From positions 1-64,000 of the IMG/VR virus record IMGVR_UViG_3300042521_003909: a DNA stretch of 64,000 bases. One strand, given 5' to 3'. This DNA comes from a virus. The notes below the pieces were generated by a model, which worked only from the letters and a program-made list of their open reading frames with translations, ran no database searches and was not told the origin of the DNA. Shown in pieces: positions 1 through 64,000 of the stretch. Made by a program: the position numbers and the translations under genes. Positions within the stretch are counted from its first letter, which is position 1, and every line of letters begins with the position of its first letter.

Positions 1-2
1 CT

Positions 3-164
3 CCTAATTATCCAGAATTTAAAGAACACAGGCATGATCAGTCAATTTTTAGTCTATTATGCAAAAAACACAGAATTGATTTTATGGAAGACATTACAGA
101 ATGGGGCGATCCATCAGAAAGAAAAACTCCACAAATTGTTTCTCATACTAGGAAAAGAGATTGA
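3..164 (+). CDS. 3' end of a glycosyltransferase-like gene (partial)
   Basis: An open frame enters from the left edge and stops at TGA 162-164, directly before the next ATG. The visible 53 residues contain EFKEHRHDQSIFSLLCKK. This R-H-D-Q-S-x-F-S-L-L pattern is common near the C-terminus of small GT-A-like glycosyl- and galactosyltransferase-type proteins. It is the first visible member of the plus-strand glycan operon. The N-terminus and catalytic region lie outside the window, so donor and acceptor cannot be inferred. Confidence 0.65.
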   Translation, partial: PNYPEFKEHRHDQSIFSLLCKKHRIDFMEDITEWGDPSERKTPQIVSHTRKRD

Positions 165-932
165 ATGAAAATAGATAAAGTAATACACGCATGTGATGAT
201 AAAGATTTTTATCTTGACTTTTGGCCTATAGTATCAAAAATATGGCGTCTCAAATTTAATGTAGAACCAATATTGTTGCATTTTGGCAACAAAAATCCAA
301 CACAAGAGTTTGGCACAGTCATTAAGATGCCAATAATAAAAGATGTGCCTGTAAATACATTGTGCCAAATATCTAGGTATTGGATACCATCTACAGATCT
401 GAGTGCGACTTGGATGACCTCTGATATAGACATGATTCCAATATCAAGGCATTATTTTACTGGTTGGTTAAATGATGTACCAAATGACAAATGGGTGCAT
501 CTGAATTCTGACAAGGGAGAGTCTCATCCGTATATAGTTTATCTATGTTGCTATAATGTAGCAAAAGGGCAAACATTTAAAGACATATTAGAACTGCCTG
601 ATAGTTTTGAGGATTTTGTAAATTTAGGATTTTGGAAAGAAAATACTCATAATTATACTCCTCATGGACTATCCGGTTCTCTTCCCCATTGGGGCGCTGA
701 TGAAATGTGGTCAAGTAGAAAGCTAAATCAATACTCAGACCAATCAAGAATAGTAAGAAAATTTAGAGATTGTGGACCTCATGAATGTCACAGAATAGAT
801 CGCATTAACTGGGGATGGAATGATTCTGGTGTTACTTCAGAAGACTACTATGACTGTCATGCTGCGCGCCCTTATGAAAAGCACAAGGGCTCTATAGATA
901 GACTTGTGGAGCTAATACTTAAAAATGTTTGA
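165..932 (+). CDS. Predicted GT-A-fold glycosyltransferase-like protein
   Basis: The protein has 255 residues with no signal peptide or membrane segment. Around residues 84-92 it has TSDIDMIPI, a D-x-D in the context expected for the metal and nucleotide-sugar site of GT-A glycosyltransferases. The rest is rich in aromatic residues and I cannot place it in a named family. It starts one base after the upstream stop and its end overlaps the next gene by 8 bases, indicating translational coupling in the glycan operon. The role in surface glycan assembly is inferred from the D-x-D and the neighbours. Confidence 0.7.
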   Translation: MKIDKVIHACDDKDFYLDFWPIVSKIWRLKFNVEPILLHFGNKNPTQEFGTVIKMPIIKDVPVNTLCQISRYWIPSTDLSATWMTSDIDMIPISRHYFTGWLNDVPNDKWVHLNSDKGESHPYIVYLCCYNVAKGQTFKDILELPDSFEDFVNLGFWKENTHNYTPHGLSGSLPHWGADEMWSSRKLNQYSDQSRIVRKFRDCGPHECHRIDRINWGWNDSGVTSEDYYDCHAARPYEKHKGSIDRLVELILKNV

Positions 933-1674
933 CTTCGATTTAAAGTATGAAGACTTTGTATGGGGAGATAAGTTTTCCCAACTATCTAATATAAAATTTT
1001 TAAAGATAGATGACGCTTTTAGTTTTATACAAAGCAATACATCTGATGTCAATATAGTAAGTCACAACGGAGACTACCCGATAGATGGTAAGTTTGAAAA
1101 TTATCAAAACAATTTTCCAAGATGGTATGGACAAAATATTGTTACTGGTTGCAATAAGTTTAAGCCTATTCCCATAGGATTGGAAAATGATTATGTTGCT
1201 AACTCTGTTGAAAAAAAGCATATGCTTTTAAATTTATCTAATTCTTCCAAGTCTGTGCGGCCTAATAAAATGCTATATATCAATCATAATATTGGCACTA
1301 ACTCTCATGAAAGGCAAGCTCCATACAATATTTTCAGCAACAGCAGCTGGTGTACTGTTGAGCACTCTGGCGGCTTTTCTTATCAGAGTATTTATTATTC
1401 AAAAATACTAGACCATACTTTTATGCTTAGTCCGCCCGGCAATGGTATAGATTGTCACAGAACTTGGGAGATATTATATTTAAGAAGAATTCCTGTTCTT
1501 AAAAAAGTTGGTAGATTGCAAGAGCTGTATTCAGAACTTCCAGTCGTTTTTATTGATGCTTATGATCAGTTAAATGAATCTTTTTTAAGACAAGAGTTAA
1601 ACTCATTAAGTAATAAGACTTTTAATTTTGAAAAATTAAAGTTCTCTTATTGGAAAAGTTTGGTGCAATCGTGA
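925..1674 (+). CDS. Exostosin-like (GT47-type) glycosyltransferase
   Basis: The protein has 249 residues. The C-terminal half contains SPPGNGIDCHRTWEILYLRR (about residues 170-190). This resembles the exostosin/GT47 C-terminal signature, in which a pro-gly-rich turn precedes D-x-x-R-x-(W/F)-E and a variable 'P-V' strand. Exostosin-like domains transfer sugars from nucleotide sugars. It overlaps the preceding gene by 8 bases and the next by up to 25. It is shorter than eukaryotic exostosins but normal for phage and bacterial single-domain versions. The acceptor is unknown. Confidence 0.75.
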   Translation: MFDFDLKYEDFVWGDKFSQLSNIKFLKIDDAFSFIQSNTSDVNIVSHNGDYPIDGKFENYQNNFPRWYGQNIVTGCNKFKPIPIGLENDYVANSVEKKHMLLNLSNSSKSVRPNKMLYINHNIGTNSHERQAPYNIFSNSSWCTVEHSGGFSYQSIYYSKILDHTFMLSPPGNGIDCHRTWEILYLRRIPVLKKVGRLQELYSELPVVFIDAYDQLNESFLRQELNSLSNKTFNFEKLKFSYWKSLVQS

Positions 1675-2297
1675 TCAACATTAACAATTTTAGTGAATTA
1701 AAAATTAATTTTTTGATGAATAATGGTGATCCTGGATTCCATGGGGATGTAAGAATGATCGAAACTATGGATGACATAATTAAAAAATGCGATCATTTTA
1801 TAGAGACTGGTACTAGATACGGTAACACTCTTTTCTTTGTATCTAGAAATTACAACATTAAATGTTGGTCATGCGAAATAGGAGACATGACGCCGCAAAG
1901 CGTTTATAATCACGATAATGTTTATTTTCAACAAATTAAGTCTCCTGATTTTTTATATTTTTTAGAAAAAAAGCACTCACATATATGCGAAAAAACTTGT
2001 GTTTTTTATCTTGATGCTCATAGTGATACAGAATCAGTCTGGGAAGAAGAGCTTGCATTTATATTAAAGAATTTTAGTAAATTTTATATTGTTATAGATG
2101 ATTTCAATATTATGAATGATAGTTTTTCTCATAATGGTTATAGTTTAAGCGTAGCAAAATCAATAATAAAAAATAGAGCTAAAATATATGTACCAGATTA
2201 CAGAGAACAAACATCTGAGTTTCATTCTCTTACGGGATGGATTTTGATAACCAACATAGATGAATCGTTCAGAAACGTAAAGGAGCTATATGAGTAG
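1650..2297 (+). CDS. Class I SAM-dependent methyltransferase-like protein
   Basis: The protein has 215 residues. HFIETGTRYGNTLFFVSR (about residues 50-67) resembles motif I of Rossmann methyltransferases (E-x-G-x-x-x-G). FYLDAHSD near residue 120 fits an acidic post-motif II strand, and YIVIDDF near 146 fits another. The ATG at 1650 lies inside the upstream gene. A GTG at 1671 or ATG at 1714 are alternative starts, and none has a convincing Shine-Dalgarno. It probably methylates a glycan or small substrate made by this operon (inference). Confidence 0.65.
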   Translation: MEKFGAIVININNFSELKINFLMNNGDPGFHGDVRMIETMDDIIKKCDHFIETGTRYGNTLFFVSRNYNIKCWSCEIGDMTPQSVYNHDNVYFQQIKSPDFLYFLEKKHSHICEKTCVFYLDAHSDTESVWEEELAFILKNFSKFYIVIDDFNIMNDSFSHNGYSLSVAKSIIKNRAKIYVPDYREQTSEFHSLTGWILITNIDESFRNVKELYE

Positions 2298-2871
2298 ACA
2301 ATTAGGAAAAAAAGAAACTTTTGATTTTTGGTTTAATAACAGAGAGTTTGACGAACATGATCAGTTTGGCAGCAAATACTATGTTAATGAGTTTTACAGC
2401 AGAATAGTTTCAAAGCTAGACATACCTAAGAGTGGATTCATCGTAGTAGCTGGAACAAATAGAGCTGTTTCTTTTGAAATTTTGTGTGATATATTTGGAA
2501 AAGATAGGTGCATAGGGTTTGATTTGTATAATCCTAATGGTCACGAAAGAGTTGTAATAAAAGATTGCATGCTTTTGTCTAAAGAAGACGACATTCCCAT
2601 AGCATTTGCGCACAACGATGTTGGAAGTCTTTCTCATACTCCAGATGTAAAAATACACGCCCACAAATGGTTAACTAAAAATATTGTACCTGGTGGTTAC
2701 GTTATGGGGAACAATAACTTGAATAGAGCAAAATTTAAATTTGAAGAATTTATGAAAGAAAACGGTTTTGAAAATACTAATTTTTGTGAATTAGACAGCA
2801 GCAAATTTGACCTTTCTTCTTTTCCAATAGAGAGAATAGAGGGGTATATGCTTTCGAGAAAGAATTTTTAA
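2290..2871 (+). CDS. Predicted SAM methyltransferase-like protein
   Basis: The protein has 193 residues. The order is a helix-rich N-terminus, a hydrophobic strand (SGFIVVAGTNRAVSFEIL, about 48-65), then an acidic strand (CIGFDLYNP), as in Rossmann-fold methyltransferases. Motif I is imperfect because AGTNRA replaces G-x-G-x-G. It overlaps the previous gene by 8 bases and is followed one base later by the sulfotransferase. A degenerate methyltransferase or another nucleotide-binding fold are both possible. Confidence 0.55.
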   Translation: MSRQLGKKETFDFWFNNREFDEHDQFGSKYYVNEFYSRIVSKLDIPKSGFIVVAGTNRAVSFEILCDIFGKDRCIGFDLYNPNGHERVVIKDCMLLSKEDDIPIAFAHNDVGSLSHTPDVKIHAHKWLTKNIVPGGYVMGNNNLNRAKFKFEEFMKENGFENTNFCELDSSKFDLSSFPIERIEGYMLSRKNF

Positions 2872-2872
2872 C

Positions 2873-3502
2873 ATGAATGCCATAAACTTTGATAAGTCTA
2901 TTATGCAGCTTGTTTCTTATCCAAGAACCGGTAGTCACTATGTTCGCATAGTAATAGAAGACATTACAAAAAGGCCTTGTGCTCCTACTTCTTTTTTGGG
3001 TTTTGATAAATTTGAACCATGGGGGTTTCACCTGCATGACAGAATTGTGGGAAATGGAGATGAGGGCATAACTTCTGGATTTGATAAAGTAATATACTTA
3101 TATAGGAATCCAGTAGATACCATTTATTCACACATAAAATATCAGAATGAGAGCGATTGGAGATCAATAGCAGAAGAGTATAAAAATCATCTCATGAGAT
3201 GGCTTTACAATAATCACGATTGTAAAAAAATGATTTTTGTTAATTATGACATATTGCTAGATAAGCCGATAAAAGAATTTAAAAGAATTTTAGAATTTAT
3301 GGATTTCTCAGTCAATGATGATGATTTGCAAAAATCTATAAGCAGAACAACAATATCTAGAGTTAGGGCATTAACGGAAAAGTTAGATAATAAAGTAGTA
3401 AGTCAAGATCATTTTAATGGTCAGTACTTAATCGATAAGTCAATTTTTATTTCAGAAAATTCAGAAGAAATAAATAAAATGTTTCAAGGCATTTATAAAT
3501 AA
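2873..3502 (+). CDS. PAPS-dependent sulfotransferase
   Basis: The protein has 209 residues. SYPRTGSHYVRIVIE (residues 15-29) matches the 5'-phosphosulfate-binding loop (Y-P-R-S/T-G) of sulfotransferases. YLYRNPVDTIYSHIKY (about 75-90) matches the 3'-phosphate-binding R-x-x-x-D-x-x-x-S motif. Sulfotransferases move sulfate from PAPS to a hydroxyl or amine, here presumably a sugar of the glycan built by neighbouring enzymes. The length is typical for compact bacterial members. The gene abuts its neighbours with 0-1 base spacing. Confidence 0.85.
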   Translation: MNAINFDKSIMQLVSYPRTGSHYVRIVIEDITKRPCAPTSFLGFDKFEPWGFHLHDRIVGNGDEGITSGFDKVIYLYRNPVDTIYSHIKYQNESDWRSIAEEYKNHLMRWLYNNHDCKKMIFVNYDILLDKPIKEFKRILEFMDFSVNDDDLQKSISRTTISRVRALTEKLDNKVVSQDHFNGQYLIDKSIFISENSEEINKMFQGIYK

Positions 3503-4468
3503 ATGAAAATATATAAAAAAATAAACTTTATTGACTACAATATATCTCATGCGGAAACATGGAAACACGCTAGTATAATGTGCGGTTGCAGAGTTCCTAA
3601 AGATTTGATGCACAATTATTATACACCTCCAAATAATATATGGTTAAAAAAATGTAATAATTTTTTTGAAGATGAAGTAAATTCTGGAATATCTGTATTC
3701 ACAGACCATGCAATTGTGGAAGTGAATAAATACAGATCGCAACATAAAGTTGCTTTAATTTTAGAACCCCCAATTGAGGCAAGGGGTATTTATGAAAAAG
3801 CCGTCAGTCTTCAGAATAAATTTGAGATTATATTTACTTTTCGAAAAAAATTAATAGAAAAAAATCCTGAAAAATTCAAATTCATGCCAGCTGATTTTGT
3901 TACATTAGAAGATGATGCGCATAAAATTCATACAAAAAATAAACTGATCTCTATGATATATTCTGGTATGAGAGGTCACAATAGAGATCTTAGGCATCAG
4001 GTTGGTAATATTTTGAGCGACAAAATTACATTATTTGGTGGAGGTAGTCCAAGCGGAGATGTGCCTTTAAAATCTGATACTTTAAAAGACTATATGTTTT
4101 CTGTAGTAATAGAAAATTCAAAACCTTTTGACTACTATTTTACTGAAAAAATATTAGATTGTTTCATAACAGGTAATATCCCTATATATAATGGCTCTCC
4201 ATCAATAGGAGATTTTTTTGACAAAAGGGGATTTCTCACATGGTCGTCTATAGACGAACTTGCAAATATTATTGATTCTATTTCAGAAGATAAATATTAT
4301 GAAATGCTGCCTTATGTAAAAATAAATTATGAATTAGCAAAAAAGTACGTTAGTGCTGATGACGTAATGAGTGATTTAATTTATGAAGCACTTCACAATA
4401 AAACGATAAATACTATGGAAAGATTTATATACAAAAATTGGAGTAATAATGAAAATAATCAATTATGA
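3503..4468 (+). CDS. GT10-family alpha-1,3/4-fucosyltransferase-like protein
   Basis: The protein has 321 residues. The C-terminal half carries VVIENSKPFDYYFTEKILD followed by CFITGNIPIYNGSP. This is the GT10 fucosyltransferase signature (E-N-S...-D-Y-x-T-E-K-x-x-x...-G-x-x-P-I/V-Y-x-G) that binds GDP-fucose. It is the first of three GT10-like genes in the window (also 10833-11729 and 19346-20131). GDP-fucose can be made by the gmd (30.3 kb) and fcl (14.9 kb) homologues. Its 3' end overlaps the dioxygenase gene by 20 bases. Confidence 0.85.
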   Translation: MKIYKKINFIDYNISHAETWKHASIMCGCRVPKDLMHNYYTPPNNIWLKKCNNFFEDEVNSGISVFTDHAIVEVNKYRSQHKVALILEPPIEARGIYEKAVSLQNKFEIIFTFRKKLIEKNPEKFKFMPADFVTLEDDAHKIHTKNKLISMIYSGMRGHNRDLRHQVGNILSDKITLFGGGSPSGDVPLKSDTLKDYMFSVVIENSKPFDYYFTEKILDCFITGNIPIYNGSPSIGDFFDKRGFLTWSSIDELANIIDSISEDKYYEMLPYVKINYELAKKYVSADDVMSDLIYEALHNKTINTMERFIYKNWSNNENNQL

Positions 4469-5153
4469 TACAAGCAAGTATGGATTTAGAGACTTAGTTC
4501 AATCAATATATGATGTTGATTTGTCTAATCTTGATACAGTTGATGCAAAAAAGAATTTAACTTTAGGTAATGATACAAAAACTTCACTACATAAAGAGTT
4601 TTATAAAAAAATAGATGCTGGTTGGCCAGAATTTATGAACTTATATACTTCTTTTGTATCAGAAGTTGTGCACCCTATGTTTGAGGATGACGTTCTTGTT
4701 TATCAAAAAACTCCAGGCATAAGGTTTTGCAGACCTGGAGCTAAGGCGGTATATAAGTGGCACTCAGATGGAGATGCTGACCATAAGCACCCTCTTGGAG
4801 AAGTGAATGTGTTTTTGCCTTTGAACAAATGCTTCGACACAAATTCTGTATGGTTTGAGACTATACCTGGCATGGGAGATTGGCGTCCACTAGAAATGGA
4901 TTATGGTCAATTGTTTATAGGTTATTGGAATCAGTGCAGGCATGGAAACAAAGAAAATTCTACGGGAAAAACGAGAGTCAGTTTTGATTTTAGAGTTATT
5001 CCAGGTTTTGCTTACGATGAAAATTGTACATTGCAGAGTTGCACAACTAAGCAAAAATTTGTTATTGGAAGTTATTATGAAAAGATAAAAAGAGATCCGA
5101 CACCATCTATGTATGACCCAGTGGAAAATGCAAAACTAGGAGCAGCATGCTAG
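4449..5153 (+). CDS. 2-oxoglutarate/Fe(II)-dependent oxygenase, StrG-like
   Basis: The protein has 234 residues. It has an H-x-D iron-binding motif (YKWHSDGDADH, about 98-108), a distal His (CRHGNKEN, about 160-167) and an Arg for 2-oxoglutarate (TRVSFDFRV). GEVNVFLPLNKCF and the HGNKENSTG segment resemble StrG of streptomycin biosynthesis. It probably hydroxylates or otherwise oxidises a sugar or its carrier. It overlaps its upstream neighbour by 20 bases and the next gene by 7, so the genes are translated as a unit. Confidence 0.85.
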   Translation: MKIINYDTSKYGFRDLVQSIYDVDLSNLDTVDAKKNLTLGNDTKTSLHKEFYKKIDAGWPEFMNLYTSFVSEVVHPMFEDDVLVYQKTPGIRFCRPGAKAVYKWHSDGDADHKHPLGEVNVFLPLNKCFDTNSVWFETIPGMGDWRPLEMDYGQLFIGYWNQCRHGNKENSTGKTRVSFDFRVIPGFAYDENCTLQSCTTKQKFVIGSYYEKIKRDPTPSMYDPVENAKLGAAC

Positions 5154-5812
5154 ACCCAAATCAGTACGAAGCCAGTCTTCTCAAGCATATGATGAATCGG
5201 TATGATTTGAATGATCCATGGGAAGTCGTTGATACTTTTGAAAATATTATTGCTAGTTACTCTGGAAGTAAATATGCAGTATCAGTTGACAATTGTACTG
5301 ATGCCATGTTTTTGTGTCTTAAGTATTTAAAGGCTGATGGAGTGATTGAAATACCCAAAAGAACATATGTATCTGTTCCATGTACAATTATAAATGCTGG
5401 CTGCAAAGTTAAATTTATTGATATAGCGTGGAGTGGAGCCTACAAGCTTAATCCTTACAATGTTTACGATTCAGCAACAAGAATGAAAAGAAACATGTAC
5501 GTAGAAGACTCTTATTATTGTTTGTCTTTTCATAGGAGAAAGCATATACCGATAGGCAAAGGCGGAATGATATTGACTAATAATAAAGATGCCTATGAAT
5601 GGTTTAAGGTTGTCAGATACGAGGGAAGACACATGGACAGGTTATACAAAGATGATCATTTTGATCAAATTGGATGGAATATGTATATGACTCCAGAACA
5701 GGCGGCAAAGGGCATATATTTATTCGATAAACATGTAGTCGATGACAACCCAGATTTAGAAACTTCTGGTATACATAAGGACCTATCAGAATATTCCATT
5801 TTCACAGCTTGA
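5147..5812 (+). CDS. Short DegT/DnrJ/EryC1/StrS-type PLP enzyme
   Basis: The protein has 221 residues, whereas full sugar aminotransferases of this family have about 370-400. NCTDAMFLCLK (about 49-59) matches the cofactor-binding G/N-T-x-A-L region. SFHRRKHIPIGKGGMILT (about 128-145) contains the family's PLP lysine before the G-x-G-G loop. The C-terminal domain is missing, so it may act as a compact form, a dimer partner or a remnant. The next gene, a transketolase N-half, suggests a modified-sugar pathway. The gene ends with TGA overlapping the next reading frame. Confidence 0.75.
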   Translation: MLDPNQYEASLLKHMMNRYDLNDPWEVVDTFENIIASYSGSKYAVSVDNCTDAMFLCLKYLKADGVIEIPKRTYVSVPCTIINAGCKVKFIDIAWSGAYKLNPYNVYDSATRMKRNMYVEDSYYCLSFHRRKHIPIGKGGMILTNNKDAYEWFKVVRYEGRHMDRLYKDDHFDQIGWNMYMTPEQAAKGIYLFDKHVVDDNPDLETSGIHKDLSEYSIFTA

Positions 5813-5820
5813 GGTTTAAT

Positions 5821-6570
5821 ATGTTCTCTAAAAAAGATGTAATTAAAAAAATATTGTTGACTTGTAGTTCAGCAAAGGAAGGTCATGTTCCAAGTGCGCT
5901 TTCTATATTGGATATTTTATATGTTGTATATAGAGACTACGTATCCTTAGAAAAAGGAAGATTTGTACTATCAAAAGGTCATGCATCAATAGGGCTTTAC
6001 GCAATTCTTGATTATTTTAGCATGCTTGAGGAGCCTATTGAAAACTTTTGTAAGTTTGATTCAAAACTTGGAGGACATCCATCTTGCAGACTTAATCATG
6101 TTGAATGCTCGACTGGATCATTAGGGCATGGTATGCCATTCGCTCTTGGAATGGCAATGAGTGAGAAAATCAAAGGTTCTGATAAAAAAGTTTTTACTAT
6201 TATTGGAGATGGGGAATCGAACGAAGGGACTATATGGGAAACAGCCCTTCTTGCTAGCCATCATAAAGTAAATAATTTCTGTTGCATATTAGATCATAAT
6301 CATTCTACCGACAGGGCTCTTGATATAGGCAACATGATTCAAAAATTTAAATCCTTTGGTTGGATGTGCAGTAAAGTGAACGGTCATGATTTGACAAACT
6401 TATCTAAAGTTCTTAAGAAATCAGATCCTGAAAAGCCGCACTTCATACTCGCTCATACGGTAAAAGGAAAAGGCATTAAATGCATGGAGAACAATCCAGA
6501 ATGGCATCATAAGTCTCCAAGTCAAATAGATTGTGATAACATGATTAAGGAATTATATGAAAGCGTCTAA
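5821..6570 (+). CDS. Transketolase N-terminal (TPP-binding) subunit
   Basis: The protein has about 249 residues from ATG 5821. An earlier in-frame ATG at 5809 overlaps the previous gene. It has the transketolase N-domain order: KEGHVPSALSILDIL, SKGHAS, GGHPS, STGSLGHGMPFALGMA, and the TPP motif IGDGESNEGTIWE with D-H-N further on. It lacks the C-terminal pyrimidine-binding half, which is a separate gene at 8035-8910. Such split transketolases transfer two-carbon units. In antibiotic and O-antigen clusters they add acyl branches to sugars, a plausible role here. Confidence 0.88.
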   Translation: MFSKKDVIKKILLTCSSAKEGHVPSALSILDILYVVYRDYVSLEKGRFVLSKGHASIGLYAILDYFSMLEEPIENFCKFDSKLGGHPSCRLNHVECSTGSLGHGMPFALGMAMSEKIKGSDKKVFTIIGDGESNEGTIWETALLASHHKVNNFCCILDHNHSTDRALDIGNMIQKFKSFGWMCSKVNGHDLTNLSKVLKKSDPEKPHFILAHTVKGKGIKCMENNPEWHHKSPSQIDCDNMIKELYESV

Positions 6571-7402
6571 GAGTTTAATTATTAATACTAGAGAATATGG
6601 CATGTTTTCTAGTCTTCTGCAAATTATAGATAATTTAAAGTTTTGCGAGCTTAATAATATGAAGCCAATATTAAATATTGGTGATAAATTTTTGTATCGC
6701 GATGGTCCAGAAAACCCTTGGAGTCATTATTTTAAGCCTATCAATGACGGAGTCGCAGAGGGAGAAGTTTACGAAGTTTCTCAGTTAACAAAAACAGCTA
6801 ACTTCTTTCTAGAAAATTATGTGATGACTCAGCCATCCATTCATGACTATAGGCTAAAATTGTGGAATATGATTGCAGACAGAGACGATCTTCTGGCTCA
6901 TCGCCAGGACATAAAAGCAATGCTTGATAAGTACGTTAAGCCATTGCCTGCAATTACAGATGAAGTAAAGAAATTTGCCAAAAAACATTTTAAGAAAGAT
7001 AGTGTTCTCTCAGTTCACATCAGAAGTACGGATTATAAGTTTGTGAATCTTCCCTTGCTTATAGATAGAATCAAAAAGATTCAGCAGCAAAACAATTACG
7101 ACAAGATATTTGTAGCTTCAGATAGCTTAGAGGCTATTATGGGTATATACAACGCATTTCCTAATGTTTGTTACTATGAAACTAATTTAAGGTGCGAAAA
7201 AATTGATTCGCCCAAGCCCCTGTGCCACATTGTATTTGGTCAAGACAAAATAAGGCATGGGAGAGACGCTATTGTAGAGTGCCTACTACTTTCTAAGGGT
7301 AAAGAAATAGTGTGTATTAATTCTAACGTTGCTGGAATGGCTTGCTATCTAAATCCAGAAATGAAAATACATTTAATGCAAAGACAAGTGCATGGGGGAT
7401 GA
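6557..7402 (+). CDS. GT23/NodZ-like (alpha-1,6-fucosyltransferase-type) glycosyltransferase
   Basis: The protein has 281 residues. SVHIRSTDYK (about 153-162) matches the H-x-R-x-T-D motif shared by GT23, NodZ and O-fucosyltransferases. KIFVASDSLEAI (about 182-193) and RHGRDAIVECLLLSK with INSNVAGMA (about 233-260) match the later conserved blocks that hold the GDP-fucose site. It overlaps the transketolase N-half gene by 14 bases and the methyltransferase by 11. It would be another consumer of the phage-encoded GDP-fucose supply. Confidence 0.75.
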   Translation: MKASKSLIINTREYGMFSSLLQIIDNLKFCELNNMKPILNIGDKFLYRDGPENPWSHYFKPINDGVAEGEVYEVSQLTKTANFFLENYVMTQPSIHDYRLKLWNMIADRDDLLAHRQDIKAMLDKYVKPLPAITDEVKKFAKKHFKKDSVLSVHIRSTDYKFVNLPLLIDRIKKIQQQNNYDKIFVASDSLEAIMGIYNAFPNVCYYETNLRCEKIDSPKPLCHIVFGQDKIRHGRDAIVECLLLSKGKEIVCINSNVAGMACYLNPEMKIHLMQRQVHGG

Positions 7403-8033
7403 TAAATTGGAAATGAGTCAAATTGTAAGTATTTCAGAATCTATAAGAAAAAAATTTCCCACTAGATGGGAGTGTCAAACTCCAAGAGAATTTTTTTACA
7501 TGTATCATTTAATAGATGAGTGCAACAATATTGATGGAGCTTTTGCAGAAATAGGTGCTTATCAGGGTTTTACAAGTGAATTTATTTTCTTAATTAAGAA
7601 AAAAGAAAAACGTTTTTTTGTCTGTGATACGTTTACTGGCTTGCGAGACGTTGGAGAGCATGACCGTTATTTAGATATACCTAATGGTGGTTTAAGTGTT
7701 GGAGTTGAAGAATTCTGCAACATGAATGATTTTGTCAAAGAAGAATCAGTTGCATTAATAAATGGATATTTTCCAGATTCTGCAACAAGTGAAATGAATA
7801 ATTCTACTTATTCATTTGTTCATATTGATACTGATACTCATGACTCTACAAAAAATAGTTTACATTATTTTTATCCAAAAATGGCTCACGGTGGAAAAAT
7901 TTTAGTTCACGATTATAGAAATCATCAAGGAACAAAAGGTGTTGCAAAAGCGGTTGATGATTTTATGATTGATAAAGAAGATTCGCTTATGACACACGAA
8001 GACAGTACTCAAGCAATTATAACGAAAATATAA
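7392..8033 (+). CDS. TylF/MycF-like sugar O-methyltransferase
   Basis: The protein has 213 residues. FAEIGAYQGFTSEFIF (about 51-66) is SAM motif I. FVCDTFTGLRDV, FVHIDTDTHDST and ILVHDYRN give the acidic metal ligands typical of macrocin-type (TylF/MycF) O-methyltransferases, which methylate sugar hydroxyls. The start at 7392 overlaps the upstream gene by 11 bases. ATG 7413 is an alternative that would remove 7 residues. It probably methylates a sugar of the glycan produced by this operon. Confidence 0.85.
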   Translation: MGDDKLEMSQIVSISESIRKKFPTRWECQTPREFFYMYHLIDECNNIDGAFAEIGAYQGFTSEFIFLIKKKEKRFFVCDTFTGLRDVGEHDRYLDIPNGGLSVGVEEFCNMNDFVKEESVALINGYFPDSATSEMNNSTYSFVHIDTDTHDSTKNSLHYFYPKMAHGGKILVHDYRNHQGTKGVAKAVDDFMIDKEDSLMTHEDSTQAIITKI

Positions 8034-8034
8034 A

Positions 8035-8910
8035 ATGAGAAAACAATTTGTAAAATCAATGAAAGAAATACTGTACGGAGATATTGATTCCGTACTGTTA
8101 CTGGGAGACATTGGAGTCTTTGGTTTTAGAGAAGAATTAAAAAATCTATCCAATAGAGCATACAACATCGGGATACTGGAGCAAGCGACTATCAGCTTAG
8201 CTGCAGGCATGGCTCGTGGCGGCTTGATCCCTTTTGTCCACACCATAGCTCCCTTTATGGTTGAACGCGCATTGGAGCAAATAAAGGTCGATTTTGGATA
8301 TCAAGAATTAAACGGTAATTTCATAAGTGTTGGAGCATCCTATGACTATGCCGGATTGGGCTGCACTCATCATTGTCCTGGAGACATTCAGGGGCTCATG
8401 AGTATCCCAAATATAAATATATTTACACCGGGTTCTTCTAAGGAATTTGATAATCTATTAAAATTTTATTATAAAAATAATGGACCAAAATATTTCAGAT
8501 TGAGTGAATACGAAAACAATCTTTCTTTTGAATGCGAACCGGGAAGGGCATGCATAGTAAAAGAAGGCAGTCTCGCAACTATTGTTTGCTATGGACCAAT
8601 ATGCGATTCTGTTATGAGTGCATGTGATAATTTGGATGTTTGCATTTTGTATTACAACTCTATTTTGCCATTTGATTCAGAAACTTTGAGTAATAGTTTT
8701 AATGAAAAAATTATAATATGTGAGCCTTTTTATGCTGGTACAACAAATTATTTAATTACGAATGCTCTACAAGGCAAAAAATATAGCCTATTCAATATAG
8801 GCGTCCCAAGAAGATTTCTTCATAATTATGGCGATAAAAAACAACACGATCAACATTTGTCTTTAGATGTTGAGGGTATAAGAAAAAGGATCAAAGAATG
8901 CTTAGTTTGA
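8035..8910 (+). CDS. Transketolase C-terminal (pyrimidine-binding) subunit
   Basis: The protein has 291 residues. NIGILEQATISLAAGMA (about 43-59) carries the catalytic Glu that activates the TPP aminopyrimidine. GCTHHCPGDIQGLMSIPN and the C-terminal transketolase fold follow. It partners the N-half at 5821-6570, from which it is separated by two other genes (GT23-like and TylF-like). Archaeal-type and secondary-metabolism split transketolases have the same division point. It overlaps the following SDR gene by 13 bases. Confidence 0.88.
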   Translation: MRKQFVKSMKEILYGDIDSVLLLGDIGVFGFREELKNLSNRAYNIGILEQATISLAAGMARGGLIPFVHTIAPFMVERALEQIKVDFGYQELNGNFISVGASYDYAGLGCTHHCPGDIQGLMSIPNINIFTPGSSKEFDNLLKFYYKNNGPKYFRLSEYENNLSFECEPGRACIVKEGSLATIVCYGPICDSVMSACDNLDVCILYYNSILPFDSETLSNSFNEKIIICEPFYAGTTNYLITNALQGKKYSLFNIGVPRRFLHNYGDKKQHDQHLSLDVEGIRKRIKECLV

Positions 8911-9929
8911 TAAAAGAAGAATGCAAAGATATTGTAAACAAAATTGATTTTTCTTCCTTAAAAGGAAAAAGAGTTCTTATCACTGGAGCATCTGGAATAG
9001 TTGGTGTCTACATGGTTGCATGTCTTAAGAATATTAGTAGGCAATATAATATAGATATTTTTTGCTGGATAAATAATGATGTAGACCCGGTGTTCGAAGA
9101 TCTGTATGATGGGTGTGCGATTATAAAGGGTGATATATGCGATGATGGGCTGCTAGATTCAGTCTATAAAGATTTGTGTGAAACTCTAAGTGGATTTGAT
9201 CTTATAATACATGCTGCAGGGTATGCTCAACCCAATAAGTTTTTAGAAAATAAGATTAAAACTATACAGCTCAATACCACATCAACAGCAAAGCTATTCA
9301 AAATGTTGAATAAAGACGGTACTTTTGTATTTATGAGTACCAGTGAACTCTATAGTGGCATAGATCATGATAACATATCTGAGGACGATATAGGAACATC
9401 GTCTACTAATCATCCTAGATCTTGTTATATTGAAGGAAAAAGATGTGGAGAAGCTATTTGCCATGCTTACTCGAAGGATCACAATATAAAAATTATGAGG
9501 CTTAGTTTAGCTTACGGTCCAGGCACAAAGCATAATGATCAAAGAGTGTTGAACTCATTATTTCAAAAAGCTTTTCAGACAGGTAAAATAAATCTATTAG
9601 ATAGTGGGTCTTCAACCAGAACATACGGCTATATTTCAGACATCACTGAAATGATGTGGAACGTAATTTTGTTTGGTAAAGAATCAGTATATAATATGGC
9701 TGGAGACTCTAAGACTAGCATACGCGAATTGGCTGAAATAATAGGGAGTCTTACAGGCGTCCCAGTTACAATACCTTCAAGTGACGACAATCAACTTTTA
9801 GGCACACCAAAAAATGTAAACTTAAGTTTAAATAGATATTTTAATGAATTTAATCACATCAATTTTGTACCCCTCCATGAAGGCTTAAGAAGAACAATGG
9901 AGTGGCAGAAAGGTCTATATGTCAAATAA
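8898..9929 (+). CDS. NAD(P)-dependent SDR nucleotide-sugar epimerase/dehydratase
   Basis: The protein has 343 residues. GKRVLITGASGIVGVYM near residues 23-39 is the Rossmann G-x-x-G-x-x-G. The catalytic part has a serine in MSTSELYSG (about 148) and the Y-x-x-x-K pair in SCYIEGKR (about 172-179). The C-terminal half has the R-x-Y-x-Y-I-x-D substrate segment. This is the extended SDR family that acts on UDP-, GDP- or dTDP-sugars as epimerase, dehydratase or decarboxylase. It resembles the UDP-glucuronate decarboxylase/dTDP-glucose dehydratase branch, but the exact reaction cannot be read. Confidence 0.85.
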   Translation: MLSLIKEECKDIVNKIDFSSLKGKRVLITGASGIVGVYMVACLKNISRQYNIDIFCWINNDVDPVFEDLYDGCAIIKGDICDDGLLDSVYKDLCETLSGFDLIIHAAGYAQPNKFLENKIKTIQLNTTSTAKLFKMLNKDGTFVFMSTSELYSGIDHDNISEDDIGTSSTNHPRSCYIEGKRCGEAICHAYSKDHNIKIMRLSLAYGPGTKHNDQRVLNSLFQKAFQTGKINLLDSGSSTRTYGYISDITEMMWNVILFGKESVYNMAGDSKTSIRELAEIIGSLTGVPVTIPSSDDNQLLGTPKNVNLSLNRYFNEFNHINFVPLHEGLRRTMEWQKGLYVK

Positions 9930-10836
9930 AATAAGCCCAGATCATTTTTCCAATATATTAGGTTTTAGCATTGACACTACAGTTGCTAAAAAAATAGAGC
10001 AATTTGATCTTCAATATCAGGATCTGACAGAGCAAGAGATGAACGACTACCTAATTAGGGTCGTAGATGTATTGACGGGAGATATCGTAAAAAGTGGAGC
10101 TCATAGAATAGATGATTGGGAAAAAGGCTGGGGTGAAAACTTAGATCTTTATAGGCAAACAAAAGATATAAACTCTCTTGTGCCAAAATATCATTGTAAA
10201 AATAGATATGTAAGATGGATGGGAAAGATAGTCAATCCAATCACTCCAGCTTTCGATTATAAAATACATATATGCTTTATTGATGCAATCTTGCATCATT
10301 ATTTAAAAGATGGATATACAAGTGTGTATGAATTTGGATGTGGTCCCGGATATCATCTTTTAAGGCTTCGTAATGATAGGCCAGATTTAGACCTTACTGG
10401 ACTTGATTGGGCAAAGTCTTCACAAGACCTTATACGGGAAATCAGTACCTCTTTATCAAAGCCAATTAATGCACACAATCTGGATTTCTTTAAACCAGAT
10501 TACAATTTTGATATTAATGAAAACAGTATCGCATACACTGTAGCTGCATTAGAACAAACGGGTAGCAACTACATTAAATTCGTTGACTATTTACTTGATA
10601 AGAAGCCAGCTTTGTGTATAAATATGGAACCAATAGCTGAGCTTTTAGATGAAACTAAATTAATTGACAATCTTTCTATAAAGTATTTTAGAAAAAGAAA
10701 TTATTTACATGAATATTTAACTCATCTAGAATGGCTTGAGTCAATTGGTAAAATCAAAATAATTGATAAGAGAAGAATATATAGCGGTAGCTATTTTATT
10801 GAGGGTCATTCTCTAGTAGTTTGGAAACCAATTTAA
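9919..10836 (+). CDS. Class I SAM-dependent methyltransferase
   Basis: The protein has 305 residues. SVYEFGCGPGYHLLRLR (about 134-150) is a clear motif I (E-F-G-C-G-P-G), followed by LTGLDWAKSS as motif post-I. The 130-residue N-terminal extension has no recognised fold. It probably modifies a sugar or glycan intermediate. It overlaps the SDR gene by 11 bases and is the last plus-strand gene before the convergent minus-strand GT10 gene, sharing 4 bases with it. Confidence 0.8.
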   Translation: MSNKISPDHFSNILGFSIDTTVAKKIEQFDLQYQDLTEQEMNDYLIRVVDVLTGDIVKSGAHRIDDWEKGWGENLDLYRQTKDINSLVPKYHCKNRYVRWMGKIVNPITPAFDYKIHICFIDAILHHYLKDGYTSVYEFGCGPGYHLLRLRNDRPDLDLTGLDWAKSSQDLIREISTSLSKPINAHNLDFFKPDYNFDINENSIAYTVAALEQTGSNYIKFVDYLLDKKPALCINMEPIAELLDETKLIDNLSIKYFRKRNYLHEYLTHLEWLESIGKIKIIDKRRIYSGSYFIEGHSLVVWKPI

Positions 10837-11729
10837 CTCATAATATCTTGCATGATAATTTTGATTGGATTGTAAGAGTTAAGATAAAGATCTTTAGCAT
10901 GATTAATGCTGTAGTCTTCTAAGCGTTTTTGGCTATTTATTATATCTTTTATCCTATCTATCTCTCTTCCATCATATTCAATATATTCAAATGCATTAGG
11001 ATAAAATTTTTCTATATCTCTATGCCCATTGTATATTGGTATTGTATTGCATAATATTGCATCTATAAATTTTTCACTTATGTTCCCACTTACGCAAGAG
11101 TTTTCAAGACATATGGAATATTTATATTCAGATAATCCTGAAATCTTATTCATCAAAGGTCCCCTGTATCGTTTATCGCTCAGGTTCCATCCTCTTCCAT
11201 ACATGTCAAATTCTATATCAGAATTTAAAAGTTTCGTTACTAGCTCTCTTCTTTTATTGTAATTTGTATATGACCTATTGTCTACAGGCGCATTTGAAAC
11301 AATAATGGAGAGTGTTTTTGTTTTATTAAATTGTGATGTTAATATTTTTTTAGTAGTTTCTGATGAAGGCTGAATTTCTCCACTGCCATCTGGATTTGCA
11401 TCATAAAGTCTGTGAGTTCCAAGAAGAGGCGACCATATTGTTCTTCCGTTTTCGTATTTATTTGTTTCATATGTAACAATCTTTTTGCAATAAGAAAGCA
11501 TGTTTTTATCAAAATTTTCAGACCAATAAGGCTCTATTACAATTCCATAAGTTTTATCTTTTTCAATTCTGTATGATGGATTGTGCACATAGTTCATTAT
11601 TACTAAATGAGTATAGTCGTCTTGATGAGTTAAAACATCGCTGTAGCTACCATCGTGGTTCCATATATCGTTGATAAAACGATATATGTTATAGTCACTA
11701 TTCCAGTAGCCAGCAAATTTTATTTTCAT
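10833..11729 (-). CDS. GT10-family fucosyltransferase-like protein
   Basis: The protein has 298 residues. CLENSCVSGNISEKFIDA followed by TIPIYNGHRDIEKF is the GT10 signature, with the acidic motif E-N-S and the S/T-E-K. The usual D-Y ahead of T-E-K is changed to G-N-I, a small deviation in the donor site. It is read with the GT25-like gene 11726-12361, overlapping it by 4 bases, as a two-gene minus-strand unit driven from the divergent region 12362-12482. Confidence 0.8.
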   Translation of the reverse strand: MKIKFAGYWNSDYNIYRFINDIWNHDGSYSDVLTHQDDYTHLVIMNYVHNPSYRIEKDKTYGIVIEPYWSENFDKNMLSYCKKIVTYETNKYENGRTIWSPLLGTHRLYDANPDGSGEIQPSSETTKKILTSQFNKTKTLSIIVSNAPVDNRSYTNYNKRRELVTKLLNSDIEFDMYGRGWNLSDKRYRGPLMNKISGLSEYKYSICLENSCVSGNISEKFIDAILCNTIPIYNGHRDIEKFYPNAFEYIEYDGREIDRIKDIINSQKRLEDYSINHAKDLYLNSYNPIKIIMQDIMS

Positions 11730-12361
11730 TCTTTTCCTTGTATCTCACTAACATATGTTCCGTTTTGCGATCCTTGTGTCATTATTCCAGGCTCATACCA
11801 ATACACAATAGTATTAAGTTTTATAAATCTATAATTTAAATCAAAATCTATTGGCAAGTGAGCTTTTCCATTTTTCATGTCTTCATATACTTTTTGTGCA
11901 GCTTTTGGATGGACTATCATGCTATCTGTGCATTTTGTCTTCCACCTATTTGGACATTTTACAAAACCTTCGCCTTCTGTGCGTATCCCACATCCAGTAC
12001 CAAAAAAACAAAATTCCCAGTCTTCTGGTATATTATTAAAATTATATACAAAATTATCTAATGTTTCTGGGTTAAATATTACGTCATCTTCTAGTATCAT
12101 TGAAGCCTGTCCGCTGTCTGCAATCTTTTTAAATGTTCTAAATTGCTTATGTATGAGAGACTTATTTCCTTTGTTTATCTCTACAGCAGGAAAGTCTTCT
12201 GGAAGTATTGCTCTTTTTTCAGGTATGCTTGAAAATTCTATTTCACTGCTTTCTGACGTTACTACTTCCAAATCTTCTAAAAACTTACATTGCATTAACA
12301 AGCCTGTGACTTTTAAGAATCTTTCAGTAAAACCTTTTTTGTGCATTAAAAAAACTTTCAT
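11726..12361 (-). CDS. GT25-family (LPS beta-1,4-galactosyltransferase-type) glycosyltransferase
   Basis: The protein has 211 residues. SMILEDDVIF (about 111-120) is the GT25 E-D-D block that replaces D-x-D. WEFCFFGTGCG and IDFDLNYRF follow as in LPS glycosyltransferases of this family. The Shine-Dalgarno GGAGAG lies 4-6 bases before the ATG on the minus strand. It is the first gene of a divergent unit with the GT10 gene. A paralogue sits at 20128-20742. Confidence 0.85.
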   Translation of the reverse strand: MKVFLMHKKGFTERFLKVTGLLMQCKFLEDLEVVTSESSEIEFSSIPEKRAILPEDFPAVEINKGNKSLIHKQFRTFKKIADSGQASMILEDDVIFNPETLDNFVYNFNNIPEDWEFCFFGTGCGIRTEGEGFVKCPNRWKTKCTDSMIVHPKAAQKVYEDMKNGKAHLPIDFDLNYRFIKLNTIVYWYEPGIMTQGSQNGTYVSEIQGKE

Positions 12362-12482
12362 TATACTCTCCTTGATATTTTATAATGATTATATTATATT
12401 TTACGGCATTACTGATTTAAATACTGTTTGTTTTACTGCGCATTTAATAAAATATGACGAAATAGGTATGGGTGACTAAATT
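12362..12482. promoter_or_regulatory. Divergent AT-rich promoter region
   Basis: The 121 bases separate the minus-strand GT25/GT10 pair from the plus-strand GT2 tandem. They contain several TATAAT- and TATATT-like hexamers on the minus strand and a good minus-strand SD (aggagag). The plus-strand start at 12483 has no obvious SD. No strong -35 can be assigned, so only the divergent arrangement is certain. Confidence 0.45.
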
Positions 12483-13316
12483 ATGCTTTTATCAATATTG
12501 GTTCCAGGCAAAAATGACAACTTTAGATACAATGGTTCAAAAACCATTGAATTTAATATTAATCAAACTTTAGATAATATAGAATATTCTGGGTTTAAAG
12601 ATGTAGAACTCGTATTGTGCGATTGGGGTAGTGAGAAGAAAATAGTAGATGAAATAGTTAAAAGAAAACATAAGAATTTTAAATGTGTTTATGTTCCCCC
12701 AGATATAGCACAAAAATATAATGGTCAGGCAAATTATTCTATAGTGCATCCAATTAACACTGCATTTAGGCATAGCTCTGGTAAATATGTATGCTTCTGG
12801 GATTCTGATTGCTTTGTGCTTCAAGATAGCTTTGTAAAGCTTTATGAGTTTGTTCTTCAAATGGAAGCTACTCAAGACATGCAATTTTATTGGGGTTCTA
12901 GATATCATATACCGTATGAATCCTATAATGATTTAAGAAGTCATAAAGAATTAGTTGCAAAAATAAATAATGGTATGCAAGTTATGCATGATAAAATAGC
13001 TGGAGGAGGTAAATTTATGGGAGCCTCTATATCATTGTTAATGAACAGAATTTTATGGGAGGATAGTACTGGATGGTATGAAAATCTTCCGTATTGGGGA
13101 TGGCAGGATATTGAGTTCCACCATCGCTTGATGAAGAGATACAGCTATGGCGGCGATCTGGAAGATTGGGGCATGAGTTTTTTTCACATGCTTCAGCCTG
13201 CCAGTAAAGACGGCACAAAAAATAAGCACTTGATGAATCCCTCAATAAACGCAACATTCTTTAAAGCTAATCCTCCAAGTTGGGGTTTAGCAAATGAGAA
13301 ATTGGAAATAATGTAA
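12483..13316 (+). CDS. GT2-like glycosyltransferase, first tandem copy
   Basis: The protein has 277 residues. The N-terminus LLSILVPGKND is typical of GT-A/GT2. FWDSDCFVLQDSF (about 104-116) holds the D-x-D, and WGWQDIEFHHRL (about 207-218) holds the acidic catalytic block seen in galactosyltransferase-like GT2/GT7 enzymes. It is a close paralogue of the next gene, which starts on its final base (overlap ATGA-type). Bases 12740-12841 are almost identical to 13573-13674, while flanks are clearly diverged. Confidence 0.85.
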   Translation: MLLSILVPGKNDNFRYNGSKTIEFNINQTLDNIEYSGFKDVELVLCDWGSEKKIVDEIVKRKHKNFKCVYVPPDIAQKYNGQANYSIVHPINTAFRHSSGKYVCFWDSDCFVLQDSFVKLYEFVLQMEATQDMQFYWGSRYHIPYESYNDLRSHKELVAKINNGMQVMHDKIAGGGKFMGASISLLMNRILWEDSTGWYENLPYWGWQDIEFHHRLMKRYSYGGDLEDWGMSFFHMLQPASKDGTKNKHLMNPSINATFFKANPPSWGLANEKLEIM

Positions 13317-14155
13317 TGATATTATCCATATTAATCCCTGGTAAAAATGATGATTTTCGATGCAATGGTACAAAAACAATAGAATTTAATTTGAATCAAG
13401 TTTTGGATAATCTTGAATTTTTTAACTTTCCAGATTTAGAGTTAGTGCTTTGTGATTGGGGAAGTAAAAAGAAAATAGTAGGATCAATATTGGAAAGAAA
13501 ACACAAAAACTTTAAATGCGTTTATGTCAGACCAAGCGTTGCTAAAAAATATAATGGTAAGGCGAATTATTCTATAGTACATCCAATTAATACTGCATTT
13601 AGGCATAGCTCTGGTAAATATGTATGCTTCTGGGATTCTGATTGCTTTGTGCTTCAAGATAGCTTTGTCAAGCTATACGAGTTTGTTCATCAAATGAATA
13701 TAAATTCTGATAAAAAATTTTACTGGGGATCTAGATGGCATATATCTTATGATGAATATACGTATCTATCTTCTCACAAAGATTTATTAGAAAAAATAAA
13801 CAATGGTCTTCAGCCATCAAGAAAAGACTCATTTGACTATGGTCAAAATTTTATGGGTGGTTCTATATCGCTCTTGATGGACAGGTCAATATGGGAAGAA
13901 AGTACAGGTTGGTATGAGAAATTGCCCTATTGGGGATGGCAGGACATTGAGTTTCACAGAAGATTGTTGACCAAATATGTTCAGGGTGAAGATCTTGTTT
14001 CGCATGGAATGGTATTTTATCATTTAAATCAACCAGAAAAAATGGATAAATTACAAAATAAACACAAATTTAATGAGCAAATAAATGCAAAATCTTTTAA
14101 AGCTAATCCTCCAAGTTGGGGTTTAGCAAATGAAAAATTGGAGATAATAGAATGA
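13316..14155 (+). CDS. GT2-like glycosyltransferase, second tandem copy
   Basis: The protein has 279 residues and the same architecture as its upstream twin: LSILIPGKNDD, D-x-D in FWDSDCFVLQDSF and WGWQDIEFHRRL. The last residues FKANPPSWGLANEKLEI are shared by both copies. Differences cluster in the acceptor-binding middle (about 130-190) and C-terminal parts, as expected when duplicated transferases acquire new acceptor specificity. It overlaps the following GT11 gene by 4 bases. Confidence 0.85.
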   Translation: MILSILIPGKNDDFRCNGTKTIEFNLNQVLDNLEFFNFPDLELVLCDWGSKKKIVGSILERKHKNFKCVYVRPSVAKKYNGKANYSIVHPINTAFRHSSGKYVCFWDSDCFVLQDSFVKLYEFVHQMNINSDKKFYWGSRWHISYDEYTYLSSHKDLLEKINNGLQPSRKDSFDYGQNFMGGSISLLMDRSIWEESTGWYEKLPYWGWQDIEFHRRLLTKYVQGEDLVSHGMVFYHLNQPEKMDKLQNKHKFNEQINAKSFKANPPSWGLANEKLEIIE

Positions 14156-14898
14156 GCGTTTTAGTGAATTATACAGGAAGGCTTGGTAACAATATTCTGC
14201 AATATTGCATGGCAAGTTATTTATCCTATAAGTTTGACCTTTCTTTGCATAAATCTTTAGATTTAAATGAAGACTTTGAAATCAATCAGAAAGAAGGCGG
14301 AAGATCATTCGAAAATCATATTGAAGTAAATGATGATAATTTACAAGAAATACTCGCCAGAAAAAGTATAGATTCTGGCATAAGAGTTAACGGCTGGTTT
14401 TCAAGCAAATATGTTTTTGAAAATGAAGAAATAATTTCTTATTACAAAAAGTGCATTGTCCCAAAAAAGATAGACAATCCAACAGATTTATTTGTGCATG
14501 TCCGACTTGGAGACATCGACAAACAATTTAATCTGCCATATAAATACTACAAATATCAAATTTCTAAAATTGATTATAATGATTGTTTTTTAACTAGTGA
14601 TAGCATAAGTCATCGCATAGTTAAAGATTTGCAAAAAAGATTCAAAAATATTCAGTTGTTTACTGGATGTAGTCCAAGTTTTACTATTAGGTACGGCGCT
14701 AATTGTGATAAGCTTGTCTTAAGTTCTGGTACTTTTAGTCTTTGTATGGCACTTTTTAATAGAGGTGCTCCAAATGTTTATTGCATAGATAATTATTCAA
14801 TGGAAAAATATTTTAAAATAAAGCAATGGGATGGTGGGGGATTCTCTGCTTTTATTGGCAAGTCTAATTTTAATTTTTACAATGAGAGTAAAGCATGA
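14152..14898 (+). CDS. GT11-like alpha-1,2-fucosyltransferase
   Basis: The protein has 248 residues. GRLGNNILQYCMASYLSYK (about 8-26) matches the GT11 N-terminal block (G-R-x-G-N-x-x-x-Q). FVHVRLGDI (about 113-121) corresponds to the H-x-R-x-G/R-D GDP-fucose motif. It is somewhat shorter than the 280-300 residues usual for the family. It lies directly upstream of GDP-L-fucose synthase with a 4-base overlap, pairing donor synthesis with transfer. Confidence 0.75.
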   Translation: MSVLVNYTGRLGNNILQYCMASYLSYKFDLSLHKSLDLNEDFEINQKEGGRSFENHIEVNDDNLQEILARKSIDSGIRVNGWFSSKYVFENEEIISYYKKCIVPKKIDNPTDLFVHVRLGDIDKQFNLPYKYYKYQISKIDYNDCFLTSDSISHRIVKDLQKRFKNIQLFTGCSPSFTIRYGANCDKLVLSSGTFSLCMALFNRGAPNVYCIDNYSMEKYFKIKQWDGGGFSAFIGKSNFNFYNESKA

Positions 14899-15800
14899 AT
14901 ACATTAATTACTGGCGGAAAAGGGTTACTTGGTAGCGCTCTTGATTTTGGCTTTAAGCCAAGCAAAGATGAGGTTGATTGCCTAAAATATGATCAACTTT
15001 CTAACTATATCAAGAATAACAATATTGACTCTGTTGTTCATGCAGCTGCAAGAGTCGGCGGCGTAAAAGCAAATACAGATTTTGTTTATGACTTCTTTTC
15101 TGAAAATATTATGATGAGCACTAATGTAATGAATGCTTGTAAAGAGTTTTCATTTAAAAAAGCAATATTCATAGTTTCAACATGCGCCTTTCCAACATCG
15201 GCTCCATTGCCACTAAAAGAAGAGTATCTTCATACTGGAGAACCACATCATACAAACTTTGGCTATGCTTATGCAAAGAGAATGCTTGAAGTTGGATCAA
15301 GGGCCTTGCGACAGCAGTATAAGATAAATAGCTCTTGCGTCATACCATGCAATCTATACGGACAAGACGATAATTATAATCTGCAAAGTGGTCACGTAAT
15401 CCCAAGCCTTATACATAAGTGCTGGATAGCAAAAAGCACAAATACAATATTAGAAATTTGGGGTTCAGGTAAAGCAGAGAGAGAATTTATATACATCAAA
15501 GATTTTGCCAATATTGTTGATGAGATAATGAATAAAGACATTAATGTTGCTGAAACAATGATAGTATCTCCTGGTCTAACTTACACTATAGAGGAAATAG
15601 TTTATCATATTATAAAAATACTTAAGTTTGAAGGAAACGTATTTTTTGATAAAAATAAACCCGAAGGCATAATGAAGAAAAATTCAGATAACTCTACCTT
15701 CAAGAAACATTTCTCTGACTTTAAATTTACAGATTTAGACACTGGGCTTAACGCTACAATTGAATATTTCATAAAAAATTATGAATCTTTGAGAAAATAA
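14895..15800 (+). CDS. fcl: GDP-L-fucose synthase
   Basis: The protein has 301 residues. It has LITGGKGLLGSAL (NADP-binding), AARVGGVKAN (family-specific), STCAFP with the catalytic Ser and Cys, YAYAKRM with the Tyr-x-x-x-Lys pair, CNLYG, and SGHVIPSLI with the substrate His. The enzyme converts GDP-4-keto-6-deoxymannose to GDP-L-fucose by epimerisation and NADPH reduction. Its substrate would come from the gmd homologue at 30270. It is embedded among GT11 and GT10 genes. Confidence 0.92.
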   Translation: MNTLITGGKGLLGSALDFGFKPSKDEVDCLKYDQLSNYIKNNNIDSVVHAAARVGGVKANTDFVYDFFSENIMMSTNVMNACKEFSFKKAIFIVSTCAFPTSAPLPLKEEYLHTGEPHHTNFGYAYAKRMLEVGSRALRQQYKINSSCVIPCNLYGQDDNYNLQSGHVIPSLIHKCWIAKSTNTILEIWGSGKAEREFIYIKDFANIVDEIMNKDINVAETMIVSPGLTYTIEEIVYHIIKILKFEGNVFFDKNKPEGIMKKNSDNSTFKKHFSDFKFTDLDTGLNATIEYFIKNYESLRK

Positions 15801-15804
15801 AATT

Positions 15805-16746
15805 ATGAAAGTACTTGTAACTGGTGGTGCTGGATTCATTGGATCTAATTTAGTAGACCGATTAGTTTATGATGGTCACGATGTCACGGTGATTGATAAC
15901 GAATCATCGGATGCCCATGATCAGTTCTATTGGAATCCCGCTGCCAAGAACTACAAGTATGACATCAATGACTACACGATGGTTCGTAAACTGTATGAAG
16001 GCGTGGACACGGTTTTCCACCTTGCTGCTGAAGCCCGTATTCAGCCATGCATTGTTGATCCACTGAAGGCGGTGGAAGCCAATATGCTAGGAACCGCTAC
16101 TGTATTGCAGTGCGCTCGTGTATGCGATGTCAAGCGTGTCATTTATTCATCTACTTCTTCTGCTTATGGTGTGAAAAATACACCTCCCCTTCACGAGGAT
16201 ATGCCAAATGACTGCCTGAATCCGTATTCGGTTTCAAAAGTAGGTGGTGAAGAATTATGCAAAATGTATTCAAAATTATATGGTTTAGAAACTATTATTT
16301 TTAGGTATTTTAACGTTTACGGAGAGCGTCAGCCGTTGAGGGGTCAGTATGCTCCAGTGATAGGAATATTCTTGCGTCAAAGAGCATCCGGGCAGCCTAT
16401 GACTATTGTAGGAGACGGCAATCAGAGAAGGGATTTTACACATGTTAGCGATGTTGTTGAAGCTAATATTTTAGCGTCGAAATTTACAGCGCCTGAATAT
16501 AATATTTCAGATTTTGGCAGTTGCAGTATTTATACAAATTGGCTATGGGGTCAAATATATAACATAGGAACTGGAAGAAACCATTCAATCAATGAAATAG
16601 CTAACCTAATGGGTGGTGAGACAAAAAACATACCTCCAAGATTGGGAGAATCTCGTGTCACTTTGGCTAATGCAGAAAAAGCAAAAAAGCATTTCGGATG
16701 GATCCCAAAAGTTAGTCTTGAAAATTGGATAGAAATGAGTAAATAA
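15805..16746 (+). CDS. UDP-glucose/GlcNAc 4-epimerase-like SDR
   Basis: The protein has 313 residues. It has LVTGGAGFIGSNL, FHLAAEARIQ, SSTSSAYG (catalytic Ser), YSVSKVGGEEL (Tyr-x-x-x-Lys) and RYFNVYGERQ, the canonical blocks of GalE-type UDP-hexose 4-epimerases. It would supply UDP-galactose or UDP-GalNAc for neighbouring transferases. The first ~400 bases are richer in C/G third positions than the rest and than adjacent genes, suggesting a mosaic or recently acquired segment. The start is preceded only by a weak AAAATTATG context. Confidence 0.88.
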   Translation: MKVLVTGGAGFIGSNLVDRLVYDGHDVTVIDNESSDAHDQFYWNPAAKNYKYDINDYTMVRKLYEGVDTVFHLAAEARIQPCIVDPLKAVEANMLGTATVLQCARVCDVKRVIYSSTSSAYGVKNTPPLHEDMPNDCLNPYSVSKVGGEELCKMYSKLYGLETIIFRYFNVYGERQPLRGQYAPVIGIFLRQRASGQPMTIVGDGNQRRDFTHVSDVVEANILASKFTAPEYNISDFGSCSIYTNWLWGQIYNIGTGRNHSINEIANLMGGETKNIPPRLGESRVTLANAEKAKKHFGWIPKVSLENWIEMSK

Positions 16747-16748
16747 AT

Positions 16749-17447
16749 ATGAATGAAGAAAGATATGAACATCCACAAATAAAGTTTATGAAAAATATAG
16801 ATCCAAACTTATCAAGTTTGGAGCAATTTAACTTAATTAGGTCGTATCCTTGGGGCTGTGAACAACCTCAGGTAGACGTGTTTTGCGAATTGTTAAAAAC
16901 AATAGATCACGACCATCCAAGCATGATTGAGCTTGGAAGTGCAGGTGTAGGCGGTTCTTTTTATTCAGTTCTTTTTGAAAAATGGTTTGATAAAAAATGC
17001 ACTATTATCAATAACGATCCAAGACTTGAAATATTGCAAGAAATAAAAACATATTGGAAAAATCAGCATTTGACAAACGCAATACTTTGTCATGGATATG
17101 TTGGAACGCCAAAGCATTATCAAGCAAGCCCAGATTTTGAAGCAGAAAAAGTACCAAGATTAACGGTAAAGCAAATGATGGAAGATAACAACATTGTTAA
17201 TCTTGATATCTTGCATGCAGATATACAGGGTTCTGAAATTTCCCTATGCGAAGAATTAGTAAGTCATAATATAATAAAAAAAATACGTTACTATTTTATT
17301 AGCACTCATTCAGGAGAAAATCTTAATACTTATGATTTATGTTTAAATGTTTTTAATAATAGTATGAAATGTAAGTTTCATTTTTCGGATCCGCTTAAGG
17401 GTGGCTGGGGAGATGGACTGATAGTGGTAGAGAATATTGAATTTTAA
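16749..17447 (+). CDS. FkbM-like SAM methyltransferase
   Basis: The protein has 232 residues. MIELGSAGVGGSFYSVLF (about 58-75) acts as motif I. LDILHADIQGSEI (about 152-164) is the FkbM-type D-x-(E/Q)-G-x-E block that follows the substrate-binding region. FkbM-type enzymes O-methylate hydroxyls of secondary metabolites and surface sugars. It starts 2 bases after the epimerase stop. It is one of three consecutive methyltransferases. Confidence 0.75.
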   Translation: MNEERYEHPQIKFMKNIDPNLSSLEQFNLIRSYPWGCEQPQVDVFCELLKTIDHDHPSMIELGSAGVGGSFYSVLFEKWFDKKCTIINNDPRLEILQEIKTYWKNQHLTNAILCHGYVGTPKHYQASPDFEAEKVPRLTVKQMMEDNNIVNLDILHADIQGSEISLCEELVSHNIIKKIRYYFISTHSGENLNTYDLCLNVFNNSMKCKFHFSDPLKGGWGDGLIVVENIEF

Positions 17448-17464
17448 TTTAAGGTAATTATTTT

Positions 17465-18076
17465 ATGAAACAAGAAATATTAGATTTATGGTATAAAAAT
17501 AACGATGTACATGATTTTTTGCATAGACATAAACTTTCTAACGAAAGTTTAATAGTGGATGTGGGATCATACAAGGGCAGCTGGCTGCATCATATGAACA
17601 AGCTTTACGGATGCAGATGCATCGGGGTGGAACCAGTGGCAGAATTTGTAAAAGAGTCTGTGAAATTAGAATTCAATAACGATTGTCAAATTCATCATTT
17701 TGGATTAACTACTGACGATTTGTTAGAAGATTATATAAATATTGATGAAGATGCTTCTTCCATGTTTAAAATACAAGGATTAGAAACAGGAAGAAAAATT
17801 GATCTTAAAAATGCAAAAGACTTTTTTTTATCAATAGGCGACCGCATAGATGTATTGCAAATTAATTGTGAAGGAATGGAATACAGCTTAATACCATTTA
17901 TGATTGATAACGATCTATTTAAAAACGTAAATTTTGTTCAAATACAGTTTCATGACATATCTGAATCTAGCAATAGAGCCATGCATCATTGCATAGATAT
18001 AATAGAAAAAAATGGGTTTAAAACTAAGTTTGAATACCCTTTTGTGTGGTACGGTGCAGAAAAGGTGAGCAAATGA
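17465..18076 (+). CDS. FkbM-family methyltransferase
   Basis: The protein has 203 residues. LIVDVGSYKGSWLHHMNKL (about 29-47) is motif I and GVEPVAEFV is motif post-I. RIDVLQINCEGMEYSLI (about 128-144) is the FkbM N-C-E-G-x-E block. The start has an SD-like TAAGGTAATT 6-9 bases upstream. It overlaps the next methyltransferase by ATGA at 18073-18076. The likely substrate is a sugar hydroxyl in the phage or host-surface glycan. Confidence 0.85.
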   Translation: MKQEILDLWYKNNDVHDFLHRHKLSNESLIVDVGSYKGSWLHHMNKLYGCRCIGVEPVAEFVKESVKLEFNNDCQIHHFGLTTDDLLEDYINIDEDASSMFKIQGLETGRKIDLKNAKDFFLSIGDRIDVLQINCEGMEYSLIPFMIDNDLFKNVNFVQIQFHDISESSNRAMHHCIDIIEKNGFKTKFEYPFVWYGAEKVSK

Positions 18077-18573
18077 TATCTTATTCGCAATCAGGCCAAG
18101 ATTTATACGCATTTGAAAAATCTAATCAAAAGACGAACGGTTTTTATATTGAGATAGGAGCATTTCATCCCATAGAAAATAGTAATTCTTATATGCTGGA
18201 AGAGCTTGGCTGGAAAGGTATTAGTTTTGAAATTAGCGATATTACAGATTTATGGTATAGTAAAAGAAAAAATAAGCTTATAGTTTGTGATGCAACTAGT
18301 TTTGATTTTTTAAATTGTTTTAATCAAAATAACGTGCCTAATCAAATTGATTATCTTTCTTTAGACATAGATGGTGAAACATTAAATTGCCTTAAAAAAC
18401 TGCCATTAAGTCAATTTCGTTTTAAATCAATTACTATTGAACATGACGAATATCATAGGGGCAGTAGCATGAAAAATGAGATAAGAGATATACTTTTAGG
18501 CAATGGGTATTCATTGGATAGACCAGATGTGTCTAGCAATAATCTGATATACGAAGACTGGTGGACGGGTTAA
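18073..18573 (+). CDS. FkbM-like methyltransferase, short form
   Basis: The start was set to ATG 18073, which overlaps the upstream TGA and has AAAGGTGAGCAA as SD; this gives 166 residues. SQSGQDLYAFEK at the N-terminus and GFYIEIGAFHPIENSNSY (motif I, about 23-40) are typical of FkbM proteins. YLSLDIDGETLNCLKKLP follows as the later acidic block. The gene converges on the minus-strand GT11 gene, with only 4 bases of overlap. Confidence 0.85.
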   Translation: MISYSQSGQDLYAFEKSNQKTNGFYIEIGAFHPIENSNSYMLEELGWKGISFEISDITDLWYSKRKNKLIVCDATSFDFLNCFNQNNVPNQIDYLSLDIDGETLNCLKKLPLSQFRFKSITIEHDEYHRGSSMKNEIRDILLGNGYSLDRPDVSSNNLIYEDWWTG

Positions 18574-19349
18574 GCGAATTGCCAATTAGCAGGAAATAGA
18601 TCTTTAGTGCAATCTGATTGAGATGGATGTCTGTCTTGATGTGGCCATTTTTTTCCAAACCAGTTTTTAGGACATATGACTACGTCTGGCTTGCCTAGCC
18701 ATGCAGCCCACCAGCTAAAGGTACTGTTTGCCATTATGATGTGCTTGCAATTACTCATCAAGTACATGGATGGCAAAGGTGCCATATCTACAAATGTGAA
18801 ATCATGACCTCTAAGGTTGTTTTGACACCAATTTAAATCATCAGAAAAAACTAGAATAGAGCCTTTTTCACTTATCCTTGAAAGGCAATGATTGTAATAT
18901 TCTCCATTAAATTCTGGATATATATCTGGATACTTTAAATAATCAGTTCTTCTGATGTGCAAGGCAGTGGCAGTATCTCCATTAAAAAATCTTTTATATT
19001 TTCCACCATCGTGATTTTTGGCGGTATCCACCACGCTATGCTCAAAAGAAAAGCATTTCCTTACTTCATCTTCTGCAAAAGAGAAATATCTTTCTGATTG
19101 AAAATATCCATCAAGATGCGTATCGTTTTTTATGCCTTCAAAAGATGAGTCATAAGAAAACATGTTTTCATTAAATTTATGTACTGCTTTTCTGTTTGCT
19201 TGATTTAGGCCTTTTAACTTAAATCCTCTTATATGAGAATTGTCTCCTATATAGTGTGCAGATGTACCATTTCTTTTTGCTGCACACATGGCTGCAGCAA
19301 TCTGAAACATATTATTTCCAGTTCTTCCATATAGTTCTACTGTAATCAT
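18570..19349 (-). CDS. GT11 alpha-1,2-fucosyltransferase
   Basis: The protein has 259 residues. It has all GT11 landmarks: ELYGRTGNNMFQIAAAMCA at the N-terminus, LHIRRTDYL (H-x-R-R-x-D-Y, the GDP-fucose motif), LVFSDDLNWC and IMANSTFSWWAAWL. The enzyme adds fucose in alpha-1,2 linkage, commonly to galactose. It forms a minus-strand operon with the GT10 gene upstream, overlapping by 4 bases, and with the GT25 and GT7-like genes. Confidence 0.92.
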   Translation of the reverse strand: MITVELYGRTGNNMFQIAAAMCAAKRNGTSAHYIGDNSHIRGFKLKGLNQANRKAVHKFNENMFSYDSSFEGIKNDTHLDGYFQSERYFSFAEDEVRKCFSFEHSVVDTAKNHDGGKYKRFFNGDTATALHIRRTDYLKYPDIYPEFNGEYYNHCLSRISEKGSILVFSDDLNWCQNNLRGHDFTFVDMAPLPSMYLMSNCKHIIMANSTFSWWAAWLGKPDVVICPKNWFGKKWPHQDRHPSQSDCTKDLFPANWQFA

Positions 19350-20131
19350 TTAAATATCTTCTCCACTATTTGATGTATACCGTCTATTGATTTAAAGTTT
19401 AAAGATTGAGCTATTTCTAGGTTCTTCAATACAGCATGCTTTCTGCTTTCGTATTCAGCTTCAAAGTTAAATGAATTTTTTATTGGCATAAAGTCTTTTA
19501 GCCATATAATTCCAGATTTGTCAAATACATCAAAAACTTTTTTTGTTCCCCAATATATTGGAATAGTTCCTGTCAAAAAACAGTCTAATATTTTTTCTGT
19601 AAAATATGTATCCACACAGCTATTCTCCATAGCGACAGAAAATCTATAATCTTTAAGAGCATCTATCTTTGATTCCACTGATCTCTCTCTTCCGTGACCA
19701 AAAAGATCAGCTATTGAAGACATTTCACCTGCAACTTCTTGCCTGTATTGATGTCCTTGGCACATCACTTTTGAAGATGCTATCATGCTGATATCCTTAC
19801 TTTTTGGATATATTTTTTGGTCTATTAAATCTATCCAAGCTGGCACACACGGATGGATCTGAATAACATTATTTTTTGTGATTAGTTTATTGCAATGAGT
19901 AATTACTGCATCGTAATTAACTTTTCTATGCTCTACTGCGTTGTATATATCTGGTTCTATTGCTCGTGGCTCTAAAAGCCATAGTGCTTTTTTGCATGGC
20001 TTATTAAAACTGTTTATTCTATTAACAGAAACTATCAGGTCCGCATTATCAATATCAGAGCTAATCCAATTATGGTGCGAAAGAGCTTCAAGCTTGTAAT
20101 CCCAGTCTATAAATACTTTGTATTTTTTCAT
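19346..20131 (-). CDS. GT10 alpha-1,3/4-fucosyltransferase
   Basis: The protein has 261 residues. VAMENSCVDTYFTEKILDC followed by TIPIYWGTKKVFDVF is a near-consensus GT10 donor-binding motif (E-N-S-x-x-x-x-Y-x-T-E-K). The N-terminal half is short, so it is a minimal GT10. It is overlapped by 4 bases on both sides by other minus-strand transferase genes. Together with GT11 it could build difucosylated, Lewis-like caps (inference). Confidence 0.9.
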   Translation of the reverse strand: MKKYKVFIDWDYKLEALSHHNWISSDIDNADLIVSVNRINSFNKPCKKALWLLEPRAIEPDIYNAVEHRKVNYDAVITHCNKLITKNNVIQIHPCVPAWIDLIDQKIYPKSKDISMIASSKVMCQGHQYRQEVAGEMSSIADLFGHGRERSVESKIDALKDYRFSVAMENSCVDTYFTEKILDCFLTGTIPIYWGTKKVFDVFDKSGIIWLKDFMPIKNSFNFEAEYESRKHAVLKNLEIAQSLNFKSIDGIHQIVEKIFK

Positions 20132-20742
20132 TTTAAAAAGTCATATTTTCTATGACCGCCCTCTATGTCTGAGTAGCCTTCTCTTTGCCAAGCAAGATGG
20201 TGACAAAATCCATAGCATGATATTCTTTTTTGTATTTTGTGCAAATGTACATCCGCTGGTAGGTTAAAGATATTGCTATCAGAAAATTGTTCCATTAAAA
20301 CATTAACTGCATTTTGATTTATTGCATAGCAATGAGTGGTGAATGTCTTCCTAAGTTTGTGTACGTACTCATTTATCTTTTTAGGCGGCTCATTGTGAGA
20401 CCCCCCAAAGAAAAGTAAATTCCAATCTTCTGGCACATGTTTGTAGTATTGTGAAAAAAGATTTTTAAAGTTTGGATGAAATTCAATATCATCTTCAAGA
20501 ACTAGTACTTTTTGCAAACTTTTATCATCAAACATTTTTTGATATATTTTTTTATGAGAAAGGCAGCAGCCTGCAGCTCCTTTCTTGAGCCCCTTAGTAT
20601 CGGATATGGTATCGCCATCAATAGCTTCTATAAATTCAACGTTCAGTCCGTGTGTGCGGAATATTCTTTCGCATTCTGAACGACGATCTTTTCTTCTTTG
20701 CAAATTAATGCAGTATATTTTATTAAAATCTGATATGTGCAT
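20128..20742 (-). CDS. GT25-family glycosyltransferase
   Basis: The protein has 204 residues. YCINLQRRKDRR (about 10-21) is the characteristic GT25 N-terminal I-N-L-x-R-R-x-D-R block. KKGAAGCCLSHKKIYQKM (about 54-71) matches the G-E-x-G-C-x-x-S-H block. VLVLEDDIEF (about 79-88) is the E-D-D catalytic motif. GT25 enzymes are LPS or collagen-type galactosyltransferases. It lies between GT7-like and GT10 genes in a minus-strand operon. Confidence 0.92.
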   Translation of the reverse strand: MHISDFNKIYCINLQRRKDRRSECERIFRTHGLNVEFIEAIDGDTISDTKGLKKGAAGCCLSHKKIYQKMFDDKSLQKVLVLEDDIEFHPNFKNLFSQYYKHVPEDWNLLFFGGSHNEPPKKINEYVHKLRKTFTTHCYAINQNAVNVLMEQFSDSNIFNLPADVHLHKIQKRISCYGFCHHLAWQREGYSDIEGGHRKYDFLK

Positions 20743-20745
20743 ATT

Positions 20746-21666
20746 TTATATTTTATGAGATTCTGCTGCTATCCTATTGAGTACGGATTGTTTTTGTAAC
20801 TGTAAAAAGTCTTCAAACATTCTTACCAGCTTTAACTTTTCCTCATTATTTAAATGAATAAAATATTTTTGTATTTTTAAACCTTTATTCCTTACTGGTA
20901 GCGGAGTCACTTTTTCATTACTTGGATGCCATAAATGGAACATTTCTATACGTGGATTGTCACATCCTACAAACTTTTTAAATAATTCAATTTTATCCAC
21001 AAAGAACTGATCTTCTATTGAGTATGCCCAGAAGTAATATGGATCAAATCCACCAACTTTATTAAATAGCTCTCTTTTAATAACTATAGATCCTCCTGGA
21101 GCTCCTGGCCTTCCAGTATGAAAAGAGTTAGGTCTTACAATTGCTTGTTCTACACTTATATGATTAGAAAATATCTCATTTGAGATCTGTTCATTTAAAT
21201 AATTTACTCTTCTACCAGCAAATGACTGGACTATATCTTTTCCATTTAAGTTATCTCTTAACTGCTTCCAGAAATGCTTTGGCATCCATAGGTCAACGTC
21301 ATGAAAATGTATGTATTTTGAATCATGTAAAAAACTTCCAATATTCATTGATAAGCATTTATTGAACAAGTCTTTGTTTTTGTTCATGAAAATATAGTCT
21401 ATGTCATGTTGTATGCACATGTCTATTGCTTCTGGATTATTTGAGTGTTCAACAACAACCATTCTATGAGAATTTTCACTCTCTTGTCTACATTCATTAA
21501 AGCATTTTATAAATTGAGCAAGATGCTTGTTTCTTCCACATACGGGAACAACTGTAAGAAAATCGTAGTAAGATCTTGGAACAGACCTATATCTTGCGTT
21601 TTCTAAACGTTCAATAATATTGCTTTTATTGCCAATAAAATTGTCTAATAAAAACTGCATGTTCAT
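20746..21666 (-). CDS. GT7/GT2-like glycosyltransferase (galactosyltransferase-type)
   Basis: The protein has 306 residues. HFHDVDLWMPKHFW holds D-x-D. RPGAPGGSIVIKRELFNKV with GGFDPYYFWAYSIEDQFF is the G-G-x-x-x-(F/Y)...-G-W/A-E-D block of beta-1,4-galactosyltransferase/chondroitin-polymerase-like enzymes. ATG 21660 is an alternative start two codons in. It is the first gene of the minus-strand operon 18570-21666, separated from the next operon by a terminator hairpin. Confidence 0.82.
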   Translation of the reverse strand: MNMQFLLDNFIGNKSNIIERLENARYRSVPRSYYDFLTVVPVCGRNKHLAQFIKCFNECRQESENSHRMVVVEHSNNPEAIDMCIQHDIDYIFMNKNKDLFNKCLSMNIGSFLHDSKYIHFHDVDLWMPKHFWKQLRDNLNGKDIVQSFAGRRVNYLNEQISNEIFSNHISVEQAIVRPNSFHTGRPGAPGGSIVIKRELFNKVGGFDPYYFWAYSIEDQFFVDKIELFKKFVGCDNPRIEMFHLWHPSNEKVTPLPVRNKGLKIQKYFIHLNNEEKLKLVRMFEDFLQLQKQSVLNRIAAESHKI

Positions 21667-21694
21667 GTTTTATTTATCGTCATTATAAAAATAA

Positions 21695-21714
21695 CCGCTG
21701 TCTTGCGACAGCGG
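21695..21714 (-). terminator. Rho-independent terminator after the 21790-23654 operon
   Basis: A perfect 8-bp stem CCGCTGTC/GACAGCGG, with a GCAA tetraloop when read on the minus strand, is followed by TTATTTTTATAA. It lies 75 bases beyond the stop of the GT8-like gene. A second, weaker hairpin (CAAGGTG/CACCTTG, about 21743-21768) lies in the same gap. Confidence 0.8.
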
Positions 21715-21789
21715 ATAAAAAGGGGTAATGGGGCGAAAATTGGCAAGGTGTTACGCCCATAGCACCTTGATTAGTGGAGTAGGGAAGAA

Positions 21790-22602
21790 TTAGACGTATC
21801 GTCTGTCTGGATTCTTCTTCATGATCTCTTTGCCCATTTTGACGAGAGCGTTTTTGCTTCTCATCGCATGCACGATAGCTGGATCAACAACCGACTCCTT
21901 ATGAGTCATGTATTCAACAAATTTCCAAGGCATACCTTCAGGTATGTTGTCTTTTAATGCTCCAGTCCATTCACTTGCCCATATGTCCATGTAGTTTTTA
22001 TGCATTCTTTTTTCGTAATCAAGACTGAACATATGAGACAATACCCCTATAGGGACCTCCTCTGGTAAATTAAGTCCTAATTTTGCTTGATATTGTCTGA
22101 AATTATTCACTACATATTTTGCGTGTTTGGCGAACTCTTTTTTACAAATCCAGAAACCACCATTTGTGTTGTACACCACTTTTTGAGACACTCCAAACTG
22201 TCTCCAAAGGTTGACCATATTTTCATTCTTCACGCTCCACCAGTCAGACCTTAGTGTTGTTGGGTCATTGAGCGGACTTTCCAGAAAGCTGTGCCAAACA
22301 TCATTACCTATAATTTCTGAAAAATCTAGGATTGGTTTTCTGACAAAATAATGATCACTATCTATAAATACTAGCAGATCGTAATCCATTTCTGCGACCT
22401 TGACAAGATACTCAAATTTCCAATATTGAGTTTGATCCATTTGTATCTCTTTTATCATAGCTCTTGTTTTGCAGCCATGAAGAGGCTCATCGCAGTAAAC
22501 CACAATGTCATGTTCAATGCCGCAGTTCCTCATGCTTTGCACAAGAGATTGTAGCATATACCTATATTCACCCCAAGCAACAGACCAAATCAATGTTTTC
22601 AT
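21790..22602 (-). CDS. GT8-like glycosyltransferase
   Basis: The protein has 270 residues. LLVFIDSDHYFVRKP (about 84-98) contains the D-x-D within a typical GT8-like strand. VYNTNGGFWICKKEF resembles the N-x-G-x-x acceptor block, and VHAMRSKNALVKMGK resembles the H-x-x-G-x-x-K end motif of glycogenin-type enzymes. It is overlapped by 4 bases by the GT4 gene upstream. The substrate is unknown. Confidence 0.75.
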   Translation of the reverse strand: MKTLIWSVAWGEYRYMLQSLVQSMRNCGIEHDIVVYCDEPLHGCKTRAMIKEIQMDQTQYWKFEYLVKVAEMDYDLLVFIDSDHYFVRKPILDFSEIIGNDVWHSFLESPLNDPTTLRSDWWSVKNENMVNLWRQFGVSQKVVYNTNGGFWICKKEFAKHAKYVVNNFRQYQAKLGLNLPEEVPIGVLSHMFSLDYEKRMHKNYMDIWASEWTGALKDNIPEGMPWKFVEYMTHKESVVDPAIVHAMRSKNALVKMGKEIMKKNPDRRYV

Positions 22603-23654
22603 GATTTTACCTCTATGTTTTGACCAGCAAGGTTTAAAAGATTATCCCATTTAGCAATATATTTATTCTTGTCACACCATATATCTTTGGCGTACTCACT
22701 AGCCTTTTTGCCCATAGTCTTTCTAGTATGCGTGTCACACATATGCCTTGCTGCGTCCTTAGCCTGATCAAGATTGTCCCATAAGAATCCGCATTCATTT
22801 TCTATGATCATGTTTGGAAAGTTCCATTTGCGTGGAGCTATTACTGGTGCTCCAGTAAGCTGGCTTTCCATAATTGCCCTACTTTGATTTTCTACAAATT
22901 TAAAATTGCAGTTGTACAGAAATACGTCAAGGTCTACGAACCACTCATGAGTTGGCATAGCGTTAGTTGCGTACAGTCTCCATTTATCATTGAATTCATA
23001 CCAGCTGTAAATGGAAGATAATGAGTCAGACCATCCTAGTATTGAATACTCACAGTTTAGCCCTTCGCAAACTTGGTCATAAAAAATAGGAAAGTTATCG
23101 CCAAATTTCATTACGTCATCTCTGGAAACTTTTCCAAACACTGTTTTATTTCTTAAGGGTCTGTCTATATACTTCCACATATCAGCTTCAAAGTAATTTT
23201 CTAATACAAATGTTTTTTGAAGACGATTTTGATTTGCTACTTCTTTATGCATCACAGACCTATGAAAGGGTGATGTGTATAGTACAACGTCTACTTGATT
23301 TTTCTTTATGGCGCTCAATTCCTCTGGAGTATGCCACATCATATCATTAGACCACATGAATTTTAGACCAGATTCTTTTATGAAATTTATTCTTTGAAAA
23401 TCAGCAAAAACACGGAAATTGCAATTGGAGTAGGCAAAACCTGTTAATTTTTTTGGCAAGCTTGACATCATGCAATATTTTATGCCAAGTTTATCTAAAA
23501 AGTCTGTATTATGCTTTTCTCTCAGTCTAAATTCATCATTGGGAATACATGTAATATTATGAGTATCTTTTAATAAAACGAGCAATTCTTTCAGTCTTGT
23601 GTCTGCTCCACCAAGATCTGATATCCATTGAAATACATATAGGTTTTCTTTCAT
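22599..23654 (-). CDS. GT4-like glycosyltransferase (GT-B fold)
   Basis: The protein has 351 residues. FQWISDLGGADTRLKEL at the N-terminus resembles the glycine-rich acceptor loop of GT-B enzymes. NQSRAIMESQLTGAPVIAP (about 257-275) corresponds to the E-x-x-x-x-G-x-P-V/I nucleotide-sugar block of GT4. It is the leading gene of a two-gene minus-strand unit. A 53-base AT-rich divergent region (23655-23707), containing TTTATCGG, separates it from the plus-strand transferase gene. Confidence 0.78.
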   Translation of the reverse strand: MKENLYVFQWISDLGGADTRLKELLVLLKDTHNITCIPNDEFRLREKHNTDFLDKLGIKYCMMSSLPKKLTGFAYSNCNFRVFADFQRINFIKESGLKFMWSNDMMWHTPEELSAIKKNQVDVVLYTSPFHRSVMHKEVANQNRLQKTFVLENYFEADMWKYIDRPLRNKTVFGKVSRDDVMKFGDNFPIFYDQVCEGLNCEYSILGWSDSLSSIYSWYEFNDKWRLYATNAMPTHEWFVDLDVFLYNCNFKFVENQSRAIMESQLTGAPVIAPRKWNFPNMIIENECGFLWDNLDQAKDAARHMCDTHTRKTMGKKASEYAKDIWCDKNKYIAKWDNLLNLAGQNIEVKS

Positions 23655-23707
23655 GTATCATTTATCGGTTAAAAAGTAAATCTGCTGATTAGACGAAGAA
23701 CTATTAT

Positions 23708-24370
23708 ATGGAAAATACAGTAACATTTACAACTACAGCGATGGCTAGACCGGAGATACTTGAACAAACATATTATAATTTTCAAATATGCTTGAATATA
23801 AACATGAAAGATTTTGATTTACGAATAAATGTTGACCCATTGCCAAAAATAAATAAAGTTGATGAAGTAGTAAATGTAGCAAAGAAATTCTTTAAAAATG
23901 TTGACTATAACATATCAAAAGATGCCAATTTTCCTAGCGCAATCAAGTGGTGTTGGATGGACTTGCACACTAAATACACTTTTCACTTGGAAGACGATTG
24001 GGAGTTAACAAGGGGTATACCGCTCTATGAATTAGTAAAAATGCTTGAGAGCAATAAAGATATTAATCAAGTTTTACTAAGACCGTATCTTGAAACACAT
24101 AAAGTAAGTTTAGTTCCTGGATTAATAAGAAGTGATGTCGCAATGTATTTAAGTAGGCATATGTTGCTTAATAAAAATCCAGAAAAACAAATTCATTCAA
24201 ATGAGCATACAGGAAAAGACGGAGATCCTGGCTTTGACGCCAATAAAGTCATAGTATATCCAGAAGATGTGTGCCTAAGGGACATCGGAAGAGTTTGGAT
24301 GAAATCTCAATCTGTAATCAGGCCTGGCCCAGACTTCGTAAAATGGGAAAAGAAAAAAGATATTTACTGA
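23708..24370 (+). CDS. GT-A-like glycosyltransferase
   Basis: The protein has 220 residues. TFTTTAMARPEILEQTYYNF at the N-terminus is a GT2-like start. YTFHLEDDWELTRG (about 97-110) holds the E-D-D acidic motif. No C-terminal catalytic block is obvious, which is common in small viral transferases. It is a single plus-strand gene between two minus-strand units. It converges on adenylosuccinate synthetase with a 7-base overlap. Confidence 0.7.
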   Translation: MENTVTFTTTAMARPEILEQTYYNFQICLNINMKDFDLRINVDPLPKINKVDEVVNVAKKFFKNVDYNISKDANFPSAIKWCWMDLHTKYTFHLEDDWELTRGIPLYELVKMLESNKDINQVLLRPYLETHKVSLVPGLIRSDVAMYLSRHMLLNKNPEKQIHSNEHTGKDGDPGFDANKVIVYPEDVCLRDIGRVWMKSQSVIRPGPDFVKWEKKKDIY

Positions 24371-25374
24371 GCCATTTCGGGTGTAGCTACATTTTCCTTA
24401 TGACCAGAAAACTGAATATTGACAATATCAGTATTGTCTCTAATAACGTCATCTAAAAATCTCTGCATCTCATAAAGACTTGAGAATTCAACAAGTTTAT
24501 TTTCAAACTTTAGTTTAAAAGTTCCAACAGCTTGCAGTATATCGCATTTATTAATGACTAGATCTGTGCATCCAGATATCTTAATTGACTCCATAAGCTT
24601 GTCAACGTTTAGCCAATTCACCATTCTTTTTCTTCCGGTAGTAGATCCAAATTCTTCTCCTATTGTGATTATCTTATTTAAAGTTTCATCATCCCAAAGA
24701 GATTCTGGGAATAGGGGGTCAACTCCGCTTTTAGTGTCATAAATTTTAGCAACACCAATCAGTCTGCGTATTTTTTGAGGAGAGAAGCCAAGCGAGCAAG
24801 CACCATATGGCATAGTGGTACTACTTGTGACAAACGGATAGCAGCCATGGTCTATGTCGAGCCAAACACTCTGTGCCCCTTCGCAAAGTACCTTTCCCTC
24901 TAATTTTCCATCCCATAAGTACTCGCTCGGAAATAAGTCTTTTGCCCTGATCCCCTTGCGAAGCATTTTATCTGCATAGCATGGAGCAATTCCCTGTCCA
25001 GTTGTTCCCAATCCTTTTTTTAAGTTATTTACATCAAACTGAATGTGTTCTTCAGTTATAATATGCGCATTAGGAGATACTTTTACTAAAGAAGTGTCAA
25101 AACCAGATGCCTTTAAGTATTCAATTTCTTCAAAAAACTTTTTCACATTTACTACACAACCTGGGCCTATAATGCACTTTTTACCTTTAAAAATACCAGA
25201 AGGTATCATGTGTGTTTTGTATTTTTTGTCATTTAAATATACTGTATGTCCAGCATTTGGCCCACCATTCCATCTGCAAACATAGTCATACTTTTCAGCA
25301 AGTGCGTTTGCAATTTTTCCCTTACCTTCATCGCCCCAAGAAAGTCCGTAAATAACATCAACAAATTTGATCAT
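24364..25374 (-). CDS. purA: Adenylosuccinate synthetase (PurA-like, short archaeal/phage form)
   Basis: The protein has 336 residues against about 430 for E. coli PurA, which is the length of archaeal PurA and phage PurZ/PurZ0. It keeps WGDEGKGK with the catalytic Asp, GGPNAGHT with the catalytic His, GTTGQGIAP, LDIDHGCYPFVTSS and EFGSTTGRKR. Classical phage PurZ replaces that Asp by Ser, so this protein is PurA-like or PurZ0-like rather than classical PurZ. The usual GTP-base motif near the C-terminus is changed (QFSGHKEN). Function: IMP, or possibly dGMP, plus Asp to the succinyl adduct. Confidence 0.9.
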   Translation of the reverse strand: MIKFVDVIYGLSWGDEGKGKIANALAEKYDYVCRWNGGPNAGHTVYLNDKKYKTHMIPSGIFKGKKCIIGPGCVVNVKKFFEEIEYLKASGFDTSLVKVSPNAHIITEEHIQFDVNNLKKGLGTTGQGIAPCYADKMLRKGIRAKDLFPSEYLWDGKLEGKVLCEGAQSVWLDIDHGCYPFVTSSTTMPYGACSLGFSPQKIRRLIGVAKIYDTKSGVDPLFPESLWDDETLNKIITIGEEFGSTTGRKRMVNWLNVDKLMESIKISGCTDLVINKCDILQAVGTFKLKFENKLVEFSSLYEMQRFLDDVIRDNTDIVNIQFSGHKENVATPEMAQ

Positions 25375-25478
25375 CTGATACCTTTCTTAAAAAGTTTATA
25401 AATAAATTTAAAAGACATGTGTCCAATTGCGAAAGCAACCGCAAGAACTGTTAGCATTGTCCAAGTATTTTCACTCAT
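25371..25478 (-). CDS. Small single-span membrane protein upstream of purA
   Basis: The protein has 35 residues: MSENTWTM, then a hydrophobic stretch TVLAVAFAIGH, then a basic tail FKFIYKLFKKGIR. The stop TGA overlaps the purA ATG (ATGA), so translation is coupled. The orientation is probably N-out/C-in by the positive-inside rule. There is no recognised family and the SD is weak, so the evidence is the frame, composition and coupling. Confidence 0.5.
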   Translation of the reverse strand: MSENTWTMLTVLAVAFAIGHMSFKFIYKLFKKGIR

Positions 25479-25515
25479 ATATTTTCTACTTTTACTTTCT
25501 TTATTATCGACTTAA

Positions 25516-25598
25516 TGCGAGCGGAGGGATTCGAACCTTCGTAGACAAATGTCAGCAGATTTACAGTCTGCCCTCGTTGACCGCTTGAGTACACTCGC
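25516..25598 (-). tRNA. tRNA-Tyr (GUA)
   Basis: Read on the minus strand, the acceptor stem GCGAGTG/CGCTCGC encloses a long variable arm, as expected for Tyr. The anticodon loop CTGTAAA in a GCAGA/TCTGC stem gives GUA. The T loop is TTCGAAT. The discriminator is A and CCA is not encoded. It is the first (3'-most) of four clustered minus-strand tRNAs. Confidence 0.9.
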
Positions 25599-25601
25599 AA
25601 A

Positions 25602-25673
25602 AGCCACCTGTGGGATTTGAACCCACAACCTCTGCTTTACAAAAGCAAGGCTCTACCGTTGAGCTAAAGTGGC
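25602..25673 (-). tRNA. tRNA-Thr (UGU)
   Basis: On the minus strand the acceptor is GCCACTT/AGGTGGC, the D stem is GCTC/GAGC, and the anticodon loop TTTGTAA gives UGU. The T loop is TTCAAAT. The discriminator is U and CCA is not encoded. It lies 3 bases from tRNA-Tyr, so the cluster is likely processed from one transcript. Confidence 0.9.
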
Positions 25674-25680
25674 ATTCAAA

Positions 25681-25753
25681 CTCCTCCGACTGGACTCGAA
25701 CCAGTGACCCGGGAGTTAACAGCTCCCTGCTCTACCAACTGAGCTACAGAGGA
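25681..25753 (-). tRNA. tRNA-Asn (GUU)
   Basis: On the minus strand the acceptor is TCCTCTG/CGGAGGA and the anticodon stem GGGAG/CTCCC carries loop CTGTTAA, giving GUU. The T arm is CTGG-TTCGAGT-CCAG. The discriminator is G, as usual for Asn, and CCA is not encoded. Confidence 0.9.
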
Positions 25754-25757
25754 ATAA

Positions 25758-25847
25758 CGGATAGAGAGGGATTCGAACCCCCGGATGACTTCTTGAGCCA
25801 TCGGCGGTTTAGTAAACCGCAGCCTTAAACCACTCGGCCATCTATCC
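25758..25847 (-). tRNA. tRNA-Ser with anticodon ACU
   Basis: On the minus strand there is a 90-base class II tRNA with a long variable arm. The acceptor is GGATAGA/TCTATCC and the discriminator is G. The anticodon stem GCGGT/ACCGC encloses TTACTAA, so positions 34-36 read ACU rather than the normal GCU for AGY serine codons. The T loop is TTCGAAT. Whether A34 is modified to inosine cannot be seen. Confidence 0.85.
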
Positions 25848-25873
25848 ATGAATTTTATATCGGCACTGGATCT

Positions 25874-26401
25874 TCACATGCCTGGTGGATTATAGGTTTG
25901 TTCGTATTCTTTTTTTGCAATCCTGTAATAAGCGCCTTCGCCCTCTTTTACAAGATAGTCTCCTGGCTTAAGAACCATGTCTTCTCCCCAAGAAGCTTTA
26001 AAGGTAATTGGTTCTGTTCCTAAATATTCAGCTACCATTCTAGGAGATTGTTCTGGAGTTACATCTTCCCCCATATTACCTTCATACATCTTTGAAAACT
26101 TTGAGGACTTTATAACATATTTTTCCGAACTTGGGCCACTCATTATGACATCGCCATCTTTAGCGGTGTTTTCTGTTTCTTTTCCGTCAGAAGTCATTGT
26201 CACTACTCTTAAATCTTCCTTATCATTTACTCCATAACTCATTGGAGGCATGCTTTCTATATTGCCGCCAATGATTTTAAAGAAAGAGTATCTTCTTGCT
26301 TGTTTGTGAGTAGGTAGAAATTTCAAGCTTGATGCTACGTCTTCAATCCCATGCGAATTTCTACCTTGATCTTCTGATTGCGATATTTTGTACCAGTTCA
26401 T
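25874..26401 (-). CDS. Hypothetical protein with MNWYKI N-terminus
   Basis: The protein has 175 residues with no transmembrane segment. The N-terminal MNWYKIS resembles the MNWYSITKLA of the gene at 45970, a start shared by otherwise unrelated genes in large phages. The C-terminal half has two repeated elements, around GDVIMSGPSSEKYVIKSSKF and KPGDYLVKEGEGAYYRIAKK, suggesting two small beta-rich units of the PGDY type. SD TAGGAGAAAAA precedes the ATG. Function is unknown. It is the first gene before the tRNA cluster on the same strand. Confidence 0.75.
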   Translation of the reverse strand: MNWYKISQSEDQGRNSHGIEDVASSLKFLPTHKQARRYSFFKIIGGNIESMPPMSYGVNDKEDLRVVTMTSDGKETENTAKDGDVIMSGPSSEKYVIKSSKFSKMYEGNMGEDVTPEQSPRMVAEYLGTEPITFKASWGEDMVLKPGDYLVKEGEGAYYRIAKKEYEQTYNPPGM

Positions 26402-26502
26402 TTTTTCTCCTATTGTGTAAAATTATTTACAAAAATAACTACTCCTGTACCTTGCTTGTATTTTATACGTTATATATTTCCGAAATAATGCTTGGAGGAT
26501 TC

Positions 26503-26706
26503 ATGAAGAATTTTAAAATCTACTATACAGTTGCCACTATCACCAGTTTAATATTGCTTACTTTAAAAGTATTTAACTTTTGCGAAATAGGATGGTCTTG
26601 GATTTTGTTGCCAGTTGCCGCACCGCTATTACTTCTTATTGCAGCAGCTGCCTTTGCGATTTGCATAGCAATTTGCATGGCTTGTTTGTTTTTGCTTTTG
26701 AAATAG
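26503..26706 (+). CDS. Small two-span membrane protein
   Basis: The start was chosen at ATG 26503 because TTGGAGGATTC supplies a strong SD; upstream in-frame codons are AT-rich leader. The protein has 67 residues with hydrophobic segments at about 8-22 and 34-64, separated by CEIGWSWILLPVAAP. It resembles small phage membrane proteins that share a W-S-W-(x)-L-L-P motif between helices. Localisation is membrane and function is unknown. Confidence 0.65.
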   Translation: MKNFKIYYTVATITSLILLTLKVFNFCEIGWSWILLPVAAPLLLLIAAAAFAICIAICMACLFLLLK

Positions 26707-26748
26707 TATATCGGCAGGATATGTTTGATATTTATAGAATTTAAAATT

Positions 26749-27240
26749 ATGAAATTTAAATTTAACAAGATAGATTGGTTGCAAGTGGGGATTAACACTG
26801 GTTGGCTAAAAAAAGCTGACGTAAGTGCAGAAGATCAAGAGTTAATATCTCAAATATCGAATGCTCCACCTTACAGCGCAAAGCAGCCTTCTGATGCTCT
26901 CATAAGAGATGCATATCTTGTCCTTCAAGACGCAATAGATAGACTGTTGCATATATCCAATCAGTTTTACCAATTTTCAGATAGTGTCAGAGATTCAGAA
27001 GATGACGTGCTGGCGTTGACTAATTTTTTAGAAGAAGACTATACGCATGTAATGCAAGAATATCCAAATAAGCCAGTTCGTTTTGCCCAAGAGATGATTA
27101 ATGTTGCGAATCAGGCACTCAGTCACCTTGATATGCTTACGGATGCCATGAAGCGCCAAAACTTAAAAACAAGTTCTTTGATTAATGATATTCGTAAAGA
27201 TCTCATATTTGGTCGTAGAATTTTAGAAAGCATTACTTAA
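26749..27240 (+). CDS. Hypothetical protein, helical
   Basis: The protein has 163 residues from ATG 26749; a TTG 24 bases earlier is less likely. WLQVGINTGWLKKA (residues 11-24) matches the W-x-x-(I/V)-G-x-x-(A/T)-G-W motif that also ends the DUF5872-like gene at 27998 (WFEIGLKAGW). The middle is strongly alpha-helical with heptad-like spacing. It converges on the metalloprotease gene with no gap. No function is assigned. Confidence 0.65.
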   Translation: MKFKFNKIDWLQVGINTGWLKKADVSAEDQELISQISNAPPYSAKQPSDALIRDAYLVLQDAIDRLLHISNQFYQFSDSVRDSEDDVLALTNFLEEDYTHVMQEYPNKPVRFAQEMINVANQALSHLDMLTDAMKRQNLKTSSLINDIRKDLIFGRRILESIT

Positions 27241-27867
27241 TTATTTAAGATATCCAGCAAGTGCTTTATGGATCTTGTCTGGAATTCTCTTATGAGTGTG
27301 AACTCTAAAATTATCAGGCATCAATGACAGTATATATTTGCTTGCCATTGGGTCTCTTCTAAAAGCCCAAAACTTTTGTTCTTCTTCCATTATCCAATGC
27401 GAATATATGTATACATTTGCTCTTCTAGCATAACCATGAAGGTTTATTGGTAGCTTAAACTTTTTAGCTATTCTGCAGGCCTTTATCTCGCAGTCTCTTT
27501 CCATTTCTCTCACGATATTAAATGCGTTTTCAAGTCTTTTCTTTTGTATCTTTTCTCTAGAAAACCACTTGTCTACATATATTAATGCAGAGTCTGATTT
27601 CTTATATATTTTAGACTTTTCAAGCCATTGTAAAAAATGGCCGTATTCATGAACTAAAGCCTCAAGCCACAGATTGTTCTTTTTTGCTACTCTAATTACT
27701 CTTTCTTGTTCAGAGAAGTAAGCACTGCTTGTATAGCCTCCGCAGTGCACCGTATATCCCTGACCCCATATTAGAGTCATTTTGTATTCTTGCAAATGTT
27801 TTTTAACGTGCTTAATAAATCTTTTTACGGACTTATATCTTGCTAAGTGCTCACTTGTTTTTAGCAT
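27241..27867 (-). CDS. Predicted zinc metalloprotease (HExxH)
   Basis: The protein has 208 residues. EALVHEYGHFLQWLE (about 69-83) contains HExxH in the H-E-(Y)-G-H form found in SprT-, ImmA- and gluzincin-like proteases. A downstream RDCEIKACRIAKKF helix could carry the third ligand (Glu or Asp). The SD GGGAGGAG is excellent. It has no signal peptide, so it is probably cytoplasmic. The physiological target is unknown; anti-repressor cleavage (ImmA-like) or protein repair are possibilities, and there is no HTH partner next to it. Confidence 0.75.
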   Translation of the reverse strand: MLKTSEHLARYKSVKRFIKHVKKHLQEYKMTLIWGQGYTVHCGGYTSSAYFSEQERVIRVAKKNNLWLEALVHEYGHFLQWLEKSKIYKKSDSALIYVDKWFSREKIQKKRLENAFNIVREMERDCEIKACRIAKKFKLPINLHGYARRANVYIYSHWIMEEEQKFWAFRRDPMASKYILSLMPDNFRVHTHKRIPDKIHKALAGYLK

Positions 27868-27997
27868 ACAAACTCCTCCCTGCTTATATGTCGATTAAAG
27901 CGTGCCCGAAGCAGCTGTTATTATTTCTCTTTTAAGCAATCTTTCACCTTGAGGAGGAATATGTAAAAACATCGATAAATTAAAAAATAGAGTTTTT

Positions 27998-28393
27998 ATG
28001 GAAAAAGAATCTTTAGAAAAATCGGCAGACCTAAGACAATGGCTCAAAGAAAAATGGGTGGATATATCTCGTACAGATAAAAGCGGCAAACACCCACCAT
28101 GCGGTAGGTCGGATTCATCTAAGGGGGCCTACCCAAAATGTCGGCCCTCCAAGAAAGTATCCAAGAAGACCCCCACAACATCCCGTGGAATGTCAAAAAA
28201 GACTAAAAGCAAGGCTGTCAGACAAAAAAGAGATGCTGAAAAGTCTCCAAGAGTGGACAAAAAGCCTCATATGACATCTCATCATGATTTAAAAAATAAA
28301 AAATCTTCCTCTGAAATCCGTATGACCAAAGAGGCTTGGTTTGAGATAGGCTTAAAAGCGGGGTGGATCAATGTCAAAGACAGCTCAAATTAG
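27998..28393 (+). CDS. DUF5872-like basic protein
   Basis: The protein has 131 residues. LRQWLKEKWVDISRTDKSGK (about 12-31), PPCGRSD, YPKCRPS and KSKAVRQKRDAE are the ordered blocks of the DUF5872 family, found in many phages, which probably binds nucleic acid through two short Cys motifs and a basic tail. The C-terminal MTKEAWFEIGLKAGWI is a separate phage tail motif. The ATG follows an A/T-rich leader with weak SD (AGAG). Confidence 0.8.
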   Translation: MEKESLEKSADLRQWLKEKWVDISRTDKSGKHPPCGRSDSSKGAYPKCRPSKKVSKKTPTTSRGMSKKTKSKAVRQKRDAEKSPRVDKKPHMTSHHDLKNKKSSSEIRMTKEAWFEIGLKAGWINVKDSSN

Positions 28394-28493
28394 CGAAGGC
28401 ACTTGCAACTTAAAAGAAAAACTTAAATTTTTCTTTTGGTTTTGGACTGGCTGGATGCTTGCACTTATATCATGCACTAGTATAATGCGTTAA
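28371..28493 (+). CDS. Small single-span membrane protein
   Basis: The protein has 40 residues and overlaps the end of the DUF5872-like gene by 23 bases. The stop TAA shares its last A with the ATG of the next gene. A hydrophobic Trp/Phe-rich segment (KFFFWFWTGWMLALISC) makes a membrane helix. A sigma70-like promoter for the next gene lies inside it. It is supported by coupling and composition only. Confidence 0.4.
   Translation: MSKTAQISEGTCNLKEKLKFFFWFWTGWMLALISCTSIMR
28459..28486 (+). promoter_or_regulatory. Sigma70-like promoter, leaderless
   Basis: TTGCAC (28459-28464), a 16-base spacer, then TATAAT (28481-28486). The ATG of the downstream gene starts 7 bases after the -10 (28493), where transcription should begin, so the mRNA would be leaderless. 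Confidence 0.7.
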
Positions 28494-28723
28494 TGTTCGC
28501 CATAAAAGTTGTCGGATATGACATTGACGGGGAGCCTCTTTTGCTTGCCGATGGCATTGGCGGTGAAGGGCGTAAAATTCTTGTTTTTTCATCTAAAGAA
28601 TCTGCAGACAAAACATGCAAAGAGATGAATGTCATCAGTGGTCGCATGAAGACTACTGGTGGTTACGAAGTCATTAAGATTAAAAAAGAGTGGATTGAAG
28701 GCATGTCAGTCGAGCATCTGTAA
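28493..28723 (+). CDS. Small hypothetical protein
   Basis: The protein has 76 residues: a beta-strand-rich N-terminus (FAIKVVGYDIDGEPLLLADG) and a mixed C-terminus (GGYEVIKIKKEW). No SD exists, but a consensus promoter ends 6 bases upstream, consistent with a leaderless transcript. It looks like a small nucleic-acid- or protein-binding beta domain. No family was recognised. Confidence 0.7.
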   Translation: MFAIKVVGYDIDGEPLLLADGIGGEGRKILVFSSKESADKTCKEMNVISGRMKTTGGYEVIKIKKEWIEGMSVEHL

Positions 28724-28759
28724 TCTTCGTATAAAAGTAAAAAAAGTTTCCGACAGCAC

Positions 28760-28787
28760 TTGACAAGGCTGTGCGCGCATGTATAGT
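28760..28787 (+). promoter_or_regulatory. Sigma70-like promoter with palindromic operator over the -10
   Basis: TTGACA (28760-28765), a 16-base spacer, then TATAGT (28782-28787). A perfect inverted repeat GCATGTA-TAG-TACATGC (28778-28794) overlaps the -10, the classical place for a repressor site. It drives 28925-29551 with a leader of about 130 bases. Confidence 0.75.
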
Positions 28788-28924
28788 ACATGCACAAGGC
28801 GATTGCTTCCGTATACGCAAACGCTTTGTCTGCAGGCACTTACAAAAACTCTTTCATCAACTGAATCTGTTGTTTCAGTGATGCGAAGGAACAGTACTTG
28901 CTGAATTCTAGGAGAGTAAGCCAG

Positions 28925-29551
28925 ATGATCAACTTTATCGCCACTCAAGAGCACAAGACTACTACCGCAAGCAAGTCTATGACCCTCTACGAGATGTACG
29001 AGTACATCAGAGCGCACAGAGTAGAGCTTGCCTCAATGAAAAAGCAGGCCGCAAATACTCGAATTGAGCTTGAGCACATCGTTGCAGACATGACTTACAA
29101 GATTGCTTCTGTTGAAAGTGCTAAGAAGGCAAATAGACTGAGATCTGCTCTTGATGAGATGATCAAGAACATTAGGGCAATTGAGGCATGCTCAAAAGAG
29201 ATCGTAAGTCTTGAAGATCAGGCAAAATCTAAAAATTCTCAAAAGGACATCAGAAAGCCTTTCAGGGAATGTGTTGAGAACTTTGTTAAGCTTAAGGGTT
29301 CAGAGCCTTTTGAGCCCACCGAAGTAGCAAGGTTTGTTGCAGAGTCAAGAAATCAGCCTTTGACTAATTCTTTGCGAGTGTTTACTCACCGCATCATCAA
29401 AGACTTTGTGCTTGAAAAAAAGATCGTGCAGCTTGCTCATGGGCTTTATGAAAGCTCAAATGCTCCCACTCTCTTTTGTGAAGGATCTGTGATTATCGAC
29501 AGTGCACAGATTACAGAGTCTTCTGTAGACCCAAAAGCAAATTGCGCATAA
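28925..29551 (+). CDS. Hypothetical coiled-coil protein with C-terminal helical domain
   Basis: The start is set to ATG 28925 (SD AGGAGAGTAAGCC); the protein has 208 residues. Residues 20-100 form long amphipathic helices (MKKQAANTRIELEHIVADM and onwards). Residues 125-190 (PFEPTEVARFVAESR, then RVFTHRIIKDFVLEKKIVQL, then GLYESS) look like a winged-helix unit. Regulation by the palindrome at 28778-28794 is likely. Function is unknown; a DNA-associated regulator is possible. Confidence 0.75.
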   Translation: MINFIATQEHKTTTASKSMTLYEMYEYIRAHRVELASMKKQAANTRIELEHIVADMTYKIASVESAKKANRLRSALDEMIKNIRAIEACSKEIVSLEDQAKSKNSQKDIRKPFRECVENFVKLKGSEPFEPTEVARFVAESRNQPLTNSLRVFTHRIIKDFVLEKKIVQLAHGLYESSNAPTLFCEGSVIIDSAQITESSVDPKANCA

Positions 29552-29557
29552 AATAGC

Positions 29558-29633
29558 AATATCGCCTTCTGTCTTTTTCTTATGTTGCCGATATAGGGGG
29601 ATGGACAACATAGAAAAAACAGAAGGCGATATT
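29558..29633. repeat. Long imperfect inverted repeat spanning the start of 29601
   Basis: The left arm 29558-29587 and right arm 29606-29633 pair over about 28 bases: 15 perfect outer pairs, then one mismatch and one bulge. The loop of 18 bases contains TATAGGGGG. The right arm encodes the first ten codons of the downstream protein. The transcript should fold into a hairpin exposing the GGGGG/ATG in the loop. Confidence 0.8.
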
Positions 29634-29897
29634 ATTTCTATCTTCAATCAGATAGATTACATTTTGCAAAACTTAGATGTAGAGCCACTACCTGGGCATG
29701 TGATTGCTACTTTATGTCAATCTAGGCGCTATATCAATTCACTTGAGCATGACTTGCAGTTTCTTGCCAGTGAAGAAAAATGGGTTTTGCAAAACGAATT
29801 CATAAATCAATTAAAAAATGAGAATTTAGATCTTAGACGACAAATGGACAATAACAATGAACCAGAAGTGTCCGACAATTTGAATAGTGAAATTTAA
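29601..29897 (+). CDS. Small helical hypothetical protein
   Basis: The protein has 98 residues and is highly helical. A C-terminal amphipathic segment (LEHDLQFLASEEKWVLQNEF) ends in a polar, acidic tail. Its first codons lie in the right arm of a long inverted repeat. The only SD-like sequence (AGGGGG) directly touches the ATG, so initiation may depend on RNA structure. No family was recognised. Confidence 0.65.
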   Translation: MDNIEKTEGDIISIFNQIDYILQNLDVEPLPGHVIATLCQSRRYINSLEHDLQFLASEEKWVLQNEFINQLKNENLDLRRQMDNNNEPEVSDNLNSEI

Positions 29898-29920
29898 CAT
29901 CCAAGATGGAGAAAAAAATA

Positions 29921-30253
29921 ATGTCAGAAAATATTGTAAAACTTGATACTGATAATTTTGACAAAGAAATTTATCAGAGTGATACTCCTTGTTTTGTTCA
30001 GTTCAGCACGCCGTGGTGTGCTCCGTGCAGAACCTTTGCGCCTATCATGGCTTCTTTATCTGAGCAGTTTAATGGCAAGTGCAAATTTGGAAAAATCGAT
30101 GCAGAAGAAAATATGGAACTAGCATATAAGTTTAATATTTCTTCTGTTCCAACTATGCTAATATTTAAAAAAGATCAAGTGGTTGAGCGAATAAATGGAC
30201 TGGTTCCTAGAGATAATCTAGTATCAAAAATAGAAAACGTTTTACAATCATAA
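29921..30253 (+). CDS. trxA: Thioredoxin
   Basis: The start is at ATG 29921, with SD GGAG at 8 bases (29906 is a less suitable in-frame ATG); the protein has 110 residues. FSTPWCAPCRTFAP contains the W-C-x-P-C redox centre, KIDAEEN follows, and the cis-proline lies in SSVPTMLIFK. The length is that of E. coli Trx1. Phage thioredoxins reduce ribonucleotide reductase or act as polymerase processivity partners. Neither partner is visible here. Confidence 0.93.
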   Translation: MSENIVKLDTDNFDKEIYQSDTPCFVQFSTPWCAPCRTFAPIMASLSEQFNGKCKFGKIDAEENMELAYKFNISSVPTMLIFKKDQVVERINGLVPRDNLVSKIENVLQS

Positions 30254-30269
30254 GTAAGATTGGATAAAA

Positions 30270-31265
30270 ATGCAAAAAACAGCGATTATCACAGGCGTCA
30301 ATGGTCAGGATGGATCTTACCTTTCAGAGCTACTGCTATCGAAAGGTTACAGAGTAATAGGGCTGAAGAGAAGAACTTCAACTATTAATACATCTAGAGT
30401 AGATCATTTGATGTCTCACCCAGATTTTATATTGCGTTATTATGACTTGCAAGATGGACCATGCATAACTCACCTTCTTGGCTCATGTCATGTTGATGAA
30501 CTTTACAATCTGGCTGCACAGTCTCATGTGGGGGTGTCTTTTGAAATTCCAGAATACACATCATACGGGATATGCCAAGGAACCTTAAAGATACTTGAGG
30601 CAATACGCGCATCAAGTCCTCATACAAAGTTCTACCAAGCATCTTCTTCTGAAATGTTTGGAGACAGTACTGATTATGATGACAATCAGGCTTTTAATGA
30701 GAATAGTAAAATGTTACCTGTATCCCCATATGCATGCTCAAAGCTGCATGCGCATCACATGACTCGTGTTTACAGAAATGCATACGGTATGCATGCGTCT
30801 TCCGGCATACTGTTTAATCATGAAAGCCCTCGTCGTGGTGAAACTTTTGTAACACGCAAAATCACAATTGCTGCTGCAAAGATTAAGCTTGGCATGCAAA
30901 GAAAGTTGAGTCTAGGCAATCTTGATGCTAAAAGAGATTGGGGTCATGCAGCAGATTATGTTGAAGCCATGTGGCTTATGCTTCAGCACGATTTTGGCGA
31001 TGACTACGTGATCGCTACGAATGAAACTTACACTGTACGTGACTTCTTGAAGGTAGTTTTTGATCACGCTGGACTAGGAAGCTATGAGCAATATGTAGTA
31101 ATAGACCAAAGACTTTTCCGTCCAAATGAAGTTCCTTTCTTAAAAGGAAATCCCGCAAAGGCAAAGTCAGTTTTGGGATGGAAGCCGAAGTACAACATGG
31201 AATCGCTAGCAATCAGCATGTTTGATGAAGACATGAAAAATTTAACAGAAAAGGTTTTAAGATGA
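30270..31265 (+). CDS. gmd: GDP-mannose 4,6-dehydratase
   Basis: The protein has 331 residues. It has ITGVNGQDGSYLSELLL (NADP-binding), NLAAQSHVGVSF, SSSEMFG (catalytic Ser/Glu), PYACSKLHAHH (Tyr-x-x-x-Lys), FNHESPRRGETFVTRK, GNLDAKRDWGHA and FRPNEVPFL, all diagnostic of GMD. It converts GDP-mannose to GDP-4-keto-6-deoxymannose, the substrate of the GDP-fucose synthase encoded at 14895. It lies 4.9 kb beyond the glycan island and overlaps the next gene by 4 bases. Confidence 0.95.
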   Translation: MQKTAIITGVNGQDGSYLSELLLSKGYRVIGLKRRTSTINTSRVDHLMSHPDFILRYYDLQDGPCITHLLGSCHVDELYNLAAQSHVGVSFEIPEYTSYGICQGTLKILEAIRASSPHTKFYQASSSEMFGDSTDYDDNQAFNENSKMLPVSPYACSKLHAHHMTRVYRNAYGMHASSGILFNHESPRRGETFVTRKITIAAAKIKLGMQRKLSLGNLDAKRDWGHAADYVEAMWLMLQHDFGDDYVIATNETYTVRDFLKVVFDHAGLGSYEQYVVIDQRLFRPNEVPFLKGNPAKAKSVLGWKPKYNMESLAISMFDEDMKNLTEKVLR

Positions 31266-31669
31266 GTAAGAAAAAAGATAATTCGAAAAAAGTTAATGGG
31301 AAGAAGCATGCAAAGAAAGAGGTTAAGAAGAAGGAAAAGAAGACTTCAAAGACAGCACAATCTAAGCCTATGAAACCTCAGTTTGTATGGCCAAAAGAAC
31401 ATGAAGTAAAAGACAATAAGCCATGCAATGTCTCTGAGGAAAAGAAGGAAGAAACTTTGATGCCCGAAGAAGCTGGTTTTGCTTCATTTGAGGAACCCAA
31501 GCTGAATGGTGATGAAACTCCATTTATATTTACAAGTCACGTTTCGGTTGGAACATCTGCAAACTTTGATGAAATTAAAAGCAAGACATCTGAAATTGTT
31601 GAAAAAACAAAGAAAGACATCAAGGGCATGTGGAAAACTTTCATACGAAGGATGAAAGGGCTGGCTTGA
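31262..31669 (+). CDS. Lysine-rich hypothetical protein
   Basis: The protein has 135 residues. The first 35 are almost half Lys, suggesting binding to nucleic acid or acidic surfaces. The middle is acidic and Pro-rich, and the C-terminus (SEIVEKTKKDIKGMWKTFIR) is an amphipathic helix. It overlaps gmd by 4 bases (ATGA), so it is co-translated. No family or catalytic motif was seen. Confidence 0.6.
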   Translation: MSKKKDNSKKVNGKKHAKKEVKKKEKKTSKTAQSKPMKPQFVWPKEHEVKDNKPCNVSEEKKEETLMPEEAGFASFEEPKLNGDETPFIFTSHVSVGTSANFDEIKSKTSEIVEKTKKDIKGMWKTFIRRMKGLA

Positions 31670-31693
31670 TTAAAGTTTTTGCAGGTGTATAAT
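31666..31693 (+). promoter_or_regulatory. Sigma70-like promoter, near-leaderless
   Basis: TTGATT (31666-31671), a 16-base spacer, then TATAAT (31688-31693). The ATG of the next gene begins at 31702, 8 bases after the -10, so the 5' leader would be zero to two bases. Confidence 0.7.
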
Positions 31694-31701
31694 AGCCTGT
31701 T

Positions 31702-31896
31702 ATGATTCTTAAAGCATACTTTCTTCCAGTTGCAGCAGCTTTCTGCGTTTTTGCAGTAACTGCTGCAATTTTTATTCACAGCAAATTAAAAAATAAAAAA
31801 GTAACTAGAAAAAGTTATTCTGGAAATTCTTTGTCTTCTCAAATGCTTGACGACATTAAAAAAATAGAGAAGATTCTCTATGATAGTCAGGGATGA
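31702..31896 (+). CDS. Small N-terminally anchored membrane protein
   Basis: The protein has 64 residues: a hydrophobic helix (AYFLPVAAAFCVFAVTAAIF), then a Lys-rich stop-transfer KLKNKKVTRKSY and a helical cytoplasmic tail. No SD is present. The promoter lies 8 bases upstream, so it is probably leaderless. It has no recognised family. The hydrophobic segment, lysine edge and dedicated promoter support it as real. Confidence 0.65.
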   Translation: MILKAYFLPVAAAFCVFAVTAAIFIHSKLKNKKVTRKSYSGNSLSSQMLDDIKKIEKILYDSQG

Positions 31897-31920
31897 TTTG
31901 AGAAATCTTTTGATTACCTG

Positions 31921-31949
31921 TTGACAAGTATAGACAACATCTCTATACT
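31921..31949 (+). promoter_or_regulatory. Sigma70 promoter of csrA
   Basis: TTGACA (31921-31926), a 17-base spacer, then TATACT (31944-31949), close to consensus. It is followed by the palindrome AGTCACGTGACT (31958-31969) in the leader, a likely operator. A similar palindrome, AGTCACATGACT, lies at 56800-56811. Confidence 0.8.
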
Positions 31950-31992
31950 ACAAGAGAAGTCACGTGACTCAAACATCAAGCCAAGGAAGGTT

Positions 31993-32184
31993 ATGCAAAA
32001 AGAAAAAAACGAAAAGAAGGTTTTAGTTGTTTCTCGAAAAGTAGGAGAGATTGTGGTGATTGGCGACAGCGCCAGCCCTCTTGGAGAGATTGAAGTTGTT
32101 CGAATTGACGGGGGTAAGGTAAGAATTGCATTGAGGTTTCCTGAAGACATCAGGATCAACCGTAAAGAGATTGCGTTAGCGTAA
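31993..32184 (+). CDS. csrA: CsrA/RsmA-like RNA-binding translational regulator
   Basis: The start is ATG 31993 with SD AAGGAAGG; the protein has 63 residues. KVLVVSRKVGEIVVIGD corresponds to CsrA's N-terminal strand with L-x-R-x-x-G-E. EIEVVRIDGGKVRIALRFP follows, then EDIRINRKEIA, which retains the RNA-binding Arg of helix 1. CsrA dimers bind GGA motifs in leaders and block or stabilise mRNAs. A phage copy could reprogramme host carbon storage or phage GGA-containing leaders. A strong terminator follows at 32211. Confidence 0.92.
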   Translation: MQKEKNEKKVLVVSRKVGEIVVIGDSASPLGEIEVVRIDGGKVRIALRFPEDIRINRKEIALA

Positions 32185-32210
32185 TAAGTTTTTTCATTTA
32201 GATTTTTGAA

Positions 32211-32237
32211 GGCTGCACATGAATATGTGCGGCCTTT
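32211..32237 (+). terminator. Rho-independent terminator of csrA
   Basis: The stem GGCTGCACAT/ATGTGCGGCC (one G-U/T-G step) with a GAAT-type loop is followed by TTTTTA. It lies 27 bases after the csrA stop and isolates csrA as a monocistronic unit. Confidence 0.85.
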
Positions 32238-32284
32238 TTATCTTTTTAGAACAGTGTTGGATATAGGTGTATAGGAGATACTTC

Positions 32285-32914
32285 ATGGGAGCAAATGATC
32301 CTGTAGCCACATACCTTATCATTGAGCATTCTGGTGAAAAATACTATTCATACCGTGAAAGTAAGGAACACTTTGCTGTTGCGGAAGAATCGAGAAGAGC
32401 CTCTGGGCTTAAAAGGCTTTCAGAAACTCTTTTAGATGAAGACTGTGATCTTTCACATCTTCCCGCCAATACGTACATTGTGATTAATCTTGATTCTCAA
32501 AATGCTTGCATTGCTTCAAGAGAAGAAGTACTTATGAAAGATTTTTGGGGTGAAAAGTGTGAAGATTTTGAGGGCAAGTGTGCTGGATGTATCGCATGGC
32601 AGATTTTTGAGTCTACGGGCACTGTCCCCTTGTCAGATGAAGTTTCTGACAAAGTGAAAATGAATAAGAATAATGGAAAGCTTGCCACATGGGACTACAG
32701 AGTTGTTAGATCAGTTTGTCCTACGAGTGGCGAAGAAAGCTTTGCAATTTATGAAGTCTACTATGACAAATGCGGCAGACCAGAGAGTCGCACCGCAGAT
32801 CCTGTCGCTGCATTTGGCAATAATTTGAAAGAATTGAAGAAAGACATGAAATACATGAAAAAGGCACTGAAAGAGCCTGTATTGGACGATTCAATCTTTA
32901 ACGAGGAAAAATAA
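32285..32914 (+). CDS. Hypothetical protein with conserved WDYRVV...EVYYD domain
   Basis: The start is at ATG 32285 (SD AGGAGATACTTC); the protein has 210 residues. The C-terminal 75 residues contain WDYRVVRSVCPTSGEES, then IYEVYYDKCGRPESRT and DPVAAFGNNLKELKKDMKYM. This small alpha/beta domain recurs in many bacterial and phage hypothetical proteins. The N-terminal part includes CEDFEGKCAGCIAWQIF, with three Cys that could bind metal. Function is unknown. It is followed 1 base later by the PEP-CTERM-like gene. Confidence 0.75.
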   Translation: MGANDPVATYLIIEHSGEKYYSYRESKEHFAVAEESRRASGLKRLSETLLDEDCDLSHLPANTYIVINLDSQNACIASREEVLMKDFWGEKCEDFEGKCAGCIAWQIFESTGTVPLSDEVSDKVKMNKNNGKLATWDYRVVRSVCPTSGEESFAIYEVYYDKCGRPESRTADPVAAFGNNLKELKKDMKYMKKALKEPVLDDSIFNEEK

Positions 32915-32915
32915 A

Positions 32916-33380
32916 ATGGCTTTAAACTTTGGAACATTCGGAACTTCTAGACTTTACGGAACTGGTAATTTTTTACATCAGTCAAACGCAGAAGGCTCTA
33001 CCTATCTAGACTTTGCGTATACACTTCCGCTTTCTTTTACTCCATCTTTTGAGCACCCAGTTCCAACTGATGAAGGAATCTATCAGCCCACTGTAGGACA
33101 TTCATATCCTAATGTGCTTTTTACTGGATTCGCTGACGGTTTTTGGGTGCACAGAGTTTTTCTTGAAGGACGATTGGTAAAAACATTTACACTTGTTGAT
33201 CAGCAGTTTGCAATACCAATACAGTTTGATTTTGTTGAAAGCGTGTGCTTGCAGACATCTACAGAATTAGATGGAGGTGATATAGACGGAAAATGTCCCG
33301 ATGTTCCAGGCCCTGCCAGTATTGTTACCTTGTGCGCAGGTCTAGCACTAATTATGGGTAAGCGCAGTAGACGTTTTTAA
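32916..33380 (+). CDS. Protein with PEP-CTERM-like C-terminal sorting signal
   Basis: The protein has 154 residues. The body is beta-rich, with two cysteines (ESVCLQTS, GKCPDVP). The C-terminus is VPGPASIVTLCAGLALIMGK followed by RSRRF: a V-P-x-P-A-like motif, a hydrophobic helix and an Arg cluster, the tripartite layout of exosortase substrates. There is no N-terminal signal peptide, which genuine exosortase substrates need, so the resemblance could be structural only. SD GAGGAAAAATAAA sits just before the start. Confidence 0.7.
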   Translation: MALNFGTFGTSRLYGTGNFLHQSNAEGSTYLDFAYTLPLSFTPSFEHPVPTDEGIYQPTVGHSYPNVLFTGFADGFWVHRVFLEGRLVKTFTLVDQQFAIPIQFDFVESVCLQTSTELDGGDIDGKCPDVPGPASIVTLCAGLALIMGKRSRRF

Positions 33381-33385
33381 TTAAA

Positions 33386-33415
33386 CGCACCTTTCTGCTG
33401 TCACACACTGTGCGT
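33386..33415 (+). terminator. Hairpin after the PEP-CTERM-like gene
   Basis: The inverted repeat ACGCAC/GTGCGT encloses 18 bases and is followed by AAAAAG on the plus strand. It could be a weak terminator or an RNA stability element. The ATTATCGACTT-type motif (reverse) follows at 33419-33429. Confidence 0.4.
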
Positions 33416-33434
33416 AAAAAGTCGATAATTGAAT

Positions 33435-33560
33435 ATGGACCCGATACTGCAATTAGCAATTATTCTTGTTTGTGGCGCACTCGGAACTGTAATTATAATT
33501 AATGAAGTGCCAAGAAACGTAATAAAAGCAAAAAGAAAAAGTAAGGTAAAAAGCAAATGA
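33435..33560 (+). CDS. Small single-span membrane protein
   Basis: The protein has 41 residues: MDPILQLAIILVCGALGTVI is a membrane helix, followed by NEVPRNVIKAKRKSKVKSK, a strongly basic cytoplasmic tail. The TGA overlaps the ATG of the next gene (ATGA). There is no clear SD. The positive-inside tail and coupling support it as real. Confidence 0.55.
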   Translation: MDPILQLAIILVCGALGTVIIINEVPRNVIKAKRKSKVKSK

Positions 33561-33904
33561 AAGTAGTTATAGCTGGGTCGAGAGGTATTAACGACAAAAA
33601 TGTCGTTAATCAGGCTATTAAAGACTCTGGTTTTAAAATCACAGAAATACTTTGTGGCTGTGCAAAGGGAGTGGACAGTCTAGGTAGAGATTACGGTCTG
33701 CAAAATAATATTCCAGTTGCTGAATTTCCAGCAAACTGGACTAAGTACGGAAATGCAGCTGGCATTATGAGAAATATCGTTATGTCTAAAAAGTGCGATG
33801 CTCTCATTGCTATTTGGGACGGCCACTCAAGAGGCACGAAGCACATGATTGAGTGTGTTGAAAAACTAAAACTTCCTAGTTATGTAAAAATAATCGAAAC
33901 ATAA
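33557..33904 (+). CDS. SLOG/YspA-type (DUF2493-like) nucleotide-binding protein
   Basis: The protein has 115 residues. KVVIAGSRGINDKN at the N-terminus, GCAKGVDSLGRDYG (about 34-47) and AGIMRNIVMSKKCDALIAIW (about 75-94) match the Rossmann-like SLOG fold of the YspA/DprA/LOG superfamily. It binds nucleotides or NAD-derived ligands, in some systems as a sensor in defence or ADP-ribose signalling. As a single-domain stand-alone phage protein, its ligand is unknown. It overlaps the small membrane protein gene by 4 bases. Confidence 0.85.
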   Translation: MKVVIAGSRGINDKNVVNQAIKDSGFKITEILCGCAKGVDSLGRDYGLQNNIPVAEFPANWTKYGNAAGIMRNIVMSKKCDALIAIWDGHSRGTKHMIECVEKLKLPSYVKIIET

Positions 33905-33986
33905 TTTTTCATATTGTGGCACTGAAACAGTGATGCATGGATACTTAAATATGCACAATCAAATTGCGAAAGAAAGGAAGTGCATC

Positions 33987-34181
33987 ATGGAAAAAGTTTC
34001 AACACATTTCGTTGCCAATTTTTCGACTGAAGAAATTCCTCAAAGTGTAATCGGTCTTTGGAGAAACTGGATTTTTTGTGGTTCTATAAGCCCGATTTTA
34101 GATTATGGTCACGAAAAAGATATAGCAAAGGCACTGGAAAAAAGTGCGAATGACGAAAACAAAATTTCAAGGAGAAAATAA
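33987..34181 (+). CDS. Small hypothetical protein
   Basis: The start is at ATG 33987 (SD GAAAGGAAG); the protein has 64 residues. STHFVANFSTEEIPQSVIGL is followed by a Trp-Arg-x-Trp segment and a basic end. No family was recognised. The last base of the stop (34181) is the first of the next ATG. The preceding gap has a CACTGAAACAGTG palindrome (33918-33930). Confidence 0.6.
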   Translation: MEKVSTHFVANFSTEEIPQSVIGLWRNWIFCGSISPILDYGHEKDIAKALEKSANDENKISRRK

Positions 34182-34348
34182 TGAACACAACTAAAAATGA
34201 AAACTCATCAGAAACTGAAGTAGCTCGCCTCAATTCCATCATATCTGAGGCACTGAATAAGCTTGAAAAAGCACCAAGCAACCTTTTTACAACTTCAAGG
34301 CACGCAATATTTATTTATGAATTAGAAGAGATTTTGAGAAAAGCGTAA
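34181..34348 (+). CDS. Small hypothetical protein
   Basis: The protein has 55 residues: an acidic, Asn-rich N-terminus, a helix SIISEALNKLEKAP and a helix FIYELEEILRKA. SD GGAGAAAATA precedes the ATG, and the start shares its A with the upstream stop. It is supported by its SD and the tight packing. No function can be proposed. Confidence 0.55.
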   Translation: MNTTKNENSSETEVARLNSIISEALNKLEKAPSNLFTTSRHAIFIYELEEILRKA

Positions 34349-34352
34349 TGAA

Positions 34353-34499
34353 ATGAAGTACATCAAAAGTCTGTTGGAAGCTAAAAAGGTAAGACCAATA
34401 GAAGTTGTTATGTCTGTCACGGACATAGCAATTGACGGATTTTTAACTATGTGTATTTTAGCTATCATATTGGCACTTATTAGTTGGACTTTCAAATAA
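34353..34499 (+). CDS. Small single-span membrane protein
   Basis: The protein has 48 residues: a basic amphipathic N-terminus (IKSLLEAKKVRP) followed by a hydrophobic segment IDGFLTMCILAIILALISWT. It lies 4 bases after the preceding gene. No recognisable SD except AAATGAAG. Confidence rests on the coding-like hydrophobic pattern. Confidence 0.45.
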   Translation: MKYIKSLLEAKKVRPIEVVMSVTDIAIDGFLTMCILAIILALISWTFK

Positions 34500-34565
34500 T
34501 AACGTATTTTATGAAATGAAGATTGCATTGATCACGAATGTATTGTTTAATAACTGGTCAAAAAC

Positions 34566-35129
34566 ATGATAAATGCAAAAGAGACACGTAATATCATAGA
34601 TCATTATGCATACTGGAAAGACGACGCTATTAGAGCTGATCTTAATGACAAGCGTTTTGATTATTCAGTTGTCTGCTGCAACATTGGGAATGATTTTAAT
34701 ATTGCAACCGTTATTCGTAACGCTAATGCGTTTTTGGCGAAAGAAGTAGTCATTTATGGAAACAAAAAGTACGACAGGCGTGGGACCGTTGGAACTCATA
34801 ACTACACTAATTTTCGTCATGTTAAGTCTGTTGACGATCTATCTGCTTACTTTTGCTCATTGGGCGGATTACATGGTTGCAAAAAGATCAAAATAGTCGG
34901 TATAGACAATGTTGAGAATTCAGAAAACATAAACGATTTTTTATTTGAACCCTCAGTTTACTATGTTCTGATTTTTGGCCAAGAGCAGATAGGTATACCT
35001 CAAGAGGTGCTTGAAGTGTGCGATAATGTCCTATACATTCCTCAGTATGGATCAGTTCGGAGCATCAATGTTGGCTCCGCAAGCGCAATCGCCATGAACG
35101 CATACTGCGCCGCCTGCGCCATCGTGTAA
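34566..35129 (+). CDS. SpoU/TrmH-family RNA 2'-O-methyltransferase
   Basis: The protein has 187 residues. FNIATVIRNANAF (about 45-57) is SPOUT motif 1 with the catalytic Arg. VLIFGQEQIGIP (about 137-148) is motif 2. LYIPQYGSVRSINVGSASA (about 157-175) is motif 3 with the SAM trefoil knot. Members methylate ribose 2'-OH in tRNA or rRNA. The absence of an N-terminal RNA-binding extension indicates a minimal form. With nine tRNA-like genes nearby, phage tRNA is a reasonable substrate (inference). Confidence 0.9.
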   Translation: MINAKETRNIIDHYAYWKDDAIRADLNDKRFDYSVVCCNIGNDFNIATVIRNANAFLAKEVVIYGNKKYDRRGTVGTHNYTNFRHVKSVDDLSAYFCSLGGLHGCKKIKIVGIDNVENSENINDFLFEPSVYYVLIFGQEQIGIPQEVLEVCDNVLYIPQYGSVRSINVGSASAIAMNAYCAACAIV

Positions 35130-35153
35130 TCTACAAAAAGTACAGTACGGGGC

Positions 35154-35182
35154 TTGACAAAGCCCGCCTCCTGCACTACCTT
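35154..35182 (+). promoter_or_regulatory. Sigma70-like promoter, leaderless
   Basis: TTGACA (35154-35159), a 17-base spacer, then TACCTT (35177-35182). ATG 35189 lies exactly at the expected transcription start, 6 bases after the -10. Confidence 0.65.
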
Positions 35183-35188
35183 GTAGTC

Positions 35189-35449
35189 ATGTCAATGGCA
35201 CAAGTAATGGAGCGCATGTCCTCCAAAGGCTACAGGTTTGCGGTTGGGATGATGACGCCAACTGCTATTCAATTACTTTTCCCTAATTTTAATCCTTGCA
35301 CTGGGCCGACGATGGTTCCCATGTGGGTGCGAGAAGAAAAAGACGGGTATGTGTTCTGCGTGCTTGGCTCTGAGCCCACAGAGAATCATCCTGAAAAGAA
35401 ATTGCCACGTAGTTACTTTCTTAATCTCAACATTTTGCCCAAGCAATGA
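35189..35449 (+). CDS. Small hypothetical protein
   Basis: The protein has 86 residues with no SD but a promoter ending 6 bases before the ATG (leaderless). The sequence is compact (VMERMSSKGYRFAVGMMTPT, then VREEKDGYVFCVLGSE), suggesting a small alpha/beta fold. It overlaps the HNH gene by 4 bases. Unrecognised. Confidence 0.65.
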   Translation: MSMAQVMERMSSKGYRFAVGMMTPTAIQLLFPNFNPCTGPTMVPMWVREEKDGYVFCVLGSEPTENHPEKKLPRSYFLNLNILPKQ

Positions 35450-35928
35450 GAAAACCATATACTGAGCAAGAATGGATTGTAAGAGGCAGAGAGCTTCTTT
35501 CAAGCAAATCCATTCAAAGTGCTGACGGCTGTATCTTATGGAATGGCTATGTCCACAAGACTTGTGGATATGGCGTTCAAAAATTCATGGGAATGCCACG
35601 AGATGTTCGTCGTGTTGCTCTTATCTGCGCTGGTATGCAGCACAAAAAAGGAGTAGTAATTCCGTCATGCGGCAATAGACTGTGCATTAATCCTGAACAT
35701 TTGTCACTTGTGAATCGACAGGTGTGGCGCGAAAAAAGATTTCCAACTGTTTTCCCTATTGGGGCAGGAGAGAAAAATGGTCGTGCAAGGCTTAATGAAA
35801 GTCTTGTTCGCAAGATGAGAAAAGACCGTGATGTCGGCAAGAAAGTCTCTGAACTTTCTGAAGAGTACGGGGTTTCAGAAAGCACTGTGCGAGAAATCCT
35901 AAGTAAAAATCTTTGGAAGCATTGCTAG
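35446..35928 (+). CDS. Free-standing HNH homing endonuclease-like protein
   Basis: The protein has 160 residues. SADGCILWNGYVHKTCGYG starts the HNH (His-Me finger) domain, and CGNRLCINPEHLSLVNRQ (about 75-92) is the Cys-x-N-P-x-H-L block that ends it. The C-terminal LNESLVRKMRKDRDVGKKVS, then LSEEYGVSESTVREIL, is the DNA-binding HTH typical of free-standing phage HNH endonucleases. It is not inside a visible intron. It probably acts as a selfish homing gene. Confidence 0.85.
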   Translation: MRKPYTEQEWIVRGRELLSSKSIQSADGCILWNGYVHKTCGYGVQKFMGMPRDVRRVALICAGMQHKKGVVIPSCGNRLCINPEHLSLVNRQVWREKRFPTVFPIGAGEKNGRARLNESLVRKMRKDRDVGKKVSELSEEYGVSESTVREILSKNLWKHC

Positions 35929-35940
35929 CAGGAGTAGATC

Positions 35941-36699
35941 ATGGAAGAACCTGATTTTGGCATCGAAGTCACCACTTCTCCCTTTGATGGAATGCACGAT
36001 GGTGATAAGATTTCCGATTGGATGGATCGTCGCGAGGACGGAGCCAGCATCAAGGAACTGTTGGAGGTGATCTCTGACAGAACCTTTACGGCAATGGATT
36101 CTTATAGGAAAGAAAATAACCAAGATATGCCTCCACACGCGACTGCTTTCTACAGTGGTGGAGTTGCTTTTATTTCTCCCAATAAGCTTGGTTGCATTGA
36201 AGAAAAAGACTTATTTTTTGAAGCCACTTCTCAGATCATCTATAAGGTCGCAGAAGACTTTGAAGATCAGCCGATTGTTGTTACTTTTGCATCAACAGCA
36301 TGGTCTTGCTTTATGCGCAAGGAGCATGCGGAAGACTTGGATAAAATGTGTGCAGAAAAGAAAATTCCTATCAGTTCTCAAGAATTGAAGAGCGCGCTTG
36401 TGGAGCAAGTTGTTAGAGATCATGGCTCCATGGAACAGGTCCCAGCAGATCATCCGTTCGTTTTGAAAATGGAAGTCATGGTTTTTACTTTTCATTTTCT
36501 TTCAATGGACGGGCCTATCTGTATCAGTCAATTTCGTCCCGTTAATCAGGGTGACGCAAGAATGATTGAAGATTGTCATTTGCCGTTTTTCAACATCTTT
36601 CGTGTCGATAAGCACTTTGGGCACAATCGCGTAAACTTTGATGTGAGCAATTACGAGCCTGTCAACTTCAAGGATTCGGAGTTTTCAAATCAGGATTAA
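35941..36699 (+). CDS. Hypothetical protein
   Basis: The protein has 252 residues and is soluble. The N-terminal half is acidic. Alternating strands (QPIVVTFASTAWSCFM, then KMEVMVFTFHFLSMDGPI) suggest an alpha/beta fold. SD AGGAGTAGATC precedes the ATG. It is followed 2 bases later by another hypothetical gene, forming a run 35189-37903 read as one unit. No motif allows a functional call. Confidence 0.7.
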   Translation: MEEPDFGIEVTTSPFDGMHDGDKISDWMDRREDGASIKELLEVISDRTFTAMDSYRKENNQDMPPHATAFYSGGVAFISPNKLGCIEEKDLFFEATSQIIYKVAEDFEDQPIVVTFASTAWSCFMRKEHAEDLDKMCAEKKIPISSQELKSALVEQVVRDHGSMEQVPADHPFVLKMEVMVFTFHFLSMDGPICISQFRPVNQGDARMIEDCHLPFFNIFRVDKHFGHNRVNFDVSNYEPVNFKDSEFSNQD

Positions 36700-36701
36700 A
36701 A

Positions 36702-37028
36702 ATGCAGACGGAAAACAAAACTGTCAAGAAGAAGTCTCTTCCTCACTACGGCAAGAAGCTACCATTTGGTATTTTTTCATTTAGAGTTTGCGTTTCCAAG
36801 GACAGGAAAGATGATCTAACCTCAGCAATCGGCGTGATGCATCATCACATTCGTGATGCATTTAGGTCTATGACAGAAGAAGACGGTAATGTTTGTGCCG
36901 AGTTCCGATGTCAGGGAGCCTATCGAAGAAAAGCCATCATTAATCATTTTGCTGAAACGCTTCTTGATTTTGTTGTTCAACACTCCACGGACGGCATCCA
37001 CTTTGGTGCTGCTGAAAGAAATGTCTAG
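36702..37028 (+). CDS. Hypothetical protein
   Basis: The protein has 108 residues. A basic N-terminus (KTVKKKSLPHYGKKLPFGIF) is followed by a compact domain containing HHHIRDAFRSM and FRCQGAYRRKAIINHFAETL. It may be an RNA- or DNA-associated protein because of its basic patches. It overlaps the phosphoesterase gene by 8 bases. Unrecognised. Confidence 0.65.
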   Translation: MQTENKTVKKKSLPHYGKKLPFGIFSFRVCVSKDRKDDLTSAIGVMHHHIRDAFRSMTEEDGNVCAEFRCQGAYRRKAIINHFAETLLDFVVQHSTDGIHFGAAERNV

Positions 37029-37614
37029 TCAAACATGGCTGATTGGTTGCACTCACTTTGGACATGAAGCCATGTACGGCTTCAGGCGATTCAATGGAGA
37101 GAAAGTGCGCCCTTTTTCAAGCGCAGCAGAAGGCGATGCAAAGATGGTGGAGAACTGGAACTCTGCCGTTAAGCCAGGAGACAAGGTGTATGTGCTTGGC
37201 GATGTTGCGTTCAAGCCAAAAGACATGGAGATTCTTTCAACTCTTCATGGCTCTAAGGTTCTCATCAAGGGTAACCACGACACCATGGACCTGTCCGTCT
37301 ACAGGAAGTATTTTTACGACATTCGTGCCACTCATCAACTTGCTGATGAAGTGCTGTCGCACATCCCACTGCACCCAGGGTCTCTTTACAGGCACCGGAG
37401 CAAGACAAACTGGGTTAACATCCACGCACATCTTCACGCAGAAGCGGTACTGGAGAACTATGATGGCTCCCCAGACGACATTATGAGACCACATGTTTCA
37501 GAGGACTTAAGATATTTCTCTGTATGTGTAGAGAGAATTGGCTATACTCCGATATCTCTTGAAGAAGTGCGAGACAGGATTAAAAAGAGAGGCATAGTTG
37601 AAAAGAAGAACTGA
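37021..37614 (+). CDS. Calcineurin-like metallophosphoesterase with altered metal site
   Basis: The start is set to ATG 37021; the protein has 197 residues. The phosphoesterase motifs are present in order: TWLIGCTHFGHEAMYG, VYVLGDVAF (G-D), LIKGNHDTMD (G-N-H-D), LSHIPLHPG and NIHAHLHA (G-H-x-H). The first metal Asp of D-x-H is Cys (C-T-H), which may lower or change metal binding. Family relatives are phage and bacterial phosphodiesterases. Substrate unknown. Confidence 0.82.
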   Translation: MSSQTWLIGCTHFGHEAMYGFRRFNGEKVRPFSSAAEGDAKMVENWNSAVKPGDKVYVLGDVAFKPKDMEILSTLHGSKVLIKGNHDTMDLSVYRKYFYDIRATHQLADEVLSHIPLHPGSLYRHRSKTNWVNIHAHLHAEAVLENYDGSPDDIMRPHVSEDLRYFSVCVERIGYTPISLEEVRDRIKKRGIVEKKN

Positions 37615-37903
37615 TAGTTCCGAGCGCATGCACCTCATGGAAACTGGTATCCGTGAGAGAATGGAACTTGATCAAGGTTATTCATTTAACCAGTTGATGT
37701 TTGCTGCTTCGGAGCACATTCCAGAAGGCATCAATTCAACAGAACTGAGCAAAGTAATTGACGACATGATGGCTCGCAGCATCATTATTGCAACGAGCAA
37801 AGGTGGTAAGAGTCGTTTCTTACCGTTTTTTCACGAAGAAGCAACTTACTTCATCAATCCTTTTGGAGAACTGATGAACAAAGCAAAGGAAGCAAATGGG
37901 TAA
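37598..37903 (+). CDS. Small winged-helix-like protein, family member 1
   Basis: The protein has up to 101 residues. The frame opens with TTG 37598 inside the previous gene, but ATG 37628 or 37637 are plausible true starts. SFNQLMFAASEHIP, then STELSKVIDDMMARSIIIA, resembles a winged helix-turn-helix. The end FINPFGELMNKAKEA matches the tails of 37896 (LTPFYDLLRAAK) and 38510 (INPMWEILDKAR), so these are paralogues. A DNA-binding or RNA-binding role is inferred. Confidence 0.55.
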   Translation: MKRRTDSSERMHLMETGIRERMELDQGYSFNQLMFAASEHIPEGINSTELSKVIDDMMARSIIIATSKGGKSRFLPFFHEEATYFINPFGELMNKAKEANG

Positions 37904-38159
37904 TTCTTTGAGTCGTTTGGAAGAAGACATCATTTGTGCTATCTCTCAGACAAGTAAGATTGATTACGATACGCTGCAGAGATGTTTAATGAAAAAGCAC
38001 AAAAGTTTGCTCAAGAGAGAGTTTGAGTACTCTGTCAACAACCTTGTCAGAGAAAATTACGTTGAAAAAACATGTGTAAGAGATGCTCTGGGCAAGGTGT
38101 CATGCATTGATTTTTCTCTCACGCCTTTTTACGATCTGCTGAGAGCGGCAAAAAACTGA
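37896..38159 (+). CDS. Small winged-helix-like protein, family member 2
   Basis: The protein has 87 residues. LSRLEEDIICAISQTSKIDY and a wing (EKTCVRDALGKVSCIDFSL) before the tail LTPFYDLLRAAK follow the plan of its neighbours at 37598 and 38510. It overlaps the preceding gene by 8 bases. No partner domain is present, which suggests small regulators, but no target sequence is evident. Confidence 0.6.
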   Translation: MGNSLSRLEEDIICAISQTSKIDYDTLQRCLMKKHKSLLKREFEYSVNNLVRENYVEKTCVRDALGKVSCIDFSLTPFYDLLRAAKN

Positions 38160-38204
38160 AGTTTGCGGTCACTCTGCCACTGGTCGGGATACTGATAGAT
38201 AAGT

Positions 38205-38372
38205 ATGCACCACGACCTGTTCATTTGGTTTTTTGTTATCGGACTCCCATCTGCAATTGCATTCTTGGGATACGCATACGCCAATGAAGTCTGGCCGTTT
38301 GATCCCAAAGTTCACTACAGCAACGATTGCTTGAGAAAGAGCAGCAATGTCTACTCCAAAAGAAAAATCTGA
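38205..38372 (+). CDS. Small N-terminally anchored membrane protein
   Basis: The protein has 55 residues: a hydrophobic helix (DLFIWFFVIGLPSAIAFLGY) followed by a hydrophilic, Lys/Arg-rich tail. It overlaps the next small membrane-protein gene by 26 bases. No SD is seen (GATAGATAAGT). The composition supports a real small membrane protein. Confidence 0.45.
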   Translation: MHHDLFIWFFVIGLPSAIAFLGYAYANEVWPFDPKVHYSNDCLRKSSNVYSKRKI

Positions 38373-38496
38373 GTACATCACTCTGTCGATTCCAGTTTCT
38401 GCCATCAAGTGCATTGTTCTTGCTGGCTTCACGGCATGGGGAGTTTGGATTCTCTTCCAGATGGTGAAAATCATCCCCACGATCCCTTCGAAATAA
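38347..38496 (+). CDS. Small single-span membrane protein
   Basis: The protein has 49 residues: a polar N-terminus MSTPKEKSEYITLSIP, then IKCIVLAGFTAWGVWILFQM as a membrane helix and a short basic end. SD-like GAGAAAGAGCAGCA lies 8-13 bases upstream. It is one of several small single-span proteins scattered through this region. Function unknown. Confidence 0.5.
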   Translation: MSTPKEKSEYITLSIPVSAIKCIVLAGFTAWGVWILFQMVKIIPTIPSK

Positions 38497-38509
38497 AGGG
38501 GATTTTTCC

Positions 38510-38809
38510 GTGAATAAATCCAGTCCTTCAAGACTAGAGATTCAGGAAATGGCGATTGTTTTTTTGCGCAAAGGCAAATTGACCCTTGGCGAGATGTACG
38601 GTCTTTTTGAGGCTTATTACCGCACAAGTCACACCTCAAGAAGCAGTGAGTATTTTGCGGGAAGAATTATCAATGGTCTTAGTGCACTAGAAAAAAAGGG
38701 TGTTATTTTAGAAAGTCGCGCAGACAACCCGCATAATCCAACCTATGTCATCAACCCGATGTGGGAGATTTTAGACAAGGCTCGCACCGAAGCAGGCATC
38801 AAATCATGA
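38510..38809 (+). CDS. Small winged-helix-like protein, family member 3
   Basis: The protein has 99 residues from GTG 38510 (SD-like GGGGA 8-12 bases upstream); ATG 38549 is an alternative. RLEIQEMAIVFLRKGKLTLG and RIINGLSALEKKGVILES resemble a winged helix, and INPMWEILDKARTEAG is the paralogous tail shared with 37598 and 37896. It overlaps the next gene with ATGA (38806-38809). Confidence 0.55.
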   Translation: MNKSSPSRLEIQEMAIVFLRKGKLTLGEMYGLFEAYYRTSHTSRSSEYFAGRIINGLSALEKKGVILESRADNPHNPTYVINPMWEILDKARTEAGIKS

Positions 38810-39213
38810 ATAGTGCCTCTTATACAGTTTTAGATGAATTGTACAGAATTTCTAAACTGCTTGATACAGATGCGGGGGCTGTGGAGTTTGCCGTCTTACG
38901 TGAAGGCATCTCCAATCAGATTGAAGACATTGAAAGCGATGTTCTTGACTTTAAGAGAAAAGTCTTGAGCGACTGCGATGATGTCTACGGCATCGTTGCC
39001 GGAATAGAGAAGATCAGGATGTGCTCATCTGCTCGTGACAGCATTATGTCTGTTGTTGAAAAAGCGCAGAAAGACCTTTATTCATGCATCTCTATACTTG
39101 ATGATGCTGTCAGGAGCATAAACCGAGCAAGAAGTGCTGACTCTGCAAAGAGAGCTTCTTCTTATCTCTACGACGCACACCAGTGTCTTTCAGAGGCACT
39201 TAGGCTCCTTTAA
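38806..39213 (+). CDS. Helical hypothetical protein
   Basis: The start is set to ATG 38806, overlapping the previous stop; the protein has 135 residues. The whole sequence is alpha-helical with alternating charged and Ala/Leu/Ile positions, for example FKRKVLSDCDDVYGIVAGIE, typical of a helical bundle or coiled coil. No known domain. Probably a structural or assembly protein (inference). Confidence 0.65.
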   Translation: MNSASYTVLDELYRISKLLDTDAGAVEFAVLREGISNQIEDIESDVLDFKRKVLSDCDDVYGIVAGIEKIRMCSSARDSIMSVVEKAQKDLYSCISILDDAVRSINRARSADSAKRASSYLYDAHQCLSEALRLL

Positions 39214-39235
39214 TGAATGAGGCGGGAGTATAAAA

Positions 39236-39745
39236 ATGGATAGCGATTCACGATCAGAAAAAGAGCAAATTGATTCTTTGGTCAAAGCGCTTTCCGAAAA
39301 TGGAAAAGACGGCAAATCTATTGATGATTGTTTGCAAGAAGAAAAAGAAAACTTCAAGCAGAGTGCGGAAGACTTTTGGAACAGACTTTCTAACGATGAT
39401 CGTTTAAGGGCGTTCTATGAAGTCTGCAAGAGAATCCATGAAGGAGACCTTGTGCACCGTGGCTCTTACAGATACGTTCTGTATCAGATATTTGGATTTG
39501 GTCCAGATGCGTACTTTGCAGGATTAGAGTGTGGATACATCGACATCCACAACTCCATCATGCCACCTGAAGACATAAAAAAAACAGAGAGCATTATTTC
39601 TGCCATGATGGAGGCAAGAGATGAGGCAAGACGCGAAGTGTGTGAGTTGAAGTCTCACAACTTTGAGGGAAAGATCTCTCCTCAAAGTTATGCAGCAATG
39701 AGGAAGTGGGACTGCTTCCCTGACGAATCACAGGGCCAGAAATAG
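39236..39745 (+). CDS. Hypothetical protein with shared C-terminal tail
   Basis: The protein has 169 residues and is acidic and helical. Its C-terminus (ARDEARREVCELKSH then MRKWDCFPDESQGQK) is similar to that of 41541-41918 (ERDEARREVAQSQ then SRGWDCFKKDDGK), so the two share a W-D-C-F tail through duplication. The SD is weak (AGGCGGGAG 10-17 bases upstream). Function unknown. Confidence 0.65.
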   Translation: MDSDSRSEKEQIDSLVKALSENGKDGKSIDDCLQEEKENFKQSAEDFWNRLSNDDRLRAFYEVCKRIHEGDLVHRGSYRYVLYQIFGFGPDAYFAGLECGYIDIHNSIMPPEDIKKTESIISAMMEARDEARREVCELKSHNFEGKISPQSYAAMRKWDCFPDESQGQK

Positions 39746-39841
39746 CGTCCTGTAATCGGTTCAGTACTTTTTTGAAATCTTGCCGTTTTCTGTGCTCTGA
39801 ATCTTCAGATGTTGGACCTGTATCTATACGAGGCCACAACC

Positions 39842-40054
39842 ATGAATACTTGCAAAGCAATCGAACAGTTCATGAAAGAAAACGGCTTTTTCATTTCAAG
39901 AAAAGGCAAACACTTAGTTTGGAAGAATCGTGATGGAGCAACTGTGGTGACAAGCAAAACTCCATCAGACCACAGAACATTGAAAAACATAGAGTCATTA
40001 GTCAGAAAAATTAGACGGACAAACAGTTTGGCTAGTTTAAAAAATGCGGCATAA
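39842..40054 (+). CDS. HicA-like (YcfA-type) small RNA-binding protein
   Basis: The start is set to ATG 39842; the protein has 70 residues. AIEQFMKENGFFISRKGKHL (residues 6-25) fits the HicA dsRBD-like fold, in which G-S/x-H carries the catalytic His. TPSDHRTLKNIESLVRKIRR fits the C-terminal helix. HicA toxins cleave mRNA. No HicB antitoxin lies alongside and the usual V-P-x-H block is changed to T-P-S-D-H, so it may be a domesticated RNA-binding protein. Confidence 0.6.
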   Translation: MNTCKAIEQFMKENGFFISRKGKHLVWKNRDGATVVTSKTPSDHRTLKNIESLVRKIRRTNSLASLKNAA

Positions 40055-40095
40055 ATTTTCATTTTAAAAAGTGTCGGAAAAGTAGCATACACCTC

Positions 40096-40123
40096 TTGAC
40101 AGCCCCCAACGGTTGCGTAAACT
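40096..40123 (+). promoter_or_regulatory. Sigma70-like promoter, leaderless
   Basis: TTGACA (40096-40101), a 16-base spacer, then TAAACT (40118-40123). ATG 40130 lies 6 bases after the -10, so no leader is expected. The upstream AAAGTAGCATAC resembles AAAGTAGCGTAC ahead of the promoter at 42473. Confidence 0.65.
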
Positions 40124-40129
40124 ACCTCT

Positions 40130-40420
40130 ATGACACTTGCCACTTCTACGAAAAAGCCATCGAAGCACCACTACTTCATCCATTACAAGAAGGGTGACTA
40201 CATCTCCACCAGAGATCTGCTGGAGGAGCGTTACGAAAGCGCCGTGTACGGATCAGGCATGTTCATCCAGACGGGAGCATTCGACATCCACCTGTACTGC
40301 ACTTCACAGAAGTTCAGAAACATCAAGCGGCTTCTCCATCGGAATGTCGTGAACAAGCTTGGGTCGCCCATTAGTTTCAACTACACCCGCCAGACTGCTG
40401 CCGAATACAACAAGAGATAA
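40130..40420 (+). CDS. Hypothetical protein, paralogue of 42836-43105
   Basis: The protein has 96 residues. KHHYFIHYKKGDYISTRDLL, then the Y-G-S-G-M and GAFDIHLYCTSQKFRNIKRL blocks, align with KYHYIFFYSRGDYFDISHAL and GFDVHFYCTAKEYKRIVAFA of the 42836 gene. So this is a two-member family. It is a compact alpha/beta fold with no recognised family. The promoter just upstream suggests a leaderless mRNA. Paralogy suggests functional importance, but the role is unknown. Confidence 0.7.
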   Translation: MTLATSTKKPSKHHYFIHYKKGDYISTRDLLEERYESAVYGSGMFIQTGAFDIHLYCTSQKFRNIKRLLHRNVVNKLGSPISFNYTRQTAAEYNKR

Positions 40421-40441
40421 TTCTGAAACAAGGAAACCACC

Positions 40442-41272
40442 ATGCCTGCCAAAAAGAAAAACAAGATCAATCCCATTCTTGCAAAGTTCTTTAAAGATGC
40501 TGTTCACAGCGACAACTTCTTAAAATTGATAGCCAAAAATTTTGCAGAGATTGATTTCTCCTATTACTCCAACAAGCTGGATGAGCCTTTTGTGTTTTGC
40601 CTTCTGGACCTTGTGAACTGCAAGGACAAGAAGATGAAGGAGATCGCATACAATGTTGCTCAGCAATCGCTGTCGAAGCGGTGCATCGACAAGGCTCTTG
40701 CGTCCAAAGATTGCCGTCTCATGTGTATGGCTATCGAAAATGCTCGTCTGACAAAGGAGCAGGAACTCATTTGCATGACCTGCGAGTATGAGGATGTGCG
40801 GGGAACTGCTGCAGACAGTTGTCACGCGAGCAAGACGGTTTTGGGGCTTGCGCTTCAGGACGCTTCCCGGAGGGTCCGCATGGAGGCAGTAAGTAACTCC
40901 GAGATGCTCAATTACAGTGATTTGGCTGTTCAGGCTCTTAGCAGTCGTTCTCCAGATATTCGCACATCCATCACAAAATACGCCTGTTGGAGCAAGACGG
41001 TGTGCGGTGCTGATGTTCACAAGGCTGCATTGGTCAGCAAATGGACCGATGTCCGCATTGAGATCGCTGAAAGTTCCGTGTACCTCACGGAGGGTCAGTG
41101 GCATACTCTTCTGGAAGACCCCAACAAAAATGTTCGCAAGGCAGCGCGTAAGCACCCGAACGCAAAGAAGTGGAAAGATCCTCTTCGCGCTCTTCTCCGC
41201 AAGGCTCGTGCTGCGCGCAAGGCGGGCAAAGTGGTCATCGAATCCCCCGCAGCAGAACCCATTGCCGACTGA
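40442..41272 (+). CDS. HEAT/LRV-like helical repeat protein
   Basis: The protein has 276 residues. Regular 20-26-residue helical units are seen from about residue 60, with V/I-R-x-x-A motifs such as DVRGTAADSCHA, RVRMEAVSNSEM, DIRTSITKYAC, DVRIEIAESSVY and NVRKAARKHPNA. These are HEAT/LRV-type alpha solenoids that bind proteins or nucleic acid. The C-terminal KKWKDPLRALLRKARAARK is basic and matches the tail of 42055 (SGWNDPLHSLLYSAKKK). It is the first of the repeat-protein cluster. SD AAGGAAACCACC precedes the ATG. Confidence 0.75.
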   Translation: MPAKKKNKINPILAKFFKDAVHSDNFLKLIAKNFAEIDFSYYSNKLDEPFVFCLLDLVNCKDKKMKEIAYNVAQQSLSKRCIDKALASKDCRLMCMAIENARLTKEQELICMTCEYEDVRGTAADSCHASKTVLGLALQDASRRVRMEAVSNSEMLNYSDLAVQALSSRSPDIRTSITKYACWSKTVCGADVHKAALVSKWTDVRIEIAESSVYLTEGQWHTLLEDPNKNVRKAARKHPNAKKWKDPLRALLRKARAARKAGKVVIESPAAEPIAD

Positions 41273-41280
41273 GGAGTCCC

Positions 41281-41502
41281 ATGGATTTCGACATGAACAG
41301 ACCGACATCTTCCACCCGTGCAGATTTCATTCGTGATCTGCGAGAAATTGCTGCCGAAGCAAAAAATGGCGCAGATTTGGAAGACTGCCGTAAGCGAGCA
41401 GAAGAAGTTCTATGGAAATTGGCGAGGCTTGGCATCTACCCACATCCAACACACACCGAGTGGTTTCAGCCAATCTCCAAAGCATTGGGCTGGGATGATT
41501 AA
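41281..41502 (+). CDS. Small hypothetical protein
   Basis: The start is set to ATG 41281 (preceded by GGAG at 9 bases); the protein has 73 residues. It is helical (ADFIRDLREIAAEAKNGADL, then DCRKRAEEVLWKLARLGIY) with a C-terminal HTEWFQPISKALGWDD. It is probably a small adapter. No family was recognised. Confidence 0.6.
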   Translation: MDFDMNRPTSSTRADFIRDLREIAAEAKNGADLEDCRKRAEEVLWKLARLGIYPHPTHTEWFQPISKALGWDD

Positions 41503-41540
41503 ACATAAATATTCTTTTGAAGTGAAAGGAATCACGCAAG

Positions 41541-41918
41541 ATGGCACTTGAACCAAAGCCACAGGAAATAAGGCTGAGACACATCAACGAGTCACTTTCT
41601 GAGGCAATCAGATATTTTGATCCAGACAGATGGTATGAACATCGTCTTCTGATGCTTCAAATGAAGGACATGATTGACGAACTCGTGTCTCAACGCGACG
41701 ATGCGAGGGAGCAGGAAGAGCGCTTTTCCGATGATGCCCTGCGCCTGATGGAGGAGCGCAATCAGGCGCTGAAGGAGCGTGACGAGGCAAGACGAGAAGT
41801 TGCCCAGTCGCAAGCGCAGTACAACTCCCTCATGTTTGACAATTCTCGTTTACACGATCCTCATGCCATTGCTGAGTCAAGGGGCTGGGACTGCTTCAAG
41901 AAAGATGACGGTAAGTGA
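41541..41918 (+). CDS. Coiled-coil hypothetical protein
   Basis: The protein has 125 residues. Residues 40-95 form a long charged coiled coil (QRDDAREQEERFSDDALRLM, then EERNQALKERDEARREVAQS). The tail SRGWDCFKKDDGK is shared with 39236. The SD AAAGGAATCACGCAAG precedes the ATG. The stop TGA overlaps the GTG of the next small gene. Confidence 0.65.
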   Translation: MALEPKPQEIRLRHINESLSEAIRYFDPDRWYEHRLLMLQMKDMIDELVSQRDDAREQEERFSDDALRLMEERNQALKERDEARREVAQSQAQYNSLMFDNSRLHDPHAIAESRGWDCFKKDDGK

Positions 41919-42058
41919 AGATAAGTCCCCAAACTCTTGATCTATTGGATTTGTTGTGGCTCAACTTCATGATTCTGACCTTTATTGCTTTTCTGTGTGT
42001 CGGCATTGCCATCGGCATGACAGAGATTGAGATACACGAAATGAGGAATTTCAAGTGA
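41915..42058 (+). CDS. Small membrane protein
   Basis: The protein has 47 residues from GTG 41915: a hydrophobic core (LLWLNFMILTFIAFLCVGIA) flanked by a short N-terminus and an acidic end. It starts in a GTGA overlap with the upstream gene and ends in a GTGA overlap with the next gene (42055). Three genes in sequence are therefore tightly coupled through GTGA junctions, which supports it as real. Confidence 0.55.
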   Translation: MKISPQTLDLLDLLWLNFMILTFIAFLCVGIAIGMTEIEIHEMRNFK

Positions 42059-42429
42059 GCAAGAAGTATCGCAAGGCGACAAATGACATTGTGGAAGGCG
42101 CGTTTACTGCTTCTCACTCCCGTAGCGAACGAATGCTGTCAAAGTGCATGAGAGATCCGCATCCCTTGATCCGTTTTGCGGCGGCAGGAAATCCAAACGC
42201 CACGGCAAAAATACTCCGATTGGCAATGGCAGATCCGTGTCCAGAAGTTCGTGGAGCAGCCGCTTCCAATGGAAGGATCAGCCGTTCTCTGTGGAATGAA
42301 GCTGCCATTGACTCCAGCAAGCTTGTTCGCTCCGAAGCAGCAGCAAACGCCAAGGCAATCAGGAGTGGATGGAATGATCCACTTCACTCCTTGCTCTACA
42401 GTGCTAAAAAGAAAAAATTGAAGAAGTAA
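42055..42429 (+). CDS. HEAT/LRV-like repeat protein
   Basis: The protein has 124 residues, starting at GTG. Three helical repeats carry the LRV pattern: LIRFAAAGNPNATAKILRLA, EVRGAAASNGRISRSLWN and LVRSEAAANAKAIRSGWN. The end NDPLHSLLYSAKKKKLKK is a basic tail as in 40442. Such repeats form right-handed solenoids. It is coupled to the small membrane gene upstream by GTGA. No binding partner is evident. Confidence 0.7.
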   Translation: MSKKYRKATNDIVEGAFTASHSRSERMLSKCMRDPHPLIRFAAAGNPNATAKILRLAMADPCPEVRGAAASNGRISRSLWNEAAIDSSKLVRSEAAANAKAIRSGWNDPLHSLLYSAKKKKLKK

Positions 42430-42472
42430 TCTTTATCTTTTATGTAATCTATGTCAAAGTAGCGTACTATAC

Positions 42473-42501
42473 TTGACGGCGCTAGCCTCTTGTGCTACCA
42501 T
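42473..42501 (+). promoter_or_regulatory. Sigma70-like promoter, near-leaderless
   Basis: TTGACG (42473-42478), a 17-base spacer, then TACCAT (42496-42501). The candidate starts ATG 42505 and ATG 42511 lie 3 and 9 bases after the -10. The upstream AAAGTAGCGTAC resembles the region ahead of the 40096 promoter. Confidence 0.6.
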
Positions 42502-42510
42502 ACGATGAGC

Positions 42511-42816
42511 ATGGCTAAGAACAGTACTCCTGAAGAACTCCTGAAAGACTTAGGCAGTAAGAATGGTTATGTCCGCTGTGCTGCTGCGGAGCATCCCAAT
42601 GCTACTCCCGAAGTCCTGCTGAAGGCAATCGAAGACAGGTCTGTTCGTGTGCGCCGCCATGCTGCCCGGAATCCCAATGCCACTCCCGAAGTACTCCTGA
42701 AGGCAATTGGAGACAAGGATTGGTCCGTTTGCAGCGCTGCTCAAGAGAGTTTACAAAACGATCCCCTTCTTCAACTCCAAGTCTCTGCTCTGAAGGCACA
42801 GAAAGCCGCCTCTTAA
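42511..42816 (+). CDS. LRV-repeat protein, two repeats
   Basis: The protein has 101 residues from ATG 42511; ATG 42505 would add two. A cap (STPEELLKDLGSKNGYVRCA) is followed by two 26-residue leucine-rich-variant repeats (HPNATPEVLLKAIEDRSVRV and NPNATPEVLLKAIGDKDWSV). The C-terminal cap is ESLQNDPLLQLQVSALKAQK. The same caps flank five repeats in 43107 and three in 44222. The number of repeats therefore varies by unequal recombination among paralogues. The function is unknown. Confidence 0.8.
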   Translation: MAKNSTPEELLKDLGSKNGYVRCAAAEHPNATPEVLLKAIEDRSVRVRRHAARNPNATPEVLLKAIGDKDWSVCSAAQESLQNDPLLQLQVSALKAQKAAS

Positions 42817-42835
42817 GAAAATTAAGGAAAACAAA
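42813..42835 (+). repeat. TTAAG junction element, copy 1
   Basis: TTAAGAAAATTAAGGAAAACAAA starts in the stop codon of the two-repeat LRV gene and ends at the ATG of the next gene. The GGAAAA part could act as a ribosome-binding segment. Confidence 0.75.
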
Positions 42836-43105
42836 ATGACTAATAAAATCAAGACCAAGAAGCCGATCAAGTACCACTACATTTTCTTTTACAGCCGTGG
42901 AGATTATTTTGATATTTCTCATGCACTTGAAGATTTTTACCAGCCATATTTTTGCGGGAGTGGCTGTGGAGGGAGTGGATTTGATGTCCACTTTTACTGC
43001 ACCGCCAAGGAATACAAGCGCATTGTAGCGTTTGCCCGTCGCAATTATGGCAAGATCAAGAGCGTCATTCGTTATACCGATGAAGCCTTTAATGGAGATA
43101 GCTGA
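42836..43105 (+). CDS. Hypothetical protein, paralogue of 40130-40420
   Basis: The protein has 89 residues with the same fold as 40130: KYHYIFFYSRGDYFDISHAL, GCGGSGFDVHFYCTAKEYKR and a charged end. Both copies keep H-Y-x-x-x-Y-x-x-G-D-Y near the N-terminus and F-D-(I/V)-H-(L/F)-Y-C-T near the middle, likely structural or ligand positions. The ATG follows the TTAAG junction element. Confidence 0.7.
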   Translation: MTNKIKTKKPIKYHYIFFYSRGDYFDISHALEDFYQPYFCGSGCGGSGFDVHFYCTAKEYKRIVAFARRNYGKIKSVIRYTDEAFNGDS

Positions 43106-43106
43106 C

Positions 43107-43643
43107 ATGGCTACTTATACTCCTGAAGAACTCCTGAAAGACCTAGACAGCAATGATCGCGTTGTCCGCTATTGTGCTGCCGGGAATCCCAATGCCTCTC
43201 CCGAAGTCCTGTTGAAGGCAATGGAAGACGATTATAAGGAAGTTCGCTGGAAGGCTGCCGATAATCCTAATGCCACTCCCGAAGTCCTGATGAAGGCAAT
43301 GAAAGACAAGGAATACAGTGTCCGCTATGCTGCTGCCGGGAATCCCAATGCCACTCCCGAAATTTTGCTTAAGGCAATTGGAGACAAGAATTCGGATGTC
43401 CGCTATAATGCTGCGGAGAATCCCAACGCCTCCCCTGAAGTCCTGCTGAAGGCAATTGGAGACAGGTTTGTTAAGATCCGTGAGGCTGCTGCGTATCATC
43501 CCAATGCCACTCCCGAAATTTTGCTTAAGGCAATTGGAGACAAGAATTCGGATGTTCGCAGCGCTGCTCAAGAGAGTTTACAAAACGATCCCATTCTTCA
43601 ACTCCAAGTCGCTTCTCTCAAGACACAGAAAGTCGCCTCTTAA
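43107..43643 (+). CDS. LRV-repeat protein, five repeats
   Basis: The start is set to ATG 43107 (one base after the preceding stop); the protein has 178 residues. A cap TPEELLKDLDSNDRVVRYCA is followed by five 26-residue LRV repeats of the type NPNASPEVLLKAMEDDYKEV and then a shared end cap ESLQNDPILQLQVASLKTQK. The 78-bp repeats are similar at the DNA level, so copy number can change by recombination. The hydrophobic Leu and Arg positions fit a right-handed solenoid. Confidence 0.85.
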   Translation: MATYTPEELLKDLDSNDRVVRYCAAGNPNASPEVLLKAMEDDYKEVRWKAADNPNATPEVLMKAMKDKEYSVRYAAAGNPNATPEILLKAIGDKNSDVRYNAAENPNASPEVLLKAIGDRFVKIREAAAYHPNATPEILLKAIGDKNSDVRSAAQESLQNDPILQLQVASLKTQKVAS

Positions 43644-43661
43644 GAAAATTCGGGCAAACAA
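43640..43661 (+). repeat. TTAAG junction element, copy 2
   Basis: TTAAGAAAATTCGGGCAAACAA begins in the stop codon of the five-repeat LRV gene. Here it is followed by about 95 AT-rich bases rather than a start codon, so the element is not simply a leader of the next gene. Confidence 0.8.
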
Positions 43662-43757
43662 GTAATTGTACCTCAATTACGCACACATCACAATATGTAG
43701 ATAATCGTACCTTAAAAAACTTAAAAATTACTCTTAAACCTTAAAAACCTTTCACCC

Positions 43758-44198
43758 ATGCCCACATCACAAAAAGAACAGCCTCCGTATCTGCGTTACC
43801 CAGAGGGAGTAGACGTTTCTGTGACGGTGTACAGGAATCTCCACAAGGCGTGTTGGTCGGTGAAAGACAGGTACACAGGAAAGGTGATTGCCCTTCTGGA
43901 GGAAGTTCTTCTGTCTGGTGGAGTAACTTTTCATGTTTCTTCAGCAGGGCGCGAACGTGTTCTCGCCCAAAGGGTGAAGAATGTTCACGCAGGAGTGCGT
44001 GGGCGGTGGAAAACTGCCAAGATTCCTCCGCTCTTTACCCTTGACAGTCCACGAAGAGTACGCTACAATCCGTATACTCATCCGTACTTCACCGATGAGG
44101 ATACGTCACCTGTCTCTTCTGCTCACTCCGTTCACTTTCGTCGTGATGGCTCCGTATGGGCAACGGGAATCCCCCACACCTCCAATGACGCATCTTAA
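43758..44198 (+). CDS. Conserved hypothetical phage/plasmid protein
   Basis: The protein has 146 residues. VTVYRNLHKACWSVKDRYTG (about 22-41), VSSAGRERVLAQRVKNVHAG (about 60-79), RRVRYNPYTHPYF (about 98-110) and HFRRDGSVWATG blocks match a family found in phages and mobile elements, often annotated hypothetical. The conserved Arg/His residues and the Y-N-P-Y motif suggest an enzyme or nucleic-acid binding fold, but I do not know the function. It has no obvious SD. Confidence 0.75.
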   Translation: MPTSQKEQPPYLRYPEGVDVSVTVYRNLHKACWSVKDRYTGKVIALLEEVLLSGGVTFHVSSAGRERVLAQRVKNVHAGVRGRWKTAKIPPLFTLDSPRRVRYNPYTHPYFTDEDTSPVSSAHSVHFRRDGSVWATGIPHTSNDAS

Positions 44199-44218
44199 GA
44201 AAATTCGGGCAGGAAAAC
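44195..44218 (+). repeat. TTAAG junction element, copy 3
   Basis: TTAAGAAAATTCGGGCAGGAAAAC starts in the stop of a non-LRV gene (43758-44198) and is followed by the next LRV start. The element therefore is not part of the LRV gene itself. Confidence 0.8.
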
Positions 44219-44221
44219 AAG

Positions 44222-44602
44222 ATGACTACCAAGACTACCAATAAACTCCTGAAAGACCTAGACAACAAGGATGAAGATGTCCGCAGTTTTGCTGCCAAGC
44301 ATCCCAATGCCACTCCTGAAGTCCTCCTGAAGGCAATGGGTGACGAGTATTGCTGGGTCCGCTATTATGCTGCCAAGAATCCCAATGCCACTCCTGAAAT
44401 TCTGCGGAAGGCAATGGAGGATGAAGATGAAGGTATCCGCAGTGGTGCTGCCCTGAATCCTAATGTCACTCCCGAAATCATGCTGAAGGCTCTGGAAGAT
44501 AAGATTGAGCAAGTCCGCAGTGCTGCTCAAGAGAGGTTACAAAAGGATCCCATTCTTAAACTCCAGGTCGCTGCTCTGAAGGCACAGAAAGCCGCCTCTT
44601 AA
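44222..44602 (+). CDS. LRV-repeat protein, three repeats
   Basis: The protein has 126 residues. A cap (TNKLLKDLDNKDEDVRSFAA) is followed by three 26-residue LRV units (HPNATPEVLLKAMGDEYCWV, NPNATPEILRKAMEDEDEGI and NPNVTPEIMLKALEDKIEQV) and the shared end cap RLQKDPILKLQVAALKAQK. It is close to 42511 and 43107 but keeps more acidic helices. The start overlaps the TTAAG element region (GGAAAACAAG). Confidence 0.8.
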   Translation: MTTKTTNKLLKDLDNKDEDVRSFAAKHPNATPEVLLKAMGDEYCWVRYYAAKNPNATPEILRKAMEDEDEGIRSGAALNPNVTPEIMLKALEDKIEQVRSAAQERLQKDPILKLQVAALKAQKAAS

Positions 44603-44620
44603 GAAAATTCGGGCAAACAA
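44599..44620 (+). repeat. TTAAG junction element, copy 4
   Basis: TTAAGAAAATTCGGGCAAACAA, identical to copy 2, spans the stop of the three-repeat LRV gene and reaches the ATG of the next gene (44622). Confidence 0.85.
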
Positions 44621-44621
44621 A

Positions 44622-45722
44622 ATGACTACCACAAACGACACCACCCAAGAGAAAACTCCCACCACAAAGGAGTTTCTCAATATCTTAAAGGGAATGAATG
44701 AAGATCACCACATGTGGGTTGCACAACATCCCCGTGTGCCCCCAGAAGTCCTTAGGAAAATCCTCAAGTACTCCACCTTTTCATTGAAGGTTCGTGCTGC
44801 TGCTGCCAAGAATCCCAATGCAACTCCTGAAGTTCTCATGGAAGGCGTCAAGAGGTACGATACGACCCTTCCGTGTCTGGAGAATCCCAATGCGAATGGG
44901 GATGTGTTCTCCAAGGCAATGGAATCACGGAGAATTTGCTCATACGACATGTGCGCCATCCTGAAGCACCCCAATGTCACCTTCGACTTTCTCCTCCGTT
45001 CTCTGAAGCATCCGAATCCCGAAGTGGGCTTGTCGTTAGTCTATGCTATTTCAGGTATCCGTAATCCATTCCGCAAGGAGAAGTTCAAGCCCATTGTTGA
45101 AAAAGCTCTCAAGAGCAGACTTAAGCAAACGCGCTACATTGCGAATAGTGTTCTCCAAGACTGGGAGAAACAAGGGTATCTTCACAAACTGGATCGTAGT
45201 GAATTCGACAACGATACCCAAATGCTCCAATACGATCTCCGGCGTTTCCAGAGGAATGAGTACAACCGCAGTGGATGGAACATTCCAAAAGAACTTCTCA
45301 GCGCAATCGCTTCAGAAGCAGCCACAGAAAGCGTTCTTCTCAGCATCGTGAGTGGGCCGCAATACCATGTGTGGATCAGAAGGGCAGCACTGGAGGGTCC
45401 AAATGTCACGGAGAGGGTGCTGATGGAGGCAGCGTCACACTTTCCCAGCCTTAGCGTAGACGATTGGAAAACCCCCTATGACATCCTGAATCATCCCAAA
45501 TGCACCGCAGAGGTTGCTCGCAAGGTGGGGGATGGATGCGATCATCACATTCTCAATTACATCATCCAGCACGTAAAGCGCATGGGAATCATGGCTCCCA
45601 CCCATCCCAATTTAGTCCTGTTGGAGGAGGTTTTGAGGACCAAAACTCCAGACCCCTTCGGACCATCGCTCACTTTCTGCATCCGTAACGACTATGAGCA
45701 CCCATACCCCCCTCCCTCTTAA
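44622..45722 (+). CDS. Large LRV/HEAT repeat protein
   Basis: The protein has 366 residues. The repeats are more degenerate than in the small paralogues: QHPRVPPEVLRKILKYST, NPNATPEVLMEGVKRYD, NPNANGDVFSKAMESR, HPNVTFDFLLRSLKHPN and later GPNVTERVLMEAASHFP and HPKCTAEVARKVGDGC. A non-repeat central part (about 160-215) is rich in aromatic and charged residues. It is the largest of the cluster and probably a scaffold with one or two interaction surfaces. The role is unknown. Confidence 0.75.
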   Translation: MTTTNDTTQEKTPTTKEFLNILKGMNEDHHMWVAQHPRVPPEVLRKILKYSTFSLKVRAAAAKNPNATPEVLMEGVKRYDTTLPCLENPNANGDVFSKAMESRRICSYDMCAILKHPNVTFDFLLRSLKHPNPEVGLSLVYAISGIRNPFRKEKFKPIVEKALKSRLKQTRYIANSVLQDWEKQGYLHKLDRSEFDNDTQMLQYDLRRFQRNEYNRSGWNIPKELLSAIASEAATESVLLSIVSGPQYHVWIRRAALEGPNVTERVLMEAASHFPSLSVDDWKTPYDILNHPKCTAEVARKVGDGCDHHILNYIIQHVKRMGIMAPTHPNLVLLEEVLRTKTPDPFGPSLTFCIRNDYEHPYPPPS

Positions 45723-45969
45723 CTTCATACCCCCCGTATTTTAGAGTCTAGACCCCCCGTATTTTAGAGTCTAGACCCCCCGTATTTTTAACCTTATTTG
45801 CCACCCATCTGCGTTATAAGAAAATTCGTTTTAAGAAAATTCGGTTCCCCACTTCTCTCCACAATGCCCCACACTGCTACACACTTCATCACACTTATAA
45901 CAAAATTACTACCCACTGTAGCCACTTTTTGCAGAGGAGAAGGCACCTGACGATGGGAAACATAACTAC
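45723..45969. repeat. Intergenic repeat-rich stretch
   Basis: These 247 bases have no gene. A 23-base direct repeat (ACCCCCCGTATTTTAGAGTC + TAG) occurs at 45729-45751, 45752-45774 and partially 45775-45788. Two further TTAAG-type elements (45815-45828, 45831-45844) follow. The rest is low-complexity and C-rich, with no clear promoter. Confidence 0.8.
45815..45844 (+). repeat. TTAAG junction element, copies 5 and 6 in tandem
   Basis: TTATAAGAAAATTCG and TTAAGAAAATTCGG lie back to back in the intergenic region, without adjacent stop codons. Confidence 0.65.
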
Positions 45970-46632
45970 ATGAACTGGTACTCCATTACAAAATTAGCTG
46001 ACTCCCTTTCCTCTATGGACAACGACGAACTCTGGGCATGGATTCGTGAGCACGGTCCTCGTGATCGTGTTGGGCCAATGGAAGGCGGTGAGGAATACGG
46101 CAGACGCCGTTTCTTTACGAGTCGTTACGGCTGGGCTGTTCCCAGTCGTGGGGCACTGGAGGAGTTGAAGGCGTGGCTGGGCGGCAACAAGGTGATTGAA
46201 GTAGGTGCTGGCCGTGGTCTATGGGCTCGTTTGCTTCGGGACATGGAGGTAACGGTGGAGGCTTCTGACGTTCATGCTGCGGAGAAGAATTCGTTCCTAA
46301 AGGAGCGTTTTGACACGGAGGGGGAAGGCTCCTCCCATACGTGGACGGATGTGGTGCAGCGTTCTGGGGAGGATCACGCTGGGGAAGGGGCTGGAGGAGA
46401 CGCACTGATGATGGTGTGGCCGTACATGGATACAGAGGTGGACTGGCAAGCGGAGGCACTGAAGCGCTTTGGTGGGGACAAGCTGATTCTTGTGGGAGAG
46501 GGGAGTGGTGGAGCCACTGGTTCCACTGGGTTATGGAGTGCTGTGGAGAGGGAGTGGGTTTACGATGGCGAGATTGACATTCCCAGGTGGCAGGGAATGC
46601 ACGACTGGGTACAACTTTATCGCAGAAAGTAG
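45970..46632 (+). CDS. Class I SAM methyltransferase-like protein
   Basis: The protein has 220 residues. The N-terminus MNWYSITKLADSL resembles the start of 25874. SRYGWAVPSRGALEELKAWL, then KVIEVGAGRGLWARLLRDM (about 75-93), is motif I (E-V-G-A-G), followed by an E-A-S-D-V strand. The motif I and preceding 'Y-G-W-A-x-P' helix recur in bacterial methyltransferase-like proteins of unknown substrate. Codon usage is GC-rich compared with genes before 35 kb. Confidence 0.75.
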   Translation: MNWYSITKLADSLSSMDNDELWAWIREHGPRDRVGPMEGGEEYGRRRFFTSRYGWAVPSRGALEELKAWLGGNKVIEVGAGRGLWARLLRDMEVTVEASDVHAAEKNSFLKERFDTEGEGSSHTWTDVVQRSGEDHAGEGAGGDALMMVWPYMDTEVDWQAEALKRFGGDKLILVGEGSGGATGSTGLWSAVEREWVYDGEIDIPRWQGMHDWVQLYRRK

Positions 46633-46727
46633 AAAGTTTTTTGGGCACTGGGTATGCCCAGACGGATATTAAAGTGAGTTCCCTCGGGGGAACTCATGTT
46701 TGGCGAGTAGGCTTCTCGTTTAAAAAA

Positions 46728-46802
46728 GGCCCTGTCGTCTAGCCTGGTCTAGGACACCTCCCTTTCACGGAGGTAACAGGGGTTCGAATCCCCTCAGGGT
46801 CA
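46728..46802 (+). tRNA. tRNA-Glu (UUC)
   Basis: The acceptor stem is GGCCCTG/CAGGGTC (one G-U). The anticodon stem CCTCC/GGAGG with loop CTTTCAC gives UUC. The T arm is AGGGG-TTCGAAT-CCCCT. The discriminator is A. CCA is not encoded; TTCTTAAGAAAAT follows immediately. It is isolated, between the methyltransferase gene and 46824. Confidence 0.93.
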
Positions 46803-46806
46803 CTTC

Positions 46807-46816
46807 TTAAGAAAAT
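46807..46816 (+). repeat. TTAAG junction element, degenerate copy 7
   Basis: TTAAGAAAAT occurs 5 bases after tRNA-Glu and 8 bases before the next gene. It suggests the element spreads as a small unit independent of protein-coding stops. Confidence 0.45.
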
Positions 46817-46823
46817 AGAGATC

Positions 46824-47537
46824 ATGACGACACGTCTTGTTCACGCATCGGACATTCTGGTGTGTTCTTGGAGTCGTCCTTTTGACGGTTCGTACTGGGA
46901 AGACATTCATCCTCTTCATCGTGACCGTTGGGGGATGCCTACGGAGACTCGTGGGCGTCATCTTCGTTGGCAGGGAGAGGCTGTCTGGGGCTGGATGTTG
47001 TCTCCGCAGCACATGGGCGTGATTGATCTTTTTGACAGGTTGGGGGCCCGCAAGCACCGTGAGTGGCTTGAGGGTGGTCCTGTTTTAAGCAAACGGGCTG
47101 AAACGTGGTTGTGTGCGTGGGGTGCTGAGGCGTTTGGGTCGTGGGACTGGGGGTCTTTGTGGACACGTGGTCAGCGGCAGAACGAGACGAAGATTCGTCG
47201 TTTTCCTCCTCCTGGGATTCGTTGGGCACTGGGGGTGATGGGATCAAAGTGGTGGAGTGACAGGATGGGTTTGGAGGATCGCTTTCTGCGTCCTGCCCAA
47301 TTTTTTATTCACGAGAGGGCGAAGCGGGTGCGGCACTGCGGCCCAGATCGTGACTTTCGTCTTCGCAGGGTGGGACTTCACGGGGGTAACCAGGTTGGGT
47401 TTGCGCTGGAGTTGCTGCGTGAAAAAGAAGATTCCCCCATTACTGTCAAGCGCTTTGAGACGTTTGCTGCGAGGTTCTGGGGGGAAGAGCACCGCAAGGA
47501 AGCAATGGGGGGAATCCGGGAAAGAAAATGTGAGTGA
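46824..47537 (+). CDS. Trp/Arg-rich hypothetical protein
   Basis: The protein has 237 residues with about 14 tryptophans and many Arg/His. The N-terminal LVHASDILVCSWSRPFDGS and the C-terminal FALELLREKEDSPITVKRF suggest an enzyme-like alpha/beta protein, but no motif is recognised. The ATG 46824 has an SD-like GAAAATAGAGATC. It is GC-rich and followed by 100 bases of hairpin-rich DNA before the convergent GT4 gene. Confidence 0.6.
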   Translation: MTTRLVHASDILVCSWSRPFDGSYWEDIHPLHRDRWGMPTETRGRHLRWQGEAVWGWMLSPQHMGVIDLFDRLGARKHREWLEGGPVLSKRAETWLCAWGAEAFGSWDWGSLWTRGQRQNETKIRRFPPPGIRWALGVMGSKWWSDRMGLEDRFLRPAQFFIHERAKRVRHCGPDRDFRLRRVGLHGGNQVGFALELLREKEDSPITVKRFETFAARFWGEEHRKEAMGGIRERKCE

Positions 47538-47639
47538 AAGGGATCTCTCGTAATCCCCTAGCGAGAAGGGGAAGCACCCGAAGGTGGTGTCCGAGAGAAT
47601 CCTATTCGCTCGTTGGTCAGTATTAACTGGCCGAAGTAT

Positions 47640-48671
47640 TTATCGGCAAGGATGAAGAAGGGCGAGGAAGTCTTGGGCAGTTTTTTCCCAAGTATTTCCT
47701 TCAGCATGGGAAATTGCGTCTTTGGGTGCGCAATGGATGCTTGCCATCTGCACTGCAAACTTCAGTGATTCAAAGGAAGTGTCGTGTGCGATGTACCCAT
47801 TCTTCCCGTTTTTAATCCAGTCTTTTGGTCCTGTGACTGGGTATCCCACGACGGGAAGACCACATGCATTGGCTTCCAGCATGACTAAACCAAAAGTGTC
47901 AGCCTTGGAAGGGAACACGAATATGTCTGCTTCACGTAGAGCTCTACCAACGTCTGCTGGAGGCATAGAGCCAGTGAAATTAACTTTTGGATAATTTCTT
48001 TTAAGAGTATCCAGATACGACCCACCGCCAACGAGTGTGCACGAGTAGCCGTGTCCTGAAAGGGCGCAAAAGTCTTCTAGGTTCTTTTCACAATGGGCTC
48101 TCGACACACAAATAAGGCGCCTGGTGCCCATCTTGAGAGCATTGCGCTTCCATGCAGGGGGTGAAAAGTGGGCACTGTCTACCCCACGGCCCCACACGTG
48201 GATCTTGCCTGCAGGAGACAGCAGATAGTCAAGGGAGATGAGTTCTCCCTTCATGGAGCGGGTGGGTACGAAAATTCCTTTGGAGAGGCTGTGGAAGTAG
48301 CGCAGGTATGATCTGGTCAGACCTATGGGGATTCCGTACCACTGGTTTAAAATCTCTGGAAACTTTGTGTGATATCCTGTTGTGAACGGTAGCTCGAGCT
48401 TTGCGCATGCTCGTCTGGCACTGAAACCCAAAGTACCTTCAGTGAAAATGTGAACCCTGTCAGGTTTGAACCTGGCGATCTTCTTCTTAAGAAACGGGTA
48501 ACACAGCTTTACCCCTCCAGATCCTGGGATGGTGACTCCCCAAAAGAGTCCTGGATGAAAAAGTAGGACTTCATGACCAAGCTGGTTTAGCTCTTTGTGT
48601 ACATTTTTAACGGTAGTGCAAACCCCGTTGATCTGGGGTTCCCAGGCGTCGGTGACCAGTAGTATTCGCAT
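47640..48671 (-). CDS. GT4 lipid glycosyltransferase (MgtA/Agt-like)
   Basis: The protein has 343 residues. LLVTDAWEPQINGVCTTVKN at the N-terminus, HIFTEGTLGFSARRAC (about 75-90), TTGYHTKFPEILNQWYG, RGVDSAHFSPP and the GT4 donor block VMLEANACGLPVVGYPV (about 268-284, E-x-x-A-x-G-x-P-V) match the group of bacterial GT4 enzymes found next to PlcP. These glycosylate diacylglycerol under phosphate limitation. It lies next to the PlcP and PAP2 genes. SD AAAAAGGGG precedes the ATG, with a 29-bp palindrome 18 bases farther upstream. Confidence 0.85.
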   Translation of the reverse strand: MRILLVTDAWEPQINGVCTTVKNVHKELNQLGHEVLLFHPGLFWGVTIPGSGGVKLCYPFLKKKIARFKPDRVHIFTEGTLGFSARRACAKLELPFTTGYHTKFPEILNQWYGIPIGLTRSYLRYFHSLSKGIFVPTRSMKGELISLDYLLSPAGKIHVWGRGVDSAHFSPPAWKRNALKMGTRRLICVSRAHCEKNLEDFCALSGHGYSCTLVGGGSYLDTLKRNYPKVNFTGSMPPADVGRALREADIFVFPSKADTFGLVMLEANACGLPVVGYPVTGPKDWIKNGKNGYIAHDTSFESLKFAVQMASIHCAPKDAISHAEGNTWEKTAQDFLALLHPCR

Positions 48672-48689
48672 AGGTAAACCCCTTTTTAA

Positions 48690-48718
48690 AATGAATTTCT
48701 ATTGTATAGAAATTCATT
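48690..48718. promoter_or_regulatory. Palindromic operator upstream of the GT4 gene
   Basis: AATGAATTTCTAT-TGT-ATAGAAATTCATT is a perfect 13-bp inverted repeat around a 3-base centre. It lies 18 bases before the GT4 ATG on the minus strand, and TACAAT inside it can serve as -10. The same 13-bp arms recur at 50132-50160. Confidence 0.85.
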
Positions 48719-48757
48719 CAAAGAACGGGTACATCCTTCTTTTTTCTTCCCCGAATT

Positions 48758-49510
48758 TTAAATATCTGCCCAATACACGAGCTTTATTTCACCGTCTTCT
48801 GTTTCAACCAAGGCACTGAACGACTCCACCCAGTCGCCACAGTTGTAGTACGACACGCCGTTGAGATCACGGATCTCTGGCTTATGGATGTGACCGCAGA
48901 CAACACCGTCGTATCCACGTCTCTTCGTGTATTCAGAGATGTGGTGCTCAAAATGAAAAATGAAGTTTGTTGCTTGCTTAAAATTCTGCTTTATGAATTT
49001 AGAGAACGACCAATTCTTCTTTCCGAATATCCTTAAAGTCTTGCCAACAAAACGGTTAGATACAACAAGGAAGTCGTATGCGGTGGAACCGAGGGCACTG
49101 ATCAGCGGGTTGAGGCGGACAGCAGAGTCAAACAGATCGCCGTGAAGAACAAGAATCTTCTTGCCGTCAAGAGTTGTGTGACACGCTTCACTTTTGAACT
49201 GGATGTCGCCCAAAGTAATTTTGGTAGGAAGCCAAAGACGTAAGAACTCATCATGATTGCCTGGTAGGTACGTGACACGAGAACCCTGCTTAACCTTCTT
49301 CAGAATCTTACGCACCGTGGCGGAATTTGCGTTTGGCCAGTGCCACCTGCTTTTGAGACGCCATCCATCGATGATATCTCCTACAAGATACATGTAGTCG
49401 CAGGTAAACGAATCAAGAAATTCATTTACTTTATGAGGGGAGGCGCAGTCAGCTCCAAGATGTAAGTCGGAGATCCAGACGGCTCTAAAGTGCTTTTTTG
49501 ATTTTTTCAT
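48758..49510 (-). CDS. plcP: PlcP-like phospholipase C (metallophosphoesterase; LpxH-related)
   Basis: The protein has 250 residues. WISDLHLGADCASP (D-x-H), YLVGDIIDGWRLKSRWHWP (G-D-x-x-D), YLPGNHDEFLRLW (G-N-H-D), LVLHGDLFD and VVCGHIHKPEIRDLNGV (G-H-x-H), then NCGDWVESFSAL. This sequence pattern is PlcP of Sinorhizobium and marine bacteria (VGDIIDGWRLK, GNHDEFLR, NTGDWVES), which cleaves phospholipids to diacylglycerol. LpxH shares the fold. PlcP is indicated by the neighbouring GT4. It overlaps the PAP2 gene by 26 bases. Confidence 0.88.
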   Translation of the reverse strand: MKKSKKHFRAVWISDLHLGADCASPHKVNEFLDSFTCDYMYLVGDIIDGWRLKSRWHWPNANSATVRKILKKVKQGSRVTYLPGNHDEFLRLWLPTKITLGDIQFKSEACHTTLDGKKILVLHGDLFDSAVRLNPLISALGSTAYDFLVVSNRFVGKTLRIFGKKNWSFSKFIKQNFKQATNFIFHFEHHISEYTKRRGYDGVVCGHIHKPEIRDLNGVSYYNCGDWVESFSALVETEDGEIKLVYWADI

Positions 49511-50126
49511 TTGAAATTAGCTCCTCTGTACGTAGACCAGATCTTCTGGCACCGTTCCACAAGAGGTCTGCCCACAGTGCGCCTGCTTGTATATCGGATG
49601 GGAAATGAAGACCACCGTCGATCCTGCTTCTACCGACAATGTCCGCCATCTTCATGAAAGTGCTTTCTTTATGCGGAAAGCTCTCACTCAAGGCGTGAGC
49701 CAGGATCCTGGCGCATGCCATGTGACCAGACGGGTATGAAGGCGAGTGGTCGGTCTCGGAAGGAGAAGACTGGAAGTCCATGCCCATGCGCTTCGCTACT
49801 TCTTTAGGGCGGGGGCGGTTGTGGTAGATTTTTTCTTTTAGAACAAGAGTCTCTACGTCTTCAGCGAGTAGCTCCAGAAGCGGCCTGAAGACTGGACCAG
49901 AGCCTTCTGGCAATAGACGTAAGAAGTCATCCACAAAAGAAGTATCAAAAAGTTCAACCATCAGCACCCTTTGGGGGTCTGACTGGGATTCTTTCATCTG
50001 ACGTATGACCTGAATGAGTTCTTCAGCACTGTCTGGCGGAGACTGTACGTGAGGTGCTTTTGCCCTTAGGATGATAGTTGGTCGGTTAAGGGCAGCCTGA
50101 TGTTCTGGAGAGAGTGGATGTGGCAT
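49485..50126 (-). CDS. PAP2-superfamily lipid phosphatase
   Basis: The start is set to ATG 50126 because the palindrome occupies the region of the longer frame (ATG 50159); the protein has 213 residues. The canonical signature is complete: K-x6-R-P in KEKIYHNRPRP, P-S-G-H in PSGHMACAR, and S-R-x5-H-x3-D in SRIDGGLHFPSD. It is a soluble, helical form. PAP2 enzymes dephosphorylate phosphatidic acid or undecaprenyl pyrophosphate. Here it could give diacylglycerol for the adjacent GT4. It lies 6 bases from the palindrome, so its mRNA may be leaderless. Confidence 0.85.
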   Translation of the reverse strand: MPHPLSPEHQAALNRPTIILRAKAPHVQSPPDSAEELIQVIRQMKESQSDPQRVLMVELFDTSFVDDFLRLLPEGSGPVFRPLLELLAEDVETLVLKEKIYHNRPRPKEVAKRMGMDFQSSPSETDHSPSYPSGHMACARILAHALSESFPHKESTFMKMADIVGRSRIDGGLHFPSDIQAGALWADLLWNGARRSGLRTEELISNEKIKKAL

Positions 50127-50131
50127 AGTAA

Positions 50132-50160
50132 AATGAATTTCTATACGATAGAAATTCATT
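50132..50160. promoter_or_regulatory. Palindromic operator upstream of the PAP2-PlcP pair
   Basis: AATGAATTTCTAT-ACG-ATAGAAATTCATT has the same 13-bp arms as 48690-48718 and a different 3-base centre. TATAGA (minus strand) inside it can serve as -10. It overlaps the likely transcription start of the PAP2 gene, which fits a repressor or activator site. Confidence 0.85.
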
Positions 50161-50170
50161 CAAAAGCGAT

Positions 50171-50190
50171 AGAGTTCCTTTAAGAAAGGA
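50171..50190 (-). terminator. Hairpin between lipoprotein and PAP2 genes
   Basis: GTTCCTTT-AAG-AAAGGAAC is a near-perfect 8-bp stem. On the minus strand it is followed by TCTATCGCTTTT, a moderate T-rich tail, so it may terminate transcription from the lipoprotein operon. Confidence 0.5.
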
Positions 50191-50219
50191 ACGGATTTTT
50201 ATTATTTTTCAACTAAAGC

Positions 50220-50615
50220 TCAGCGCAGTTTCACTGAGGTCGTCTTGCCGGTCAGACGTTCGTAAGCGCTAACATAGGCAATGTTTTCTGTGCCCAAATT
50301 AATCCTAAGCTTCTCGTACCAAACCTCTACGTCGGGATTAGACATCAAGCCTTCGTACTGATACTGGGAAAGATCCCGAACAATACCCTGACGAGCAGCA
50401 ATCGCTTCTTCAGCCTTGCTCTTCAGGCCATCCATAGTGCTGGAGCACCGAATCTCTTCCACAAGATCGGTGTGGTACCGAAACCACGTAATCATGATTT
50501 TCTCTTCACGAGATACTTCTGGCTGCGCACCAGCTCTTACTCCATCTGTCGCACTGCAGCCAAAAAAAGCGGGCAGAAGAAGCAAGCTGGTAAGCACTGA
50601 GACGTACTTTTTCAT
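50220..50615 (-). CDS. Predicted lipoprotein
   Basis: The protein has 131 residues. MKKYVSVLTSLLLLPAFFGC has a basic start, hydrophobic core and a lipobox-like F-F-G-C at position 20, so the mature protein begins at Cys20. The rest is soluble and helical. It would be attached to a membrane face, which fits the lipid-related genes next door. Its role is unknown. It overlaps none of its neighbours; the next gene begins 1 base upstream. Confidence 0.7.
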   Translation of the reverse strand: MKKYVSVLTSLLLLPAFFGCSATDGVRAGAQPEVSREEKIMITWFRYHTDLVEEIRCSSTMDGLKSKAEEAIAARQGIVRDLSQYQYEGLMSNPDVEVWYEKLRINLGTENIAYVSAYERLTGKTTSVKLR

Positions 50616-51002
50616 TTAGGCTACCTCAGCCAATTGAGTTTCATCGATCTCGAGCTTAAGCTCTACAAGTAAAGCGCTCGCGTGAAGATTCAGGTAAAGT
50701 TCGCTTGCGGTGCGAAAGTCATCATCTGACGCTGTCCCTTCCTGAACAAGCATTGCCATGCGGTCCATCGCAACGGCTCCGAGCTTGAGAATTCCCTCAA
50801 GTTCGGCAGATGATGTCAGCTCATGCACCACGAATGTTGCATAGCTGAAAAAGCCGAGAAGTTTATCACCGTCAATGGTTTCGTCTTCTTCAAGCACTGT
50901 CTGGTCTCCATGGCAACTATGGAGGGACCAAACACCGCACTGCGGCCCCACTTTGCGCACCGACTTACCTCTTAGTAACCCGTTAATCTTCGGACTGACC
51001 AA
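50616..51002 (-). CDS. Helical hypothetical protein
   Basis: The protein has 128 residues. The N-terminal part is variable and Cys-rich (GPQCGVWSLHSCHGDQT). The C-terminal part is a helical bundle (LEGILKLGAVAMDRMAML and FRTASELYLNLHASALLVEL). It overlaps the 50983-51702 gene by 20 bases. The true start may be internal. Unrecognised. Confidence 0.5.
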   Translation of the reverse strand: MVSPKINGLLRGKSVRKVGPQCGVWSLHSCHGDQTVLEEDETIDGDKLLGFFSYATFVVHELTSSAELEGILKLGAVAMDRMAMLVQEGTASDDDFRTASELYLNLHASALLVELKLEIDETQLAEVA

Positions 51003-51702
51003 CCAAATCCAGCTTTTTCACATTTGGTAGCACTGCGAGGGGAATGGGGTGGAAGGGCCCTTTTTTCATCCAGATGCGCGAATACATATCGAAGTTTTGG
51101 CGCCACGCACCACGCGTCGTGTCACATCTCCATAGTGGCATGGACCATCTCAGACGCACCGCATTCGTCATGAAGCGACCTGTCATCCCATTCAAATTTA
51201 AAAAAGGACAAAAGTAAGCTAGCCAATACTGGGTGTGCCACGCCCAGAGAGCTATCTCCTTTTGGAAGGGGAGGGGGGAGAAGCCTCTATCGAGATAGTC
51301 CATGGCCTTGGAATCAAGGGCTTCAAACTGTGATTTCCATTCCTCAATTGGATCTTCACCTGGTTGAGGTTGGAAGTATACTTTTTTATCTACAATGTGA
51401 CGACATGCGTGATCTTCAGGAAGACCTGCTTCTGTCATGCCTAGTTCTTCTGCTGCTCCCTGCTGCAGGATCTCGTGAACTCTGCATGTCGTTGCCCAGA
51501 GTGAGACTTTCTCGTCAGATGTCACAAAGGTCCAGATCTCGTTGCATGCGTTGGTAAGAGCAAGGGCAAGTCTCCGTGGAGCAGGGGTAGTCCTTACCCT
51601 CATGAGTTCATTCTCGCTTACGAGATAGTTGTCTATCTCGGCTGAATTTGCTAGAAAAGATGTCCAATCCGCCATCTGCGGGATATGTATATGACGGGGC
51701 AT
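50983..51702 (-). CDS. Protein with Fic-like degenerate motif
   Basis: The protein has 239 residues. CPFLNLNGMTGRFMTNAVRL (about 170-189) aligns without gaps to the Fic motif H-P-F-x-D-G-N-G-R-T-x-R. P, F, N, G, T, G and the last R are kept; the catalytic His is Cys, and the first Arg of G-N-G-R is Met. Fic enzymes AMPylate proteins. This one may be inactive, altered or a regulatory relative. The fold outside the motif is helical, as expected, with a Trp-rich segment AWHTQYWLAYF just before. The match is a motif only. Confidence 0.5.
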   Translation of the reverse strand: MPRHIHIPQMADWTSFLANSAEIDNYLVSENELMRVRTTPAPRRLALALTNACNEIWTFVTSDEKVSLWATTCRVHEILQQGAAEELGMTEAGLPEDHACRHIVDKKVYFQPQPGEDPIEEWKSQFEALDSKAMDYLDRGFSPLPFQKEIALWAWHTQYWLAYFCPFLNLNGMTGRFMTNAVRLRWSMPLWRCDTTRGAWRQNFDMYSRIWMKKGPFHPIPLAVLPNVKKLDLVGQSED

Positions 51703-51751
51703 TCCCCTTTATCGGATTGCTGTAGTTCTAAAAGTCGGTTTGTGAAGCCTG

Positions 51752-51775
51752 CTCTTTTTCCCCCTCGGGGGGAGG
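51752..51775 (+). repeat. CTCTTTTTCCCC leader element, copy 1
   Basis: CTCTTTTTCCCCCTCGGGGGGA + GG precedes GACTTGGAG. It sits in the 139-base divergent region between 51702 and 51842. Confidence 0.75.
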
Positions 51776-51841
51776 ACTTGGAGAAAAGCGTCAACAGTCG
51801 CTTCCACTACCCAAACTTTCGTGTAATCTACGAGCATCCCC

Positions 51842-52840
51842 ATGAACGAGCACTTCACACTAAGCGACATCCCCTTTGAGACTTTGCCGCCTGAGAGCAT
51901 TCGTATGCTCTGTGAGGTGGCGGTTCGCCACATGGGTAGCGCTGCCTCCGCTAAGGACATGAGCAACCTGCCCCTTACCCCTGTTAGGGGCATGGACTAC
52001 CGTATTCCTGCAACCATGCGGGCGTGTCAGAGTTACGGGTACGGACACGGAAACGGGGCTTGGCGTGGGCTAGAGGACAACAAAGAGGCTGTCCTTACTC
52101 TGCTTAAGGCAGTTATGCAGGAGAAGCAGAGTCAGCCTCGCACCCATGTCTCGCTGTCCACCAAAGACATCAGCCCGTCTGTTTTTACAAACCCGGATGT
52201 TCTGTCTTTTGTCTTGGACAATGCTTCTAGTCTTGGCTGTGATCGTGGGGGTCAAAACGGAGTCATCGAATCATCGGTGTGGTCAGCGGTCAAGGTAGAG
52301 CAATGGTTGAGCCTCTTTGAGACTCATCCTGCCCTTGTGGGCAAGGCTTTTGCAAGCCGTCCTGAACTGATCGGTCGCCTTTTTTCTCATGTTTTTCGTG
52401 GCTCCACTTCTGCACCCATAGCCATGAATATTGCCAAGACAGTCATTGGCTTCATGCACATCTACGACAACGATAGTCCTGCGATGCTCCATCGTTTTTG
52501 GGTGGAGAAAGACACTTCCAATCACTACAAGGACGAGGATACTTACAGCGAACTTTTCATGCACCTGTGCGTGGTGTGTCGCAAAGATTCGGTCAACATG
52601 AAGCGCATTGCCGATGATTTGGAAAGTCAGAGCGTTGGCGGCAAAAAGACCCGCCGCCGTGATGCAGGGTGGATGACTATCTACCTGAACACCAAGTGGG
52701 ATCAAGGTGACAAGGAGTTTGTCATTCGCTGCTGCCGCCTTGTTCCGCCTTTGTTCAACCTGCTTTACAGCACCGCAAAGGTGTCAGGAGAGATGCGTAC
52801 CCTCAAGCGCATGTATCAGTTGAGTGGAGACACGGTGTGA
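51842..52840 (+). CDS. Hypothetical protein
   Basis: The protein has 332 residues, cytoplasmic and helical. A Gly/Tyr-rich stretch (ACQSYGYGHGNGAWRGLEDN, about 60-80) and a repeated helix-turn pattern (THPALVGKAFASRPELIG, SAPIAMNIAKTVIG) are visible. A basic loop GGKKTRRRDAGW near residue 270 could bind nucleic acid. I recognise no family. It is the first gene of a plus-strand set that includes RadA, ClpS and MoxR/VWA genes. No clear SD. Confidence 0.65.
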   Translation: MNEHFTLSDIPFETLPPESIRMLCEVAVRHMGSAASAKDMSNLPLTPVRGMDYRIPATMRACQSYGYGHGNGAWRGLEDNKEAVLTLLKAVMQEKQSQPRTHVSLSTKDISPSVFTNPDVLSFVLDNASSLGCDRGGQNGVIESSVWSAVKVEQWLSLFETHPALVGKAFASRPELIGRLFSHVFRGSTSAPIAMNIAKTVIGFMHIYDNDSPAMLHRFWVEKDTSNHYKDEDTYSELFMHLCVVCRKDSVNMKRIADDLESQSVGGKKTRRRDAGWMTIYLNTKWDQGDKEFVIRCCRLVPPLFNLLYSTAKVSGEMRTLKRMYQLSGDTV

Positions 52841-52877
52841 CAAAAGTGTAATCTATCGGAAAACCGCAAGAATAGTC

Positions 52878-52905
52878 TTGCACGATAGCATACATCGGCT
52901 ATAAT
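52878..52905 (+). promoter_or_regulatory. Sigma70-like promoter of the RadA-like gene
   Basis: TTGCAC (52878-52883), a 16-base spacer, then TATAAT (52900-52905). The start codon is 20 bases downstream (52925), with GGGAACTTTTT as a weak SD. Confidence 0.75.
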
Positions 52906-52924
52906 CAACAGTTGGGAACTTTTT

Positions 52925-53869
52925 ATGCCACGAACTTCTATTTCAGTTGAAGGAGTGCTTGGACACCTGAGCCTCAACCGTGAGGTTGAGTTCATGGTCC
53001 AAATGCTCGGCTGGAGTGAATCTCAGATTTTGGGTGCGATCACGACTGCTCACCCGGAACTTTCCAAAGATCAGCAGTCTCTTATTAATCACATTCGTGT
53101 CTGCCGTTCACGATACCGTGCAGATCAGAAAGAGAATGTCGAAGTGGGCGCACTTATTGGTGGCGGAACCGTTACATCCCTTGACAAGATTGCGGACAAG
53201 AAGTTGGTCCGCTTTGCATGTGGCATCGACCACATTGACATGCTTTGGGGATTCTCTGAAGATGGGAAGTCAAAAGGCTTTCCCCGTGGTCAGATCAGTC
53301 TGATTGCAGGAAGTCCCGGTGTGGGCAAGACTCGCGCAATGATTGCAGTTTGCGGAAAGATTACCGCACCGGATTACCGTCCCGCACTCAAGGCACTTTA
53401 TTGGCAGAACGAGTTTGCACTTGAACAGTTCAAGACTGTTTCAAAGACGCAAATCAAGTCGGGCGCACGGTTTAGGTGTGGCGACATTCGCTCTCTCAAA
53501 GAGCAGTTGAAGGTGGTTGAAAAAGAAGTTCCTGACCTTGTGGTGGTTGATTCCATCCAAATGCTTGAAGAAGCAAAGAACAAAACAGGAATGGAAAGAT
53601 GCATCGCTGCGTATAAATCTGCTGCGGTTGAAAGCAACATTCATGTCGTACTAGTTGGTCAGTTGAATAAAAAGGAACAGGTCGCAGGAAGCAGGGTGTT
53701 GGAACATCTTGTTGACTCGGTATTTACGGCAGTTCGTGACCGTGAAACAGGAGGATTCGCCATCCGTTGTACGAAAAACAGATGGGGAATGTCAGGCATC
53801 CAAGGTTCTTTCAAGCACACAGAAAAAGGCATTGAGCCTGTCGGTGACATTACTCAAACGGAGGATTAA
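52925..53869 (+). CDS. RadA/RecA-like ATPase
   Basis: The protein has 314 residues. ISLIAGSPGVGKTRAMIAV (about 121-139) is Walker A. DLVVVDSIQMLEE (about 202-214) is Walker B. VLVGQLNKKEQVAGSRVLEH corresponds to the RadA L2-like region, and KNRWGMSGI corresponds to RadA's K-N-R-F-G. The N-terminal 95 residues replace RadA's zinc finger by a different helical region, and the C-terminal Lon-like domain is missing. It probably acts in recombination-dependent replication or repair, like a streamlined RadA or phage recombinase. Confidence 0.88.
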   Translation: MPRTSISVEGVLGHLSLNREVEFMVQMLGWSESQILGAITTAHPELSKDQQSLINHIRVCRSRYRADQKENVEVGALIGGGTVTSLDKIADKKLVRFACGIDHIDMLWGFSEDGKSKGFPRGQISLIAGSPGVGKTRAMIAVCGKITAPDYRPALKALYWQNEFALEQFKTVSKTQIKSGARFRCGDIRSLKEQLKVVEKEVPDLVVVDSIQMLEEAKNKTGMERCIAAYKSAAVESNIHVVLVGQLNKKEQVAGSRVLEHLVDSVFTAVRDRETGGFAIRCTKNRWGMSGIQGSFKHTEKGIEPVGDITQTED

Positions 53870-53871
53870 GC

Positions 53872-54150
53872 ATGAACAACGAAACAAGTTTGGTAAACAA
53901 CAAGCCCACATTTAAGCCCCTTCCGATGTGGAAGGTGATTGTTCATAACGATGACATCAATACCTATAACCATGTCATTGGGACTTTCATGGAAATCGTG
54001 AAAATGGACAAGCAGACTGCCTATGTCAAGACTGTTGAGGTCGATAAAGAAGGCTTGTCTATCGTTTCTGTCACTCACAAGGAGCACGCTGAACTTCTGA
54101 GAGATCAGTTGCAGTCAAAGGCTCTGACTGTCACGATTGAGCCTGATTGA
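53872..54150 (+). CDS. clpS: ClpS-like N-degron adaptor
   Basis: The protein has 92 residues. MWKVIVHNDDINTYNHVIGT (about 19-38) contains HNDD, with the Asn and Asp that bind the N-degron alpha-amino group. YVKTVEVDKEGLSIVSVTHK follows, where the family's conserved His (H-x-x-G) is replaced by Asp. This could change N-end residue specificity. ClpS delivers Leu/Phe/Tyr/Trp-start proteins to ClpAP. It lies 2 bases after the RadA-like gene and just before tRNA-Gly. It is possibly a host-proteolysis modulator. Confidence 0.88.
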   Translation: MNNETSLVNNKPTFKPLPMWKVIVHNDDINTYNHVIGTFMEIVKMDKQTAYVKTVEVDKEGLSIVSVTHKEHAELLRDQLQSKALTVTIEPD

Positions 54151-54162
54151 TTACAAAACAAA

Positions 54163-54234
54163 GCGGTTGTCGTATAATGGCTATTACGCAGGTTTTCCAA
54201 ACCTGACATGGGAGTTCGATCCTCCCCTACCGCA
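54163..54234 (+). tRNA. tRNA-Gly (UCC)
   Basis: The acceptor GCGGTTG/CTACCGC has one T-T mismatch at the sixth pair. The anticodon stem CAGGT/ACCTG with loop TTTCCAA gives UCC. The T loop is TTCGATC. The discriminator is A and CCA is not encoded. It is 12 bases downstream of clpS, in the same orientation. Confidence 0.9.
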
Positions 54235-54237
54235 TTC

Positions 54238-54268
54238 CTCTTTTTCCCCCTCGCCGGGGAAGTTTGGG
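54238..54268 (+). repeat. CTCTTTTTCCCC leader element, copy 2
   Basis: CTCTTTTTCCCCCTCGCC + GGGGAAGTTTGGG directly follows tRNA-Gly and precedes the MoxR gene by 60 bases. The T5 run also serves as a weak terminator tail. Confidence 0.8.
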
Positions 54269-54327
54269 GCGTTGGAACTCCAGCGGGGAGAACCATCATC
54301 GTTTACTACAGTTCGGAGAAATAACAA

Positions 54328-55350
54328 ATGAATCTCGTTGAAAAGATCAAGCGCAACCGTAAGACGGGTGTTCCCACCTTCATCTTTGGTGCGCCCGGTG
54401 TTGGTAAGTCGCAGATGGTTCATCAGGCTGCTGACGGCGATACGGTCATTGATGTTCGCCTGTCGATGCTTGATCCCGTTGACCTGCGTGGTCTGCCTAC
54501 GGTTGACAAGAACGCCGATGGCGAGGCTGTCGTTGAGTGGGCGCGTCCTGAGTTCATCCCGGCTGAAGGCAAGGGCATCATCTTCTTTGATGAGTTGAAC
54601 ACCGCCCCTGCTGCCGTGCAGAACGCTGCGCTTCAGATCATCCTTGACCGCAAGTGTGGTCCGCATAAGTTGGGTGACGGTTGGTACATCGTGGCTGCGG
54701 GAAACAAGGCTTCCCACAAGGCGCATGTCAACCCGCTGTCGGCTCCGCTGCGTAACCGCTTTGCCGTGGTTGAGTACGAACCCTCCGTTGAGGCGTGGTC
54801 TGCTTGGGCGATGAGCACGGGAGTTCACGATCATGTCATCGGCTTCCTGAACTTCCGTCCCGGTCTGCTCACGACCGATCCGAAGGACGAGTACGCGAAC
54901 TTTGCGTCCCCTCGTTCGTGGGAGCGTGTGTCGAAGTTCCTGCAAGCGGGTCTTGACGAGCAGGAGGACATGGAGCCTCTTGTCGGCAAGGGTGCTGCTG
55001 CGGAGTTCAATGCGTACCGTACTGAGATTCGGGACATGCCCGACATCGACGCTCTCATTGCGAAGAAGGCTGAGTTCAAGGAGAACCCGAAGAAGATCAG
55101 CATTTCCTACGCCGTGTCGATGGCTCTTGCCTCGCGCCTTTCGCGTGGTGACAAGAAGTTTGTTGGCACGAATGCGGATCGCTGCTGCGAGATTGTGTCG
55201 GCTCTGTCCCCGGAGATCGCGTGTCTTTTCTTTGTCCGTACTCTCACCTCCGATCCTCATGTCAAGACGGCTGTGTGTGAGAGCAAGGCGGCTCACAAGT
55301 GGGTGCTCACCCATGAGAAGTTGCTGACGAAGTACGGGATCAAGAAGTAA
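54328..55350 (+). CDS. MoxR-family AAA+ ATPase
   Basis: The protein has 340 residues. TFIFGAPGVGKSQMVHQAAD (Walker A), KGIIFFDELNTAPAAVQNAA (Walker B), YIVAAGNKASHKAHV (sensor 1) and LSAPLRNRFAVVEYE (Arg finger region) give a complete MoxR core. MoxR ATPases typically work with a VWA-domain protein, and the next gene (55432) is a VWA/metallopeptidase protein, so a MoxR-VWA chaperone or quality-control pair is likely. It is GC-rich compared with genes left of 35 kb. A strong hairpin follows at 55367-55392. Confidence 0.88.
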   Translation: MNLVEKIKRNRKTGVPTFIFGAPGVGKSQMVHQAADGDTVIDVRLSMLDPVDLRGLPTVDKNADGEAVVEWARPEFIPAEGKGIIFFDELNTAPAAVQNAALQIILDRKCGPHKLGDGWYIVAAGNKASHKAHVNPLSAPLRNRFAVVEYEPSVEAWSAWAMSTGVHDHVIGFLNFRPGLLTTDPKDEYANFASPRSWERVSKFLQAGLDEQEDMEPLVGKGAAAEFNAYRTEIRDMPDIDALIAKKAEFKENPKKISISYAVSMALASRLSRGDKKFVGTNADRCCEIVSALSPEIACLFFVRTLTSDPHVKTAVCESKAAHKWVLTHEKLLTKYGIKK

Positions 55351-55366
55351 TCCCCCCGCAGGAGTC

Positions 55367-55392
55367 GGGGAGGGCGGTTCGCCGCTCTCCCC
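55367..55392 (+). terminator. Terminator after the MoxR gene
   Basis: GGGGAGGGCGG-TTCG-CCGCTCTCCCC forms an 11-bp G/C-rich stem with a UUCG-type loop, followed by TTCTCCAACTTTTT. Confidence 0.8.
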
Positions 55393-55400
55393 TTCTCCAA

Positions 55401-55431
55401 CTTTTTCCCCCTCCCCCGGTGGAGTTGGAAC
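55401..55431 (+). repeat. CTTTTTCCCC leader element, copy 3
   Basis: CTTTTTCCCCCTCCCCCGGT + GGAGTTGGAAC ends one base before ATG 55432. The GGAG acts as the SD, and CCCC upstream can pair with the G-rich part. Confidence 0.8.
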
Positions 55432-56688
55432 ATGGCAAAGAAGAAGAACACAACCTCTACGACCGCAACCGTCCCTGCTCCCGCTACGGACAACGCTCAG
55501 GATGTCGGACTTACTCCGTCTGAACTGAACGAACTCCGTGAGCGCATGAAGGGAATCGTGTTTCGCATGTACCGCTTCTTTCCCTTTTGGGGACTGCTTG
55601 CGGAGAACTGCAAGGTTTCCATCGTGTCCGATAGCGCAGTCTCAACGGCTTGCGTTGACCGATACGGCAACATCCGTTTCGGAGCAAAGTTCTTCAAGGA
55701 CTTGAGCGAGGATCAGGCGTTGTTCGTCCTTGCCCATGAGATCGGTCACGCTGCGTTCAGTCACATTGATCGCCGTCAGAGCCGTGATCCGTTCCTGTGG
55801 AATGTTGCGATTGACTACGCCATCAATCTGCTCCTGAACGACAACTTTGGCGACTCCAAGTATCTCCCGAAGGGTGTGCTCCTTGACAAGAAGTACGCCG
55901 GAATGTCTGCGGAGGAGATTTACGAGGATGTCATCAAGAACGCCAAAGTCGTGAAGGTCTACACGATGTCGGGCGACTTGGACTACAACGGTCAGGGCGA
56001 CGAGGAAGGCGATGGCAATGGCATCGTGGTTCGTGATCGCCGTGCAGAGAAGAAGCAGAGTGAGCAGGGATGGGATCAGGCAATCGCCTTGTCTCATGCC
56101 CGTGCCAAGATGCAGGGCGAGATGCCTGAGTCTCTTGACCGTGAAGTGTCTCGCAAGTTGGAGAGCCGTGTTGATTGGCGTGAAGCCCTGAAGCAGTACC
56201 TCCGCTTTGGCGTGACTCGCATCATGCGCGACCACTACACCTTCATGCCTCCCAATCGGCGGTTTGTCCATCAGGGGCTTTACCTTCCGTCCATGTACGG
56301 ACATGACGCTCCGAAGATCGGCTTTGCCGTGGACACCTCCGGTTCGATGGGTGAAGATGAGATGTCTGCCGCAATCGCTGAGATTGACGAGATTCGCAGA
56401 CAGTTCAACTGCCCTCTTTACCTTGTGGAATGCGATGCAGATGTTCACGCAGGGCGTTGGCTCACCCCGGAGGAGTCTTGCCCGACTGCCTTCAAGGGCG
56501 GCGGCGGTACGGACTTTCGCCCTGTCTTTGAGCACATCAAGGACGAGAAGGTTCCCGTGGACATCATGGTGTACCTCACCGATGGCTACGGAGAGTTCGG
56601 AGATCAGCCTGAAGTGGATGTTCTGTGGCTGACCACTACGAACCAAAAGCCTCCGTATGGTGAGCACATTCAGGTCAATGTCGGGTAA
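55432..56688 (+). CDS. VWA-domain protein with HExxH metallopeptidase-like domain (DUF2201-like)
   Basis: The protein has 418 residues. The N-terminal domain carries LAHEIGHAAFSHIDRR (about 100-115, HExxH). A central linker is rich in Asp/Gly (GQGDEEGDGNGIVV). The C-terminal VWA domain has FAVDTSGSMGEDEM (MIDAS D-x-S-x-S), later FKGGGGTDFRPVFEHI and YLTDGYGEF. This HExxH + VWA arrangement is the standard partner of MoxR ATPases in phages and bacteria. It probably remodels or cleaves protein complexes. Target unknown. Confidence 0.88.
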   Translation: MAKKKNTTSTTATVPAPATDNAQDVGLTPSELNELRERMKGIVFRMYRFFPFWGLLAENCKVSIVSDSAVSTACVDRYGNIRFGAKFFKDLSEDQALFVLAHEIGHAAFSHIDRRQSRDPFLWNVAIDYAINLLLNDNFGDSKYLPKGVLLDKKYAGMSAEEIYEDVIKNAKVVKVYTMSGDLDYNGQGDEEGDGNGIVVRDRRAEKKQSEQGWDQAIALSHARAKMQGEMPESLDREVSRKLESRVDWREALKQYLRFGVTRIMRDHYTFMPPNRRFVHQGLYLPSMYGHDAPKIGFAVDTSGSMGEDEMSAAIAEIDEIRRQFNCPLYLVECDADVHAGRWLTPEESCPTAFKGGGGTDFRPVFEHIKDEKVPVDIMVYLTDGYGEFGDQPEVDVLWLTTTNQKPPYGEHIQVNVG

Positions 56689-56693
56689 CATGG

Positions 56694-56726
56694 GGGTGAG
56701 TGGTGAAAGCCTCTCACCCTCTTTTT
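56694..56726 (+). terminator. Terminator after the VWA gene
   Basis: GGGTGAG/CTCACCC stem (12-base loop containing GAAA) followed by TCTTTTT. Confidence 0.82.
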
Positions 56727-56750
56727 CCCCCTCCACGGGGGAGTTTGGAG
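56719..56750 (+). repeat. CTCTTTTTCCCC leader element, copy 4
   Basis: CTCTTTTTCCCCCTCCACGG + GGGAGTTTGGAG begins in the terminator tail. The G5 can pair with C5. The next start (56835) is about 85 bases downstream. Confidence 0.8.
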
Positions 56751-56798
56751 AGTCAGCCGGATGTTCCGGTTGACAGTAGCACTTGAGAGCCGCAAACC

Positions 56799-56812
56799 AA
56801 GTCACATGACTT
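56799..56812. promoter_or_regulatory. AAGTCACATGACTT palindrome
   Basis: A 14-bp perfect palindrome 22 bases before the 56835 start. Its core AGTCA-CA-TGACT matches AGTCA-CG-TGACT in the csrA leader (31958-31969). It is a plausible operator of a common regulator. Confidence 0.55.
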
Positions 56813-56834
56813 GTATAGGCGGCAAGGAGAAACG

Positions 56835-57491
56835 ATGGCTAACGCCATTACTAGCAACGCTTCGGTCGCAATCACCAACACGCAGAGCCATGCCCTGATT
56901 CGCACCTCGCTCTCTAAGAGCGGTTCGTGCAAGACGATGAAGGGCAACGCCACGGCTGACACGATCCTTGTGGACAAGTCGCGTGGCAACAACTACACCG
57001 TTGATGCTTGCGTTCGTGTTCACGGCACGATCAAGGTGGATCATAACGGGACGATGAAGAAGCGTCTTGATCGCTTCAAGTTGTTCGCTCAGGCAATCGT
57101 CAATCTCACTCGCAAGGGCGTTGAGATCAACAAGGCGCTCGTCATGGGCGAGATGGATCGCCTGTGGATGGTTCACAAGGAGAACCGTGACCTGAAGCAG
57201 ATCGACAGCGAGACTTTCGATTCCGTTCTCGCTGAACTGTTCGGTCAGGGCTTTTACGACCGCATGTACGCCGCCGTTGACGAGAACGCTGTCAAGGCGG
57301 GAGACTTCAGCGTGAGCGACCTCACCATTGACATCCTCACTTCTCGCGTTGGGGCTGTGGGTGCGGACAACATGGCTGTGTGGGAGGCTCCTGCCTCTGC
57401 CTCCCCGGTGTCTGCTATGCAGCATGTTGCGGGTGGTTCTCCCAACGAGGCTGATACCGTGAAGCGCAAGCCCGTTCGCCGGAAGAAGTGA
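56835..57491 (+). CDS. Conserved hypothetical protein, third gene of the MoxR-VWA set
   Basis: The start is set to ATG 56835 (SD AAGGAGAAACG); the protein has 218 residues. The N-terminus is Ser/Thr/Asn-rich (ITSNASVAITNTQSHALIRT). The middle has helices with D-R-L-W-M-V-H-K. The C-terminus is Pro/Ser-rich and ends with a basic KRKPVRRKK tail. It is located just after the MoxR-VWA pair, so a substrate or cofactor of that pair is possible. No family was recognised. Confidence 0.65.
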   Translation: MANAITSNASVAITNTQSHALIRTSLSKSGSCKTMKGNATADTILVDKSRGNNYTVDACVRVHGTIKVDHNGTMKKRLDRFKLFAQAIVNLTRKGVEINKALVMGEMDRLWMVHKENRDLKQIDSETFDSVLAELFGQGFYDRMYAAVDENAVKAGDFSVSDLTIDILTSRVGAVGADNMAVWEAPASASPVSAMQHVAGGSPNEADTVKRKPVRRKK

Positions 57492-57505
57492 CCAATAAAA
57501 GGATT

Positions 57506-57534
57506 GGGGGTTGGGGCTGAAAAGCCCCTCCCCC
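57506..57534 (+). terminator. GAAA-capped hairpin after 57491
   Basis: GGGGGTTGGGGCT-GAAA-AGCCCCTCCCCC is an 11-bp stem with a bulge and a GAAA loop. The T-run CTCTTTTT comes 12 bases later, as part of leader element copy 5. Confidence 0.7.
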
Positions 57535-57543
57535 GTCCTACGG

Positions 57544-57578
57544 CTCTTTTTCCCCCTCTGTCTTTAGATTTAGGGGGT
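57544..57578 (+). repeat. CTCTTTTTCCCC leader element, copy 5
   Basis: CTCTTTTTCCCCCTC + TGTCTTTAGATTTAGGGGGT: C5 and G5 are separated by a longer, 15-base AT-rich loop. It is followed by about 160 bases before the AT-hook gene. Confidence 0.65.
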
Positions 57579-57632
57579 CAGGGCAACATAAGAAAAATCA
57601 AGAATCTTCTTACATTTGTTACTAACATCACT

Positions 57633-57660
57633 TGACACAAATAAGAAGCGTTCTATGATT
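57633..57660 (+). promoter_or_regulatory. Sigma70-like promoter of the AT-hook gene
   Basis: TTGACA (57633-57638), a 16-base spacer, then TATGAT (57655-57660). The leader is about 75 bases, with SD AAAGGAGCATCTTCAAA before ATG 57740. Confidence 0.75.
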
Positions 57661-57739
57661 TGGTCATATTGATCCCAATACTGCCGAGGATCAATCTGAT
57701 TCTATTCAGTCGGCAGGTTTTCAAAGGAGCATCTTCAAA

Positions 57740-58462
57740 ATGAAGAGCAACAAGAATGCCGTCATTCCTTTCAACTCGGCAGACATCATCAGCCGTCAGT
57801 TGAAGGTGAGTCGCAACGATTTGGTCGCTGCGGTTCAGTCGGCGCATGTGGAGTTGGTGGCGCAGTTGAACAGCCTCACGCAGTTTGAGCAGCAGTTGGG
57901 CATCGCGCCCAACGAGGGCGAGAACGGTGGCGGCGGTGAAACGAAGCGTGGTCCCGGTCGCCCGAAGGGGTCGAAGAACAAGGGTCCCGGTCGTCCCAAG
58001 ACGAAGCGTGGTCCCGGTCGCCCGAAGAAGGCAAAGGGTCCCGGTCGTCCCAAGACGAAGCGTGGTCCCGGTCGCCCGAAGAAGGCAAAGGGTCCCGGTC
58101 GCCCGAAGGCGAAGCGTGGTCCCGGTCGCCCGAAGGGGTCGGGAGTCAAGCGCAAGTCGGTGAAGGGTGGCGCAACCGCCTCTCGCCGTGGTCGTAAGGC
58201 GAAGAACCCCAATGGGATGACCATGCGTGATGCGGTGAGCAACACTCTCCGCAACTCCACGGGTCCGGTGAAGGCTGCTGCCATTGCCGAAATCCTGAAG
58301 GGTCAGGGCTTTACGAGCAAGTCCCTCAGCACTCAGGTGGCTCAGGAGTTGAGCCGCATGGTGAACGATGGACTCGCTAGCCGCCCGGAGCGTGGCTCGT
58401 ATGCTTGGTCGGGCGGCAATGCCGCTCAGGAGCAGACGGCTGAAGTCGCTCAGACCGCCTGA
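57740..58462 (+). CDS. AT-hook DNA-binding protein with winged-helix-like C-terminus
   Basis: The protein has 240 residues. Residues 1-60 are helical. Residues about 68-137 carry seven AT-hook cores (each G-P-G-R-P-K), spaced 8-10 residues, in a Lys/Pro-rich array. Residues 150-225 (TMRDAVSNTLRNSTGPVKAA, then QVAQELSRMVNDGLASRPER) resemble a winged helix. AT-hooks bind the minor groove of AT-rich DNA, so this may act as nucleoid-like or silencing protein in an otherwise GC-rich region. The promoter is at 57633. Confidence 0.88.
   Translation: MKSNKNAVIPFNSADIISRQLKVSRNDLVAAVQSAHVELVAQLNSLTQFEQQLGIAPNEGENGGGGETKRGPGRPKGSKNKGPGRPKTKRGPGRPKKAKGPGRPKTKRGPGRPKKAKGPGRPKAKRGPGRPKGSGVKRKSVKGGATASRRGRKAKNPNGMTMRDAVSNTLRNSTGPVKAAAIAEILKGQGFTSKSLSTQVAQELSRMVNDGLASRPERGSYAWSGGNAAQEQTAEVAQTA
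57946..58140 (+). repeat. In-gene tandem repeat coding for AT-hooks
   Basis: Units of 24-30 bases built on GGTCCCGGTCGCCCGAAG recur seven times, with an 18-residue higher-order unit (54 bases) in the middle repeated nearly identically. Codon choice is the same in each unit, so expansion was recent. Confidence 0.85.
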
Positions 58463-58482
58463 GTCTGATTGAAAAAAGTTCC

Positions 58483-58525
58483 AACGGTGAGTCGCCCTAA
58501 AAAAGCGGCTCACCGTTGTGTTTTC
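58483..58525 (+). terminator. Terminator after the AT-hook gene
   Basis: AACGGTGAG/CTCACCGTT with an inner TCGC/GCGG stem, followed by GTGTTTTCG. Strong pairing; the T-run is modest. Confidence 0.75.
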
Positions 58526-58563
58526 GTATCACGATTGCTAATAGCCGGATATTAGCCAATGGG

Positions 58564-58812
58564 ATGCCTGAACCAAGAATCAATCAAGCCACTCAAACCA
58601 TTGGCAACGGACTCGCTTGGGACACCAAGAATGGGCTGCTTGCACATTTTCTTTCTAGTCCTTCCACGACTGTGTGTGGACGAGATGTGACCGGTGGCGC
58701 TTCTTACGGTTGGTATCCGGGCAAGCAGGATGAAAAAACTAGGATTTGTCCTGACTGCGCAAAACGCAAAACTGTTCCCGTAGCTCAGTTGGATAGAGCA
58801 GCCGCCTTCTAA
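58564..58812 (+). CDS. Small Cys-containing hypothetical protein overlapping tRNA-Arg
   Basis: The protein has 82 residues from ATG 58564; an earlier in-frame start at 58516 would lie in the terminator loop. TTVCGRDVTGG and RICPDCAKRK suggest a small zinc-binding unit (C...C-x-x-C). The last 39 bases overlap tRNA-Arg, which is unusual for a true gene, so either the stop lies in the tRNA by chance or the gene is spurious. No SD. Confidence 0.4.
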   Translation: MPEPRINQATQTIGNGLAWDTKNGLLAHFLSSPSTTVCGRDVTGGASYGWYPGKQDEKTRICPDCAKRKTVPVAQLDRAAAF

Positions 58813-58847
58813 GCGGCAGGTCGTTGGTTCGAACCCAACCGGGAATG
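58774..58847 (+). tRNA. tRNA-Arg (UCU)
   Basis: The acceptor is GTTCCCG/CGGGAAT. The anticodon stem GCCGC/GCGGC with loop CTTCTAA gives UCU. The T arm is GTTGG-TTCGAAC-CCAAC. The discriminator is G. A consensus promoter begins 2 bases after its 3' end. Confidence 0.93.
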
Positions 58848-58848
58848 C

Positions 58849-58876
58849 TTGACAACGCAGAGAGCGATGCTATAAT
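58849..58876 (+). promoter_or_regulatory. Sigma70 promoter
   Basis: TTGACA (58849-58854), a 16-base spacer, then TATAAT (58871-58876): perfect -10 and -35 hexamers. It drives 58928-59218 and possibly tmRNA. Confidence 0.85.
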
Positions 58877-58927
58877 ATACATGTCACTTTTCTATTCTTC
58901 AGTTACCTTTTACAAAAGGAGTTCAAC

Positions 58928-59218
58928 ATGAGTCATATCTCTGTTCGTAGTTCTTCTATTCGCCTGACTGACGAAAGCGCATCTCCTCGTCAGCGCCTTC
59001 ATGGTTGGGTCTTTCCTCCTAGTCCTGTTACGCAGGGAGTGCTTGTGGGCATGAATGATGCTCTTGCAGAAGAGATCATCGGCATGATCCGTGATTGCTG
59101 CTCTGATGACAACGGCAACATGATTCTTGAAGGACAAAATGGCGATCTGCTTACTTTTGCTAGCCGTCTTGAGCAGAACATTGCTCAGAAGGCAATGCGG
59201 AAAACAGATCGTGACTAA
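58928..59218 (+). CDS. Small hypothetical protein
   Basis: The protein has 96 residues: an N-terminal polar region (VRSSSIRLTDESASPRQRL), then MNDALAEEIIGMIRDCCSDD and a helical end. SD AAAAGGAGTTCAAC is excellent and the promoter is a consensus one, so it should be highly expressed. It lies between tRNA-Arg and tmRNA. No family was recognised. Confidence 0.75.
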   Translation: MSHISVRSSSIRLTDESASPRQRLHGWVFPPSPVTQGVLVGMNDALAEEIIGMIRDCCSDDNGNMILEGQNGDLLTFASRLEQNIAQKAMRKTDRD

Positions 59219-59259
59219 AGGACTTTTTACAAGCCCATTGAAATATGGGTCTGTATGAA

Positions 59260-59616
59260 GGGGCTGAAATGGTTTCGATTGCGAAAGGGTTATTCGATAC
59301 TGCACGACGAGGCTGATGGGCAACTCGTAAAAAGCCGATCAAAACAACAACCGCCAACGAATCGTTGATGGCTGTCGCTGCTTAAGCAGCAAAGACTTTA
59401 GACGGTGTGGCGCTTGCCCCTAAAGTCTCGTTAAGAGTGCCAATCAGCGTACTGCGAAGCCTTAGCGTACAAGGCGCTGAAAACTATATTATGAACTCTA
59501 AGGCTATCAGAGGACTCATGGTACGAGGACTCTTCTGATGGACGGACTCGTACCTAGCGTGGAGAAGGTTCGATAGCAGTTTCGTCAACACAGGGGTTCG
59601 ACTCCCCTCGGCTCCA
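59260..59616 (+). ncRNA. ssrA: tmRNA
   Basis: It is 357 bases long. The 5' end GGGGCTG pairs with CGGCTCC at the 3' end, with two G-U pairs. The TTCGACT T-loop is at 59598-59604. The tag frame ends KTTTANESLMAVAA-stop (59341-59385), with the A-A C-terminus recognised by ClpXP-type proteases. The resume codon cannot be fixed by eye; the frame is open for several codons upstream. CCA is not encoded. It rescues stalled ribosomes. A terminator follows at 59626. Confidence 0.93.
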
Positions 59617-59625
59617 TTCAGCAAC

Positions 59626-59660
59626 GCCCTCGCTCAGTTAATCCTGAGCGGGGGCTTTTC
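59626..59660 (+). terminator. Terminator of tmRNA
   Basis: GCCCTCGCTCAG/CTGAGCGGGGGC stem with a TTAATC loop, followed by TTTTCT. A strong rho-independent terminator starting 10 bases after tmRNA. Confidence 0.9.
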
Positions 59661-59686
59661 TAACAGTATCAGCAGAAAGGATAAAA

Positions 59687-59929
59687 ATGGATTTGCTCTA
59701 CGGGATGGGAATGGTGGCGTGTTCAGTTGCTTCAGTTTACTTTGGCTGGAAGTTCGGCTACGCACAGGGGTCAAAAGATGGGCACAAGACTGGATACGAT
59801 CACGGGGTATCCGCAACTATTCATGCAAACAAAAACGCGATCTTTCGTCAGAACAAAAGTCGTGTCATGTACGGACCAAAGAAAATCGTGAGTGAAAAAA
59901 CCAAGCCAGAAGAAGTATGGATTGGTTGA
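59687..59929 (+). CDS. Small membrane-anchored protein
   Basis: The protein has 80 residues. MDLLYGMGMVACSVASVYFG, then WKFGYAQGSKDG, is an N-terminal membrane helix followed by a glycine-rich turn. The rest (HANKNAIFRQNKSRVMYGPK) is basic. SD AAAGGATAAAA precedes the ATG. It lies between tmRNA and the nested tRNA locus. Confidence 0.65.
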   Translation: MDLLYGMGMVACSVASVYFGWKFGYAQGSKDGHKTGYDHGVSATIHANKNAIFRQNKSRVMYGPKKIVSEKTKPEEVWIG

Positions 59930-60088
59930 GATTTCGTATCACTTTCTTTCTGAGTGGATATTAGTAGGTGGGAGATTAGCTCAGCGGTCAAGAGCAGGCG
60001 ACTCTCTCATTCTTTGACAATCGAATAGGTAAACATTTCCCATTTTTAACTGGGACTTTAGCTCAGCGGCCTAGAGCTGACGACTCAT

Positions 60089-60861
60089 CTGAACCCTCAA
60101 TGAAGGTTCAAATGATAAAGTACGATAATAACTACCGTGCTTTATCATGGAGGTTCATTATGGGTAACAGAAAGTCAGTAAGAGATTTGAATGGGTACAG
60201 GATTATCTACTTGCCAGATCATCCAAAGGCAATGAAAACAGAAAACTGGGACGGGTATGTATATGAACACATAGCCGTAGCAGAAACTTGCCTAGGAAGA
60301 CCGTTACAGGTAGATGAGGTTGTTCATCACTTAGACGGTGATCGGACAAATAATAGATCCTGCAATCTTCTTGTTATCACAAGAGGAGAACATTCAAAGT
60401 TAGAGAACTGGCTTTCATGTGGTGCGCCGTCATCGAAAGTTGACGGATTGAATCGGATGAAATCAGGGAAACCTAAGTGGAAAAAAGCGGAGTATTGCAA
60501 TATCTGCAACAAGACTCTTCAAGGTAAGCAAAAGAACTGCTGCTCAAAAGAGTGTAGTGATTTGTTTTGCCGAAAAGTGACGCGTCCATCGAAAGATGAG
60601 TTGCTTGAAGATTTAAGTTCAAAGTCGATATTGTCCATAGGCAAAAAGTACGGTGTTAGCGATAATGCTGTTCGCAAATGGATGAAGCGATACGAAATCC
60701 ATAAGGCAATCCTGAGCCAAGTCACCGATACATCGGTGAAAGGTGCAGAGACTACTGGAGAGGTTCAGTCCTCTTAATCACCAGATTAGCGTCCGACACC
60801 TAAGGTGACAAAACTAAGGTGATGATATAGTCCAAGGAGTAGCGAAAGTTACACAAACTTG
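60089..60861 (+). mobile_element. Group I intron with HNH endonuclease gene
   Basis: It is 773 bases long. The 5' splice site follows U60088, and the last base is G60861, as required for group I introns. P7-like strands AGAGACTAC (about 60748-60756) and ATATAGTCC (about 60826-60834) and other core-like stretches near the 3' end are visible; the HNH gene fills the 5' half. The insertion after position 36 in a tRNA anticodon loop is a known group I niche. Confidence 0.85.
60160..60777 (+). CDS. Intron-encoded HNH homing endonuclease
   Basis: The start is set to ATG 60160 (SD GGAGG 6 bases upstream); the protein has 205 residues. YVYEHIAVAETCLGRPLQVD, then EVVHHLDGDRTNNRSCNLLV, gives the HNH core. 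YCNICNKTLQGKQKNCCSKE is a C-x-x-C...C-x-x-x-C zinc unit. The C-terminal LSIGKKYGVSDNAVRKWMKR is an HTH. It should cleave intronless alleles to spread the intron. The 3' end of the gene overlaps the intron's catalytic core. Confidence 0.9.
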   Translation: MGNRKSVRDLNGYRIIYLPDHPKAMKTENWDGYVYEHIAVAETCLGRPLQVDEVVHHLDGDRTNNRSCNLLVITRGEHSKLENWLSCGAPSSKVDGLNRMKSGKPKWKKAEYCNICNKTLQGKQKNCCSKECSDLFCRKVTRPSKDELLEDLSSKSILSIGKKYGVSDNAVRKWMKRYEIHKAILSQVTDTSVKGAETTGEVQSS

Positions 60862-61050
60862 AATCGTCTGGTCACAGGTTCGAATCCTGTAAGTCCCATT
60901 AGGAAAATGTTTACTTGTTTGATTTTAAAGATGAGATTGCGCTTGGTCGTGGGTTCGAACCCCACATCTCCCATTATGCGTAAAAGCATCAAACTACTAC
61001 CTTGGAAAATGTCTCTGAGGCTGCATGAGGAAACCTACGAAGGAAAGAAA

Positions 61051-61383
61051 ATGTGCGAAAATAACAAGACTTCTTTGATTCTGTTTAGCATTGGCGCAGG
61101 AATGCTTTTTGGCGCTGCCGCAACGATGAGCGGCAATGTCTATTCAATGTACTTTTTGCTTGGCTCCCAGTTCTTTATCATCGCTGGCGCTATCTCTAGT
61201 TCCGCACACTTTACTCGTCGCTTTGACGAAGTGAGAGTGGACATGGAGCGTGAGCGCCGTGATATGTACAGCAGCATTCACGCAGGAGAAGACAACACGC
61301 AGACTGAGATGGATGCACTGCGCCGTGAACTGGCTGAGGTTGAGCGCCGCATTTGCACTCCTAAACAGAAAGGCACGAACTGA
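61051..61383 (+). CDS. Two-span membrane protein with coiled-coil tail
   Basis: The start is set to ATG 61051 (SD AAGGAAAGAAA); the protein has 110 residues. Two membrane helices (SLILFSIGAGMLFGAAATM and MYFLLGSQFFIIAGAISSSA) are followed by a charged coiled coil (DEVRVDMERERRDMYSSIHA, then EMDALRRELAEVERRIC). It overlaps the next gene by one base (TGATG). Function unknown. Confidence 0.7.
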   Translation: MCENNKTSLILFSIGAGMLFGAAATMSGNVYSMYFLLGSQFFIIAGAISSSAHFTRRFDEVRVDMERERRDMYSSIHAGEDNTQTEMDALRRELAEVERRICTPKQKGTN

Positions 61384-61700
61384 TGTCTCGTCGCCCAAGC
61401 AACTCCAAGTGTGGTCTTGACAGACTCGCTGTGTTGAATGGCGAAAGTGCAGGACAGTATGTTCGTGTTTGTGAGGACTCTGTGGGTGCTGTTGAGTTCA
61501 AGCCAGGTGTATACTCTCGTTCTGTGAACGACCACGGTTGGGCGTGTCCTCGTGGCTTGGAAGAAGTCAAAACTCAAGGGCTTATCAAGAGTGCTACTTG
61601 GGCGATTCGTGCCATCAAGAAACGCGCTGAGTCTGGCGATGTTGAGGCTCAGATCATCATTCAGAACTTGACTGACATTATCGGACAAGTTTCTGCTTGA
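61383..61700 (+). CDS. Hypothetical protein
   Basis: The protein has 105 residues: GQYVRVCEDSVGAVEFKPGV, then VNDHGWACPRGLEEVKTQGL and a helical C-terminus. No domain was recognised. It starts on the last base of the upstream stop, so it is translationally coupled with the membrane protein. A strong terminator closes the unit at 61727. Confidence 0.65.
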   Translation: MSRRPSNSKCGLDRLAVLNGESAGQYVRVCEDSVGAVEFKPGVYSRSVNDHGWACPRGLEEVKTQGLIKSATWAIRAIKKRAESGDVEAQIIIQNLTDIIGQVSA

Positions 61701-61726
61701 AAAAAGACCAAGTGGGAGGGATGGGG

Positions 61727-61762
61727 TAGCCCCGATTGTCGGAGATCGGGGCTATCTTTTTT
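61727..61762 (+). terminator. Strong rho-independent terminator
   Basis: TAGCCCCGAT-(8)-ATCGGGGCTA, a perfect 10-bp stem, followed by TCTTTTTT. It terminates the 61051-61700 unit. Confidence 0.92.
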
Positions 61763-61841
61763 AATCTACGATGGCAAACTTTCTGCGGAAAAATGAGAAC
61801 TTTTCGTACTAGAGCATGATGGCTGCTGTATACTAGTAGAT

Positions 61842-62105
61842 ATGGAGCGCAATCCGCTATACAGCAAATCAAGACAGACCAGAAGGATCATCAATCAGCC
61901 CGATAATAGTCCTTCTTTGCCGCAGCCAATCCTGAATCCGATGGTGCGAGTCGGACTCTATAACTTGGTGACTGGCAAGAATGCGACTCCTGCTTTTGGC
62001 GGTGGTGCTTCATTAAACCAGTACTACGACTCATTTGATGCTCAGGGCATGCCGTATCCTGAGTTTGGATTAGACCTCAAAATCAATAAGCCCCCGGAAG
62101 GGTGA
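61842..62105 (+). CDS. Hypothetical protein, near-leaderless
   Basis: The protein has 87 residues with no SD. TATACT (61829-61834) lies 7 bases before the ATG, so the mRNA is probably leaderless. It is Pro/Asn/Tyr-rich (IINQPDNSPSLPQPILNPMV, then FGGGASLNQYYDSFDAQG), low in charge and probably a flexible structural protein. The stop lies inside the terminator hairpin at 62100. Confidence 0.6.
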   Translation: MERNPLYSKSRQTRRIINQPDNSPSLPQPILNPMVRVGLYNLVTGKNATPAFGGGASLNQYYDSFDAQGMPYPEFGLDLKINKPPEG

Positions 62106-62146
62106 GGGGTTGAGGGTTCGCCCTCCCCCTCACCCTTTTACTTTTT
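62100..62146 (+). terminator. Terminator after 62105
   Basis: GGGTGAGGGG...GAGGG-TTCG-CCCTC...CCCTCACCC is a long G/C stem with UUCG-type loop, followed by TTTTACTTTTT. It includes the stop codon of the preceding gene. Confidence 0.85.
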
Positions 62147-62160
62147 CCCCTTAGGGGGAA
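62141..62160 (+). repeat. CTTTTTCCCC leader element, copy 6
   Basis: CTTTTTCCCCTTAGGGGGAA lies 6 bases before GTG 62167. The GGGGGAA is a strong SD and can be masked by CCCC. Confidence 0.8.
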
Positions 62161-62166
62161 CAGGTT

Positions 62167-63102
62167 GTGGCAGCAAGGACGACCATGCCCATCCGACACC
62201 TCGGTTATGCCTGTCAGAACATGACTCTTGGGGCTACGAAGCCCGCCTCCAAGCGTGTCTTTACGGACAGAACGCTGCGGATGGATGGTTTCAGCATCCG
62301 CAGGGTCAATGAACTCGCACTTTCCAACTCACGCGATCTTCTGAAGATCATGTGGTGGAATGTCGAGAACGGCATTCACTTCTTCCGCATTGGTTCGGGA
62401 ATGTTTCCTTTCATGGATCACCCGGAACTGAAGTACGGGATTGACGATCTTGCCACCGCACACACCATCAAGGGTGTGTTGGCAGGAGTTGGGGAACTTG
62501 CTCGTAAGAACAGCATTCGACTGTCGATGCACCCGGGACCTTACACATGTCTTGCATCTCCTGACGAGTCTGTTGTTGACAAGTCATTGCTGTGCATGGA
62601 GATGCACTCGCTTGTGGGCGATCTGCTTGGGATGGATGACTTCCCAATCAACATCCATATGGGTGGCGTCTATGACGGCAAGGAAGCATGTGCGGAGCGT
62701 TTTGTCCACAACTTCTCACGACTTTCTGAAGGAGTCAGGCGCAGAATGACCCTTGAGAACGATGACAAAGAGGGCATGTGGACAATGCGCGATCTGCTTC
62801 CTGTTCACGAAAAGACAGGCATTCCACTTGTTCTTGACATTCATCATCACTCTCTCAACTCAGGTGGTGATGATCTGAAAGTTGCTGCTGACATTGCTCT
62901 TTCAACTTGGGGTGAAAAAACTCCAAAAGTTCACTATAGTGAACCAAGAGAGGGCAGCCGTCCACAAGCACATGCTGACTTCATTGTGAATGAGATTCCT
63001 GAACTTTGTTCAGTCAGACAATATGATGTGATGATTGAGGCAAAGCAGAAGGAACTTGCCCTTCTCAAATATCGAAACCTCTTTTTCCCCCCAACCGCCT
63101 GA
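62167..63102 (+). CDS. uvdE: UV damage endonuclease (UvdE/UvsE-like)
   Basis: The protein has 311 residues from GTG 62167; ATG 62185 is an alternative. HLGYACQNMTLGATKPASKR at the N-terminus, NGIHFFRIGSGMFPFMDHPE, RLSMHPGPYTCLASP, FPINIHMGGVYDGKEACAER, MTLENDDKEGMWTMRDLLPV and VLDIHHHSLNSGG are the UVDE TIM-barrel metal-binding blocks (His, Glu, Asp). The enzyme nicks DNA 5' of UV photoproducts. The length matches bacterial UvsE. It starts right after leader element copy 6. Confidence 0.93.
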   Translation: MAARTTMPIRHLGYACQNMTLGATKPASKRVFTDRTLRMDGFSIRRVNELALSNSRDLLKIMWWNVENGIHFFRIGSGMFPFMDHPELKYGIDDLATAHTIKGVLAGVGELARKNSIRLSMHPGPYTCLASPDESVVDKSLLCMEMHSLVGDLLGMDDFPINIHMGGVYDGKEACAERFVHNFSRLSEGVRRRMTLENDDKEGMWTMRDLLPVHEKTGIPLVLDIHHHSLNSGGDDLKVAADIALSTWGEKTPKVHYSEPREGSRPQAHADFIVNEIPELCSVRQYDVMIEAKQKELALLKYRNLFFPPTA

Positions 63103-63111
63103 GTTTAGACC
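63079..63111 (+). repeat. CTCTTTTTCCCC leader element, copy 7
   Basis: CTCTTTTTCCCCCCAACCGC + CTGAGTTTAGACC lies at the end of uvdE and reaches ATG 63112. The G-run is missing here, but GAGTTTAGA is kept. Confidence 0.6.
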
Positions 63112-64000
63112 ATGCCAGCACGCATCTACGACAATCTTTCCGTTCGCATCGCAAGCGTCAGCAACTCTCACTCCGCTGCTCTTATTGGTAGTTCCATTCT
63201 TGGTTGGGGTAGTTCTGCCAAGAACAAGTTGGACTTCCCGAAGGGCGAGTATCAGAGCGTTGCCTGTGGCTTCTCTCACTCCGCTGCCGTTGATACGAGT
63301 GGTCGCATTGTGACCATCGGAAACGCGCTTGGCGGCAAGTTGAACAGCGGAACGCTGAACAGTCGTGGACAGTTCAAGACTGTGCGCTGCTCTCGCAACT
63401 ACACCGCCGCTACGCTTGACTGCTCCGATGGCAAGTATCGCATCGCCGTCTTTGGCGATCAGCGTCAGTACAGCGTTCTTCCCTCTACGGTGTATTCAAA
63501 GACCTCAAAGGACGAAGGTGTGTTCACCTTTGATTCTGCGATTGGAGACTTTGACATCTCTGATGATGGAACCATTGTGATTGACATGGGCAACGGCAGC
63601 GTGACCGTGGTCGGAGCAAGCATGTACACGGTCAATGGTCTGACTGCACAAGCGGTCAAGGTGCGTTGCGGCGATACGATGAACACCACGACCGTTGCCA
63701 TCATTCACACGACCGATCAGAAGGCTTTTGTTCTCACGCGCAATCACCACGGCATGAAGGTGATGACCGAGATTGCGGGTGATGTGACCGATGTTTTCTG
63801 CGGGAATAAGTATTACGGCTATGTTGTTGCTTGCCGTGAGATCAATCTCGTTGGAGATCATTTCGGAAACATTCGTATTCCCGATGGTTGGCGCATTGAA
63901 GGTGTTGATGGTGGGAACAACGGGTACGCCATCCGTGTGATCGACAACGATTCGGATAAGCACCTTGTTCTTGTTGGCGACAATACGAAGAACAAGGAAC
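63112..64000 (+). CDS. RCC1-repeat protein (truncated by the window)
   Basis: The frame is open to the right edge (at least 296 residues). RCC1-type blades are visible: SVACGFSHSAAVDTSGRIVT, VRCSRNYTAATLDCSDGKYR and a later FCGNKYYGYVVACREINLVG unit. RCC1 repeats form seven-bladed beta-propellers that bind proteins or chromatin. Phage examples are often virion or host-interaction proteins. The ATG follows leader element copy 7. The C-terminal part is outside the window. Confidence 0.8.
   Translation, partial: MPARIYDNLSVRIASVSNSHSAALIGSSILGWGSSAKNKLDFPKGEYQSVACGFSHSAAVDTSGRIVTIGNALGGKLNSGTLNSRGQFKTVRCSRNYTAATLDCSDGKYRIAVFGDQRQYSVLPSTVYSKTSKDEGVFTFDSAIGDFDISDDGTIVIDMGNGSVTVVGASMYTVNGLTAQAVKVRCGDTMNTTTVAIIHTTDQKAFVLTRNHHGMKVMTEIAGDVTDVFCGNKYYGYVVACREINLVGDHFGNIRIPDGWRIEGVDGGNNGYAIRVIDNDSDKHLVLVGDNTKNKE

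What the first reader, a model, noticed from the sequence alone, without database searches (positions are those of the whole stretch)
59970..60973. A tRNA within a tRNA: a long RNA helix and an intron-containing tRNA nested in another tRNA's anticodon loop
The outer tRNA has matching acceptor, D and T arms but its halves are 932 bases apart. Between them are two arms (60005-60040 and 60902-60936) that pair over about 34 positions with many G-U wobbles and continue the outer anticodon stem. The inner segment is a complete tRNA(CAU), itself split by a group I intron with an HNH gene. Wobble pairs mean the helix is kept at RNA level, so this may be a processing or trans-splicing scaffold, a tRNA operon folded for maturation, or an insertion that is tolerated because it is excised. 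I know of no described nested arrangement of this type.
Basis: partly seen in the sequence, partly recalled or inferred. Interest (0 to 1): 0.9.

Follow-up and report, generated by a model that had tools for sequence, protein, structure and literature searches.

The report
A tRNA nested inside a tRNA
In this virus of bacteria one complete tRNA gene, itself interrupted by an intron with a DNA-cutting enzyme gene, sits inside the anticodon loop of a second tRNA gene; it looks like a mobile insert that breaks a tRNA gene while bringing a spare one, and a similar nest is hidden in the well-known phage phiKZ.

Summary
At 59970-60973 two halves of a CAU tRNA (Ile2-like) flank a 935-nt insert: a 34-pair helix around a second CAU tRNA (elongator-Met-like), itself split by a 773-nt group I intron with an HNH gene. 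The same place in L003, L004 and L006 holds the intact outer tRNA. A divergent phage (G006) has the same insert in a different outer tRNA. Another (G005) has helix and inner tRNA but no outer tRNA, so the helix belongs to the inner tRNA. Its 5' strand carries an rRNA-operon (boxA) sequence, and some of its pairs covary. The insert is about 90% identical between G000 and G006, whose genomes align at 73%; HNH four-fold sites differ at 8/70 against 80/149 to 70/97 in core genes. It therefore moved sideways, arms included. In phiKZ and five relatives a tRNA plus related HNH again sits inside a split tRNA, and there the outer halves decay. Best reading: a homing insert that carries a replacement tRNA, with the outer tRNA sacrificed. 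Cleavage, splicing, processing and copying are inferred. No tested excision giving a standard anticodon arm restores CAU in the outer tRNA of G000 or G006.

The parts
59970..60004 (+). 5' half of the outer tRNA(CAU), Ile2-like
   Evidence: 35/35 identical to the intact tRNA of L003/L004/L006; acceptor pairs with 60966-60972
60005..60041 (+). 5' arm of the 34-pair helix; holds TTCTTTGACAA (60010-60020) within TCTTTGACAATCGAATAGG (60011-60029), a boxA-like sequence
   Evidence: the same 19 nt lie 50-218 nt upstream of 16S or 23S rRNA in 5 of the 10 loci scanned, out of 24 found
60052..60088 (+). 5' exon of the inner tRNA(CAU), elongator-Met-like
   Evidence: sequence; 35/37 identical in G006; counterpart present in G005
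60089..60861 (+). group I intron (773 nt) between anticodon U36 and A37 of the inner tRNA
   Evidence: RF00028 82.7 bits at 60405-60854; ends read from the U / last-G rule; ARAGORN gives the same length
60160..60777 (+). HNH endonuclease gene in the intron (longest open frame starts at 60100)
   Evidence: PF13392 HNH_3 E 2e-8; phrog_15471 E 4.8e-32; 93% aa identity to G006
60862..60898 (+). 3' exon of the inner tRNA
   Evidence: sequence; 33/37 identical in G006
60902..60936 (+). 3' arm of the helix
   Evidence: duplex with 60005-60041, 0 of 1000 shuffles as stable; pair table
60937..60939 (+). joint TTG between the helix and the outer 3' half; intact relatives have ATAAT in place of everything from 60005 to here
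60940..60973 (+). 3' half of the outer tRNA
   Evidence: 34/34 identical to the intact tRNA of L003/L004/L006
59260..59616 (+). tmRNA, syntenic anchor upstream
   Evidence: ARAGORN and RF00023
62167..63102 (+). UvdE gene, syntenic anchor downstream
   Evidence: PF03851 E 1.5e-64; used to collect relatives

Best explanation
The insert (60005-60939) is a composite homing element: a tRNA gene with its own processing stem and a group I intron encoding an HNH endonuclease, lodged in the anticodon loop of another tRNA gene that has the same anticodon letters. The HNH is likely to recognise the anticodon-arm sequence shared by CAU tRNAs and to cut it. That sequence is GGCGACTCATAATCGCTYGG in the intact G002 tRNA and in the G006 inner tRNA; the window's inner tRNA shares CGACTCATAATCG of it. 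Repair from a phage that carries the insert, using the outer tRNA halves as homology, then copies the whole composite into the cut gene. The recipient tRNA is destroyed, but the insert brings a complete tRNA with the same anticodon letters, so the phage loses little or nothing. In the transcript the flanking arms pair into a leader-trailer-like stem with an rrn-type boxA in the 5' strand. The intron splices itself out, and host RNases (probably RNase III on the stem, RNase P and 3' trimming enzymes on the tRNA) release the inner tRNA. The outer halves are by-products that in time decay. SHOWN by sequence: nesting, empty sites, two different outer tRNAs, sideways transfer of arms plus tRNA plus intron, paired arms with some covariation, frequent association of this HNH family with tRNAs, a parallel nest in phiKZ-type phages with outer decay. 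INFERRED: HNH target and activity, the copying route, splicing, processing, function of the inner tRNA, action of boxA.
For: (1) Allelic states at one syntenic locus: intact outer tRNA (L003, L004, L006), nested (G000, G001, G003), helix plus inner tRNA only (G005). (2) G006/G007: same insert and same 5' joint (GGCGACTC then TCTC) in an outer tRNA that is not Ile2-like but a copy of the inner tRNA, 35/35 and 35/35 in G006; G007 shows the 5' part only. (3) Transfer: HNH four-fold sites differ at 8/70 against 70/97 (UvdE), 80/149 (ATPase), 80/145 (VWA protein). Arms are 89% and 92% identical while the 300 bases outside the outer tRNA are 49% and 54%. (4) Helix in three phages: 0 of 1000 shuffles each; two-sided pair changes at helix positions 5, 19 and 26. 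(5) phiKZ: outer halves 36/37 and 36/39 identical to an intact tRNA-Asn in the same genome, insert = tRNA(GUU) plus HNH, outer and inner with the same anticodon. (6) 12 of 18 HNH-homologue loci examined have a tRNA within 161 nt upstream of the match on the same strand; 9 of these 12 are in phiKZ-type phages and so not independent.
Against: No cleavage, splicing or transfer was measured. The inner tRNA (Met-like) is not the same isoacceptor as the window's outer tRNA (Ile2-like), so rescue would be incomplete there; it fits G006 and phiKZ better. The joints lack 5 (window) and 4 (G006) loop bases, so insertion was not a clean copy at one point. The intron alone would explain HNH mobility. The outer halves in the window and in G006 show no decay, which could mean function rather than recency; three other tRNAs (Leu-taa, Lys, Glu) are also identical between G000 and G002, so this says little. 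The phiKZ insert has no Rfam group I intron at the curated cut-off, and I did not test it for a long helix, so it is similar, not the same. Of 18 HNH loci, 6 have no tRNA close upstream by ARAGORN. The short boxA core is not rare: with one mismatch allowed it occurs 11 times in the window against 5.5 expected, and exactly twice.
Confidence: 0.65

Rival explanations
1. Natural tRNA scaffold: the folded outer tRNA body is kept on purpose. It caps the base of the helix, gives defined ends (RNase P cut, CCA) and protects the long precursor of the inner tRNA from exonucleases, as in laboratory tRNA scaffolds (recalled).
For: Outer halves are unchanged in the window and in G006. The stem next to the outer anticodon stem has a two-sided change (A-U to G-C, helix position 5). 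The whole composite folds at z -8.0 and -9.0.
Against: G005 keeps helix and inner tRNA with no outer tRNA. In phiKZ relatives the outer halves decay: anticodon-stem change in 9Ps-7B, lost anticodon 3' strand in PA1C, BRkr, phiHQ and phiLBG22, broken acceptor in phiLBG22, no 3' half found in Psa21. Intact outer stems are also what a recent insertion leaves.
Confidence: 0.15
2. Split tRNA rejoined in RNA: the helix holds the outer halves while the inner segment is cut out, and a ligase joins them into a functional outer tRNA.
For: The helix continues the outer anticodon stem. Archaeal split tRNAs exist as separate halves (PMC2237900, seen only as a search listing).
Against: 0 of 16 excisions giving a 17-nt anticodon arm yield CAU in either phage. 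RNA_ligase and RtcB families not found in 7 of 7 records, which may be incomplete; the T4 Rnl1 family search is uninformative because nothing rang in its control either. The 3' joints are not conserved (TTG against GTT). Arms of other lengths were not enumerated.
Confidence: 0.06
3. Plain one-off accident: an intron-bearing tRNA gene with a processing stem landed in another tRNA gene by illegitimate recombination, without any help from the HNH, and was then spread by ordinary phage recombination.
For: The joints lost 4-5 bases. Phage recombination is frequent (general knowledge). The intron explains the HNH by itself.
Against: The same kind of nest, with a related HNH (tblastn 39.5% identity, E 3e-30) and matching inner/outer anticodons, exists in phiKZ-type phages. 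Two different outer tRNAs carry the insert at the same loop position.
Confidence: 0.14

Closest known systems
Group I intron with endonuclease in bacterial tRNA genes, e.g. the tRNA(fMet) intron whose endonuclease is specific for the anticodon region (Bonocora & Shub 2001, seen only as a reference entry in PMC3984707)
   Same: Group I intron in the anticodon loop of a CAU tRNA; endonuclease gene in the intron; anticodon region as presumed target
   Different: Here the unit that moved is a whole tRNA with flanking stem, put into another tRNA; the host is a phage. PMC3984707 (2014; section 11 read) says phage introns observed to that date were all in protein-coding genes
SegB-type homing endonucleases of T-even phage tRNA regions (PMC13096335; outline, abstract and sections 9-10 read)
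   Same: Phage endonuclease beside tRNA genes that cuts within tRNA genes and drives amplification of a tRNA-bearing segment
   Different: GIY-YIG enzyme (family recalled); no nesting of one tRNA in another in the sections read
rRNA leader-trailer helices with boxA (PMC10250234, passages read)
   Same: Long complementary flanks around a stable RNA and a boxA antitermination sequence in the leader
   Different: Flanks a single tRNA in a phage; the boxA-like sequence lies in the paired strand itself; antitermination untested
phiKZ PHIKZ_t02 + PHIKZ296 locus
   Same: tRNA plus related HNH between two halves of another tRNA with the same anticodon
   Different: No Rfam group I intron in the fetched stretch; outer halves decaying in relatives; long helix not tested
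pVa5 Vibrio phage tRNA-Stop interrupted by about 2.5 kb (PMC5746245, passages read)
   Same: Split tRNA called by ARAGORN in a phage
   Different: Its authors say it might be an artefact; no inner tRNA is mentioned in the passages read

Membership tests
Group I intron | Covariance match to the catalytic core | tested here: met
   RF00028 82.7 bits, cut-off 50; 84.1 in G005 and 83.6 in G006
Group I intron | U before the 5' splice site and G as last intron base | tested here: met
   ...CTCAT/CTG ... CTTG/AATCG at 60088/60089 and 60861/60862; the ends were placed with this rule, so this is a consistency check
Group I intron | Self-splicing | not testable with these tools
   needs RNA
Homing endonuclease element | Intact endonuclease gene | tested here: met
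   HNH_3; open in G006 as well, 202 aa; absent from G005's intron
Homing endonuclease element | Empty and occupied alleles at one site | tested here: met
   L003/L004/L006 against G000/G001/G003
Homing endonuclease element | Insert transferred more recently than the genomes split | tested here: met
   8/70 against 80/149 to 70/97 four-fold differences; noncoding arms 89-92% identical
Homing endonuclease element | Endonuclease cuts the empty site | not testable with these tools
   needs protein
Split or intron-containing tRNA rejoined by protein enzymes (archaeal type) | Excision restores a canonical anticodon arm with its anticodon | tested here: not met
   0 of 16 in G000 and 0 of 16 in G006 give CAU in a 17-nt arm
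Split or intron-containing tRNA rejoined by protein enzymes (archaeal type) | Ligase available | tested here: inconclusive
   No PF09414 or PF01139 in 7 phage records that may be incomplete; the host may supply one
rrn-type leader-trailer unit | Long helix flanking a stable RNA | tested here: met
   three phages, 0 of 1000 shuffles each
rrn-type leader-trailer unit | boxA sequence in the leader | tested here: met
   exact 19-nt match to sequences 50-218 nt upstream of 16S or 23S rRNA in 5 of 10 scanned loci; the name boxA for this sequence is recalled
rrn-type leader-trailer unit | NusB/NusE-dependent antitermination and RNase III cleavage | not testable with these tools
   needs bench work

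The most novel reading that the evidence does not exclude
A natural 'home-and-rescue' element class: phage endonucleases of one HNH family invade anticodon loops of tRNA genes and carry a complete tRNA with the same anticodon letters to replace the one they break. Nested tRNAs would thus have arisen at least twice (CAU in this phage group, GUU in phiKZ-type phages), and such elements would spread and reshuffle phage tRNA repertoires without needing a splicing intron.
Probability: 0.35. Interest if true: 0.85.

Novelty: new variant of a known kind. Interest (0 to 1): 0.75.

Why it matters
Homing elements must not kill the gene they enter. Introns and inteins solve this by splicing; this one appears to solve it by bringing a replacement gene, the logic that engineers later built into home-and-rescue gene drives (PMC7968924, seen as a search listing). 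It would explain part of how phages gain, swap and duplicate tRNA genes, which can also counter tRNA-cutting defences (PMC13096335). It gives two testable model loci, one of them in phiKZ, a widely studied phage whose split outer tRNA is not annotated in the record fetched. It is also a group I intron in a phage tRNA gene and an rRNA-style boxA stem around a tRNA.

Tried and rejected
Tried: (a) cultured phages related to the window by DNA: none by megablast of 24 kb; blastn of the locus hit 10 records, all in a stretch of the intron. (b) Reading the helix as the outer tRNA's own arm: rejected by G005. (c) Reading it as a DNA palindrome for a recombinase: less likely, because 4 of the window's 34 pairs and 3 of G006's 34 are G-U and the 3' arm drifts by wobble while the 5' arm is kept; G005 has none. 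(d) The 73-nt weak tRNA match at 59970-60042 (19.1 bits, below cut-off): judged chance. (e) Excision restoring the outer anticodon: 0 of 16 twice; some excisions would give a CUC anticodon in both phages, not pursued. (f) 37 viral stretches with the arm motif: outside this phage group no second arm with fewer than 3 mismatches within 2 kb. That test is weak: it finds G005's second arm but not the window's own, which pairs through wobbles. (g) 54 UvdE loci: L104-L109 are this phage group; none of the other 48 had the boxA pattern on the UvdE strand. ARAGORN made intron calls in six of those 48 (L134, L138, L139, L144, L147, L148), which I took as doubtful and did not follow. (h) The weak tmRNA match at 60872-60966 (13.8 bits): below cut-off. 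(i) ARAGORN with introns allowed also makes doubtful calls in phage loci (e.g. L164, L168, L169, L170); I relied on it for phiKZ only together with the intact paralogue. (j) In one search, 23 ORF pairs were listed. Three others with low four-fold divergence (0.011, 0.072, 0.119) are, by their coordinates, antisense frames over core genes and were set aside; the next is 0.375. The HNH overlaps the intron core, so I also counted the part upstream of it: 3 of 25. (k) Helix substitutions G000 to G006: random placement was as stable in 4% of 5000 trials, so the covariation signal rests on three sequences and is moderate. Pairs 29, 30 and 33 also differ on both sides but depend on how G005 is aligned and are not counted. 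(l) 'Ile2-like', 'elongator-Met-like' and the name boxA are recalled; ARAGORN calls the intact outer tRNA Met(cat). (m) Of 24 genome stretches with the 19-nt motif I scanned 10 with Rfam; 5 of the 10 showed no rRNA near the motif and 14 were not scanned; several of the 24 look like protein-coding sequence. (n) Second HNH copies in BRkr and phiLBG22: no outer halves by my patterns or ARAGORN; I read the BRkr stretch but not the phiLBG22 one.

Full report
WHAT IS THERE. The window is bases 1-64,000 of an 83,922-base virus record. At 59970-60973 lie, in order: a tRNA 5' half (59970-60004), a helix arm (60005-60041), the 5' exon of a complete second tRNA (60052-60088), a group I intron (60089-60861) with an HNH gene (60160-60777), the second tRNA's 3' exon (60862-60898), the other helix arm (60902-60936), three bases, and the 3' half of the first tRNA (60940-60973). 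Both tRNAs are of CAU type. The inner anticodon loop reads CTCATAA after removal of the intron, which lies between U36 and A37. The outer loop has lost its own ATAAT.

IS IT REAL. Intact copies of the outer tRNA stand at the same place, after the tmRNA gene, in L003, L004 and L006. They match the window's halves at 35/35 and 34/34 bases. Two further contigs (G001, G003), from two data sets, repeat the nested state in alignments of 60,000 and 48,941 bases at 99.987% and 99.998%. The helix has 34 pairs at -36.6 kcal/mol; the best of 1000 shuffles reached -23.8. The intron-free composite folds at z -8.0 in the window and -9.0 in G006.

RELATIVES CHANGE THE READING. G005 (L007), at 73.6% identity over 7.2 kb aligned, has the same gene order, arms, inner tRNA and intron (without the HNH gene), but no outer tRNA halves. 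Its 24-pair helix is also beyond all 1000 shuffles. So the helix is a property of the inner tRNA's flanks. G006 (74,888 bases, 73% over 13 kb aligned to G000) and G007 again have the nest. There, however, the outer tRNA is a copy of the inner one, 35/35 and 35/35 in G006, with four loop bases missing, and G006 keeps the outer anticodon stem. G007 shows only the 5' part. The same insert thus sits in the anticodon loop of two different tRNAs.

THE INSERT MOVED. Between G000 and G006 the HNH gene differs at 8 of 70 four-fold sites. UvdE differs at 70/97, an ATPase at 80/149 and a VWA protein at 80/145. Upstream of the intron core the HNH value is 3 of 25. The noncoding arms are 42/47 and 35/38 identical, whereas the 300 bases on either side of the outer tRNA are 49% and 54%. 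The arms and inner tRNA travelled with the intron.

THE HELIX. Comparing the three phages, positions 5, 19 and 26 changed on both sides and still pair (position 5 exists only in G000 and G006). Positions 22 and 24 changed on one side and pair in all three. Position 12 pairs in two and is bulged in G006, position 14 is bulged in G000, and position 17 is broken in G005. Pairs 29, 30 and 33 also differ on both sides, but this depends on the alignment of G005. The five G000-to-G006 substitutions strengthen the duplex as a set (-36.6 to -40.7); random placement did as well in 4% of 5000 trials. The 5' arm is nearly invariant (TTCTTTGACAA and following), while the 3' arm drifts through G-U pairs. 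The reason seems to be the 5' motif itself. Its 19-nt core occurs in 24 stretches of the genome collection, and 5 of the 10 that I scanned with Rfam have it 50-218 nt upstream of 16S or 23S rRNA, the place of boxA (name recalled). The short core alone is not rare in the window. PMC10250234 (passages) describes leader-trailer helices that flank rRNAs, with boxA in the leader and RNase III cutting the helix. I infer a similar unit here.

A PARALLEL IN phiKZ. The best cultured-phage relatives of the HNH are in phiKZ-type phages (tblastn, 192 records with a match). In phiKZ the HNH follows tRNA t02, and both lie between halves of another tRNA-Asn. ARAGORN with introns allowed joins 2269-3118 of L158 around a 774-nt insert. 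The halves are 36/37 and 36/39 identical to an intact tRNA-Asn elsewhere in that stretch, and together have its full 76 bases. Inner and outer tRNA both have a GUU anticodon. The insert is also present in 9Ps-7B, PA1C, BRkr, phiHQ and phiLBG22, with outer halves in varying disrepair; Psa21 has only a 5' remnant that I could find. BRkr and phiLBG22 carry a second HNH beside a tRNA-Thr with no outer halves found. Of 18 HNH loci examined, 12 have a tRNA within 161 nt upstream of the match on the same strand. These 18 were chosen from the hit lists, mostly their top, not at random, and 9 of the 12 are phiKZ-type.

MECHANISM. The HNH family often goes with tRNA genes, and inner and outer tRNAs share an anticodon-arm core. 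The simplest account is that the endonuclease cuts intact anticodon arms and repair copies the composite in, with the outer tRNA halves as homology. The inner tRNA then stands in for the broken one. In the window the match is by anticodon letters only (Met-like for Ile2-like), perhaps an off-target landing. Rejoining of the outer tRNA is unlikely: no excision giving a 17-nt arm restores CAU (0 of 16 in each of two phages), and no RNA_ligase or RtcB match was found in seven records that may be incomplete. A scaffold role for the outer body remains possible.

WHAT IS KNOWN. PMC3984707 (section 11) states that phage introns observed up to then (2014) were all in protein-coding genes; [quoted passage not shown] PMC13096335 (sections 9 and 10) shows that SegB cuts within tRNA genes, is enriched near tRNAs and amplifies them. 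PMC5746245 (passages) reports a phage tRNA-Stop interrupted by about 2.5 kb, which its authors call a possible artefact. PMC5418858 (passages) was looked at for phage tRNA pseudogenes and describes no nest there. My searches listed no paper describing one tRNA inside another in a phage. They cover only the open papers held, the listings are capped, and most subscription papers are missing.

LIMITS. There are three distinct helices only, the records of this phage group may be fragments, no RNA or protein was tested, and the host is unknown.

Noticed in passing
L158:2315-2401 (phiKZ PHIKZ_t02): The phiKZ inner tRNA has an Asn (GUU) anticodon arm but a long variable arm like Ser/Leu/Tyr tRNAs (recalled trait); it may be a chimera made at the anticodon arm.
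   Followed up: no
window 59260-59616; L103:4-346; L051:1007-1349: This phage group carries its own tmRNA, with tag ANESLMAVAA in G000 and ANSFRMAA in G006.
   Followed up: partly
L012-L045, e.g. L038:2266-2282: The boxA-like TTTGACAANCGAATAGG occurs in 34 viral stretches besides L002, L005 and L007 (relatedness and chance not tested); in L038 it lies directly in front of a tRNA-Arg.
   Followed up: partly
L159:2333-3049 and L171:1833-2546 (BRkr, phiLBG22): A second copy of the HNH family sits beside a tRNA-Thr without outer halves found, as if tRNA plus HNH can move as a pair.
   Followed up: partly
window 42500-44700: Repeated segments about 75-83% alike, seen as multiple self-matches in the BLAST of near-identical contigs.
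   Followed up: no
L007 just upstream of 1584 (5' arm): GGGAC close before the arm in G005 could be a remnant of a deleted outer tRNA; too short to judge.
   Followed up: no
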